The notes below the pieces were generated by a model that did no database searches, had not been told where the DNA came from, and saw only the letters and a list, made by a program, of their open reading frames with translations. From NCBI RefSeq assembly GCF_964355755.1, contig NC_092671.1, positions 5,343,001 to 5,407,000 on the forward strand: a stretch of 64,000 bases of DNA, read 5' to 3'. The translations under genes were made by a program, and so were the position numbers. This stretch comes from Antedon mediterranea. Its lineage: Eukaryota; Echinodermata; Crinoidea; Comatulida; Antedonidae. The stretch's first letter is position 1. Each line of letters begins with the position of its first letter. Below, in pieces: positions 1 to 64,000 of this stretch.

Positions 1-97
1 AACTGATGCCCGGCAATATGTTCGGCAATGTAAACTGATGTCCGGCAATGCGAACTGATGTTCGGCCACTATGTAAACTGATGTTCGGTAATGGAAA
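1..97. repeat. End of a degenerate 20-26 bp tandem array
   Basis: The word AACTGATGTTCGGCAATG recurs about five times with small changes (ACTGATGCCCGGCAATA, ACTGATGTCCGGCAATG and so on). The array is cut by the left edge of the window, so its full size is unknown. It lies downstream of the minus-strand RERGL-like gene. No gene was seen between here and 423. Confidence 0.7.
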
Positions 98-423
98 CTC
101 CTGATTGGCAAAATTCTTGCAAAGCATTCGATATACCTGTCTTTATACGTCCACATAATCTTCAAGTTACCGTCCTGATTATTTTATGTAGGCCTATTTA
201 CCAACATACCATGTTTATTGATTTTTAGAATAATTGGTATATTATTTATTACGTAAAATAAAGATTATTGAAATCTCGAGTATCTTCAATATGGGCCGAA
301 ATGCTAAAATTTTTCTCTCAGTTTCTGAGTCCTTTATTGTGTCTCGTTATTTGTATCAATTAAATTCAGTAATTCACCTCAGTGATCACTTTGAGATGTA
401 CAGTATAACGTCATATAACGTCA

Positions 424-3400
424 TTATAACGTCATAGGCTTTCTACCACGGCCGAACATCCTCCCCATAATTGAAGGTTTTGCACCATGTTTCAGCATTT
501 TTATATCTCTGTAAAGGTCATAGAATGTGTCCACTATTTGCTTATAATTTTCTGCTGCTGATAATACCTTAAAAGAGCATCCCAATTCGTTTGCTAACTC
601 TCGACCTGCATAACAAAAGAAAACATAATATTTGCTGTAATACGTTGCATTATATAATGAGCTAAAATGAACTAATTATGTATGTGCATGGTATGGTAGA
701 ACTACATTAACATACTTAGTTTTTACTATATTTACCCAAATGTTTAAGCTGTTGATGTATTTCGAATTATTTAAATTAGGTCTATACACAAAACAATTAT
801 CTCGCAATGGAAAATGAATATGTATATACAAGGACCAAATACATTTAGCGAGTCAAATGGCCGAGCGGTTAAGGCAGGGGCGCCGTTTACCGTAAGAACC
901 AACAACATCGGCAGGGGTTCGAGGCCGACTCGCTCCTAGTTCTGGTGGAGGAACAAAGACATAAAATTAAAAAAAAAAACGTATTCAAATGAAATCTTCG
1001 AAAGAGCAATGACAGAATTTGCCAATAGGGGGTGAATGGAAGTATGTACATACATGGATGAATTTGATACTGTATTATGGTAGGCCTAGGTCTACTTCTG
1101 CAATCTTTTTTATTTCTAGGACGAGCAATGAATAGTATGGAAAGACCTTTAAACAAGAGACCTCAAAAGTGGTTCAGTAACCTATATTCCCCTTCACACA
1201 AATTAAAATTATGTTCTACCAGATTAATATTGCATGTATAAAATGATAGTGGTCGTGGGTCAGATGTGGTCGTATTGAAAAACGTAAAGAAATTCAGATT
1301 TTCAGAAACCGTAATTAAGGATTTACATTTCCATTTTCTATAGTAGATTTATATCTTGTTTTACAGCACTCGTTATTGTAGCTGACTAATAAACACATTA
1401 TTTATGAATCCTTTGGGTAAGTCGTGCAATTATGCATGAGTTCTACTTATATCTTTCTAGAGAGAATAAAAATGAATTGTTTAGAGTTGAAACAGTAAAC
1501 TACAACTAGTATATAATCAGCATGTTACATCAATCACTAACTTAATGGAACAGCTCGACATGTATAGTCGTCCAGTTCAATTAACACAAAAGTTAATTCA
1601 ACCTTTATTTAGTCGTTAGACAGATAGGTGTTTAATAACTAAATATGTAAAACACTAGCCTACTCTTCTCGACTCCTATCTCCATTTTTAATGGATTTTG
1701 GCCCAGTAGTAAACTCGACACATGTTTGAGTCTCTGTGCTAGCATTTTGGAAGAAAAGGTCTTCTCGGATAAAAAACTTAATTAGAGGTTCGGTGTACAA
1801 CTTTAGCGTCTAGAAACCTTGAAAGTAAACACGGGGTTACTATCTCAGCCCATGACGTCGTGACCGGGCAGACGAATGAAGGGTTCGCAATTCACCCCAG
1901 TGGCTAAATCTCTAGCTGTCTACACTATCAAACTTTATGTGACAAAATAAATGTGATTTAATTGCCCACATGGACATGATGACGTCATGTCATACCATAC
2001 CATATTTTGGAACATCACACTTTTTTTTCAAACTAGTTTGATAATAATGTACAGCTCTAGCGCGAGTCACTGTGACGTCATTGCGTATACCTTCTGTGAT
2101 ATCCACGACTTGAGCATGCAGTAGATCTTGTTTATTTGCAACTAATGTGAAGGGTACGGGGAATGATTTCCTAGCCTCTGATATCTTGCTCTGAGCTTTC
2201 CATAACGCCTCAAAGCTTTCTCTGTCAGTCACGGAGTAAACTAACATGATACCGTCTGCCCACTCAATCAACTGTGTATCTGTAAATATATCCTGAGGAG
2301 ATAAGATGAATTAAATTTTAATTGGAATTATTTATGATGCCTGTAAGGCGTATTTGAAAAAAATAGTAAGCCAAGTGATCATATTATGCAACTGTAGTAA
2401 CCATTACATTTGACACCAGTGCAATAAAAATCTTTTTTAATGATAAATATTTCTATTGTAGATTAATGTATAACATTGTGAAAGTTACTGTTTTACGACA
2501 TTCTTAAATTGGTTTTCTTTTTGTCTTGTGTGAGTTCATCTCACGTTTATTTAAATTCTCAGTGATGAATATATTGTATACATGTGTACATTCGTGACAA
2601 TTAAAGTAAGTTTTTATAGTTAAAATACAGGTATATTTACATAATAAGATACTTGAATTCAGTATTAACCATATTTGTTTTCATTTGAAATTTTAGATAC
2701 AATGTTAATTAAAATGTAAAAATGAAAGATTGCGGTAAAATAAATGATTAAAATATTTCTCGAGTAGATTCTTAAATTCTTATTGTACTGTATATATAGT
2801 GGTGACTGGTATTTTTATAATTGTAATTTAGTAATCTTAAGCTCTGTCTACGCTATCAAACTTGATGTGACAAAAAATGTGATGTGACCATAATGGACAC
2901 AATGACGTCATACCATATTTGGCCATTTTTGTTGTCAAACTAGTTTGAGAGTGTAGCTTTAAGTAATACTATACTGTATCAACTCGTTTCAATTTACCTG
3001 GCTATTTATGTCAAGTATTTCCATAGAAACTATATCACCGTCGATTTTTGTTTGGTGATGGTATTTTGTTTCTGAAAAATAAAAAGAAACTATGTAAGTA
3101 AAAGTTTATGGACATATAAAATAATTACACAGTATAAGTATAATAATACATTCTTAAAATGTTAAACATACCTTGTTCGTGCCCATATTCTCCTATAAAT
3201 CGTTTGGTTAAAAACCGAACTGTAATTGCTAAATGAAAAATGAAATAAGTTATTAGTCATGAATACAATTAATATATTATTGATTTTGTTTGGATGGATT
3301 CTTGTAGAAAATATCATGTGTGTGTACGAGGTATAAAACAAACATAATTTATTTTATTTATTTTATTTATTTATTTTATTCAGTTGTCAACCAACAGCGA

Positions 3401-6400
3401 TGAAACCGCCACTAACAGGTTGAATCTAAACATAATAAACTATCAAATGTATTCAAATAAACAACAAAAACATAAAGAAAGATCACAACATTAAAGAGAT
3501 TTAACAATTTTACCCTTAAATACATTTAAACTATCATAAAATAAATCAATATCCAAACAAGTAACAAGTAACCTATTAAATGTGTTAGGTAACCGCTGAA
3601 AAATACCTCGTTTTGTGCATTCAACACGACCACAAGGAACGTGAAGCAAGATGATATTGTTGTTAAAATACTAGTATTTGTATAAAGAGCTTAAATTAAT
3701 TAATTAATTAATTAATTTATATTATTAAAGAGCATAGGATGGCTATAAATTGAAAAATGAATTTTAGAAGTAAACTAATTTTTCTTATAAAATACCGAGT
3801 AATAAGTACATAAATTAAGAAATTTATATAATTTAAAACAGAATTGTTTACACTATGATTAATGATTTGCCTACACGGTGTGGGTAGGAATAGAATATTA
3901 ATCTTATAGAATCTTGAATGCAATAACTTTACGATAACGCCTTCCACATGCCAAATAAAGATATATAGTTTGGACATAATTTGAATATCAGATAATCCTG
4001 ATGAGCATAACGACGATTATGATGATAATAACAAAATATTATATCTTGAGAACGCGCGTTTCATATGGATGGGTTTTCAACAATATTCGGGAAAGGTGTT
4101 GATGTAAATATTGTAAAGGCAAGAGAGTGGCAGTTCCGACAATAAGGTAGGAGGGATTATAGGCCTAACAGATCACGATCAACTACCTTAAAGTTTTCTT
4201 CTTTTTAAATCATCATCCACACTGTGACACATCTTTATTTTAACACTGTTTGTGTAATTTATGCGTGAATATACTTTAATACAGTATGTGAAAGTGCAGC
4301 GTGCGTTCAAATACTGTCAGATGTCAGAATTTGTTCTCATGACTAATTGTCAAAGAAACTAAAAAATATATAAAAACTGAAGAGCATTTCGTGAATGATG
4401 AGAAGGATCGAGGATAATAAATGAATTCGATGGGTTTCCTTCTTCGATCCTAAATAGGCCTATATAAAACAATGTCAAAACAGAATTTTGGTAAATAATC
4501 AAGATACCCCGCCGTCCCCATCTTTCAATTTGGATTTCATGTAAAACATGAGACAGAATGAACGGTCGCTTTAAGATCCAAAGAGGAAAATTAATAATCC
4601 AAAAACTGTAGATTAAAATGGATTTCTTTCTAGTCACGTAGGTTACTTTGCATCACAAATCGTTTGCATACCACCTCCATTTGATTTATATTTTGAACTG
4701 ATTTTAATACTTTCAATTTTAAGGTAAAACTCATTGGTTTTGTTAGCATTCCACATAAGCCAGTTAGGCCTATATCGTCAACAATACAAACAATATTTCT
4801 ATATTCCAAATTCGACAATAATATTTGTAGTCACGTTTAGCCTTGAGAGACAACACCTGTACATTAGAGGTTTCAAGACGGAATTTTAATTTGATAATCA
4901 AATTAATACAGACACTATACTACTTATAAAATAATCGATTCAGTATAATCAAGGCAATATAACAAAGGACACTGACCTTGCTTTGTAAAACTCGTTACAG
5001 TCTTTTGATCTTATGTCTGGCTGCGACAAATACCAACAGTAATGTACTATGTACATATTCTTCGCCGCGGCGCGCAGTGTCTGTTAAAAAGCGTGAAACT
5101 GGTCGTGACGCAGCCTTTAATCTCGTATTCGTATTATTACTTGTATTCTGAAGTTTGTTTGTTTGTTTGTTTTATTGGTTTTCCACACACAAATAAATAC
5201 AATCACATGATAAATAATATAGTATTCGATAACTTTGAAATAACAAACTTAGGATAAGGTGGTGTGTGGATGGAGGCCAAAATAAGTTTGTTAAACAAAC
5301 TTTAAGTCATGGCCACCGGTTAAAATTAAAATTAAAATAAGTTTAAATGGTGGTGGTTGAAAAATATCGCAGATTACATACGTCACAGGCAGTCTGATTT
5401 AACAAAGAGTTAAACAATTTTTGAAGACAAACTGCATCATTGAAACAAACAAAAAATGTTTATGCTTAGTTCTGTTTCGCTTTCTTTGTTGTATGATGGC
5501 AGTGTGTCTTTAAGTGACTCCAAGTCGCATGTCGTCCTTGGCAATCTCTGAGTTTAAGATTGGCACAGTTGTAGTTTTTGTGTCTAAAGCTCTGTCTACA
5601 CTAGCAAACTTGATGTGACAAAAACAATGTGATGTTCCCATGTCTAGACATGACGATGTCATATCACTACCATTTGGGCATATCACTACCAAATTTTTAG
5701 GTGCATCACAATTTTTTTGTCAAACTAGTTTGAGACAGACAGAGCTTATAATAACCATTCATCCCTCACAACGCATTGTGCGGTGCGAAATAAATAATAT
5801 ACGCAACCAATCAGGTCAAAATTCAATCACGCGAAAAAAAATCACCTACTGTAATGTAAAACAGACTTTATAAAATTAATAATAACTCGTGCATTATGAA
5901 ACTTCCTTATATATTATGTCGTCAACTCAGATGATTGACAGCGGTCAAACATGTTTGTTGTTTTTCTTGGACCAGACACAGTTGAATACACACCTGATTG
6001 TTGACAGAATATTTGATATCAGGTGATCTAGCGATAGTGATCAGATAATTTACACCATCATATCCTTTACACAGATTTGCTCATTTCTAAAATTAATTTC
6101 TGCTGACGTCACCTGTCTGGAAAATGCCTACTTCTTTTTAACCTCGGTTTTGATTTATCAGAATCTCAGCTGATAATTTATTGATTCTTGGTTTTTTTTA
6201 AGTGGCATAATTTATGGAAACCGAAATGAAAAGAACCTATATTCCTCGAAACCATCTCAAGTAAAATCTAGAGTCATTCAACTGTATTTTTAACGGCCTT
6301 TTATTTATTTATTTTTTTTTTATTTTTTATTTAATGATAGACACAGATGTTGATAGACAATATTTAGGTTCAGGTAGCTATACAGTATTTAGAAAATAGG

Positions 6401-9400
6401 CAAGGTATCTAGCAGTTTAACATAGAAATCCCATGATTATTTGATTTCTGCCTTTAACACGTTGGAAATCATTCGAGTATTTCTCTTCTGTCTGAGCCTG
6501 TCATACGAAATAAAATAAAGAATGTTTACATTTTGTTTATGAGAACATCCATTATTAAAGGTTTATTTAAACAATTGCTCGTATCTAAAATAATCAAGGA
6601 CTTTAACAGCATCCTTCGGGTTGTCGTGGCAACATTTATCATCATCCTTCGAAGCTCCATGAATGTGAAGCAATCCACGGCACTTGAAGAACCTACTTAC
6701 TAAGAGTACTTCCACTTTCTGTCCAATCAGAAACGTTGTATTTAATTATAACTGGACATCCAGACTAAATCCGTTTTTAAAGGCAGTCTGTAAATTACAA
6801 TCGGTCAGTAACCGAATAGAGTGAACGACACGCTGTTAATTGAACTGAACCAGTTTCACACCCCCTTTATATATCTCATCCAACATATCTTATTAATATG
6901 CCTAGATCTATCTTTATAGCGTTCTGTGTAAATATACAGGAGGTTGTATTGTTACCACCAGGTGATATTTACCTGGCCACGTACAGTGTTTTGATTGATA
7001 CTTTAGGGTTATTTTACCAACTGCGCAATAGTCTAGATTTTTGTAGTTCCTCTCACGAAAGGTGAGGGTACGTGTTAATTCGGCAAACACCTCTTATTTG
7101 ACTTTTCATTTTCAGCTAATTGACTCTACAGTTTAGCTAAAAACGTTGGTGGAGGTTTATGGGTTTTTAACGGTAAAGAGTAAGTTTTAAAGTTTAGCTG
7201 TGGGCCTAATTAACTGAGCAAATGGATCTTCAACGGATCAGGAACCTGACATCGTCGTGAAGTGGAATTCACTATTATAGTAGGCTATTTCTGCATAAAG
7301 TGTGTGGGAAGAAAGTGGGGTGAAATTATAATTGAATGATTTAAGAAAAAGTCTGGTAACCTGCATAGGTCTGGATACCTTTCTTCGTAGAAATTGTTCA
7401 TGTCAAATCTTATAAATGAATTGCACGGGGGCGTAGGGTTTGACGTATATTTGTTTGAAGATAGATTTTAGAATAGGTTTATTGAATGAAATTGACTGAA
7501 TCGGAGTTTGTAGAGTGGTTGCCTCCCAAAGAGGGGAGAACTAGACAACAGGAAGGGGGACATCACAGCCACCGACTGAGACAATATCCGAAAAGGTTTT
7601 GCACTGGACGATCTTACGCAATGGTGGAACAGCACTAATTACAGACGCCCTCATATGACATGACTGATGATCCCGTCACCTTAATATTAACAAACATGAA
7701 TAGCTACGGTTGTTTGGTACGCACGATTAATGTAGGCCTACGTGAGTCATTAATTCGAAATGACAGATTAAGTATTGTTTTACAGTAAATGAAGCGTTTG
7801 TTTAATAAAGTTCATTTCGGTTCATAACATCGTTGGGATGTTATAATGTTATACGAGAATCTAGAAACACGATTCGAAAGTGACAAAATGTTAGTTTCAA
7901 CAAATAACTACCTACGTACGTACAACCAGTCATCAAATCATGAATCGACACTATTCGGTCAATGACATTTAATTATAGAGAAAATGTTCTATCATTATAT
8001 TATAATGAACCATTATGTAGAGTATTCGACAGCATAAAAACGATGGATAATAAGTCATTCTTCCATAGCACGTCAAACGTCAAAATAAATATAATTTATA
8101 ATTAATGAACTGTATTATATTATTATCTAAATGTAAGAATATTTTCAACTACTGTATTATCAATCATCAATTATATTTTGTTGTCGCCTGTGGTGAAAAC
8201 ACAATGTAAACTAAATTTGTTTAGGCCTATACATAATACACTTTTGTGAAATCACCACAAATTACGAAAATATATATAATATACTGTATGATTATATAGA
8301 CCTACTGTGTAATGCACCGTAAACAAAACGTTGTGCCACTATGACATTAATGAATTGACATATGCGCGTTCCACCAGTTCCATTGTGCCCTTTAATGTTC
8401 GCCGCCTTTAAAAAAAATGTTTAGAAATGAACACAACGGGAAGTTCCAAAATAAGTTGTGCTCGTCGGTTTTTCATAACTAGGCCTTCCGATAATTATTT
8501 TGAAAGGCAAAACCTAAACTCGACGATTGAAATTTTGACTTTCCAAACCCGGCGGTAAAGACTTTCCAAACCCGGTGACACCTAATGTGTACAATATCAT
8601 ACATTTTTAGGCCTAATGCAAAAATTCCAATTTTAGACCACGCATGACTCAACACAGCAACAACAGTGGTTGTTCACATACTGGATGCACTTCAACATTC
8701 CTTTCAATTAAATTTATATTGAGCCCAATCACCTATCGTATAAATCTCTCGCAAAACTAATTTTATTTTGCGATGTTTTAACTACTCTTGTTTCCATTCC
8801 CAATTGGTAATCATAAACTCCTAGCTGAAACTTCAAAATTAAATTTATGACGGTATTTATTACGTTGAGAAATGTAAGAAGAAGCAAATTGAAACAAATG
8901 CGATAAGATCGGATCTGCCTATATGGGCCTACATATGAATGTATTCGAAATTCTAATATCATCAATAATAATAATAACAAATGCAAAATCTGTCCACGTT
9001 ATGGAAGTTGATTATTAAGAAAGATTTGAAATTAAGAAGTAATGAATAAAAATAGATGTAATCATTACAATTTTATGTTTGTTGGACTTCTGATCGTGTA
9101 ACTCCTTAAAAAAGACGACAAGGGTTTACACTTTACAGGCAATCCCAGGTTATACACGGAATATACAACCATGACTGAAGAAGTATACAGTGACTGCGTC
9201 ATCAACTACAACCGTATTGTGAAACCTCTACAATCGTCAATGAAATAACAGTAATTGAAACTTACAAGCGTCTGAACTCTACAACCGTCAATAAAATATA
9301 AAACCTTCATTGAAATCTACTATGCGCGGCCGACTCATGCATACATACAGAACAGAACATTTTAACAATTCTAATTTGTCCATATCGGTGCATTGCTGGC

Positions 9401-11845
9401 CCAAGTTGACCATGCACGGGTACCTGTCAATATACCGCTGGGTATTTCGAGAATACAAATTACTTCACACGGATTGCCAATCATATTTTCACTGTTAAAT
9501 AGTGCAGTTGATTGTGTACCGTGTAATATCGTCATCCTCATAATTTAAGCACTTGAAATAGTATAAGCTAAACCAGCCAAGACTGTTGATATTCAAGTAG
9601 TACTGTGTATTAATATACAAATGCAAATATGTAATGCGGGCCTACTCAAAAGGCAGATTTGGAAGCAAAGTGATCTTGATGATTTCTTTTTGGAATTAAT
9701 TCAACAGGTTTCGGTTTTGAAATCACCGTTTGGTTATCGTTAGACACTAAACTAATGCGCGCGTAGAAAAAGCGTAACAATCATCAATTGGGAGCACGGG
9801 TCAATTATTATCAAGTATCATCTATTGAGCGTCACGTAATTTATTATCTATTGAGTGCGCGCGTCAGTTGTATCCATTGAACGCGCGTCAAGTATCGTCT
9901 ATTCAGCGCGCATGTAGATTATTATCTATTACGCGCGTCAATGTACTGATAATCGCGTCATGGTACCACTGGAGGAAATAATAGTGCAGTTATTTACCGT
10001 AATAATGAAATATTTCGTCAGCGGCATTTCTGATTTGAACTCTTCACTTACTCCTGCTAGGAGGCGATCCAAATTTAGAAACATAATTGGAAGTGATGAC
10101 AAATTATTCACTGATTATTTCTTCATGTGAAAACCCATTGAAAATCTATTTATTTTTCCGTCTCTCGCACGTCTAAAGTAGATTTTAATGTGACGCACCC
10201 GCGTTCCTGAATTGAATGATGATTGAACATTTCTTTCATGTATGGGTCTAGGGATTACTATGGTTCCCGGCGGAATATTATGTGGGGGATCTTCTCAAAC
10301 TGCAATCACATTCATCATGTTCAAAACTCGATTATGTAATTGCGGCGCGCCATAGTTTGATAGACCGAATCGGAAAGTAACACACTCAAACTAATCACAA
10401 ATGAAAAGTTGCACCTCATATTGTAGACGTATTAAACATTCTATGTCGTGTACGTCACGTTACCGTACGTCATTTCCTGGGTTAGAGGAAAATACCTAGA
10501 ACCCCCTATTAATTAATGTTTTTAAATTGTAAATTTGTTCTATGTATGATGTAATTATGAATGTTTTACCATATTTTTCTGTCGAGGAAAACAATTTTTC
10601 CATGTACAATTTATTTTATATGGAACGAATAAAGATTTGATTTGATTGATTTGATTTGATATTAATGGAACATTTTCGGTACACAACGAAGTATTTCTAA
10701 AAATAAGGATGTTTCCTGAAAAGGGGTTGACCGCAGTAAGAAATTCTACTGTATAATATAGTAATTTATATAAAACAATAATAAGATGGTCTAATAATGA
10801 TAAGTCCTTTAATTTACGGTATACAAATGTACATAACAAATATAACAGTACTGTATATTCAAAATATTCATAATAATTCTTAATTAAGTACAGTAGCAAT
10901 GTCAGAATGATTGATCAAATTGGAAAACGCAATTGCTCATGAATATATTTTATTTGATAACATTTTCGACGACCGTGAGATAATGTCTGGTTGTCTAAAA
11001 AAAATTCTAGGCCTACATACCGCAATAATTACTCAAATGGGAAAACTTGCTAGTCCGATACTTAGCAATGAAATCGAGACCAGCTATTCCAAGTGGAATA
11101 AAAAGCACGATGACAGGTGAAATACAGTACTATGGACATACAATTAATGATGCAGAAAAACAACTTTAACAAAATTTCAACGAGATTTTTAAAATGTTCA
11201 GGCCTTACTCACATCAACCAGTGACGGATCCATGATTTTAAATTAAGGTGTGGGAGGGGATGGTAAGATTATGTGCTATTTTAACCTAATGACTTATCTT
11301 TCATATTGAGAAGGGGGAGAGAGAAGAAACATTCAACCTATTATTGTAAAGCTAATGATGACTGTAGTGATATTGTCCCTTTTAAATCGTTAATACCTAC
11401 CGGTACATACCAAATCAGCCAATACCTAGATTATGTACAATATTAAGTGTTGTGTGTCGAATACCGACACATATTTCCAATTACACAACTGCAAACATGA
11501 ACAATTTTAATTGGAATCAAGACAACATTAAAAAAAATACCGAAAAGGTGAACTTTAATTGCAAATAAATGTCTGTATTTCCTTGTTTTGCCCTTAGTAA
11601 TCCATGTACGTACACAGCTAATGACAGAAATTATGACGCGCGTGTGTACCTATTTTATCATCATTTAAATGCTCGCGGAAGGTTTGTGATTCTCATGATA
11701 ACTTTTGAATGTTTGGCCAAAAAATTAAATATTAAGCATAGGCCTACTTACCACTTTTTCCGACTCCTCGTAAACCTGTGACGGCAATTTTTACTTCTGC
11801 GTGAGTGGAAGGTTTACGGCGCCTCCCAAATGCACTGTTGTTCAT
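424..11845 (-). CDS. RERGL: RERGL-type Ras-like small GTPase homolog (5 coding exons, 202 aa)
   Basis: Coding exons in transcript order are 11845-11752, 3228-3172, 3071-2998, 2292-2091 and 605-424; all junctions are GT-AG and keep phase. The protein starts MNNSAFGRRRKPSTHAEVK and has a P-loop GLRGVGKS (residues 24-31), the stretch VRFLTKRFIGEY (35-46), EWADGIMLVYSVTDRESF (85-102), NKQD (128-131) and SAAE (158-161). It ends with a basic tail containing FGRGRK. Spacing, the WADG block and the FGxxRK tail match vertebrate RERGL (RERG/RasL11 branch of Ras) better than RERG itself. There is no C-terminal CAAX box, as in RERG-family proteins, so it is probably cytosolic or nuclear. Key Ras residues are altered: R at the Ras-12 position, no switch I threonine, and DINSQ in place of DTAGQ; GTP hydrolysis may be impaired (inference). 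Intron 1 is 8.5 kb. It is divergent from CSTF3. RASL11 is the alternative family name. Confidence 0.88.
848..980 (+). repeat. tRNA(Leu/Ser)-like SINE head or pseudo-tRNA with A-rich tail
   Basis: A box A-like TGGCCGAGCGGTTAAGG and a box B-like GGGTTCGAGGCC lie about 50 bases apart, flanked by a 7-bp pairing GCGAGTC/GACTCGC (848-854 with 927-933). An A-rich tail follows at about 965-980. There are five bases rather than two between acceptor and D stem, and no proper T stem or anticodon arm, so it is not a working tRNA. It lies in the last intron of the RERGL-like gene. Confidence 0.55.
1914..2058 (+). mobile_element. Palindromic MITE family A, copy 1
   Basis: Diverged copy of a family with terminal inverted repeats AGCTCTGTCTACACTATCAA and an inner CAAACTAGTTTGA palindrome. 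It sits in the RERGL-like gene, ending about 32 bp downstream of the splice donor of coding exon 4 (2091). Confidence 0.75.
2839..2962 (+). mobile_element. Palindromic MITE family A, copy 2
   Basis: Starts AAGCTCTGTCTACGCTATCA and ends TTTGAGAGTGTAGCTTTAAG. TTAA lies at both edges (2837-2840 and 2959-2962), a possible target duplication. It contains a perfect CArG-type word CCATATTTGG at 2913-2922. It ends about 35 bp downstream of the donor of RERGL coding exon 3. Confidence 0.85.
5587..5747 (+). mobile_element. Palindromic MITE family A, copy 3
   Basis: Begins AAGCTCTGTCTACACTAGCA and ends GAGACAGACAGAGCTT, with CAAACTAGTTTGA before the right end. It lies in intron 1 of the RERGL-like gene, far from any exon. 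Confidence 0.85.
9735..9965. repeat. Degenerate GCGCGTCA-containing minisatellite
   Basis: Units of about 25 bp, roughly TATCTATTGAGCGCGCGTCA, repeat with many changes. The block is rich in GCGC and CGCG compared with its AT-rich surroundings. Confidence 0.6.
11217..11280 (+). repeat. hAT-like element terminus (dispersed repeat)
   Basis: CAGTGACGGATCCATGATTT followed by a G-rich stretch. Related sequence occurs at 36340-36385 and, inverted, at 59085-59150. CAGTGRCGGATCC resembles hAT-type termini (family knowledge); only one end is recognised here. Confidence 0.4.
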
Positions 11846-12155
11846 TATTTTAACCTTTTATATGAGGTATTTCCAACGTAGGCCTGTGTACGTAGACGAC
11901 CTATACCACTATTAATAAATTTGTTGATTTGGATTATGTTTACTCACGCACTATCATGTTCTAGGAGGATGTTACCGTGTTAGAAGGCCCACCGTGTACA
12001 CATGGGATACTGGATATTCTGGAACGTCTGCACAGGCTACATTCATTGTACTCAAATGACTTTGGAAGACCGCAGAGAAGTTTTAGATGCTATATGAAAG
12101 AGCGCCATCAGTACGTAGGAAGTCTTAAATTTCGTTATTGCAGATGTTCGTAGAG
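11846..12155. other. Upstream region of the RERGL-like gene
   Basis: This should contain the 5' UTR and promoter of the minus-strand RERGL-like gene. No TATA box or clear regulatory site could be called. Confidence 0.4.
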
Positions 12156-13037
12156 ATGTTATGCGCGATTTGAACGATTTGCGCAATTTGAAATTGCGCA
12201 AAAAAAATCCTTGCGCAATTTGAATTGAAACATGTGTTTCAAATTGCGCAAGCAACGTATTAAATTGCGCAAGTAATCTGCAAATTGCGCAAGGTTTTTC
12301 GACAGATTGTGAAATCATGCACACCCATATTTTTATAGTAATTTCTAAGAATGATTCAAAATTAAAGATAAATATCGCATTTCCTTATTTTAGTAGTGCA
12401 AATATTGTTATAAGTTAGCATACCGTCGAAGAACCGACGAAGGAAAACGAAGCGGTGGTGTTACACCAGGCGGGCGCGGCGCGGGCGGCCGGCTATACTA
12501 CTCTAGCCTAGCTAGGGTCTGGACTACTGATACTGACTAGGTTACATGGCCTAGCTTAAACTAATATTAAAAACTTAATTTTTACATTTATTTTGATTTA
12601 TTTCAAGTTACAGTGATAATATTATTTAATTGTAATAATAAATGTTATGTATTTATTATACACATGTTATCTTCGCATTTATTATGTTTTATTTTGAGTT
12701 ATTTAGTTTCCAATAAATTATTATAATACCGATTGTCTGGTAGAATTTTGTTGCGCAATTTGAAAATTTACAGTTCGTTTTCAAATTGCGCAAAGGTGTC
12801 ATATTGCGCAAGAACTATCTTGCGCAATTTACAAATTGTGCAGCGCAATTTAAAATTGCGCAAAGATTTTCTTGCGCAATTTGAAATTGCGCAAGTTGAT
12901 TGCGCAATTTGAAATTGCGCAAAAAAATCCTTGCGCAATTTTAAATTGCGCAAGAATTCTTTGCGCAATTTCAAATTGCGCAAGGATTTTTTTGCGCAAT
13001 TTCAAATTGCGCAAATCGTTCAAATCGCGCATAACAT
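12156..13037. mobile_element. Foldback element made of TTGCGCAA palindromes
   Basis: The ends are inverted copies starting ATGTTATGCGCGATTTGAAC on both sides (12156 inward, 13037 inward) and stay nearly identical for about 60 bases. Both arms consist of units of about 30 bp that are themselves palindromes (GCGCAATTTNAAATTGCGC): about 4 on the left and 9 on the right. The core (about 12320-12750) is unique and has a GC-rich patch at 12465-12500. No transposase frame was seen. The target duplication is unclear. A broken relative lies near 40925-41070. The element occupies the promoter interval between RERGL-like and CSTF3. Confidence 0.8.
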
Positions 13038-13654
13038 AGATAAAAAATAGTTCTGATGGAAGAAAAACAATAGCTAGATTAATTAAAAATGTTCATTAAT
13101 GTATTTCCCCAATCAATAGATGTCCCGTTGGAACGTCCTTGTGTTGAATGTCTGCAATTATTACCATACTAGTTTGCCAAAAATACATTGTTCATCTATA
13201 GGCCTAAATTTAATGTTCGAAGATTTAAGAAAAATTAGGAACACATTTTTATTTCAACATAGTACCGTACTGTAGTAGTTGTTCGAAATATGCCTAGTCC
13301 ACGTATTGTTCGTGTTTAAAGGACACAAACTTGTTTTGAAAATTTATTTTCCAGTAAATAACGGTAAATATCCAATTCACACAAATGAAAGTGAATAAAA
13401 TAATTTAAAGAAAATACGTTATCAAACAATCAACAATAAATCAGAGCCATATATAATTGATTATAAATGGATCTTCAATAAATTCATAAACATCGCCCTC
13501 TATTATTTTAACGACTGGTTAAAAGACTACGAGAAATCATCCGGGAGTTTTACTGTACGTCGTTTTGTTTCTCGCGGGTTTAGGGTTTGTTGTTTTTCTG
13601 ATTTGAATCGGTTTACACAATAATTTAGGCATATAAAGGACACATCTATTAAAG

Positions 13655-16600
13655 ATGTCAGCTCCCATAGCTAAAGAAACAAGACCGGAACTTTTTGCGG
13701 TATGTATGCGTGGTTTTTTATCTTGTTTTATATAGTAATGCAACGTAAAAGTTTGGGTGGTTATTATTACAGTTAGCCATTTTTTAAGCTCACGAGGCGG
13801 CCGCGCGGCATGAGGTAAATCTTCTACATTTACACTGTCGTGTACTGTACTCTGTAGCCTGTGTGTGTGAACCACCGGTCATATGGAATGGCCGGACAGT
13901 GGCCTGTGGAGGGCATTTATGCGTATAAAGTGGTAAACCCCTAAAGTGGCTAAATAGAAGTCTATTATTATTAATGTGTCAGTTTTCCAATTAGGCCTAG
14001 GCCCTATATAGTAAATAAAATAATGCATTTAATTTAATATTTTCTGTAGAGTTCTGAGAATACACACCAGAGAGAGAGAGAGAGAGAGAGAGATCCGAGT
14101 GAAGTGGGCCTAGCAGTACGATTTTTAGAGAAATGTCCAATAATAATGTTGTAATGACCTCATAATAATGCATCTTCATGACTACACTGCAGTATTTTTG
14201 CATTATTTGTTTAACAACCCTGTACCTGATATTTTTAGGGATGGGGATACATACCAGACAAAGTAAAAAAGGCACAAAAGAAGGTGGAGGCGTCACCGTA
14301 TGATGTTGATGCTTGGAGTGTACTGCTACGAGAAGCTGCGGTAAGAAACTTTAATTTAATTTCAGGTTATTTTGATGTTTAGAACATTTGTTTAATTCAA
14401 TGGAAACTTATAAATATAAAATCCAAAAAAATAAAAGATATATTTACAGGCAGAGATTCAAACCTGCAACCTTCTGCTTGATTTGCAGTTGTCCTGACCA
14501 TTAGACCACTAAAGTGTTTCATGGTATCATTCAGATATAGTGACGCCTCATAGTCGTACAGCAAAACAACACTTTAGATCTCAAGCAAGGACAATTAAAC
14601 GCACACGCAACAGAGATCAAATTGATGCACTATCATCATTCAGTATATTCACAGAGGGATCTATACATACAAATTTACATTAACAATCACAAAACAAATA
14701 GCCAATAATCACTATGATTGAAAAGAGCCCTGTTAAGTGCGCTATGTCGTGATGTTGATAAACGATGAGGAAATGAGCAACAGTTACAAAAATTAATTGC
14801 AGAAACATTACACAGTCACAACATAGTTTGGTAGAGAGTTTTAATAATTATCCTAGCTAATGATTTCTTGTTTTTATTTTTCAACAGAATCAACCAGTTG
14901 ATAAAGCAAGACCACTGTATGAACTGCTTGTATCCACGTTCCCTAACTCTGGAAGATACTGGAAAATATACACTGATCAAGAGGTTACTAGCAATCTTTA
15001 TTTTACTTTCTTGCTAATAATTCAATTAATATTTAGGATTTACAGTGAAACTTGAAGACAGAAATGTATAAGCATGCTAGATTTAATTGTGTGTGAACCA
15101 CCTTGCTTAATATAAACCACCAAGCTCAAATGTTTGCCGTTTTAGGCCCTTCCATATGACTTAATTTATATATCACCAGGTTTGCCTTTATAATGCCTTC
15201 TATTTGACTTAATTTACTGTAAATTACCCAGCTAAATATTTACCATAATACTTTTTTAGGCCCTTTCATCTTGCTTTTAAATTACCCAGCCTAAATCTTT
15301 ACCGTTTTAGGCGCTTACTCCTGGCTTAATTTAAAGGACCAATTCAGTATTGAAAAAAAAAAGTGAAAATATTAAATTCCTTCAATTCTGTATGTAATAA
15401 CCATTAAACAAAATAAGATTTTATGTGCGCTACATCTCAAATGTTACGACAATGGGCCCAGTATTGACTTTTATAACCCTTTGTTGTTAACTAAATTATT
15501 TGTGCAATATATTATCTATAATAAATATTGTTTATAATATTTCTACCTTCAATGTTTCACTTTTGTGTGGTTCATCATATTGTTTTCAGTTCATGATTAC
15601 TATTATTTTATGCATATATGGCTGTCACAGAGTTAGTATGCAAAAAATGTTCATGCTTAAAGTCTGTGATAACCGACATTCACACAGTAAATGAGTCTTA
15701 CGACTGATTTGTGTACTGCGTTTTCTTTGTTGTCTCTTTTTATTGGACGGTTTTTATTGAGTTTGAGTAGGAGAGAGAAATTGAGCTAATTAGTGAGATG
15801 TTTATATGGATTTGGATATGAGTGAGTGAAAACAGTCCTGTAGAAAAACAAAACAATAACAACAGATAATAATAAACTGAACAGTACAACACTTTATGGA
15901 TTCACCTAACCACAACAGTTGATCAAGAACATGAGCTACTGTATATAAATGTTTATTAAAACATTGTTTTATACTGCAATATACTAATTAAAATTCATTA
16001 TTGAAAAAATTCAAATTTTAAAAATTGGAATGGAAGGAAAAAAGGCCATAAAAAACCGTGTATAATAAATGATTGTATGAAACCAGTTTGGTAAATTAAT
16101 TCATGGAATAAATTATGGAAATTTTTTGTATGTTTGTACAGTACAAAAATGACAATGTTGTATTTAATATCAGAAGGTAACTCATTGTCATAATTAAGCA
16201 TTGTTTGCTCCAGGACACAACTCAAGAACATACTACTCTACTTTAATTTAATTTTGTCCTATCTTCCTTTTTCTAGTGAAAACAATACATACCATTCACG
16301 GTTCACATTACACATTAATTACTACTGACAACTGCATAAATTAACACACTTGCAAAACCTCAACAAATCATGAATTACAATGACAGATGTTTTTTTGATA
16401 CAACAATATAGTATAAGATAATTAAGTGTCTATACAGTACAGTACAACTTATCAAAATTCAGGGATTATTTCCGCCACTTTAGCATATTATAGCTAAATG
16501 CTACAATACACGCTTACAGTGTTGCTACAGTATGCATTTATCAAATGGCAGCAAATAACATACTCTAAATTTAGATTAATCGGTAGTTATTGCTTATTAA

Positions 16601-19600
16601 GTTCTTTAATGAAAATGTTCTCTGAAATTTGTGTTTCATTCAATATAGCCTACATACAGTATTTCCATGTCATTGTCAGTAATTTACGGAACCTATTTCA
16701 TACAATACAACTTGCAGAATATGTTATACAATTTGCGGAAATTTTGTTTTGAATATAAAAACAACTTACAGAACTTTTTTTTCTATAAAAAATGCACTAC
16801 AAAACATGTGTTTTTCATACAATTTACAGAGCTTTCTTCATTTGTAATGTACATGATGTGTTTTCCATACAAAGTGCACACATGCCTTGTATTTCTCATA
16901 CAAAACTAGAATTTCAATATATACAACAATTTACAAAACTTGTGTTTTTCATTTCATACAGAACTTTACAGGGCTTGTTTTCTGTACAGAACTTTGTTTT
17001 TTTTTTCATACAAACCTACATTACCAAACTTCTTACATTTTCTTAGAATGTACAGATGTTGTGTACAGAAACGAAGATGTTGAGTACTTTTTGAAAATAA
17101 ATTCAGAAAGACACTTTGGATTGAGATTTGGTTTTAGTTCTCTATGCACCGTGGTTAGAATAGTAGGTGAGCTGGGGATAGGGAGTGAGCTTTAATTTTA
17201 GATTTTGGTGAGGTTTGAGACATTGAACAATTTTGATTGAGTTTTGAATATATTGTTGAGCTGCTGTGTCAATTTTATAAGAAAGTGATATTGAGACTAC
17301 TGTAAAATTGGGGAGGTGGTGTGAAAGTGACTTGTTAAATCTTTATTACTGTAAGGGTATCCTTTCTTTTGATATGGCCAAAATCCATTTGTACAATTTT
17401 GGAATACAATGTCTAAAACAACCATCTAATCAAAAATAAAATTGTCATTTAAAGAAATCAAAAGTACAGTAAACTGTACAGTGTTATTGTTAAATTTTTG
17501 TTCCGGCTGTTCAAATTTTAAATGTACATATATATAATAAAAAAAATTAATCTGTAACTCTGATAGAGTGTTCTAGATGTCATATGATAAATAAATGCCG
17601 ATTCAAAATAAGCGGGCCTTCAAGTTTTTAATGTTACAGTATTAATGCTGTATTACAAAAAGTATTAGTGTGCATGTGAAAGTAATGCAATTGGGAGAAT
17701 AGTGTATGCAATGAGGAGACGAAGAATTAACTGTGTGAAATACTGTACAGTGTTTTGTCTTCTACTAACTAACATGCATTTTTTTTCAGCCACAAAATAA
17801 AAGTATTTCTTTTATTTTAAATAAACAGTTGCTGCCATTTATAATGTGATATTATGGTATATAAAATATTATTTACAGTTACATACTTTTGAAAAAGCAT
17901 GCTCTCTTTTAGACAATAGTAGAGTTAACTGAAATTAATTGTATTCATTTTGCACATGTGCTAATCGTAAATTTAATTTTAATATCTTCGTCAACAGCAG
18001 TGTACGCATTGATATCATAACTATGCACAGTTTAATTTGATAATATTCGTAAAGCATTTAATTGTTTTTAATATAAAGACATTAGGGTTTAATTATCAGA
18101 TTAAAGGTGTTTTGAGAATAATTAAAGAAAATGCTCAAATGACTTGTTGTTAAGTGGTAAAAAAGTTTGTGTGTGTTATTAAAACTATTGTACAATATTT
18201 GAAGCTTTGTGATTGATTTTAGTGTATTATTAGCACCAGATCATTTTAGTCATTTACACAAAGCTGTGTGAGGTAAGTACCACAGACAATAACAATACAT
18301 TGAATAAATAAATGGTAATTTAATGTGTTATGAATTTGATTGGTCTTTGGAGAATGCACTATTCTTTGTGAAAGGGAACTCCGGAAAAAGCCAACACTTG
18401 AATAAAACGACCTAACAATGGACAGTACCATTGTAAAGTAGGGGTATATACATGTGAATTTTAGTAAACGCCAGGCCCAACTATGTTTAGTTGCCTATAC
18501 TACTGAGAAAGTAATTAGGTGGTTCGAAATCCAGCGGTCTTTTACTACATGCATGCGAAAGATCATAGAGCAAAGTAGATATAATGTAACCAACGTCTGT
18601 TCATGATCATAAACCTTACTTAATTGAACTTCTCTTTGGTGGAAGCAATCACAAAATTGTTTCCCAGTTGTGTTACAGTAGTCTCAATCGGGACTGCTGG
18701 GTGTAAACACTTTTTTTCTTGGTGGGTATTCGCCAATTATTGTACTGTATATTTACGTATTTTATTTTATTAGTACAAACGAATGTCACCATTACATATT
18801 CATATAATTTTTTGAACACTTGGTCTGTGTCAACTCCGTACGTACTGTACAGTAGTTCCATTCAGATTTGAAAAGAAAGTGTTTGATGATACACCCATTT
18901 TTCTTTGACAATAGTCTGATTGACTACGTGTCAACCCGCCCTGGAGTGAGGTGTTCTACCAGGAAAGAATGAAATTACATACAGTACGTAATTTCACTCT
19001 TCCCTGGTTCTGCTGTGTTGTATCTCTTTGTTTAAATTGTCTATTCATTGACAATCAGGACAAAAGCATATGGAGCATGCGTGATTTGTAGTTCAAATCT
19101 CCCGCTTCTGTTATTTTTCTTTTTAAGAAGGTACTTTTCACGTCCTTCTGTCTCTGTCTTGGAATTTGATAAAATCACTCTTCCCTGGTTCTGCTGTATA
19201 GTATCTCTTTGTTTAAATTGTCTATGCATTGACAATCCGAAAAAAGGCATGCGTGATTTGTGGTTCAAATATCACGCTTTTTTTCTTTTTTTTAACAACG
19301 ATCCTTTCTATGATAATCTGGAACAAATCACGTGCTTCTTGCTCTGTTTTAGAATTTGATAAAATCATATTTGTTAGCGTGTAGGCCTATGGTACACTTG
19401 TCAGTATTGTGATTTGAGGTTCAAAGGTCCCGCTTCTTTATGTTTTCCATAATAATATAATCTGGCACAAATCACGTGCTTCTGTCTGTCTAAAAATGTT
19501 ATAAAATCATAATTGTTAGCCTGCGTGTTAGGCCTACGGTACACGTGTCAGAATTGTGATTTGTGGTTCAAATTTCCCGCTTGTTCAAGTACCTCTTAAG

Positions 19601-22600
19601 TACGGGTGCGAAAAAATTGTGTGAAACATACATTTACCGTACCGTATGTTTGACAAAATCAAATAATGTTAGCTGCTTGTACTGTACATTTATTTATTTA
19701 TTAACATTTTCTTGTTCTTGTGCCCGATTCAAAGTTCAAATCTGTTTTGGATTCGGATGGAATCGTATGAAGTTGTTAGCTTGTATTGTAATGGAAATAT
19801 CATTATCGTCAGTGTTATTTTGCGTGATTTCAAGTTCCCACTGCTTTGGTTTTTCTCCTTTAAACTCGATCCTTCTCACGCTGTCTTGTTCACAAGGTAG
19901 TTTATTGAAAGATAATATACACTAACGAGTAAAGCAGCATTGTTAAAATAAAGCACAGTAGGAGCCCCGGTATGTATGTGTACATAACTATGTTTTCATA
20001 ATGATGTACACTACTGCATGTTAGACGGTTGGCAATGTTCCCGATCACACTTGCATAATTCCACTAGTAAACTGTAGTGCCTACTACAATGTAAAGGTTT
20101 GCTCAAAGGAAAGAAAATTAGGCCGATTTATTGAAATTCTTTGCCCCGAATACGAATATTTTAGTCTTCGACGACTGATTTAGGCCTGATCTACTTCCAT
20201 TTTCATTATTACAGAATAAATTTAGTTACATTTTCTGTGAAGCTCAGTTCCACTGTATCTCCAGTATGTTAGTACCGATAGTATATCTCCTCCGGTAGAC
20301 CTACTCTTCTCATTGCAAAGACTCTTCCACGAAGCTTTTTCATTTTAGAACGAAGCTTAAACCTAATCTAAAATATTGATTGAGTCCGTTTTGTTTGTTG
20401 TCGTTTTTAAATTGCAAAGTTTGTTGTGGATCTTTTCAACTATGTACTGTAGTTCCCTCATCTGTTAAACATTACCTTTGTTTAGATCATAGAGGAATAA
20501 TTCCTTCATGTTTAGACCAAATTAAAACGAATGAAATCTGATTTGTTGTCAGTCACAAAAACCGTGTCAGTTATAGTAGGCCTAATAAAATGTCATAATC
20601 GGGCTTTGTAGTTGTATCTAATATAAAGATTCTGTATACGGTACTTTTATGTACATTTCTATGTACTGTACTTTCATTGAAAATTAAAAGCCCCTTTAGA
20701 GAGAACGAACCTACTTTTTATTATGATTTTGGCACATTTAGTAATTCACAATTGTGTAAAATTATTATGTAGGCCTATACATTTATGTTCTTCCACACGT
20801 TTCACGATCAATTAGATGTGACAACCTCTGTCATAGTTGAAGTATCTAAGTCAACATGTGTTCGCCCTACTTGTTTTCAGCGTGTCAGACGGCACCTGTG
20901 TTCTTTATGACAAAATATATTCTTATCAGTTGCTGAAATTAAAATTGGTTTGAACTTAAGTTAAGCCGTTACTTAGAATACCAATTCCACCAGATTCTTC
21001 CTACTGTATCTTGCTAGATGTTTTACGTATCATAGGATACATCCAGCATACAACATCACATGTGTTTCACATTATCTATTTTTAACATTTTACTGATGTT
21101 AAATATGCCAGAATTAATTTTAGTATTTCTTCATAGAGTCATTGGTTTGTGTACCCTTTTTTGGTAAAAAAAAACCCCAATCTTCCACCATGTCCATCGG
21201 GAGAAAACATCACAACGAATGCCTTCAAGGATGCAACACACTAGGGCAATAACGATCGACGATATATATAGATAAATATGCATTTTTCCTACATAACAGA
21301 AATCCAAAAAGTTTGCATCCTACATATTATAACCATTTATGATGTCTGATAAAAATAATATTTTTTTTTAAAATTCAATCAAAATGACGGCATAATTAGT
21401 AAGAGCAAAAATATCGCGACGATAAAACTTTTTAGATTTCTGTTTTTAGTAGGAAAAATGCACATTTATCGTCGATCGTTAGCGTCCTAGTGTAAATAGA
21501 CCTTTATCCCGTCATTACTGGTGATCTCAATGGTCAATGTTCAGTCTACCGAGTCCTACTCTGCCAAAACAGTCAAATTAATTAGTGTACAGCAAGATAA
21601 AAGAGGCATAACTAATAACTAAATAAAACATTTTGGCTTGAAAAAAGATCATACACCGTTAAATACATTTAACAAGCTTTCGAATTCCTCCATGGTACAG
21701 TACGACGACGGACTAAATTAAGTCATGTTAATGCATGCGTGGACATTGGGTGGGACGGGCGTCCTCAATCAATTCCTCAACAGATATGACACGTTATTTC
21801 TTGGTCCAATGTCTTCATAATCGAAAGCGTTTTATTTATTCTACGTGTATCGTTCTCTTGTTATACTAGGATGCTCCATACAATACTACTTTACAAATAA
21901 AAATATGTCCCTAATCTCCTTTCTTATCTCTCGGAATGGATCACCTGCTTGTCCTACTATTTTGTCCTACTGGTATCTCCATTTAGGTCTTTCTTTTGTC
22001 TCCTGGTGATTGTGTTTTGTTTTTTGATATACTTACGCCACAGTCATCATTTTTACTCTTTTATTCCATTTATTAAGTAATTCCATTTTATCTCTGTCGG
22101 TCTCCTGGTGAGTTTGCGGTCATGCATGTTGGTAGTTCTGCCACAGCCGTGAATTTGAACTCTTTTATTTTATTTATCCGGTACCACCAGTGATCTCCTT
22201 TTATTCTGGTGATTTTGAGTTATTTGTTAATAGTTTCGCCGCCGCCATCATTTTTTCTTTCGCTTCATTTATCAGGTATCACCATTTGTTCTCCGTTTTT
22301 CCTGGTGATTTTGCGTTGCGTGTTGGTAGATCCGTCGCAGTCATTTTGTTCTCTCGCTCCACTCGTCCGATATCCTTACTGTGTCTCCTGATTAGTTTGC
22401 GTGCGTGTTTACAGTTAATCTCTTTCGCTCCATTTATCAGTCATAACCCCGCCCCCCTCCCCACCCAACCAGGTATCCCCCATTTAGTCTCCCGGTGATT
22501 TTTGTGTTGCGTGTTGGTAGTTCCACCATGTCCCATTAATTTGAGCTCTTGCGCACTCTAATATCAAATATCTTAATTGTAGTTCTCTGTTGTATATCCT

Positions 22601-25600
22601 GGTTATTTTGCATTGTGTGTGTCGTTTACCGCAGCCGGCCATAAATGTTAGCACTGTACTTTCGCTCCATTATCCAAGTACAGTATCCCCATCCATTTGG
22701 TCTTTGCCGTGTTTCTTGATAAGTTTGCGTTTCTTGCATGTTCCGTATATCTTCCACCGCGTTCATATCTATTTGAACTCTTTCGTTCCATTTACCAAGT
22801 ATCCCGTGATGATAAGTTTTGTGTTGGAGTTCCGCCGCAGCCATCAATCGAGCTCTAATAGCTTTCGCTCTATTTATTGGAATACACATTTGATCTCTGT
22901 TATATCTGCTAATGATTTTACGTTCCATGTTCATCAATATTGAGCTCTTTCGCTATATTTATTAGGTAGGCCATTCCCTTTGGTTTCTTCTGTTTTGTCA
23001 TGCGTTGCATTTTTGCATTTCCGCGTTTTAGTCACATTGCCTAGTCTTACTTATCAATGTGTCAGTTGGTTGAGCTTTAATTCCATTTTTGGTTCTTCTA
23101 AAAACCGAGATCTCGGTAATGTTTACGCATCCGCAGTTTCTAGATAATGTTTCTTGTGTCGTTGTTTTTTCCCAAGATTGCTGTTCTTTTCCTATACATC
23201 TATTTTAGTTTTACTCTAGTTCCGTCACTAGTATTAATGATGTGTTTTCTTTGTGTTTAACCCGTTGTTAAATGCTAGGTAATTTAAACAGAAGAGCGGT
23301 AAACGATAACCGGAAATTTATAGAATATATATTTATATTTCGTATGACCATTTACTCAAAACGCCGCTCATGATAGATGTAGGAACGTGGACACGCTGGT
23401 TTTCCGGTTTCCGTTACCGCTCGTCTGTGTAAATTCGTGTGCGCCTCATATATACTGTACATTTGTTAAATACAAACTCAGACACTCCTTATTTATAATC
23501 TTGTTCCGTTATACCACAACCATACGTTCAATATTGACGATAAGATAATATAGAATCGGCAAAGCGCGGATGGATCCAGACGTGACGGAAGCGCCGATCT
23601 CTCTCCAATCACCATTTCCTGCCCATAATAATATCTTTATTGTGTATCAACTTAAATAAATATCTGATTGTTAGTAATATTATTTTCAATATTATAGAGC
23701 TTTAATTTATATACGTATTTCCTTATTCATACTCCTATCCCCTTCCCCTTTTTGTTACTGCCTTAATTGGAATTTCACACCAATATATTTTAAATCGAAG
23801 ATGTGTTCAAACAGAACAATTACCGTACCGATATCAACGGAAAAACAACGTTTCAATCTCTTTTTAATTACATAACGAACCATCCGGGTTACAAAAAAAC
23901 GCAATACGTTATATAGTCCTATGTTGATTGCTGTAATTCGTATAAAAATGTATAAAACAATGTGCATTCCATTTCTTTCATTTACAGATGAGACAAAAGA
24001 ATTATGATCGAGTTGAAAAGGTAAGAGGATAAAATATATTATTTGATACTTCGTTATATTAAACGTCTTTTGAAATCCGTTTCATATTAGTTTATGAATG
24101 AATTAGTTTCTTTTCGGCCTAAAGTCAATTTTAAATTATACAAAATTCATTCATCCATCCATACGGTTTGGAATGCCATTAATATCTAAATTCATACGTT
24201 CGGTATTTCTTACTGACGTAATTCCGTACGTATGTATTTCCGCATGTTCAGAATGTCTGACTGACGTAGTTCCGTGCGTATACGAATTCGCATGTTCAGA
24301 ATGTCTGACTGACGTAATTCCGTACGTATGTAATTCTGCATGTTCAGAATGTCTGACTGACGTAATTCCGTACGTATGTAATTTCGCATGTTCAGAATGT
24401 CTGACTGACGTAATTCCGTACGCATGTATTTCCGCATGTTTGAAGCTCGCAATTTCATACTTTCGGAATACCACGTGTATGTTCGGAATTGCCATTGTTA
24501 TTCTGTACTTAATTTTTATATGTGAATTCAATACGTTTTTAATGAATACGTTCGTCAATCCTAACGTTTGGAATTTCATACGATTGTGATAAAGTATACG
24601 TTTGGAATCCCATTCTTAACGGAATTTCTTACGGTACGGTTGGAATGGAAACATAGGTTGTGCAATAACATACTCCATATAGTTAATTATTTACGTTTGG
24701 AACGATGTGCCATTTGAATCCATACGGTCGAATAGCATGCGTTTGAAACGCTCCGTATTTAACTCCCGACTTTTATAATTCAAAACGTTCATAATCTAGT
24801 TACTTATTACGTCGTCCTACGTATCCTTTCAATTAACACGTATCTTATAATGTCGTTTGACAGTTAAGATTAGATGCCACTTGGACGCAACGCAGAGACG
24901 TAGATGTTACGCTAGAATGCGTTCGTAATATATTATCGAATACCTTTTGTTTCATTTACAGCTTTTCCAGCGTTGCTTAATGAAAGTGTTAAATGCCGAT
25001 CTGTGGAAGTGCTACCTGAGTTATGTCCGTGAAACTAAATGCACTCTGCCGTCGTTTCGCGAGAAGATGGCGCAGGCGTACGATTTCGCGCTCGATAAGA
25101 TGGGGATGGACGTGAATTCATATCAAATATGGCAGGAATATATTACTTTTCTGAAAGGAGTGTAAGTTATTAACAAATTGGTTTGAATTGTTCGTTACCT
25201 TCTAAAAACGTTACTTAAAACAAATCTGTTTGACTTCTTTAAATGCTGTATCTTAACTTTCTTTAGCACTGGTATTACGTTAGTTTTCACGCTCAATACG
25301 ATAAGAACACCAAACGTGTCTCTCATAAACCCTATCTTTCTTCTTTTTAGTCTACTAATTTCGTTGTCTTTTATACGTTTTTCCGAATCGCTGTTTACGT
25401 TCTTCTTTCGTATTTACATCCGTTCATTTTTTCTCCAGTTTTCTTTCTCAATTTGTTTTTTCTTGTATTGCCTTTATTTTCTATTTATACATCCTTCCTT
25501 TTTTTGTTTTTCCTCTTCAGTTTTCTTTCTCAACCATAACGTTTTTTCTTGTTTTGCCCTTTCCTTTTTCTATATATACATTCTTCCTTTTTTTAATTAT

Positions 25601-28600
25601 TTGTTTTTCTTCTTCAGTTTTCTTTCTCAACCATAACGTTTTTTCTTGTTTTGCCCTTTCCTTTTTCTATTTATATATTCTTCCTTTTTTTCTTTCTTTG
25701 TTTTACTTCTTCAGTTTTCTTTCTCAACCATAACGGTTTTTTCTTGTATTGCCGTTTCGTTTTATATTTATACATCCTTCCTTTTTTTCATTCTTTGTTT
25801 TTCCTCTCTAGTTTTCTTTTCAACCATAACGTTTTTTTTTCTTGTATTGCCCTTTCATTTTTTCTATTTATACATCCTTCCTTTTCTTCATTCTTTGTTT
25901 TTCATGACGTTTTTTTTCTTGTGTTGCCTTTTATTTTATATTTATATAGGCCTAAATCCTTCCTGAGTTTCTTTCTCAATCATAATGTTGTTTCCCTTTT
26001 ATTCACTTGCTTCTTCCTTTTATTGCTTAGTTTTTAAATATTTCTTCTATTTGTCTTCTGTCATTTTTTCCTTTAATTTTTCTCCTTTAATTTTTGTAAT
26101 TTATATCTACTTTACTAATTCGTTTTGCAGTGAAGCTGTAGGATCCTATGCAGAGAACCAGCGTATCACAGCAGTGCGGAGAGTGTACCAGAGGGGTATT
26201 GTTAACCCTATGATCAACATTGATGCACTATGGAAAGACTATGTACAGTATGAAAATGTAAGAACAGTACACAATGTAAAGGGTGCTCAACCCTCTATAA
26301 GCATAGGCAGATCAATTTACGCACAACCCCAGCTAAAAAAACCCAGTAACATTACCCAAAGTGTAACAGTTAAGATTCTTTGGTAGTTGACTCATAATCA
26401 ACTTTTGTCAATCAAGTAATCATTATTTGTCACATTCCTTTGAAGCTAATAAAGGGGAAATATAGGTATTAACACTATAGCCAACTCCTATTCAGTAGAC
26501 AACTCTATTAACGTTCTGGGGTCCCGATGTTGTCCCTTTAATAGGTGTTTTTATGTATTTGTAAGATTGTGTTCATTTCAGAATTTCATATATTATCTGT
26601 ACCTAGACTTTTTCACACCATTAATTGTTGAAAGATCAATTATTTTGTAGAGTATCAATCCAATCATTGCCAAAAAGTTGTTGGAGGACAGGAACCGAGA
26701 CTATCAGAATGCCAGAAGAGTTGCGAAGGTATTTTTTTTCAGAATGATAGAAATCTATTATTATTTCCATGATTTTTATAGGGATTGCTGTTTATTGCAT
26801 GCATTTTACTGATTTATTTTGTGCTTGTTGTGAGAATGTATTTACTATTTTTGCATTTTTTTTCCTGTGATTTCTTTTTTAAACAGGAATTTGAAGCAAA
26901 CACGAAAGGTTTGAATCGTAACAACCCTTCTGTACCACCAATGGGAACACCTGAAGAAGCAAAACAAGTTGAGCTGTGGAAAAGTTATATTGCGTTTGAA
27001 AAGAGTAACCCACTTCGCACTGAAGATCAAACTCTCATCACAAAAAGAGGTAATATGTCCTTCTGATAGGCCCACCTTTTACATGGACATACCTTTTGGC
27101 ATAAGGCCATTCTTGGACATGGGTCTACTTAAAATGTAGGCCCAGCTTGGACATCAGCAATTTCATTAGTGTATAAAGTATCTAATACAGACACTCCAAT
27201 TTTTGCCAAATAATTTGAAGTTTACCAATTCATTTTATTTAAAATAATATATGATTTTGTATTCCCAATAATTGTATTAAATAATCTAGAAGCTCAGTCA
27301 TTAGGATCATAAAAAACAAGGTTGGATTAACATAAAATTAAAGAATCAATAGCATAGGAAAACAAGATGAAAACAGAGGCGGAGGTGCACACCAACTGTC
27401 ACATATGTATTAAATAATAATTTTTCAATACTTTGTTTTTAGTAATGTTTGCATATGAACAGACGTTACTTTGTCTTGGACATCATCCTGATATTTGGTA
27501 TGAGGCTGCCCTCTATCTAGAAAATTCAAGCAAGATATTTGCAGAGAAAGGGGTAAGCAAAATGAAATTGAGGAAGCTATTACAATTATTTTGTAGTTAA
27601 GAATTCTGTTTAAGAATATAATATTGATGTATATATATATTATTCATTTACATAGATGTATAGAAAAAAAATTATAATTTAAATTTATTTTTTACAGGAT
27701 ATCAACAATGCAAAAGTGTTCAGTGACGAAGCAGCTGCTATATATGAAAGAGCTATTACCACACTTCTAAAGAACAATATGTTACTCTACTTTGCATATG
27801 CAGATTTTGAAGAGGTATGCAAATTATCCACCTGTAGTTACTGTTAAATGTTTTATAAAAAATAATACAATAAAATGTTTAATATAGTATAGATGTTAAA
27901 ACAATTTGTTTTAATTCAAGCAACTTGTAACAACAATTTTATTTATTATTTAGGCAAGGATGAAGTATGATAAAGTTCACAATATCTACAAACGATTTTT
28001 GACTATTGAAGAAATTGACCCTACACTGGTATGTTCTACATTTATTCTCTTGCTCTTAGATGTCATCACTTGTTTTTTTTTTATTTATTTACTACAGTAG
28101 AACTGATAGACACTTCTTATAAGCGGACACCTCCATAATGAACACTTATCTAAAATCCAGTTTCTGGTGGATCTTCCCACTATTTTCTGTATCAAAATCG
28201 TATACATTTGTAACAAAATAAAAACTAGTATGTATTATCAAATTATTGTAGGCATACATTCAGTATATGAAGTTTGGCCGCAGAGCTGAAGGAATTAAGT
28301 CTGCACGTGGCATATTCAAGAAGGCAAGAGAGGACTCGCGCTCACAGTACCATGTCTATGCAGCTGCAGCTCTGATGGAATACTACTGCAGTAAAGTGAG
28401 TTCTTAGTTACAGTGGTCATGTCATGTTTTAGATCTGTGTTCTCAAAACAGATAACCTTGTCTAATTTTCTAAATTTAAGACCAGTATCTTCTGGTTTTG
28501 TAAGGTTTCTGCAGTTGAAGAAGAGTTGACTATTAATATAAAGCTGCATTTACACTTGTTTTGTTGAAACAGAACAGAAGATGACGCTGTTTTATTAAAT

Positions 28601-31600
28601 AATTAAATTAAATGGCTCCATCTTTTCATAGAATTAAGTGTTTTGTAACAAATTTCATAATTTTAATAAATTTCTGCATGATTCATTTGATATTACATTT
28701 ATTTTGCAAGGTGTGTTATATTCTAAGATATTATAAATACTTAAATATTGAAAAATTATATTTCAGGATTCTAAGGTGGCTTTCAAGATTTTTGAGCTAG
28801 GACTTAAGAAATATGGGCACGTCCCTGAGTATGTGCTTGCCTATTTGGAGTATCTTTCACATTTAAATGGTAGGTGTAAGAAATAATAAGGCCTACCTAA
28901 ATTAATTGTATAAATAAATAAAGCGCTTTGTACGAAAAATTAAACTAAAACTAGCGAAACTAAACTTCAATTGGTTGATCTTAGTATTTTATCAATATAT
29001 GCTTAGAAATAATAATATTACCTCAGCAATTAAATAAAAATAAATAATACTTTTTTAGGGTAAGGTATGAATGATAGTCTACTGTGAGCTATTTGTGTTC
29101 ACCTGATTCCCCACCCCAGCTAGAAGTTGCTTGCTTACTTTCCCTACCACAACTGCACAACTTTAAGTCATTTGCTAATTTCCTAATCAATCTTTTTTTA
29201 TATAGAGGATAATAACACTAGAGTTTTATTTGAGAGGGTGCTAACATCAGGGTCATTACCAATGGACAAATCTTGGTGAGTAATAGTAAAAAAAAGTTCT
29301 AGGCTGGAGAATAAAATTGTATGCAAATGTGAAGAGTTTTTTTACAGTGGGAGATATTTTTAATTTATACTGAGTGAAATAAGGTGGGTAAAGGTACAGA
29401 AGTGGAACACATTAGTTGTATTGACTTCCATGACATGACATGATAAATAGTTTTTGGATTCACAATTTAAAGATAAAATTATAACCTGTCATCACCAAGA
29501 ATAAAAGGTCAATCTTCATGCTTGATTGCTTTTGTTGAGCTTTGATAATGTTAGAGTTAGCTCTCTAGTTGTATAATTAATCTATGGTATTTGAAAGTTG
29601 TATTTTAGTTATTGAAATATTTTGTTTGTTTTATATCTAGTGAGATCTGGTTACGGTTTGAAGACTTTGAGTCGACGTGTGGTGACCTATCTAGTATTTT
29701 AAAAGTAGAGCGAAGACGGTTTCAAAACTTTACAGACGTACGTTTATTTGTCTTTTTATTGTGACACTGCTTTTTCAAGCTGCATTGCATTGCATTCAAA
29801 TTCTAACTTTAGTGAGAACATAGCTTTAATTGAAATATGTAGAATCCTTGGTTTGGAGGAAACTTTTCTTTGAAAATATATATTTAACACTATAGCCAAC
29901 CCCTTTCAGCTAACACCCCTATGATGCAAACACTTTGTTGGGTCCTAATGGTGTTCCTTTAATAGTGGCTCAATCTTTTTGCCTTGAATTGTCTTAGTAC
30001 AGTAATAAATTATTAATATTATCACAAAATATGTTGTGGCTATACATACAATTAGTCATGTACAGTTTTTAAAATAAACCATTTCTAATTATTATTATTT
30101 TACAGGATTTTAAGGACAAGGAAACTGCACTGTTAATTGATAGATATCGATATCTTGACCTTTACCCTTGTACTTCAAGTGAATTAAAGGCTCTTGGTTA
30201 CAGGGTAAGAATAGCTATATTTACATGCTATATTTTCTTTTATTTTCAGTATTTAAAAAGTCTCAAATGTAAAAAAGAGTAATTTTACTACAAAAATTAA
30301 AGTAATTGAGTTTTCTTTTTTGGATTTTCTTTTTCTTCAGTCAAAGTGTTTATTATTGTGATTATTAATTAATATTTACATATATTTTTTACGTCGTCTA
30401 GGATTTAATAAAAAGAAGCGCCATTACACAAGTCACGACACACCACAAGAACCCAGATGCATCTTCATCAGAGAGAACAGAAGAATTAACAGATGAAAGG
30501 AAAAAGCCAGAATACCCAAAGCCAGACTTAGCACAAATGCTACCGTTCAAACCCAAAGCCTTTCCTCGTGAGTATAAAATATTGTTTCTATTACATATCT
30601 ATCTATTATATGTATCTGAATTTTTAAGATTACCTAATCAATATTCATAACTTTCCTAATGAATAGTCAACATACATAAATATTATTTGTATTTCGATTA
30701 TAATTAATCAATATTCGGGTCATTCCATGTCAAATCACCCAAAAAAAACCAAAATTTACACCTCACCATCTCAGATTTTGATCAAATTTGAAATATATGG
30801 TAATCACTATGAAAAATTCCAAAATTTCAAATTTTATTCAAATCGGACAAACCGTTAAAAAGTTACGGGCAATTTAAAATGGCCGAAAATCGTTAAAAAG
30901 AGCAAAATATCGCGAGACCGTCGATTTTAAAACGTCAATATTTTCAAAACTACTAGTCCGATTTTAATGAAACAAGTAACAAATTAATGGCCATTTAAGG
31001 AGGATTCCAAATCTTTAATCAGAATTAACTCTTATAAATTTCCCTTAAAATGTTCTATTGACCTATAATTTGACCTTTGCCATGACCCTGTGGAACAAAA
31101 ATTATAATGTTAAAATATTAATTTTTATATTTTCACACTTCTTGCCTGTAAAATGTTAGCTAAAGCTAAGATGTCTTTTGTACCAGTTCTATTTTATAGG
31201 CTTTCAAAATTGCACATCAAACAAATTCTATGTGTAAAACAGTGTTTAACATGTTTAATCAGTTATATTTTACATTGCCTCTATAAATGTTTTATTGAAA
31301 GATATCATTCCTGTTGAAAGTAGTCAATATTGCATCTTCTTCTTGTTTTGATATACTGTAAATTCCTACTTGATGATGATGTTAGTGATGGTGCATCAAT
31401 AAGACATAGGTCACTTGATTCTTCAATCCATCAGCTTTATCTGGCCAATGGACATTTTTTGAAGGACCAGGAGGATGCATAAATGATTTAAAGTACTGTT
31501 TAGTCACCAAATTCAGCTGACATGACATCCAGCACCATCCCAATCCACCACACACCATCATACAAACACGCCACAAAATGATTTTGAGAAATTGCATATT

Positions 31601-34025
31601 GTGGAACTTCTCGTGCAAATGTAGTAGATGTTGATGGGCAGCTTGTTACGTTTACTTTCCTTGGTTCATCTTTTTGTGCACTTGTATACCATAAGAGAAC
31701 CATCTTGTTGCGGTACAAATCTGTGCAGTTGAAGGGTGCCTTTAATGGTTTTGGCTTCAGAAAATCGAGATTTCAGTCGAGCTACAGATTCTTTAATTTC
31801 TTCGGATGAAATTTCAATTTATTCCACATTTATTTAGTCATCAATTACAACATAATTGCAATACAACTGATAACAAGGATCCTGCATAAAAAAGCTGTAG
31901 CTTTGTTTTTTTGTAGGACCCTTTTACATAGAACAATATAAGTAAATAGAACTAAATAGGTAAAGCAGTCATTTCCCATAAAATGAAAATGAAAACATGA
32001 AAAAAAATGTTACCAGGAATGTTTTCAACACAGAAATTAAACATGTCTATTGATGTTAGTAGTTGATTATGATAGAAAATTTAGACTCTTTTTGGTTACT
32101 AGTCGTTGTACTGTCCCCCCAATTCCATCGCATGCACTTTTCCCATGTGATGTGGCGAAAAAGTTCCACTCGGCATTTAAATCAAAATCATGTTTGTGAT
32201 TGCATAGATTGATAAAATTGGACTTATTTTTATATTGACCTGCACATCCATCGGTAAAGTAGTGAACCTTCTTTATTTCGTAAAATTTACCCTTCAAATG
32301 ATTTAGAACAACTTTTTGGAAAGTCCACACTGTTGTTGTTGAGTGTATTGCAATTAGATAAATTTCCATCCACCTCACATCTGTATGCTACAAATGGATG
32401 CAGTGTTGCCTGTTTGTTTTTCCAGTGAAAGCTTTTTATTTCATCTTGAATGACAAAAGCGTAATTTTCAGCAAAATCATCTTGGAGTACTATCTCCTGC
32501 AAAGGATAAATGACCCCTGAGCTTCAGCAACAGTAACTGCTGCCTTGTTAGCTTCATTTGGTCAGCTAGCTCATCACCGCATTCTTCAATAGGTTTTTCA
32601 CTGTTATTAATGTTGTGCGGTCTGTTGTTACCCATTGCTTGTTAGTACAGTATTCTACTTCATCAATATCCTCCTGGTATATCAATTAACACATAGATTG
32701 ATACAAAACACAAACCCAGACAACATGATATAACTATATCTTCTAAATGAGGTAAAAGACATCTTAGCATTTTACATATGTCATAAACACCACTTTATAG
32801 TTTAAAAAAAAAATAATGACATTAAAAAAATATACGTTCCACAAGGTCAAACCGGGGGTCATTTTATATATCAAAAGGTCAAATATATTTTAAGACATTC
32901 TACTACAATTCTGATAACAAATTTGGAATATTTGGGGCATTTCCTTTCCCATACTGTTTATTTTTTTTTAATTGGACTTGTAGTTCTTGTTTTATGGTCT
33001 TTTGAAAATTGGCGGCCGCACCCATTTTTACGGTTTTTTGCGTTTTTTTCACAATTTGTCCAGCCCGTAACTTTTAATCCGTTTTTCTGAATTACGTAAA
33101 ATTTTATATTTAAGCTTTTTTTAGGCTAATAACCACCTGTACCAATTTTCATTAAAATCCGAGTCAGTAGGGTGTTTACCATTGGGTGATCTGACATGGA
33201 ATGACCCATTCATATATATATGCTAATGTATATTCATCAACTTATATAGGCTATAGGCCTTAGTTGAGAAAGTTATGAAGTAGAGCATCTAAGACTTACA
33301 TATTTTTCAGTGAGAATAATCCATTTTATATCCGTTTTTTCATACTCATGAATATTCATATAATTTTTTTTAGCTATTGGTGCTCATATTGTTCCAGGAG
33401 GTGTCTTTCCTCCCCCTCCTGCAGCTTCATATGTTATGTCTCTTCTACCGCCACCAACATCCTTTAATGTAAGTATCTTGAATTGTTGATATATATGTAC
33501 ATGGCTCCTTTTATGCTGCAAATCAGCTAATCATATGCCCATTTGAAGCCACATTCCTAGGTCAGTTACAGCTATTGCAAGCAAACAAAACAGGCAAGAT
33601 GCACTGGTGTTTGTTTGCAACATATCAATTTGCTGTATTAATGTATTTCGAACATTTTCATTTTTAGGGACCATTTGTCAGAGTGGATGATTTAATGCGA
33701 ATGATTTCAGATTGTCGCTTAAAAGAACGTAAGTATATTATTCATAAACTAAAAGTTTTATTTTAAGAATTTAATTAGATAATGGAATATTCCACTTGCT
33801 TTAGAGTTTTAAAAAACGACTGTTTAACATCCTTTTTCAGCTGCACCTCAGCAGTTATCAAACGGCCAACCTAAAGACGCAACTCAAGAGGCGGATGCGA
33901 AAAAGAAAAGGAAACGTGATGGAGGAGAAAACCAAAATGATGAATCTGATGAAGACGAACACGTAACACAAGCCGCACCAGTTCACGATATTTACCGTAG
34001 CAGACAACAAAAACGAGTTAAATAA
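13655..34025 (+). CDS. CSTF3: Cleavage stimulation factor subunit 3 (CstF-77), 20 coding exons, 721 aa
   Basis: CstF-77 is the scaffold of the CstF complex. It binds CstF-50 and CstF-64 and acts in nuclear pre-mRNA cleavage and polyadenylation. Coding exons: 13655-13699, 14239-14340, 14888-14983, 23988-24020, 24962-25161, 26131-26257, 26651-26728, 26887-27049, 27443-27552, 27698-27814, 27954-28028, 28252-28395, 28767-28869, 29206-29275, 29641-29737, 30106-30204, 30402-30567, 33374-33468, 33668-33728, 33841-34025. Phase is kept at every junction, giving 721 residues (human 717). HAT repeats fill about residues 16-550, with diagnostic [27 protein letters not shown] and YPKPD. A proline-rich segment, the CstF-64-binding tail, a basic KKKRKR (681-686, likely nuclear signal) and the conserved end [13 protein letters not shown] follow. 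Intron 3 is 9.0 kb with an unusual GTTACT donor. It is convergent with WASHC3. Confidence 0.97.
14069..14092. repeat. (AG)12 microsatellite
   Basis: Pure AG dinucleotide run in CSTF3 intron 1. Confidence 0.95.
14446..14520 (-). repeat. tRNA-derived SINE head or pseudo-tRNA
   Basis: On the minus strand, AGTGGTCTAATGGTCAGGAC resembles box A of Glu/Gly/Cys-type tRNAs, and GGTTTGAATCTC resembles box B at tRNA spacing. The acceptor stem is not paired, so it is not a functional tRNA. It lies in CSTF3 intron 2. Confidence 0.5.
15090..15335. repeat. Degenerate tandem array, units about 65-70 bp
   Basis: Phrases such as TTACCGTTTTAGGCCCTTYC, GACTTAATTTA and AAATTACCCAGC recur three to four times in the same order. 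It lies in CSTF3 intron 3. Confidence 0.55.
15520..15575 (+). promoter_or_regulatory. Candidate intronic poly(A) site of CSTF3
   Basis: AATAAA at 15520-15525 is followed 36 bases later by a GU-rich stretch TTTTGTGTGGTT (15561-15572). It lies about 460 bases after the intron 3 read-through stop. In mammals the same gene uses a poly(A) site in intron 3 to make a short form (recalled family knowledge). Use of this site is inferred. Confidence 0.45.
16660..17050. repeat. Degenerate tandem array, units about 33 bp
   Basis: Variants of TTTTTCATACAATTTACAGA and CTTGTGTTTTTCATACA recur about ten times. Overlapping open frames here are a by-product of the array. Confidence 0.6.
18985..19590. repeat. 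Tandem array, units about 160-180 bp
   Basis: CACTCTTCCCTGGTTCTGCT and TTGTTTAAATTGTCTATKCA occur at about 18998 and again at about 19178. GTGATTTGTGGTTCAAAT followed by CCCGCTTCT occurs four times (about 19080, 19255, 19410, 19557). Weaker remnants continue to about 19870. Confidence 0.75.
21234..21505. mobile_element. MITE family B, copy 1
   Basis: Inverted ends CACTAGGGCAATAACGATCG and its complement near 21500, with internal CGATCGACGATAAA repeats. It shares ends and interior with the copy at 39271-39637. It lies in CSTF3 intron 3. Confidence 0.75.
21910..22990. repeat. Degenerate tandem array, about nine units of 105-115 bp
   Basis: Each unit follows the order TCTCCTGGTGATTTTGCGTT, GCGTGTTGGTAGTTCCRCC, then CTCTTTCGCTCCATTTATCA. 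Units have diverged heavily but the order is kept. Open frames across it are array by-products. It lies in CSTF3 intron 3. Confidence 0.75.
23278..23438. mobile_element. MITE family C, copy 1
   Basis: Inverted ends built on GAGCGGTAAACGATAACCGG (left) and CCGTTACCGCTCGTCTGTG (right). Related to the copy at 40632-40812. It lies in CSTF3 intron 3. Confidence 0.65.
24150..24460. repeat. 48-bp tandem repeat, about five units
   Basis: Unit core: GACGTAATTCCGTACGTATG then CGCATGTTCAGAATGTCTGA. Period is 48 bp from about 24213 to 24440. Because 48 is a multiple of three, long open frames arise on both strands without meaning. Looser relatives of TACGTTTGGAAT continue to about 24840. It lies in CSTF3 intron 4. 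Confidence 0.85.
25430..25985. repeat. Pyrimidine-rich tandem array, units about 100 bp
   Basis: Five to six units each contain CAGTTTTCTTTCTCAACCAT, AACGTTTTTTCTTG and TTTATACATCCTTCC. The array fills CSTF3 intron 5 and stops about 145 bp before exon 6. Long phenylalanine-rich open frames across it are spurious. Confidence 0.8.
26462..26552 (+). repeat. Dispersed repeat (GTCCCTTTAATAG family)
   Basis: Shares TAACACTATAGCCAACYCCT and GTCCCTTTAATAG with 29883-29965. Looser relatives occur at 46015-46120 (inverted), 50882-51060 and 62025-62165. Family identity unknown. It lies in CSTF3 intron 6. Confidence 0.5.
29883..29968 (+). repeat. Dispersed repeat (GTCCCTTTAATAG family), second copy
   Basis: Starts TAACACTATAGCCAACCCCT and ends GTGTTCCTTTAATAG. 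It lies in CSTF3 intron 15. Confidence 0.5.
30717..33207 (-). mobile_element. Decayed 2.5-kb DNA transposon in CSTF3 intron 17
   Basis: The ends are inverted repeats of about 26 bp with one mismatch, each beginning GGGTCATTCCATGTCA. ATTC flanks both sides (30713-30716, 33208-33211), a likely 4-bp target duplication. Subterminal AAAAGTTACGGGC is also inverted. Minus-strand coding remnants fit a known but poorly characterised transposase-like family: [16 protein letters not shown] and [11 protein letters not shown]...SHGK...CDGIGGTV (32502-32067), then a C-terminal module with YDGVWWIG and HPPGPS (31718-31382). Frames are broken by stops and shifts, so it is inactive. The superfamily was not assigned. 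Confidence 0.88.
31382..32502 (-). pseudogene. Transposase-like pseudogene of the intron 17 element
   Basis: Fragments in order on the minus strand are 32502-32287, 32378-32067, 31718-31500 and 31618-31382, each in a different frame from the last. Recognisable blocks are the aspartate-containing [11 protein letters not shown] and [14 protein letters not shown] (possible RNase H-like core, inferred) and a C-terminal W-rich module. At least two frameshifts and a gap break it. Confidence 0.75.
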
Positions 34026-35040
34026 ATAGTGAAGTTGGTAATAGAAATTGGTGACGTGAAGCAAGGGAGCAAATTTAGCCAATTTTTGTAATGTATCTAG
34101 GCAAATTATTCCATTACAAATTATGTGTTACAGCATGTTCATGTGAAATGTGTCATTTGTCTGACTCATGATACTGCATCATGGAATTTGTCTATAATAC
34201 TGTATAAATTACGCTACATAAGCCGAGTCATTTTAAGGCGAAAGGCAACACTATTCACTGCAATGTACTGTAATTGAAATACCTCTTTTAAGACACCACT
34301 TCGGTGGTTGTACTGTAATTGAAAACTAATAAGTACCACCTTTGGTACTTAGTGTTCACCGTTTTACAGCATACAGCATGTGTGTGTATATGTTTTGTTG
34401 GCCCTAATGGTTGCCTATATTCTTGTAACTTTTTGTTCCACCTTTTTCGTGATTAATATTTCTTGATTACATGCTGTGTAGATATTACAAAATTTGTCTT
34501 TTACTGTATCGATAAAAAGGTTTAATTTGTTCGTATTATCAAATAGTTATTTTGTAAGAAAAATATTGAATAAAAATATCAATATTCTGGAATACTGCTT
34601 ATTGCGTTGAATTGTTGTCAGTTGGAACAAATAAATTATTGTGATCTGTAGTCCTGATGAGTTTAGGAATCATATCTGTCACGATCTATTTATACTAATG
34701 AGTTGTGTGCACTGACTTGTACTGACTAAGTACAGTAATAAAATCAAATGCTGATTGGTAAAATCTATCTTAACTTATCATCGCATTATTTTCTTTTCAA
34801 AACATATATTTCTCTTTTCTTTTCTATGTACAAAGTTTGTGATAAAATAATTTTAAATAAGAGTGACGAAACCCAAAAATCGTAAACTTGTGAAGGCTGC
34901 CCAAAATAAAAAATAAGGTACAATTTTATCAAAAAACAAAGCAAATAAATGAAACCGATTGAAAATAATATCAATGAAATTTGAATTAATATGTTTAACA
35001 GAGTTCGTATAAGTTATGATTATGTATGTAAATTCAATTC
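34026..35040 (+). other. CSTF3 3' UTR and downstream spacer
   Basis: Contains two small hairpins: ACCAC-TTCG-GTGGT (34295-34308) and AAGTACC-ACCTTT-GGTACTT (34331-34350). A direct repeat TGTACTGTAATTGAAA flanks the first one. AATAAA at 34569-34574 is followed by GU-rich sequence (about 34600-34622), the likely terminal poly(A) site. No gene was seen from there to 35040. Confidence 0.6.
34569..34574 (+). terminator. Likely CSTF3 poly(A) signal
   Basis: Canonical AATAAA 540 bases after the stop codon, with TTGAATTGTTGTCAGTTGG about 30-50 bases downstream as the GU-rich element. Confidence 0.55.
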
Positions 35041-35415
35041 AGTGTTTTCAAGGCCCTTGATCAGAAGCCCTGTAACATGCTTCACATCATGTTATTGTTG
35101 AGGTGATTAATCTGAGCACTTTTGGTTCATAAGGGCCTCCTCATGTCGGTGCTGCCAACTATGGCACAACCTCATCCTCATCGGTTGTGGCTGTGTGAGC
35201 GGGCACACCGGGGTAACCCCCCCTACTCGTTGCAAAAGATGTACTAGTTATTTAAAGTACACACAAGCTTTTTGGGTACACTGAACCCACAGTTTATAGT
35301 CCTTATCTGAGAACCAGAACCATTGAGCGATGAACGCTAAGGTTTAGACTTGAACTGTTTCACCACTTGGCAACTTACTCCCATCATGATCAGTAAGCAC
35401 AATCCAACAGTGTAT
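35041..35415 (-). repeat. Probable tRNA-derived SINE
   Basis: On the minus strand a tRNA-like head (TTGCCAAGTGGTGAAACAGT, then a box B-like ATGGTTCTGGTTC) is followed by a body with GTACTTTAAATAACTAGTAC and a run of G then TTACCCCGGTGTGCC, motifs common in invertebrate SINE bodies. Ends are not defined. Confidence 0.4.
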
Positions 35416-35984
35416 GTGAACCTACAGTACCTCAACATTTAAAAGCACAAAGTACAATCAGTATTTTGTTTATAGTATTGTTTAATATCATATCATATAC
35501 TGTTTACTTTACATAAATCTCATAATATTCTTGTTTATATATTGCAAATTATAGTAAAATACATTCATTGATGTACACTACATCTTCAACATGCAACTGT
35601 AATTCAGCTTAAATTTTAAAACTTTTTTTTTCCATTCACAAAATATAGTGTAATTTATATTTGAATTGCATTTGGAAACTTATAATAAATCATTAAAAAA
35701 ACATGAGGCAAAAATTATTGAAATTTCTGGACCAACTATTAAAAATGTGACCTTAATTTCATGAAATTGAAAGCTTTTTATTATTTAATTGCCTGAAATC
35801 CATCTGTAATTGTATATCTCTTTGGTTATGTATATCTAATTGAAATTATTAAGCAAAACAAGTATCCACTTATCTCTAACAATAATTCCATGGAATAATA
35901 CCATGCCACGCCTGTACATAGGTACATACCCAACTATTTAGACTAAGCCTGGGTTGATTATGGACCTACTGTAGGCTTAATAGA

Positions 35985-36118
35985 TCATAATATTACTAGG
36001 TCTAGCTAAGGCCTCTAATAAGTATAGAGTAGTAGGCCAACTACTAGGCCTAGCTACTACTAGTAGTACTACTAGGCCTACTAGAGGCCCTAGCTAGGCC
36101 TACTATTACTACCTTAGC
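35985..36118. repeat. CTAG/AGGCCT-rich palindromic patch
   Basis: TAGGCCTA, CTAGTAG and CTAGCTAGG words are stacked over about 130 bp directly downstream of the WASHC3 stop codon, probably within its 3' UTR. The patch can fold on itself in several ways. Confidence 0.6.
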
Positions 36119-38493
36119 CTAATCACTAAAATCAACTGAGTCGTCTGAACTGCCTTGATCTTCTTCATCGCTGAAGTCTGTGTCATTTGATTGCTGTGAT
36201 GACTGTGGTGGAGCTGGTGCATCTGGTGTGCTGTTGAGAATTTAAATTTAAAAAAAACCAAATTTAATAGAGTAAAAATATCTGCTCAAAGATTTCCATT
36301 TCTGTACTACAGGAAGGGAGTGCAGGCAATAAAAACGACCACAGGAGAGGATCCAGGATTGTAAAATAGAGGGGGCCCAGGGCATAACAATGACACACTA
36401 AGTATTTGAGCCGCTGGGCCATCTCTTGAAACTACCCCTGTACCACAAGCTTATGAGTGCATGTAGCATGCTTCGAGAATTAAAAACTGGTACAGTACAT
36501 TGATTTTATCGAAACCTGAATTTTTTGAATTTTGTCAAAATACTCACTCTAGATAATCAGGATTCAGACCTTCTAATCTAGCCTTCTGCCTCAGTGCAGC
36601 AGCAGGAACACCCTAGATGAGAAAAAAAATTGAAAATTTGATCTGGCTACCTATCAAGTCATGAGCTTCTTATAGAAGGTTTAGCTTATGGCTGGTTCCC
36701 ATTGGGAATAATGTCACCAATCAAAGAGACTGCGTGCACAGAAATTGCAAATAAACTCAATCTCATTGAGGACTAAGTAGACACATCACTTTACTGTTCC
36801 ATAGCCAGCTAGTTATGCTCATAGAAATTGGATACAGAGGAGTACTCTAGCCACAAATGACATCTTCCTCCTTCCACCCTTTACCTATAGGGATTACCCA
36901 ATATTTGTTTGCAGCTCACCATGTTTATCATCTTGAAAAATTTAGCGTAACGAGGATCTTGAGATACCGTCACCACAGTAGAAGCACTTGGTGTTGACTT
37001 GCCCTGTAAATAATCAATAATTCAATGTACATTTTTGTAAATTATGATTTGGTTTACATCAATCTATTCAACGCCACCAAAACTGGACACCTTTAGGCAA
37101 ATTCTCTCAAGTTATCCTGAATGCCTGGTTTATTGTATTACAAATTTGGGGTCTTTTTGGAAGAGTCTCCAGTTTTCTGAGAGTTCAGTTCTAGGCCTGG
37201 AAGATTTAACTGTAAAACTCTGTCTCCGTTATCAAATTTTATGTGACAAAAACATGTGCCCATATGGATATGGATATGGACATGATGATGTCATATCAAT
37301 CATATTTGGATATATCTCACTACAATATTTGGGCACTTTTTTTTCAAACTAGTTTGAGAGTGTAGACAAAGCTTAACAGTAATATATTTTTCACTATTTT
37401 GTTAGGAATTTTTTGATTAGTTACATCATGTTAATTCATTGTGCGGAAATTGATTATTTTTTCATTTCTTCACACAGTTTAAGTGGGTCCTAGGTCTAGA
37501 CATATCTACACTAGGCTGTCCCAAATTAAAAGGTTTTATTAAAACTTACTGGACTCTCTGCAGCTGGTAAGGCAGGTAGATTTGTTGCAGTCTGGGTTTC
37601 TGGTTCACTAGCAGTAATTGCTGGCGCAATTTCTACATCCTCAAGCCAAGGTATTGATGCTAATTTTGCTTCTAATAAATTCATTGTTGTTTCCAGATGT
37701 TGTATTCGAATGTTTAAATCTGATAATTTCTGCTCACAAACGCATGAAAACCGATTTAAAAATCTCGTTGTGTGGGAAACAAAGTGATTCAGAAAAGCCA
37801 GCATTCTCTTAGGATGAATTGCACCAACCTGTATAAATATTACTATTATTATTTATACAATTTAATAAATAGGAAATTACAGTTAATAATATTATACTAA
37901 TAGTGCACATTATTTTACTGTGGTGAGCTTAGGCCTACCTATCAAGAAAAGACAAAGGCTAGAAGACGTGTACTGTATAATAAAGAGTTTAATAAAGTAT
38001 AAAATGAAGAAAGATTTGTAATCGTAGGAGGCGTAGATACAGCCAGTATATAACCAAACCATGATGATGTAACTTACAATTAAACTTACATCATCAATCA
38101 TGCTAATCATAATTAATTGTACATAAATTAACTAAATTAACAACATAATTCATAATTGTACATAAATTGACTAAAAAGCATCTTAATAATAACATGTTTA
38201 ACATAATTGTTCATATCATATAAACCAGGCCCTATCGGGCGAAGATTAGCATGACCGGATCGAAAGGTCACATGATGGGCATGATGAGTAGGCCTAGTCA
38301 GTCATGACAAGATCAGACACAGAGACGGTAGAGACTGCCGTGCCTAGTTAAAAGCTGCCTAGGCCCTACACACAACACGCAACCTGCCTAGGCCTAGAGT
38401 ATACTGTATTAAAAATACCAATTAGGCCTAGCATAGTATCACCTTAGATAAATCAACTCCAGGTCCAACAATTGGTAGTCCATCGGAGTCCAT
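36119..38493 (-). CDS. WASHC3: WASH complex subunit 3 (CCDC53), 5 coding exons, 196 aa
   Basis: Subunit of the pentameric WASH complex, which activates Arp2/3 on endosomes during retromer-linked sorting. Coding exons in transcript order: 38493-38443, 37828-37550, 37003-36920, 36612-36548, 36230-36119; all GT-AG and in phase. The protein opens MDSDGLPIVGPGVDLSK (human MDEDGLPLMGSGIDLTK). Residues about 27-75 form the conserved coiled coil with FLNRFSCVCEQKLSDLNIRI and SIPWLEDV. A Thr/Ala/Pro linker leads to SQDPRYAKFFKM (about 125-136), then GVPAAALRQKARLEGLNPDYL, which covers residues 139-159. The acidic tail ends DFSD (human SFSD). Length agrees with human (194). It is convergent with CSTF3 and divergent from the myosin light chain gene. 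The exon 1 donor GTGATA is weak. Confidence 0.96.
36335..36400 (+). repeat. hAT-like terminus fragment
   Basis: GGATCCAGGATTGTAAAATA followed by GAGGGGGCCCAGGGC, related to 11217-11280 and 59085-59150. It lies in WASHC3 intron 4. Confidence 0.35.
37215..37374 (+). mobile_element. Palindromic MITE family A, copy 4
   Basis: Starts AACTCTGTCTCCGTTATCAA and ends TTTGAGAGTGTAGACAAAGC. It lies in WASHC3 intron 2, about 175 bp downstream of the exon 2 donor. Confidence 0.85.
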
Positions 38494-39076
38494 TTTTGTA
38501 AAAATTTTATATTTTAATATATGAAAACAAATGTGAAATACTTCAGTCGATATAGAGATTCTGAGATTATTTTTATATTGAAGCCCAGCAGCAGGAGCTA
38601 TATTTCCAATACCAAATTGGCGAGTAAACCATTTACTTCAAATTAATTCATACACTCTTCCACCAGAGAGTTGTTAATAACAACTCCCTTCTTCCACCAT
38701 TTTAATTTTCAGTTATACATATTGCACACATTACAGTTATAATTTTCAAAGGCGTAAAATTTGTTTGAATTAATTAATATAGTTGTTTTGTCGTATTTTA
38801 CCGAATTTTATTTTAATTTAAAATGTTTATAATCAAGTTCGTCTGTTTTAGGCAAGACTACCACTTCCGGTAGTGACGCAATACGGTGGTTGATCTTTGG
38901 CAACGTAATTTTCTTAGTAAGAATTATTCATGAGAAAAACCATTTTGTTCTAGTCAGCCAATCAGATAAGAAACGTACAAACTTAATATAATGATTGACA
39001 AAGATTATATTTATACATTTAGCAATCTAGCACTGTGTTTTACTCATTGCTTTTACTACAGTATAACCAAGTCGGT

Positions 39077-39269
39077 ATATTTAAACGCAATGATAAAGGA
39101 TAGAATAAATTAAAAATGACAATAGCAATTTAGCACTGTGTTTGACTATAACCAATTTGTGGTATATTAACTATAGTTCTACCAAATTGGTTATAGTAAA
39201 CAGTGCTACATTGCTATGTTATTGTTAATGTCATTATTTGTAATTTATCCTATCATTGTCTTTAAATAT
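39077..39269. mobile_element. Long hairpin (MITE-like), arms about 95 bp
   Basis: ATATTTAAACGCAATGATAA at the left pairs imperfectly with the right end. Inner blocks AGCACTGTGTTTGACTATAA and ACTATAACCAATTTG are also mirrored around about 39172. Fragments of the same arm occur at 39025-39075 and 39640-39665. Confidence 0.7.
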
Positions 39270-39270
39270 T

Positions 39271-39637
39271 AGGTCCATTTACACTAGGGCGATTACGATC
39301 GACGATAAAAAGGTAAATATGCATTTTTCATACCTAAAACTAAAGAATTTTAAAAAGTTTTTATCCTAGAAAGGATTATCATCTATGCTGCATTTGATAA
39401 AAATAATATTTCCACACGTCCAATCAAATGACTTCATGATTAGTAAGAGCAAAATATCGTTACCTTATGACGTCATTTGATTGGATTTTTACAAATATTA
39501 TTTTTATCAAATACAACATGATTATCCTATATTTCTAGAACAAAAACTGTTTTCATTTCTTTTGTTTTATCCAAGAAAAATGTATATGTTTATATATTTA
39601 TCTTCGATCGTTATCGCCCTAGTGTAAATGGACCTTT
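39271..39637. mobile_element. MITE family B, copy 2
   Basis: Terminal inverted repeats AGGTCCATTTACACTAGGGC / GCCCTAGTGTAAATGGACCT, with inner GATCGACGATAAA. Both ends are intact. Same family as 21234-21505. It appears to sit inside or against the hairpin element to its left. Confidence 0.85.
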
Positions 39638-40090
39638 ATACCAAAATGGTTATCACAGTGCTAATGTTATACTGTATTACATTAAAAATGTTATTCTTTT
39701 GTAGAAAATTTATTTTGCAACGCTACAACCACCATTAATTAAACAATTTAATCATGGAGTAGAGGTATAAACCTCCATCCATGGTTTAATCAATACAATG
39801 TTAGTATGATGTAGTATGTTTAAGCGGTATTAGTCCTTGATTGCACAGTGCAGCAATAAAGAAATTGAATTGAATTGAATCTATGGCTACAACCAATCAG
39901 AACCGTCCTAATCGCAATAACCCCTAAGCTAATAGAAATCATTGGTCTGAGTAGACTCGTAAAACAGACGTTGCGAGGTTAAAAAAGTTAAGAATGATTT
40001 ACTCACTAGTTTGGTATAGTTTATATACCTGGGTGTGGTGGTGGTGTGGTACGGTACATTCACCTTTCAACTACAGTACAAAGACCAAAT

Positions 40091-43000
40091 ATGGCAGGAA
40101 GAGGGGTATGAAATTATTGCATTTTATATATTTTTTGTTATTGAAATGGATTGTTGTGTATCTCTTTTAGTAATCCTTATATTCTTTTGTTCACAGGGCT
40201 TAACAGAGGACCAATTGGCAGGTAAAGTATTCTCATTTAAATAAAAATAGATAGGCCAGGATAGCAAACAAGTGTCTGCTCTGTGTGCAGGCGGCGGTCA
40301 CGGTAATTTGGGTTATTATTGTCTATAATCATTGTAGTAGAGGGGGAACAAGGCCTCACCTTTAGAAGGCTACGTGGGAGGATTTGATTGTAATTTGTTG
40401 TTTGTATATACTTTCTGTAAATCTATTCTTTTGTTCTGTGTTGCGACGAATCTCTAGTTTTTATTAATTATACAGCCTCCTAACTATATTAATTAATAAT
40501 ATTTAATAATTATGATAGCATTACATTTTAATAAGAAGAAAAAATTATAATTTACTACACTACTACCTAGGCTAGTACTACAGGATAATGTCAAGTAAAT
40601 AAACTAATAATAATTAGCCTATTATTATATTAAGGCAAATTTACACAGACAAGCGGTAACGGTAATAATAATATAGAATCTAAACTATGTTAATACAGTA
40701 TTCCTTATGACTATTTACACACGGAGCAGTTTCCGCTCAGGATAGATACAGATTCTACGCAGAACAAGTTTTGTGGGTTACGCTTACCGTTACCACTGTG
40801 TAAATTGGCCTTTATCGATATATTACCACGTAACTACTATTAAGTATTATACAACACAAATAACCCACTCATGGAGCTAATTTTATAGGTCCATGAACCA
40901 TAAAATATATTTAAAAATGCATTTGTTGTGTGCGATTTGCGCAATTTAAGATTGCGCTGTGGTGCTGAGCCATCTAAAATTGTTGTTATTTTGTTGTATT
41001 TGATAAAATCAAAGGAAAACCTACCTTGCGCAATGATAAATCGCAAAATTGTTCAAATCTTGCATTAATGTGCTTGGCTGTGTATTTGATGAGCTGTATT
41101 TGTATTTTACAAAGATTAAAGTATCTACCATAAATAAGAGAAAGATAATTGGATGGGTAAATGAAATTATAATTCTTAATTTTAACAACAATATTGATAA
41201 GTATATTTTTAATGATGATGTATGAAAAAACAAGACATTTTTAAACAATGCTTTACACCACTTTAGCGCTTATTATCACAATTAGTGAATTTCCAATATT
41301 TTTCTATTTTTTCAAAAATTGTAATTCCAATTTGTCTGTGGTTACTGTGGTTACTAGCCATTTTACTCACTGTGCTGCTAATCAATGACATCATGGGATA
41401 TATCCTTATAAGGATTTAGCATATTCTTTGAACTTAATCCTGATTGGCTAGAAAGCTTAAGGAGGAGAGGTCATCTGGAAATGAATGCAAGGTCGTATAT
41501 TATTGTTAGCTTACAGTGTGACAGTAGAGTGTATTAGTACAGTAGGTGTTGGTTTTTGTATTAGGATAATATTACGTCTTGGATTTGTTTGTTATATTGT
41601 ACGACTGGGAAATTATGGACGAAAATCTTGAAGGTACAGTATGGTAATGTCTTAAGTAGATGTCATTAGCAAAATATCCAAATTGGTTTAGGTAGACTAA
41701 AGCCATATTCATTACAAATAAGTTTGATAACTTTTTCAATTTGCCAAGTTTTATTGTAGATATTTTAATTCTTGTAGTTTAGCCTTTTGAATAAATTTCT
41801 AGCTTATTATTCTTCTTATATACAACATTTTTGTTTGAGTCATTTTTCTGATCGCTGTTGTTTAACCCACTGTAAAGAATAGAAATAAGTATCTTGTTGA
41901 AAATGGGTGGGGCATGTAGTACCTCTTGGTTGGTCACTAAACATGCATGTTACATGAGAGTTGTAACAAGACCTTCCAAGTCCACAGGAAGCCAAGAGCC
42001 ATGCAGTCTCTAGGCTTGTTAAATCAGAATCAGAAAACAAGTGTTTTCTTCAATTAAAATTCAATTCTGGTGCTTGTTTTATCTGTAGACTTCAACTGTA
42101 ATTATTTAGTATTGTTTTTAAATTTAATAAAACTACTGTACAGATACTGTTTTTTTTCTGCTTCCTGTTCTTTTGTTAATAAAAGATCATAAAACTACAC
42201 AATGATGAGAGCTTTCAATTTAAAACTTACTATTATTCTTTTTTATACCTCCATGCTATTATGTATTCATACTAATTTATAAATAAGATATTAAAATCAT
42301 TGTACTGTAATCTGGAAAAACAAGGAATAGAAACATTCACACTTTTATGGTATTTTTAGGCCCAAATGAAAATAGTTTCTTAGATTGCAAGTCATATTGA
42401 AATAAAATTAACCGTTGACGGAAAAATACACATTTGGTGTGTATTGATTGGCAGCTGATCATTAGCACTGTATCTGAATTTGTCCATTATCATGATACAT
42501 ATCCATGATACAACATCCAATGTGTGTTATATGTGATGCCAGTATCATTTGCTGGACAAATGTGTATGGATATGGAGCATTGAGAATCAGTTGAAAATAC
42601 AATTTTATTTTACTAGAAAAAGAATGTGTGAACCTCATATTCATAACATACATTCATATATAGCAAGGCTTCACTGTAAACCAGTTCAATATTTTACAAA
42701 CCTGCCCAAATTGTATATTATTATTAGTTATTATTGAATGTTAGTATTATTAGTAAAATATGGATTCACTGCACTATTATATTAAATTTGTCATCTGTAA
42801 TCATTAATTAACCATGTAAATTATAGCAACACAATGAATTGACTGTTTAAGAGCATCATGCGAGACAAATTAAACTCATAACTGAAGAATGTCTCTGTAT
42901 TTTGGTTATTGATTTAAGAAATGCAGATCCATGCCATAGGTAGTGTTAAAGAATGTCTGGAATGGGTAAAAACATAACACATTTAATACTAGATACAGTA

Positions 43001-46000
43001 TATTGTCATTGATTGATAATTGAATATTCAGTCAAAAAACTAAAGCTCATAGAAAACAATGCCAATTGAAATTATGCTACAGTAAATATAAAAAATTAAT
43101 TTATTTCATAATTTTTGTTACTGGGAAATTGTGTTTCCAAATTTGAAAAATAATAACATATGAAAACATTCCTGAAATTTGTATATAACCATTTCTGAAT
43201 GGTAATGATAACTGTAAATTCATATTTTAATTGTGTTTCATTTATGATTTAAGATTTGCTGGTACTAATTGATATTTAAAGTGTTTTCCATTTACAGTAT
43301 AAACAAAATTCTCGAATATATAATATTTCTGGTTAAATGCTATTCCTACAGTATTTCTTTGTGTCTACTGTCCCTTTAACTGATGATTCAAGTTTATTTT
43401 CATGAATATTCATCTTTGGTGCATTAGTTTACAAATTGTTCTGTTCATGTTTTTGTTCCGTAGTTTTTGCGGCTTCTGATTCAATCATTACTTTAGAAAT
43501 ATATTGACATTCAAGGTTGAAAGGCATTGTTTAGGGCTACAATACTGTCTACAATGAATATACAATATACTGTAGTTTTATAGTTAGTTCATCATTGTTG
43601 TCAATCATTACCTTGGTCTATTCTACAATGGTATTTAAAGCCATAGCTCTTTGAAGGATTGGTTTAATCATCAATAGTACTATACATTTTAAGATATCCT
43701 TATCGTGATTTTATGTTCCCTGAATTTTACATACTTTAGTCATAAATTGATTACATTTCTACTGTTAGACCTACTGAAAATATTACTGCAGCCCTATATA
43801 GCTACAGGATATACAGTACAATACTATATGTAGCTATAGGATGTCAATTTAAGGTCAAACTAGACAGCTTTTGGCCGTATACTATGCATACAATTTAGGC
43901 CGTACTGTAAATGTCATTATGAAGCTGAAGCCCCAGTGGGGTCAATTAAGTTTTCTACTGTAAATAATAGTAACTGTAAATACTAGTAGTATTATTAAAA
44001 AGTTCCACATTCTTATTTATTAAGCTTCCTGGTTTAACGCCTGTAACTTATGTTTGTTGTGAGGTAAATTCCCGATTGATCGTAATCAAAACGGTACTGG
44101 GTATGGTCTACTAGATTTTCTGCTCCCAACCAGTACATCCATTCATAGAAGCCTTGATGAAGCAAGCCTACCTGGTGGTAACCATAGGACGGTTCCGAGA
44201 TAACGACTATACTTCAGCTTTAGTCGATAGAAGATTGAAATATTGTTAGAGATAGAGTATACGATGCTTGATTATGTGTAGATGTATGATTTGTTCTATT
44301 ATCCAAATGATGTTCCGCATATAGGAGATGAAGATAGGCGTGGTTGGGTGTAATGATTTTGTATATTAAATAATTATCCTACACTTTTTTTTTCTAGACC
44401 CATTAATATACAGTATGCCCATATATAGTTATTTTTTTTAGGCAATGTTGTGTATCGATAGTGTGGTTATTTGAATTAGTTACTCTTTCTGGCATATTAG
44501 TGAAATATTTAATGGATTGTGATAAAAATAAAAAGATGAAAAAAAATGTTTGCTAATAAAGTTACTATACTTTATTTTGCTAAACTCAGCAACTTATTAA
44601 TTTTTTTTGATCTACTAGAATTCAGGGATACCTTTTCCCTTTTTGACAAGAAAGGTGACAACAAGATTGAGCGTGGTCAAGTTGGGGAGGTCATCCGTGC
44701 TCTGGGATTAAACCCAACCCAATCGGAAATAAAGAAAAGTATTCAAGAGATCCAAACAGGTTTGTATGAAATACACCTTTAAGCTCTGTCTAAACTATCA
44801 AATTCTATATGACAAAAAATGTGATGTGCCCATATTGTATATAGACATGATGATGTCATATCACTACCATATTTGGGCATATTACTACTATATATATTTG
44901 GGCACATCACACTGTTTTTGTCAAACTAGTTTGATAGTGTCCAGACAGAGCTTTGCATCGGTGACACACATTCATACTGTAAACGCTCATCAAAACCATA
45001 GCAAATACAAACAACACAGGTACAAAATAATAAATAAATATTTTGAAATGAACCAACAGATGGTATTAAAACAACTGACCAAACATATTCAACGGTTTTA
45101 AGGCATGATAAACTCTAGCTAGGCCAGTAGATGACCTTTCATTATAAAAAACACTATAAACATATATTGTATAATGTCTTCCTGTAAGTGCAATCCCGTC
45201 TTGGACACTATTAAGATATATTGTACAACTGACTTGTTAACCGTATTGGTACGATATATTATATATTTTATATAATTTATTAATCTATGAATGTATGACA
45301 TAATTTATATTTCATGTACTACAGTATGACGTTCTTTCTTATTTTTTCAAATTTTAGAGCGAGTATCCTTTGAGGAGTTAATGCCCATCTATCATAGTAT
45401 GCGCAAAAAGATCGACACTGGATCACATGAAGAATTCAGCGAGGGATTACGTGTCTTCGATCGTGATGGCAATGGTTTCATCTCCGCAGCTGAACTCAGA
45501 CATGTCTTGACAAGTCTTGGTAAGATTTTAAAACTTTTTGATAGATATTCAGGCCTTTTCCAGTGCGCTAAAGAACTCTTAAACTACGAAAGCAATAGAG
45601 CCAAAACAAATATCTATGAAATCAGTAGGGTTTGTGTGCATATAAAGTTGCTGGTCACACCAGGAAGGAATTACTGTATAATTCCTCAATGATTAAACTC
45701 AATAACCAAGTGTAAATTTTATATGTTTATCTATTAAGTTCCTATACTGTAGTACTTGTCCTTGGTTTTATGGACTTTCTTACAGCTGTATTATTACATC
45801 AGTAATCCTCAAATTCGTCCTTCCATCCGATAACTTTAATAATAGTGTTCACTGTTTTGAATGAATAGTTAGTTGCTCTGGTAAGTTTTGCTGTTGCTAA
45901 CGGTATCTTCTTTATCTCAGGTGAGAAGCTTAGTGATGATGAGGTCAACGATCTCCTTGTATCTGTTGAAGATTCCCAAGGTCAGGTCAATTATGAAGGT

Positions 46001-46518
46001 ACGTTTCTGATGACTACAGTAAAACCTTTATTAAGGGGTCACCTTAAGAACACAACAAAGTGTCCACTTAATTAAAAAAATAATAACTTAAGGGTTGCCA
46101 TAGTGTTACAAACATATATTTCCACTTTTTTGTTTCATGGGAAAATTAAGAAGAGGTACATTCTAATGAAATATAAAGATCACTCTAAACATTTGTTACG
46201 GGCTCGCTCGTTAGGCTAAAACCAATAATCATAATATAACAAAACATATTATAGAGGTCGTCCATCTTTATTCATCTCCCCTCTTTACCTCTAGAGGGCT
46301 CACTTCCGTGTGACAAACCCATCACACATTCCTATTTAAATAAAGAAAGCATCAGTTGTAGTAAAAATATCCATTTATTTTTTTTCTGTTGTAGAGTTTG
46401 TGAAGAACATTGCTCTCAATAATGAAAGAATCAGTAGTTAAATATCCATTTAGTTTTATTCTTCATTTTGTTTTTTTTTTCTTTTGTAGAGTTTGTGAAG
46501 ATGGTGATGGCCAGTTAG
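40091..46518 (+). CDS. MYL6-like: Myosin essential light chain (MYL6/MYL1 family), 149 aa
   Basis: Calmodulin-superfamily light chain that clamps the myosin lever arm. Exons: 40091-40105, 40197-40221, 44619-44759, 45358-45519, 45921-45998 and 46490-46518; phase is kept throughout. The protein begins [19 protein letters not shown], where human MYL6 has MCDFTEDQTAEFKEAF. EF-hand loop 1 (23-34, [12 protein letters not shown]) is degenerate. Helix text [14 protein letters not shown] leads into loop 95-106 ([12 protein letters not shown]), which fits a canonical Ca-binding loop. [17 protein letters not shown] and [14 protein letters not shown] complete it, closely matching MYL6. Length equals the family's (about 150). 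An alternative first exon (41615) and an alternative last exon (46395) are listed separately. Muscle versus non-muscle type cannot be decided from sequence alone. Confidence 0.95.
40632..40812. mobile_element. MITE family C, copy 2
   Basis: Ends AAGGCAAATTTACACAGACA and the inverse (CTGTGTAAATTGGCCTTTA), each followed inward by GCGGTAACGGTAA or its complement. It lies in the long intron between myosin exons 2 and 3. Confidence 0.8.
40925..41070. mobile_element. Relic of the TTGCGCAA foldback element
   Basis: GCGATTTGCGCAATTTAAGA and, inverted, TTGAACAATTTTGCGATTTA resemble the ends of the element at 12156-13037. Only the two ends remain. Confidence 0.5.
41404..41520 (+). promoter_or_regulatory. 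Candidate muscle-type promoter with CArG box for exon 1B
   Basis: A perfect CArG/SRF site CCTTATAAGG (41404-41413), an inverted CCAAT (ATTGG, 41443-41447), an E-box CATCTG (about 41472) and a TATA-like TATATTAT (41496) are ordered upstream of the ATG at 41615. SRF sites are typical of muscle actin and myosin genes (established). Promoter activity is inferred. Confidence 0.45.
41615..41633 (+). CDS. MYL6-like: Alternative first coding exon (1B) of the myosin light chain
   Basis: ATG followed by DENLE and one base of the next codon, then a GTACAG donor. It has the same phase (1) as exon 2, so splicing to 44619 gives MDENLEEFRDTF and replaces the first 14 residues. It has its own plausible promoter just upstream. 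Vertebrate MYL1 uses a comparable arrangement to make MLC1 and MLC3. Confidence 0.5.
44061..44275 (+). repeat. Dispersed 210-bp repeat R, copy 1
   Basis: Shares GATCGTAATCAAAACGGTAC, TCATAGAAGC, AAGCCTACCTGGTGGT and TAGAAGATTGAAAT with 56186-56405, in the same order. No terminal repeats or coding were seen; the family is unknown. Confidence 0.7.
44781..44953 (+). mobile_element. Palindromic MITE family A, copy 5
   Basis: Starts AAGCTCTGTCTAAACTATCA and ends TTTGATAGTGTCCAGACAGA. It contains CCATATTTGG, a CArG-type word, at 44867-44876. It begins 21 bp after myosin exon 3. Confidence 0.9.
46395..46441 (+). CDS. MYL6-like: Alternative last coding exon (6a) of the myosin light chain
   Basis: After a good acceptor (TTTTTTCTGTTGTAG) it encodes [14 protein letters not shown] and stop, in the same phase as exon 6b (46490), which encodes FVKMVMAS. 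About 60 bases around both exons are near-duplicates (AAATATCCATTTA ... GTAGAGTTTGTGAAG), so one arose by local duplication. Using 6a would give a 155-residue protein with a different C-terminus. Confidence 0.5.
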
Positions 46519-48337
46519 TATTCCAGTCTACATATTTGTAACCCGTTAATACCAGCTTCTAACACTGCTACATCTCTAGAAAATTATAGATTTAGGTTGC
46601 CTGTATAACATCTTGTAAAGTCTGAAAAAATAATAGTTCTAGATACATGGTATACAACATAACAAATTTAAATTTCATAATAATTTAATAATAATAAATC
46701 ACAATAACTAAATGAAGAGACTGCTCAAGATAATATCTATTTTCAACAAGAATATTTTCAGACATAGTATAGGAGTTTGTTTATACAAAACTACCAAACT
46801 AGTATGCTCAAATATGTTAGTGATATGACATCATCATGTCCATATATGGGCACATTACATTTTTTGTCACATAAAGTTAGTAGATAGAGCTTAAGTCATA
46901 CATATTGGACTGATTTCGTGCAAGATCATCAAATTGTAAAAGCAAAAGATCTACACTTACTGCTCAGATATCGGAGATCTTCTCAAAATAGACCAATCGA
47001 ATAAGCCGTATGTTGGCCACAGTCTTTGTTTACCGATCCACTTGCCTTGTTCAGGCCTGTTGCACTAATTCTATACTTTATGTCTGGACATACATCGTAA
47101 TATAATTAATAAACATTTAAAATATGGTTTTTGTAACACTTTACTTTCTTTAAATTAATAGTTGTAGATAATAAAATAATTAATATGCATACAGAATAAT
47201 AATTTTTAGATTTGACAATTATGATTCCTTTAAGATTTATTTTTTATAGTGTGTACTTATTCTAGTTTTAATATAAAACTTTTTTAAAATAATCTTTGCA
47301 AAATTGTAACATGGATATCTGTAAATAATTGGCACATGGGTTAAAGAAAGTTTTGTATGAAGAGTTTGATTTTCTGGCAACATTTTGCTAAGTTATGTGT
47401 TTGTATGAGGTTCTTGAATTTATACAAGAGGTTTGGTACACCCAGTTGAACTGTTGTTGGTATTGATGAATGTGACACTGTTTAATTTACATGGGAACTA
47501 TAGAATTACTTGATTAATAAGGGATTATTTGTCTGTTTTGTCTCAGAATACAAGTTAATAGGTTTCAAGTTATCAGAAATGGGATGAAGGTACAAATCCA
47601 CAGTTATTCTGACTAACTTTTACACTTATAATAGTGATTATAATGCTGTACTAATATTTGTAACTCCACTAGTCTTCCCATTTTATAACTGCAAGTCAGC
47701 AGATTGAAAGAAATCACAATGGCTGTGCCCAAAACTTGAGAGTATTATTTCATTACATACTTATTTTTAAAAGAAGCAAGTATCAAATTTGGATAACAAA
47801 GAATAATAGTCATAATGATGCACTGTGATTTGTAAACAATGTTAGTTTGTTCTTTCTAAACAGAATTATAATATCTGTTTTCACATCATTCCTGTCGAAT
47901 ATTTATATTAAAATAGTTTTCATTTGCTTAAATATTATACTTGTTTTGTATTATTGTTGTATGTGTAGTCTGTATCAATTTATCATCATTCAGTTCATAT
48001 ATCAATCTAACAAATCCCGTTACGTAATAATTAAATCATTTCAACCATCAATTACTGTAATAATAATTAGTTCTTATTGCAAATATTCAAACCGTGATAT
48101 TTCAGCCATGATGATGATAGGTGTCGCTCTAACACCAATGGATTACACTAACGCTCGAGCAAGAAAATCCTGTTCGCTCGCTCTCGTACACCCGTGTCGT
48201 GTCATGTCCGTCGTGTGGCAAATTGGAAGTTTACACGTCAACAAATGATTATTACCGGTTAATCTGTTATGTTTAATTGATTATACAGCGTTCTATAACA
48301 TTTTAACACGTGGGATACCATACGGTACCTACTTTGT
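46519..48337 (+). other. Myosin light chain 3' UTR and spacer to SLC35B1
   Basis: AATAAA at 47108-47113, followed by GGTTTTTGT, is the likely poly(A) signal. The UTR would then include a family A MITE. From about 47150 to 48100 nothing was recognised. Positions 48117-48310 hold the presumed SLC35B1 promoter with CACGTGGG at 48308-48315. Confidence 0.5.
46783..46892 (-). mobile_element. Palindromic MITE family A, copy 6
   Basis: Right end TTAGTAGATAGAGCTTAA; interior GATATGACATCATCATGTCC and GTCACATAAAGTTAG are the family sequence on the minus strand. It probably lies in the myosin light chain 3' UTR. Confidence 0.75.
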
Positions 48338-51300
48338 ATGAATTCGCTTCAAATAACCGTCACTCAAGACGGCGACAGGAACAGAGAGCAGGAGCTAAGC
48401 CGGAAGGGACACGGTTACACCGGTGCCTACACAAGCCTTGATATCGGTGAGGTCGAGAAGTCACCAGCAGTGCGAAAGAACAGGCCTACGATACCTGTAG
48501 AAGACGACAATATGCAGGGGTCTACAACTAAACTAATTGTTTGCTTTTTTGGCATATTTATATGTTATTTTTACTATGGAATTGTACAGGAAAAGATGTA
48601 AGTCAATTTGAAAGTGTTATCTAAACAAAAAAAACATTAAAAATCGTACAATACAAGGCAAGAAGGAACTTGCTTGAAAGTTGATAACTTCTTTAATTTC
48701 TTTTCTTTTTAAATTTTAGTGTAGGCCTATAGACTGTTTACTTTTAGGCTAGGCTAGCAACCTAACTAGTATTGCACTTATGACGGATGTAAACGTTCGT
48801 GTTTTAAATCCGTCATTTATCTGTTTCATTTTGTTTGTATATGGTGCTATACGCTGACACTGACTGCTGACAGATGGTTTTTAAGCCGTTTTTTACTCGG
48901 CCTAAGCCTTAGGATAGTAGGCCTCATAAGGTCTATATCATTGCAAATTCTCATTGTTAATTAATGTTATTAACTTATTGGTTTCAGAACAAGAAGTACA
49001 TATGGAGATGGTGAAAGATTCACAGCCTTTTTTTGCTTAGTATTTGTTCAGTGTATTATAAATTCTATTTTCGCCAAAGGTGGTAAGCATCATCGTCTTT
49101 ATTTACATTACATTTCTCCTTCAGTGTCCCTAAAGCTTTAATTTGAATTTTATGTTTTTGTGAATGTACACCCTCCTATTTAAAATTATTATGGAACTGT
49201 TAAAACTCAAGAATGAGCTTCCAAATATCATACTTGCTTTGATGCAATTATCTTCATTGCATTTTTGGTAACATTTCAGGTAAAAGAGACCTAAAGAATG
49301 ATTTGCTAGACGATAGTTAATGCACGATTTAAAAAAGCTTATGGTTTAGTCCTAATCTCAGAAAATAGCTGAGACCAAAACCAAAATAGCTGTGTAAATG
49401 TTTGTCTGTGCCTTGGTCTTATATATATTAGAGTTCTGCTTTGCTGACGCCACGACGGTAGGTGGCGCCGTTTTGTAGCTAGAGAATGTTCAACCTGCCT
49501 AAATGACTCCAAGGTCACCAATGGTTTGAATAGTCATTTTAAAACTTAATAATTTTCAATAAAAACAAACTAACATTTCGAAAGATCATTAAATATTTGT
49601 TTTTAATAATCAATTTATTCTTTAATCAAGCTAAGATACATAATTTGATAGAAATACAGATCTATATAGTATATATATCAACATAGTAGCATTGAATGTA
49701 TTTTTGGTTGCGCTAGCAACCATGCAGCACCATCTATCTATCGTGTCATCACACCGCAGAACTCTATACCAGAGGGAGGTTTATACAGAAGTATAATAGA
49801 TAGTATTTGTATTTTTGAATATAGCCATTGGTATTACAAAACCAGAACCAGATAAAACATATTGGAGACTATATGCTGTTTGTGCAGTGACTTACCTAGG
49901 AGCAATGGTGGCAAGTAACTCGGCATTGAAATATGTCAGTTATCCACTGCAAGTTCTTGGAAAATCATGCAAACCAATACCGGGTAAGAGCATGGACATT
50001 GTGCTTTAACTTTTATAAGTAGTGGAGCTGTAACTTGGTGGTTATTATGCTTACCTCCAATCCTAAGGTTCAGGGATAAATCCTGACCTAGTGCCAGGGT
50101 TGTAACTCATTCTTTCAACTCCACTCCCTAAGCCTCAAATGAGACTTAGTTTGAAAGCAGATCAATTATTAAATAGTTTATCCATCCTGTAATTGGTGAG
50201 TTACTCGCTGTTGGATGCATATAAAATAATAAAAAATAAATAATAATAAACTAAAAAACTATCCACACTGTGCTGTTGAATATCAGTTAACCCACTCGAA
50301 TTGGAAAGGTTATCATTTTTTAAATGGTTGAAATTTTCATTTCATTTCATTATTTATTCGGTCTATTACCTATATTATATTCATAACTGAAAAAACTGAA
50401 ATTGGGGAGACCAGGGTCAACCTAAGTGAACTTATTTACTAGAGCTGAGCCGGTTGACCCAACCCCAAAGTCAGTTTACACATAAAAGACATAAAGACAT
50501 AAAAAATAGAGAAAAACAAATAAATATAACATGTATGTCTATATCTATAAATTAAAAACAACATAAATATTTTGTTTTCAATATGAATATGACAATTGTT
50601 ATAAATTTATAATCAAAATATGTATTTTTCTATTTTTCAGTAATGATTTTAGGAGTTTTAGTTGCACACAAGCGGTACCCACTTCGCAAATACTTCTTTG
50701 TGTTGTTTATAGTTGTTGGTGTTGCGTTGTTTATGTTCAAAGGGGATTCATCTAGTAAAAGCACAGATAGCCATGCATTTGGCTTCGGAGAGCTTCTATT
50801 AGTATGTACAGTAGTATTTTACATTCAAAATTATTTCAAAACTTGGGTTGGTCCAAAAAGTTTTTAAAAAAATCACTTTTACTTTAGGACATCCCTATTC
50901 AGGTAAAACATACAAGGGGTAAAATATTTTGTTGTTTACAGCCAATCCTTATTCAGGGATATTCCTATTCAGGGAACACTTTCCTATTCAGGGAACACTT
51001 TCCTGTGAAACAAACGAGTGGGCTCTCTATTTATTGGACACCCCTGTAGTTACAATTGTCTTTTGTACCACATCACATCTGCTTAGACTCTGTTTTTCTC
51101 TACCAAGCATCATTAGGCAAGATGCTTTACTCTCATCCTTCGGATGGGACGTAATGCCGTTTGTCCTATGTACATATAGTGCATGTTAACACTTTTTGAA
51201 AAGAGTACATGATCATATCCTGATCTCATAGGCTCTGCACTGCTTTTTTTTTTGGGTTCGTGGAGGGCCTAATCCGAATTTCCTAAGTTTCTAGTTAAGC

Positions 51301-52331
51301 TTGAGGACCAGAATGAATACTGTTACCAACTTTCTTTTTACTTTCCTAAATGTTTTGTTTTAACTTTTCAGATATTATCTCTTACGTTGGACGGTCTAAC
51401 CGGAGCAGCTCAAGATAAAATGCGTGGAGAATACAAAACGTCTCCTTATCATATGATGTTTAATATTAATAAGTGGTCTGTCCTATTTCTTTTAATACGT
51501 AAGTACAATATATTATCATTTTTATATGTTAGTGAATGCATGGAACATTTGTTACTAAAAGTGTTTTCAACTTAATATTCTAATTCAAAATGTTCTGTTT
51601 ATTTACAGTTTGTTTAGTCACTGGTGAATTATTTCAATTTATGGAGTTTTTATCTCGCTATCCAAACACGATTCCTAATATATTATTATTTGGCTTAGCA
51701 AGTGCTGTTGGCCAGGTAAGTTGTAATATTTAGATTGTTCTCCCTTTCGTATTTAACAATTAGCCACCATAGAGCTCTGTCTACACTATCAAACAAAGTG
51801 TTATGTGCCCATATATGGACATGATGATGTCATATCACTACCATATGTGAGCATATCACTACCATTGGGCACATCACATTTTTTTGTCAAAACTAGTTTT
51901 ATAATGTAGACAGAACTTTAGTATAAACTACACTTAAATTAAAAGACACCCTTAAACTAATGAGCTAGGCTGGCTATTAAGACCTTTTTATCATCTTCAT
52001 TTTTCACTGATAGTATTTAGTTTAACATTTCTGCAAATCCCTGAACCTCCTCTGGCTTCTGGCTTGTATTAACATTTTGTTGTATTGTATAAAATATTGT
52101 AATTATGTTGTTTTTTTGTTTCAGAGTTTCATTTTCACAACAGTGTCGTCGTTCGGCCCACTGACGTGTTCAATTATCACGACAACGCGCAAGTTCTTCA
52201 CAATTCTCGGCTCTGTAATTCTCTTTAACAACCCCCTCATTTACCGACAATGGATAGGGGTTTTATTCGTGTTTATCGGGCTCGGTCTTGATAGTATGTA
52301 TGGAAAAAACAGAAAAGTAGAAAAGCGCTGA
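48338..52331 (+). CDS. SLC35B1: SLC35B1 nucleotide (sugar) transporter of the ER, 7 exons, 371 aa
   Basis: Ten-segment drug/metabolite transporter of the ER membrane. Family members were first described as UDP-galactose transporters (yeast HUT1), and SLC35B1 has been reported as an ER ATP/ADP exchanger. Exons: 48338-48597, 48988-49082, 49825-49983, 50641-50801, 51372-51498, 51609-51715 and 52125-52331, all in phase. Diagnostic blocks are [12 protein letters not shown] (from about 76), [22 protein letters not shown] (164-171), [14 protein letters not shown] and [12 protein letters not shown] (318-329). The chosen ATG gives an N-terminal extension of about 50 residues over human (322 aa). An in-frame ATG at 48512 would give 313 residues, closer to the usual size, so the start is uncertain. 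Exon 2 could also end 4 bases earlier, but GTAAGC at 49083 is the better donor. The gene has the same orientation as the myosin light chain gene. Confidence 0.96.
49429..49765. mobile_element. Possible MITE with AGAGTTCTGC ends
   Basis: TAGAGTTCTGC at the left and GCAGAACTCTA at the right, with a looser match continuing inward (GACGCCACGAC and its inverse). TA flanks fit a TA target. It lies in SLC35B1 intron 2, ending about 60 bp before exon 3. Confidence 0.45.
50022..50270 (+). repeat. tRNA-derived SINE-like element
   Basis: Head AACTTGGTGGTTATTATGCT is box A-like, and GGGATAAATCCTGACC looks like a damaged box B (GGGTTCAAATCC). It ends GTTGGATGCATATAAAATAA followed by an A/T-rich tail, as SINEs do. 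It lies in SLC35B1 intron 3. Confidence 0.55.
51773..51917 (+). mobile_element. Palindromic MITE family A, copy 7
   Basis: Starts AGCTCTGTCTACACTATCAA and ends TTTTATAATGTAGACAGAAC. It starts about 57 bp after SLC35B1 exon 6. Confidence 0.85.
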
Positions 52332-54450
52332 TAGTACTTGCCATGTTTAGAATACGTATTTAAATATTAAGAATTATAACACATTATATGGCTAATTTGT
52401 AGGCTGGATACTGCTGTAGTAAAGAAAGTGTGTATATTTTAATTGTCTATGTTATAGCAGCCACAAGGCAGCCTATATTGTTTATAGATCTTTCTACTCC
52501 TTTTTATCAGTGATACTGATATCTTCTTTGTATATGGGAAAAATGTCCAGAGAATAATTTAATGAGAGCACACAACTTGCCCAAAACAAGAGGCAGCTTG
52601 GGGGTGGAGGCCTAATGTTACAATCTCTTTACTTTCCCCTATTACCCAGACTGAGTTATGCAATACATTATTCAATTGCATTAATTATATAACAACTGCT
52701 TAGAGATAATGGTTGTTAATTTGAATATGATGTTGAATTCCATAATATAGACTGCTACTGTAATATTTATAGTAGGCACAAAGAAAATACTCTGATATAA
52801 ACATGTTATTAAAAGATGCATTGTTACTCTCCTTGACAGAATATGTAACTGTTGGTAAAATGTCATTTAAGGTTCAAAGTACACAGTATCTACACACAAG
52901 TTGAATAGCCTAACAGATGATGACATTTTTGTTTGCATTATTTTATGATCATTTATAAGTATTTGTGGATAATAACATCAATACTATGCACGCTGGGTTT
53001 TATTTTTTCCTTTTTCGGGGTGATTTTTTGTTATTGCTGTAATCTATTTGGGACCTGTTTTTTGTTGAGTATTTAGTAACTAAGTAAAAGATTTCGAACA
53101 TTCTTGCATTGATTAACTTTAAATTTGAATAAGTACTTAAAAGATTTTCGGTTGAGCACAAAGGTTACCCAATCATATACGCCAATTATTTATATTTTAT
53201 AGTAGTATGTTTGGTTTTATTAATGACATTGATATATTCAATTCTGTCTGCTTCTATGATGTTGTCTTGTTTTGTTTTTTTTTATGATTATAGAGAATAA
53301 TTTCTTTCTAACATTACCCTTTATCAGATTCCTACACAGAACTTTTCAATGTACAGTACTGTACATACATGGAAGAATTAGTTTATTTAAACCTCATCTG
53401 ATCAATATCATCTAAATTAAGCTGTTGTACATTTAGTGAAGAGCATATCAATGTATACAAAATACAGTATATTATAATTTGTGAATCAGTGGACAAATAG
53501 TGAAAGTTATGGGGCCGGGTATGGTTGGTAAAGTACATTAATAAAATGTTGGTTTTTGTGTGGGGTTGATATTCGATATTCGAATTATCTGATTTTCGAT
53601 ATTCTGAATTGTGTGCCAAATTCAGTAAAAAAAATTCAAGAATAGACTATTAAATACAATTTACAAAAGGAGTAAAAAGAGAAATGAAGTTTTATTTTAT
53701 TTTAAATTAAATCAATTTTGGTGTGTTGTCCTTTTGCAATTGGGTAGTGAGCCCTCAATTGTTGGAATGGTAAAATAGTAGGAGGTCAAAAAACGAGGAA
53801 AGATTCGCGAGGAGTGATACAACAAATGTTTGTTGTCGAAGTTTGAGAGACTTTTTACCATTGTGGTTTTCCAATGAATGTTAGTAAAAAATAAGTATTA
53901 TCTTATTGAAGATCCTATTATTAACTTACGGTAAGTGTGTTTTAATAATAATCAGCCATTGCCATGATATGTAGGCCCATGTATTTAGCTGGTTCATCGT
54001 GTTGACCTTACCCGAATGCTAGTGGAATGGAGAGCTTTTCTAGGCTGCATGCTGTGTGTGTGTCCCGTGTAGACAAGGCCTACGTGTGTAAGGAATAGGC
54101 CTAGCCTAGATAGGCTAAAGTAGTAAGCCTATGTTTAAATAAAGTAAAAGCGTACTAAGCCTAGTATTTTGCCTGATCAGTTAAGTTATTACTATTTACA
54201 TTTTATATGGTTAATGTCAAGGCACTAGGCATTCCTAGGCCTGTTTCGCACCTAAAACTGGCCATAAAAGACTTCACGGTCACTTTATGTTTTTACTTTT
54301 ACATACTTTTTTTAGTATAAAGTGGCTACGTGTACGCCTATTTGTAAATGCAATCCCTGTGCTATATCTACACCTATTGAGATGATCATGATGATCCTCC
54401 GACCCTCCGACCCTCATAACATAAAAAAAAAAACATCCCTCTAGGAAAAT
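52332..54450 (+). other. SLC35B1 3' UTR and downstream spacer
   Basis: AATAAA at 53540-53545 with a strong GU-rich run (GTTGGTTTTTGTGTGGGG) is a likely poly(A) site, implying a 3' UTR of about 1.2 kb. A donor-like CTTACGGTAAGTG lies at about 53928-53937. No coding was seen. Confidence 0.45.
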
Positions 54451-54510
54451 GGTGAAAAAAGATGATGGTCAATAAAGAAGATGGTGAGTAAATTAAAAAA
54501 GGGGATAGCA

Positions 54511-54600
54511 ATGAGTTTCGAACCCTAGCCTAACGCTACAACATGACGTTGCTAGACCCAGGCACTACCTATTGAGCCATTCGATCGGCTTGCAATGCAC
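54511..54600 (-). repeat. tRNA-derived SINE head or pseudo-tRNA
   Basis: On the minus strand, ATGGCTCAATAGGTAGTGCC is box A-like and GGGTTCGAAACTC box B-like at tRNA spacing. The stems do not pair fully. Confidence 0.5.
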
Positions 54601-57600
54601 CGATATCATAACACATTAGTCTTTTTGTAGATATAGTCTGTTGATTTCCGAACCCAATCAGTCAACGTCGAATACAGTCAGGTGTGTTATAAATACAAAT
54701 AATGAATGCTTATATTTGAATAGAGAAAATGAGGCTGATTCTATATCGACTTCGCTCTGTCTTATTGAAAATACCTTTTGAGTATTAAGGCTTTATTATT
54801 CCCATTCAACAAATACAATACAGTAACATTGTCATATACTTCCGACTCTGTTCAAAAGTAAACTTTATTATTCATCTTAAATCAAATATATCACATCACT
54901 ATCAGAATAGCATGACATTAAAAAGTCATACAGAGCGTCACACAAAATTCTAACTTATTTCTTATTTCTGTTTGCAAAGAATCACGTTTTAGTAAAAGAG
55001 AGTTACACTACAGATCTAATTTTATTTGCATGGTTAAAGGTTTTAATTTGATAAAAACAATATAATTACTATCTTGTAATATGCAAGAATTCCTTTAGAA
55101 CATTAATCTCTTTCAGACAGCAATTAGCAGTAATTAATTTATTGACCAAATATTGTAAGAATAATATTTAGACTGTACAGCATTATCTTGAATTGTCCTC
55201 TTGACTTGTTTTGAATGCAAGCAGGCTAACAAATTCATTAACAAGAATATTTGTGTTGATTTAAGGTAATGACTGAAACATCTGTCACTGGCCATGATGA
55301 CATTAAATTCTCATCATGAAAGAAATGCCATAAGCTAGACATAATGAAATTATTCTTGTGTACCAACCATACATATTCCGTGAAATAAAACCAACCAACT
55401 GATTATTATACTGTACCTTTGACTACAGTATCTCACCAATGTTTTATTTGTTTTTTCATCAATTATTTCATATTCACCTTTGGTTTTTGTTATAATTATG
55501 TCATTTTTTTGTGATTTAATTTAAGTGTGATACAGTAACTATTGTACAGAATAGTACTACACACTGCAAACTACTGTAATTGTCTTTTTAAAGGAGAATT
55601 GAACAGGGACAAAAGATATGACAATCAAATGATCTGTAGTTCAGTGCATTTCCTTTTCATGCTTCAGTTCACCTATACTTGACCTAACTAGGTCTGAATA
55701 ATAATATGTCAACTTCTTTATTGTAAGATTATTACCCTTCTTTCAATAACCACACCTTTCCTTTTGTTTTTTTAAAGTTAGATCAGAAAAAGAAAATCTA
55801 ACTATTAAAAGTCACTTTCTTGATCTGAACCAATCAGTTAGCAGCTTCCTGTATTTTTATTAGAATACTTAAACAGGAAAAAATGTGTGAAATACAACAT
55901 ACAGTACTCCCCTTTAACAATGCGAATAATAGGCATACAATATTATTCCTAGTACTACTTACCACTGTACTACCATTGAGGTACTGTACAGACTAGAGTT
56001 ACCATAAGCATGGTAGCATGGGACCCTTAGGTGAGAAGAATGTTGTTGAAAAAGTGTAACATCTGAAGTCCACAGCGCTCTGATCTTCATAAAATAGTGC
56101 TTTATAAATGTTCCATGATATTTATAGTAAGTTGTTCAGTTTTGCTGCAATTTGCAATTACTGTACTGTATGAATCTATTTTAGTCGTGAGGTAATTTCC
56201 CGCATGATCGTAATCAAAACGGTACTGGGTTTGGTCTACTAGCGTTCCTGCTCCCAACTCGTCATCCATTCATAGAAGCTTTGATGTACTAAGCCTACCT
56301 GGTGGTGACTATAGAATGGTACCAAGATAACGACTAAACTTCGGCTTTAGTTGATAGAAGATTGAAATGTTTTGTTAGAGATAGATTAATACGATTTGAT
56401 TTTGAGTTTGATTATAGTGTAACGTTCTTATGTCTATTAGATTAGTTTGATATGTGATGAATTAATTTATTTATTATACAGTTTATATATACAGTAGGTA
56501 TACGTTAATATATTGTTTTAATTATAAATATCAATAGAAAACATTGATATGTGCTAGTTATAATTAATTTCATAAAATAACAAAAATATAGATATAAAGA
56601 AGAAAAGTATGGAGCGGCTATTCCTGAATATACAATAATAAGTATCGTAAGTTTAATTTATAAATTTTAGGCGATCTTGTCAAAAGTCAAGCGCCTATAG
56701 CCTGCCATGTTTCGATATTCAATATTGAACTTGACCTTAATATTAGGTCAATAATGTTACAACATACATGCCCCGTACTGTAAATGTACTATAGTATACA
56801 ACTGTTGTGTTTTTTCGTTGGGCCAACTAATGTGTACAGTAGTTCTGTAAATTATGGTTTTTTTCCATAGCTATCCATTGTTGTATTAATTAACACTCTC
56901 CATCCTCCATCCCATATTTATAAACATTATGCGGTATAATCATTACCGTACTGTATAGTGTGATGACAATGATTTAGAAGAAAATATGTGCCTTATCCAT
57001 CATAACAATAATAATGGTATGATCAACTATTCATCCTTTCTGATTATTATCCATTTTGTTTGTTGTATGCATTAGAGGATGTGAAATTGTCTTGATTAAA
57101 CGCTTCAACGATTTTACTTGCGTGCGGACCTTCCACGAATCGATGTTGCATTAGTCACCAAGATTATCATCATTATTCTCTTCAGAACTGGCTGACAGCT
57201 TTTAAATTTCTTTTAATCACGGATTTGGTCCAACGATCGGTCTGTTATTTCTTCGTTAATTCGCAATTTGCATATTAGGGAACTAAATCTACATAATCAT
57301 CCATATTTGTTCTGTATTCCAATTTGTTTTATGCGTCTTATTATCTGTGATTTTATTCCAGATTTGATTTTGATTGTATCACTCTAATAAAAAGATAACG
57401 CATTGTAAGTGTATTATTTACTTATTTAAAACTTTTTTAGAAATTCTTTTTTGCTTGACGATGTTGTTTATTGTATCGATAAGCATACAAGTGTTAAATA
57501 CCAATGTGAATTTAAATTTGCATAAAATGAGTTTATTAAGAAATATTATTGAAGGTAATTCAAATTCTTGAAAAATTAAATAAAATGTGATGATAATATA

Positions 57601-57850
57601 AGACAAGATCATATCAGCCATGCTTGGAAAGAGATTCATAATTGAAATGGATTTTAATATGTTGATGTTTGATATCTGATATTTGGTATTGATTTTCATA
57701 TCACAATGATACAGCATTATAATTTATGTAAGTTGCTTGCTTCAATTTCATTGAAATTATCATGATGATCTTGTATTTAAATACTGTATACAAATATTTC
57801 TACATACAATACATGTTGGTATATTGATTTAAAGTTGGAACTTTAGACCA
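54601..57850. other. Spacer without recognised genes
   Basis: AT-rich sequence. Apart from the 56186-56405 repeat, I see no coding exon, RNA gene or clear element. Confidence 0.5.
56186..56405 (+). repeat. Dispersed 210-bp repeat R, copy 2
   Basis: Strongly similar over its length to 44061-44275, with shared GATCGTAATCAAAACGGTAC and AAGCCTACCTGGTGGT. Confidence 0.7.
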
Positions 57851-59084
57851 TTTAACTCCACTACAGTATGTGGATATGACAACATGACATAGGTGCCCGA
57901 TTCACTTACTGTACATCTCCACATACTTTATGGCATCTCTACATACTGTACTGAATGGCGTCTCTAGTATCAATCACACTGTACTGTACAAGTAAGTACT
58001 GTATCACATGTGGCACCTGTTTGTACAGTACGTTATGCTTCTGACCTATGTTAAAGGTTTCACATGTGATAATGTACATACTGTATGTTACAGTGTAAAT
58101 AGAAATCTGCCTAAGTGTGTATGGAGAATCGGCTAGAATCTTATGATAAAGATGGAATATTAATACTGTATTGGAAAAATTATTTGGAATTTATTAGATT
58201 AGAATAAAGTAGTGACTATACTATACATTCCATGTTTATTGATTATTACAATGTCAGGTGTACAATACGTTAATCAAGAATAAAGGTGTTGTCGCATTGC
58301 ATTACACCTTACAGTTAAATAATCTATTAACACCAATTGACAGTTTAGTATAATGATGCCATTAGCTTCGTCTTTTGTGTTTGACTTCTTAACCATAGGA
58401 GGTTTCTGTTAAATATTGGTTAGCTCTATAAAACTGTTTAAACATGAAGAAACTAGCATAGTATGCTGTACTGTAGTTATTCATTTTTTAATTGACTGGA
58501 TGACCTATAATACCTACTGCATGGATTTATAAGAAGGTACAGTAGCTGGTGCTGTGTGGAAAAAAGAGTAAATTACAGTACCGAACAGAATTATTGGAAA
58601 AATCCCAACGCACATGTCATTGCGTTGAGTGTACATCATATGGCTCGTACAACTGAAAATCTATCCATATCTTTAAATCATTATCAATTTATTTGCTGCT
58701 ACAAATACTTAACGTAATTGAGAGTTAGTATCTTAAATCGATTTATGAATCCTACTGAAGAGCGAGGATGTATGATATAGATGATAAGTGATGTTTAAAG
58801 TGCGAAATAGGATCAGATTACAAGCCACAGTTAAAGCCGAGTATAGCTTTAAATTTGCACGTCATCACTCCTCTTCAACAAATATTAAGTTGATGATCAT
58901 TTATTGTGGGAGCTTTGCTCGTCATCTTTGCATAACATTGCTACAAATTGATAATTTGGTTGAGCTTTTGTAGAGTTACTCAGTAATTGTAGATGCCCAT
59001 GACATATGTGCGGATCCACAGGAAATATACAATTCAAAAGATAGGATATTGTTAAGTTCAGTTCAGCACATCAATTTACAATTT

Positions 59085-59150
59085 TTAGGCCCTGAATCCC
59101 TTCCCCTCTCCCTATTTCAAAATCCTGGATCCATCACTGCTCTGTTATGT
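59085..59150 (-). repeat. hAT-like terminus fragment
   Basis: On the minus strand, GCAGTGATGGATCCAGGATT followed by a G-rich run; related to 11217-11280. Confidence 0.4.
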
Positions 59151-59622
59151 GTTACAATTTTGAATTGAAGAAGCATACTGTACCAGGTCTTTATGTAAGT
59201 TGATGGCCACAGTATGCAGAAAAACACTGTCTCATTTTCATTGATACCTCGTCCAAGTTTCTATGTTTTGAGGTTATCATACAGTTATACTTTAATTATA
59301 TACAGTAGATATTAAGATCATAATAATGAGGACTATGTTGATACTGATAGTTTCCAATATTCATTAAATTTGACCTTGTTATTTAAACACCAACGTTTCA
59401 ATTCATAATTGATTCTGAAATCAACAACTGGAATTATGTCACATTAATTGTCAAATCAAGGTCATATTGTCACTTGGGAATCACAAATCTGTTATAATTT
59501 TTATTCTATGGTTATTATTGGTTCTTTACTGAAAATTATAATTATTTTAATGATGTTCTAATATTCTAGAAATTGTTTTAATAACTTTGTTTTATTTTTA
59601 ATGATGCATTAAGCTACATAAA

Positions 59623-59865
59623 CATAATTTGTTAATTATTGATTATTTTATTAGCTGCATATTAATTTTTAATATTGACTGCTCATTTTAAATTTTTTTT
59701 TTCCATAATTTGTTAATTACTGATTATTTTATTAGCTGCATATTAATTTTTAATATTGACTGCTCATTTTAAATTTTTTTTTTCCATAATTTGTTAATTA
59801 TTGATTATTTTATTAGCTGCATATTAATTTTAATATCGACTGCTCAATTTAATTTTTTTTTCTGT
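59623..59865. repeat. 81-bp tandem repeat, three units
   Basis: CATAATTTGTTAATTATTGA starts at 59623, 59704 and 59785; units are almost identical, ending in a T-run. The high identity indicates a recent expansion. Confidence 0.95.
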
Positions 59866-59944
59866 AGTTAATAAATGTATTGTATGTAGACCTGTAATGT
59901 ACAGTGGGTAACTATCTATACTATACAGTATCTATCTACAGTAA

Positions 59945-60440
59945 GTGTACTGTACAACATTACTGTACTGTACTGTACTGTAGGTTAAAACTGTATTGCA
60001 TTTGTACTGTAGATAACCTGTACTGTAAGTATTAACTGTACTGTACTGTACATACTGTAGGTACAATTACTGTAGGTATATTCACTTTACTGCATGGTAT
60101 TGTAGGTATCTATACTTACAGTATTGTAGGTGGTATTGTACTGTACTGACAATAATGTACTGTACTGTACATACTGTAGGTACAATTACTGTAGGTATAT
60201 TCACTTTACTGCATGGTATTGTAGGTATCTATACTTACAGTATTGTAGGTGGTTATACTGTACTGTACTGACAATAATGTACTGTACTGTACATACTGTA
60301 CTGTAGGTACAATTACTGTAGGTCTATTCACTTTACTGCATAGTATTGTAGGTATCTATACTTACAGTATTGTAGGTGATACTGTACTGTACTGACAATA
60401 ATGTACTATATTGTACGGTAGGTACTATTGTACATTCTGT
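59945..60440. repeat. TACTG-rich minisatellite with about 120-bp higher-order units
   Basis: Runs of ACTGT alternate with GTAGGTACAATTACTGTAGG and TTGTAGGTATCTATACTTAC. The 120-bp block occurs three times (about 60035, 60155, 60275), nested on a 5-bp TACTG repeat. Confidence 0.9.
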
Positions 60441-60929
60441 ACTGTATTGTTGTGACAGAAAATTTACATCTGTGAAAGAGATGGTTTTACGTGTTTGAAA
60501 AACATACATTTTAAAATAAGGCCAAATTTTAGTTGTCTTTTCTAGTAACATACAGTTTATCAGTCTTTTCTTGACAGACTTGTCACCAAAGAAATTGCGG
60601 CAGGTGGAAAAATGAATGAAATTATTGATCATGTGATTTGATGTGCTTAATTCCGAGTCTTCGTTATTGATGTGTAATTAGCGCAGCATTAAAGCGACAT
60701 CAATCGTGACTAGAAAGTTTTGATGCTTTTCTCGGCTGAATTTCATCTAACAAAACAACGCTGCGAGGAATTGTCATGGACTATAAATCTTAATCAAAGA
60801 GTTTAAGTATTCAGATATAAGTCTGTTTAAAGTATGTATCCTATACATTAATCCTGAATTGTTTAGCCTAGATACAACTCTAGAGTCAGTCGCTATTTTG
60901 AAAAATTGTTGTTTGTCTCCTGTATACAA

Positions 60930-60966
60930 TGGCAGACTCAAAAAAGTGCACAATTCAACATAAGGG
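60930..60966 (+). CDS. Weak candidate first coding exon of an unidentified gene
   Basis: ATG at 60930 opens MADSKKCTIQHK and ends at a possible GTAAAA donor. The upstream 250 bases look less AT-rich than the surroundings, as a 5' UTR or promoter might. No downstream exon is in the window, so this rests only on a start plus donor pattern. Confidence 0.18.
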
Positions 60967-62024
60967 TAAAACTACTTTTAAAATGTTAAAGTAAATAGTT
61001 CAACCATCATCTATTAACACAGTTAATTTAGTCTAGACTGTTGTCATTCCATTATTATTTTCTAAAAGCAATTTGTAAACTAAACCATTTGTAGTTTCAT
61101 ACTACAGTGTTTTATACTTTAGAAAGACAGTGCTGTTCGAATAGGGTTTCTCAAATTAATTTGAGCATTAAAATTAAACACAAATTTAATACAACTATAA
61201 ATTCTTAATGTGCACTGAACTATTTGAAAATACAGTACAACTGGAATGTTTAAATGAAATTTCTCATTGATAATAGTTACACTGTACATCAGTATGTGTT
61301 TCATAATGTTGTGGGTACAGTATGTCCGTTCTTAAATAATAAATTCCACAAAAAAAAATATAATATGCTATTAGAAATTGTTTTATAAAAGTTCAAGTCA
61401 ATTTATAGTAATCATTCAGGTATAACAAAATAATGTGTTTAATATTATGTCGGTATTTTGATTATCATCACAAAGCAAAATCCAATTAAATGATAATCCG
61501 TCAGGAAAGATTAGAGATAATCAGTCGGAACCTTTGTAGCAGTATGTACCAATGGTACTTTCACAGATGAAGGATCTCTTTTTAAGTGTAGTTTTCCGTC
61601 TATTGTTAGCCAGGGTGTTATTTCATCACTAGCTTTTGTTAGATTTCTCAACGGCTATTTTGTAAAGTATGCCTAGTGTTATTTTTATTACAATAGCTTT
61701 ACTGGATATAATATTTGTAATGCATTGTTTAATGGTTGGCTTTCTAAACCAGCTGTAACACATTATTGTGTTTGTTTGTTTTTAGCTTTTGTTCAAATTA
61801 ATGACATTTTAAAGTGACTTTTTATTGCTTTGATTTCATCAGAGAGATGCCATAAACTCCAGATTTCATTAAAGGAAAACAACCAAAATATTCAAATTGA
61901 TTTATATAGTGTCTGTTAGAATGTGGTTGACATTTACAAGTCATAAATGACGACACACATGGCATTTTTCTGAAAGATAAGGGCATCAATACTGGGTTAG
62001 ATATCTCTATAACATCCGGTGATA

Positions 62025-62165
62025 TTATACAGTAGAACTCCTATTGAGGATGAGCTGTGTAGTGTTAAAACATTGTCCTCATTTGTTTCACAGGTAGGTT
62101 TCCCCTTAATAGAGGTTTCCCTGGCCTTTAATATGGGTGTCACAAAGAAGGGGTTCTAACTGTAT
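62025..62165 (+). repeat. Dispersed repeat, GTCCCTTTAATAG family relative
   Basis: ACAGTAGAACTCCTATTGAG at the start, CCCCTTAATAGAGGTTTCCC inside and GGGGTTCTAACTGTA at the end form a loose inverted-end layout. Confidence 0.4.
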
Positions 62166-63674
62166 AGTTAGAAAAGCGGACATTTTTTCCCTAATACCAA
62201 CTTTACCACAGTATTGTCCTATAAGCCCACTGGGCTTGTCTAGCATTCTATAATGAAGCAACAGAAACTTTATCTATAATCTCTTGCTTTCTAATATCAG
62301 ATTTATAACTAAGTGTGGAAAAACCTATTAATAGCCACGAGTTAAGCTAGCAATGTTTTCTTGCACACGTACTGGCATTACGTCCACAACAAATTGAGGT
62401 CATTTAAAATGTAGAGTACTTGTTTAATTGGTTCAGCATTAAAAATTCCATTAGAGAAAGATGGGGCATTTCATTTTATACTTCCTTTCGGCTGTAGATA
62501 ATCTTGTCTTTTAGTTTTACCATAAACATATTATTTTTCTCTACATTGAGAGCATTCTGTGTTAAGCTTTTTACTTGTTACTCTTTTCATAGTTGTTGTT
62601 TTGAGTATGTCATTTATCTACTACACCACCTAATAATATAATGTCTTTTTTCATATTAAACTTTTAATGGACTATACCATTATGTGTGATATTTTATGTA
62701 TTAATGTTCTTCTTTTCGTAATGTATTCCTCTCTACGGAGGGAGAGGCTATTGTTGGTTTATCCAGGTAGTAAGCCGCACTCATAGACTACCAACACCAC
62801 TGTTTGTTTGTATCTGTAGTAGTATTTAAACTGTCCTGTTTCATATGCACAAATGAAGTGGCAATGACTATAGTACTTTCGTTTCTGTTTTGAATTTGTT
62901 GACTTTTAGAAATGATTAAATCTAGGAAATTGTATTATTTTTGCTATATAAGTCATAATACATGTATCTGGTTCCAATAAATGGATTTAAATGCTAAATC
63001 CATTCTTAAATCCTGCTATATCAATGGATTACCAAAGATGACAAAGCATTCTATTCACTAGCAATTTACCTTTCTATTACTGGTGAAAGACCCTTGTCTT
63101 TATCTCAGTTTATGGTACGGTAGTTATATCATACTATTATTATTTTGTTATTCCCAATAATTTATTAGGTCTATGTAAATTATAGAAATCCAAAACATAG
63201 GTTTACCGCAGCAGTGCAGGTGTAATCACAATTCTACTGTACTGTAGATAGCAATGATACAGTATATGGGTTGTAAAGTAGATGGACAGTTTTCAGGTCA
63301 GTGAAGTTTTTAAACACCATCTTCTGCAGTCAAATTAATTGCTATTTTACTGTTTCTCCAAACATAATATAATGCAAACATCAATGTAGATAAAAAAAAA
63401 AACTTCTTTTTTTAGGAAATTGTGTTAATTTCAAAATTGTTTCCCCCAAAATAATTTTCCATTTATAAGATTAATGATAAAATTCTCTTGATTATTGCTA
63501 GACTATGAAAGAAAATTTATGAATTGTCATCTGTGAATAGTCTATACTGTAAAAAATATTGTTTAACACAGTGTACAGTCATTATCTTCCATGTTCCAGT
63601 TTTTGTATGTTGAATACAGAGAAGTTATCACACCTGTACAGTACTGCATATTCATGAAGCAGCTTGTGAAAATT

Positions 63675-63750
63675 TGCAGTTCTGAGCATGTACGGTTGTG
63701 AGCATGTGAGGTTGTAAGCATTTGATGTTGTGAGCATGTGTGGTTGTCTA
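63675..63750. repeat. Short tandem array, 17-18 bp units
   Basis: GTTGTGAGCATGTGAG and variants repeat four times. Confidence 0.75.
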
Positions 63751-64000
63751 TTACTTTTGATTGATTTTGTAATTAAAACTTCAATTTCTTTTGATTTTTT
63801 TCCATATCACTAGTAATTTGTATGTCATGTGTCTTCTGATTTTATTAAGTTTCAGTTTAATTCCGTTCACACTGCAATTTCTATTCTTTCAAACTTCTTT
63901 GTATAACCATCAATCATCAACTTTTTCAACCTTTCTGTAAAAACTTCCCTTTTCAATTTTTACTGTCTGTTATTTTAACTTCATTAAAAAACTGCAGAGT

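Follow-up and report, generated by a model that had tools for sequence, protein, structure and literature searches.

We propose that intron 3 of CSTF3 in the crinoid Antedon mediterranea may act as a switch between splicing and polyadenylation that is homologous to the one in vertebrates, a reading that is the best of those we weighed and that we give about an even chance of being right. The vertebrate CSTF3 intron 3 switch has been established by experiment (Luo et al. 2013, PMC3708835, in which earlier work on the site by Pan et al. 2006 is cited), and the crinoid case resembles it in that the same gene, at the same intron position, has a weak donor and a poly(A) signal followed by a GU-rich element. 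What the crinoid sequence suggests beyond this known case is a candidate pre-vertebrate version in an echinoderm; no intron 3 switch outside vertebrates is reported in the titles and abstracts of the open-access literature that we searched. If the reading is true, one of the clearest cases in which 3'-end processing controls its own factor predates the vertebrates, a poor splice site has persisted in one place through most of the history of animals, and the vertebrate case gains an ancient counterpart for comparison with the fly site, which appears to be convergent.

The crinoid CSTF3 gene and its third intron

The window, that is, the whole stretch of 64,000 nucleotides that was analysed (C2:5343001-5407000 of a 354-Mb genome in 18 contigs), holds a complete CSTF3 gene on its + strand, with 20 coding exons that encode 721 amino acids between the ATG at 13655 and the TAA at 34023-34025. 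The gene model comes from a spliced alignment of human CSTF3 with the window, and its N-terminal two thirds were checked against PDB entry 6uro. There are no internal stops in the joined exons over all 721 residues, the conserved C-terminal end is present, 342 of 446 aligned positions (77%) are identical to human, and the protein matches 6uro_E with an E-value of 3.5e-233 (phmmer); judged by these comparisons, the gene encodes a HAT/Suf protein orthologous to human CSTF3. It also appears to be single-copy, since the Suf profile PF05843, searched against the whole genome, matched only the CSTF3 exons of the window. An Rfam scan of the window gave no matches. Among structures, the tektins of the genome score highest by a clear margin with chains of PDB entry 8snb, a sea urchin sperm doublet (414 bits, next chain 267; 377 bits, next chain 272), in line with an echinoderm or at least an ambulacrarian; mitochondrial COX1 and mir-2 gave no match. 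Past CSTF3, at 45330-45692 on the + strand, is a calmodulin-like EF-hand exon that probably belongs to a downstream gene.

Coding exon 1 (13655-13699) ends at the donor GCG|GTATGT and exon 2 (14239-14340), placed by the spliced alignment to human CSTF3, at GCG|GTAAGA. Exon 3 (14888-14983) ends in ...KIYTDQE, which aligns with human ...KLYIEAE75, and exon 4 (23988-24020) has 33 nt encoding 11 residues. Exons 5-20, stop codon included, occupy 24962-34025, with exon 19 at 33668-33728 and exon 20 at 33841-34022. Two tandem repeats lie in the introns that follow: one of 48 bp in intron 4 (24208-24440; 4.9 copies), with open frames on both strands, and a pyrimidine-rich 97-bp array of about 4 copies in intron 5 (25456-25903).

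Intron 3 (14984-23987, + strand, phase 0) is 9,004 bp long and makes up 44% of the ATG-to-stop span, compared with 43% of the gene region for intron 3 of human CSTF3 (PMC3708835). The first-pass annotation called it the largest of the gene, at 9.0 kb, and this is correct for all 19 CSTF3 introns; it also exceeds every one of the 92 reference introns described below (maximum 5,781 bp). In the alignment to 6uro the intron falls at the human E75|I76 boundary, in phase 0, and this position is fixed by conserved flanks (human KLYIEAE|IKAKNYDKVEK) and by the shortness of exon 4. We take human intron 3 to lie before residue 76, in agreement with the 103-residue length of human isoform 2.

Recent transposons were considered as a cause of the intron's size and rejected, as there are only two short dispersed repeat stretches, about 0.4 kb in total. 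One, at 21238-21510, is a MITE-like element of about 0.25 kb with 30-bp inverted repeats at its ends (87%) and many dispersed copies genome-wide, and the other lies around 17529-17633. No dispersed repeat was matched over 15056-15600. A degenerate tandem repeat with units of about 50 bp ending in CTTAATTTA lies past the weak donor and ahead of the poly(A) signals, at 15113-15333.

Reading on past exon 3 adds 23 codons (14984-15055, + strand) before the TGA at 15053, giving a predicted product of 104 residues, just as had been annotated, next to the 103 residues of human isoform 2. This length had been offered in support of a conserved switch; across the 19 CSTF3 introns, though, read-through would add anything from 1 to 42 codons, and we rejected both the tail and the length as conservation evidence because they are ordinary for the gene and carry little information. 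The 3' splice site of intron 3 (23968-23987, + strand; TCCATTTCTTTCATTTACAG) is at the 65th percentile, in contrast to the very strong acceptor of human intron 3, which is at the 94th (PMC3708835). We do not regard the acceptor as defining for the mechanism, because in the human reporter its effect was minor.

The intron 3 donor

To rank donors we used 92 high-confidence introns of PRPF8, POLR2B, CLTC and SF3B1 from the same genome, found with human protein sequences, which served as alignment guides only, and kept only if the flanking residues agreed well. The intron 3 donor (14981-14989, + strand) reads GAG|GTTACT, with T at +3 and C at +5 both off-consensus. Against this set (n=92) it is a weak site, at the 8.7th percentile by a local matrix built from the same 92 donors and at the 2.2nd by RNAduplex energy with the U1 sequence ACUUACCUG, duplex energy with U1 being a measure also used by Luo et al. 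(PMC3708835). The human intron 3 donor is at the 0.7th percentile by MaxEnt (PMC3708835), a measure other than the two used for the crinoid. Weak donors are not confined to intron 3: that of intron 15 (GAC|GTACGT) is weaker on both measures and, by the matrix, so are those of introns 5 and 17. The exon 4 donor, AAG|GTAAGA, stands at the 92nd percentile.

Is the pyrimidine at +3 the special mark that the first-pass annotation took it to be? It was right that this is the sole +3 pyrimidine among the 19 CSTF3 donors, the others having G (introns 12, 14 and 17) or A (all the rest). Ten of the 92 reference donors have one too, however, which makes +3 alone a weak criterion. The combination with +5 is a better one: 25/92 reference donors lack G at +5, and none of the 92 departs from consensus in both respects. 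The human short isoform may go on with "VT..." past residue 75, in which case the human donor would be GTNACN, with an off-consensus C at +5 as in GTTACT.

Neither of two local features considered alongside the donor proved unusual. A hairpin hiding the site was rejected (5 bp, -1.3 kcal/mol, with accessibility ordinary among the 19 CSTF3 donors), as was an unusual U-rich tract 3' of it that might allow a TIA1-type rescue (17 T in 35, typical of CSTF3). The U1 genes of the genome have the canonical 5' end ACTTACCTG in the six copies that were read, so the mismatch of the donor is not compensated there. At C5:15664856-15752909 the U1 snRNA genes are arrayed head to tail, at least 42 copies being scored, and most repeat units measure about 1.7-1.9 kb.

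Candidate poly(A) signals in intron 3

The main candidate poly(A) signal is the AATAAA at 15520-15525 (+ strand), the first of 19 in intron 3, 536 bases past the donor. At 15561-15572 (+ strand), 36 bases beyond it, is the GU-rich element TTTTGTGTGGTT, a candidate CstF-64 binding site in which 12/12 bases are G or T; the annotation had placed both features correctly. Cleavage would be expected at about 15535-15560. A second, weaker candidate lies at 15389-15408 (+ strand), where UGUAUGUA is followed by AUUAAA at 15403. This AUUAAA, with its two UGUA, is 117 nt upstream of the AATAAA at 15520 and resembles the vertebrate site in its order of UGUA and AUUAAA; there is no UGUA within 100 nt upstream of the AATAAA itself.

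Intron 3 has about twice as many AATAAA as expected, 19 against 9.7 +/- 3.1 under a first-order model, and the hexamer is therefore uninformative by itself. The GU-rich element is another matter. It is better than that behind any other AATAAA in CSTF3, those past the stop codon included, and in about 207 kb of the genome, searched on both strands, an element as good followed only 3/700 AATAAA sites (about 0.4%, the one at 15520 included), by a threshold partly set after that site had been seen.

How much of this could be due to chance? Where the genome is AT-rich, an AATAAA with G and U behind it is expected somewhere, and an ordinary long intron whose donor happens to be rather weak could look like this and have no regulated 3' end; this is the alternative that survives best, although we think it rather unlikely. 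AATAAA was present in 54% of 1,304 sampled windows of 545 bases and was accompanied by a fair GU element in 8%, by a good one in 3.6% and by one like that at 15520 in 0.3%; the first two of these figures favour chance, as do the ordinary read-through length and the reference donors that have a +3 pyrimidine or lack G at +5. Against it, the features come together at the one intron to which the vertebrate work points, and a rough joint estimate of our own (about 0.09 for the donor x 1/19 for the largest intron x 0.004-0.08 for the signal) gives 2e-5 to 4e-4, a figure that assumes independent features and a pre-specified intron and uses thresholds that are partly post hoc.

Comparison with known systems and age of the candidate switch

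In the vertebrate system, use of the intron 3 site tracks the level of CstF-77 and the activity of U1, and the 103-residue product is undetectable (PMC3708835). In reporters, use of the site was suppressed or abolished when the donor was strengthened, fell when the intron was shortened, and dropped about tenfold without the GU element (PMC3708835). Human intron 3 is 33.2 kb long (PMC3708835), against 9.0 kb for its crinoid counterpart, the candidate switch. The vertebrate hexamer is a suboptimal AUUAAA, in the order UGUA-AUUAAA (PMC3708835), whereas the main crinoid hexamer is the stronger AATAAA, and intron 1 is small in the crinoid (539 bp), unlike in vertebrate CSTF3. In weighing the switch we counted in its favour the E75|I76 boundary, the size of the intron, the weak donor, the rarity of the GU element, the canonical U1 copies, the repeat-free interval 15056-15600, the apparently single-copy gene and the experimental basis of the vertebrate mechanism, and against it the AATAAA in place of AUUAAA, the unremarkable acceptor, the small intron 1, the donors of CSTF3 introns 15, 17 and 5 that are as weak or weaker, the weak donor of a long POLR2B intron and the GU threshold chosen once the site had been seen.

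In the mechanism that we envisage, the large intron and a donor that pairs poorly with canonical U1 would delay splicing, and with high CstF activity the nascent transcript would be cut past 15525 before exons 3 and 4 are joined. The short mRNA would encode an N-terminal fragment of 104 residues, probably unstable, and there would be less full-length CstF-77; with low CstF or high U1 activity, intron 3 would be spliced and the full-length protein made. The intron may in this way sense CstF activity in the crinoid too, as the first-pass annotation supposed.

Could a working poly(A) site have arisen independently at the same intron, long early introns being favourable places for such sites? The su(f) gene of Drosophila offers a parallel, for it belongs to the same gene family and has an intronic poly(A) site that lowers the amount of full-length mRNA. 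That site is judged convergent with the vertebrate one, and no such site was found in C. elegans (PMC3708835), both of which favour an independent origin, as does the difference between AATAAA and the vertebrate hexamer (PMC3708835). We nevertheless consider it improbable, because the crinoid and vertebrate genes have in common the same intron and codon boundary, a weak donor and a similar share of gene length, whereas the fly site has neither conserved surroundings nor adjacent exon structure in common with vertebrates (PMC3708835). Its surroundings and exon structure also differ from those of crinoid CSTF3, and the fly short form is without an in-frame stop. Ordinary alternative splicing is a highly improbable explanation: the donor-like CAG|GTTTGC at 15177-15185 (+ strand), downstream of the weak donor, upstream of the poly(A) signal and possibly a cryptic donor or U1 site, outscores the authentic donor (matrix 3.15 vs 1.56), and its use at 15180 would retain the stop at 15053 in an mRNA that would be removed by decay, not polyadenylated, yet this model has no need of a GU-rich element right behind the first AATAAA, and no such vertebrate splice form is described in the literature examined.

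For a switch homologous to that of vertebrates, it is the identical intron position that leads us to infer common ancestry and not independent origin. That the switch is older than vertebrates, as the first-pass annotation proposed, is plausible given the vertebrate-like architecture at the homologous intron, but its appeals to the +3 base and to the product length fail, and so does its use of su(f) as support for antiquity, because the fly site is considered convergent (PMC3708835). Of the reasons originally given for a switch, two are weakened and one is strengthened. That echinoderms and vertebrates inherited the intron 3 switch, weak donor included, from their common ancestor, and that the feedback of 3'-end processing on its own factor at this intron is thus more than 500 million years old, we put forward tentatively, at a little under an even chance.

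A choice between splicing and an intronic poly(A) site is also made in the IgM heavy-chain gene, where the strength of the donor, the size of the intron and CstF-64 all influence it (PMC3708835); unlike in vertebrate CSTF3, the polyadenylation is not autoregulatory there, and the gene is unrelated. Within the crinoid genome, the longest intron of the reference set, the 5,781-bp intron of POLR2B (C4:783000-802000), has the weak donor GAG|GTATAC, and the pairing of a long intron with a weak donor thus arises elsewhere. We know of no switch in this POLR2B intron, and as a second pair of this kind it is of interest for intronic polyadenylation.
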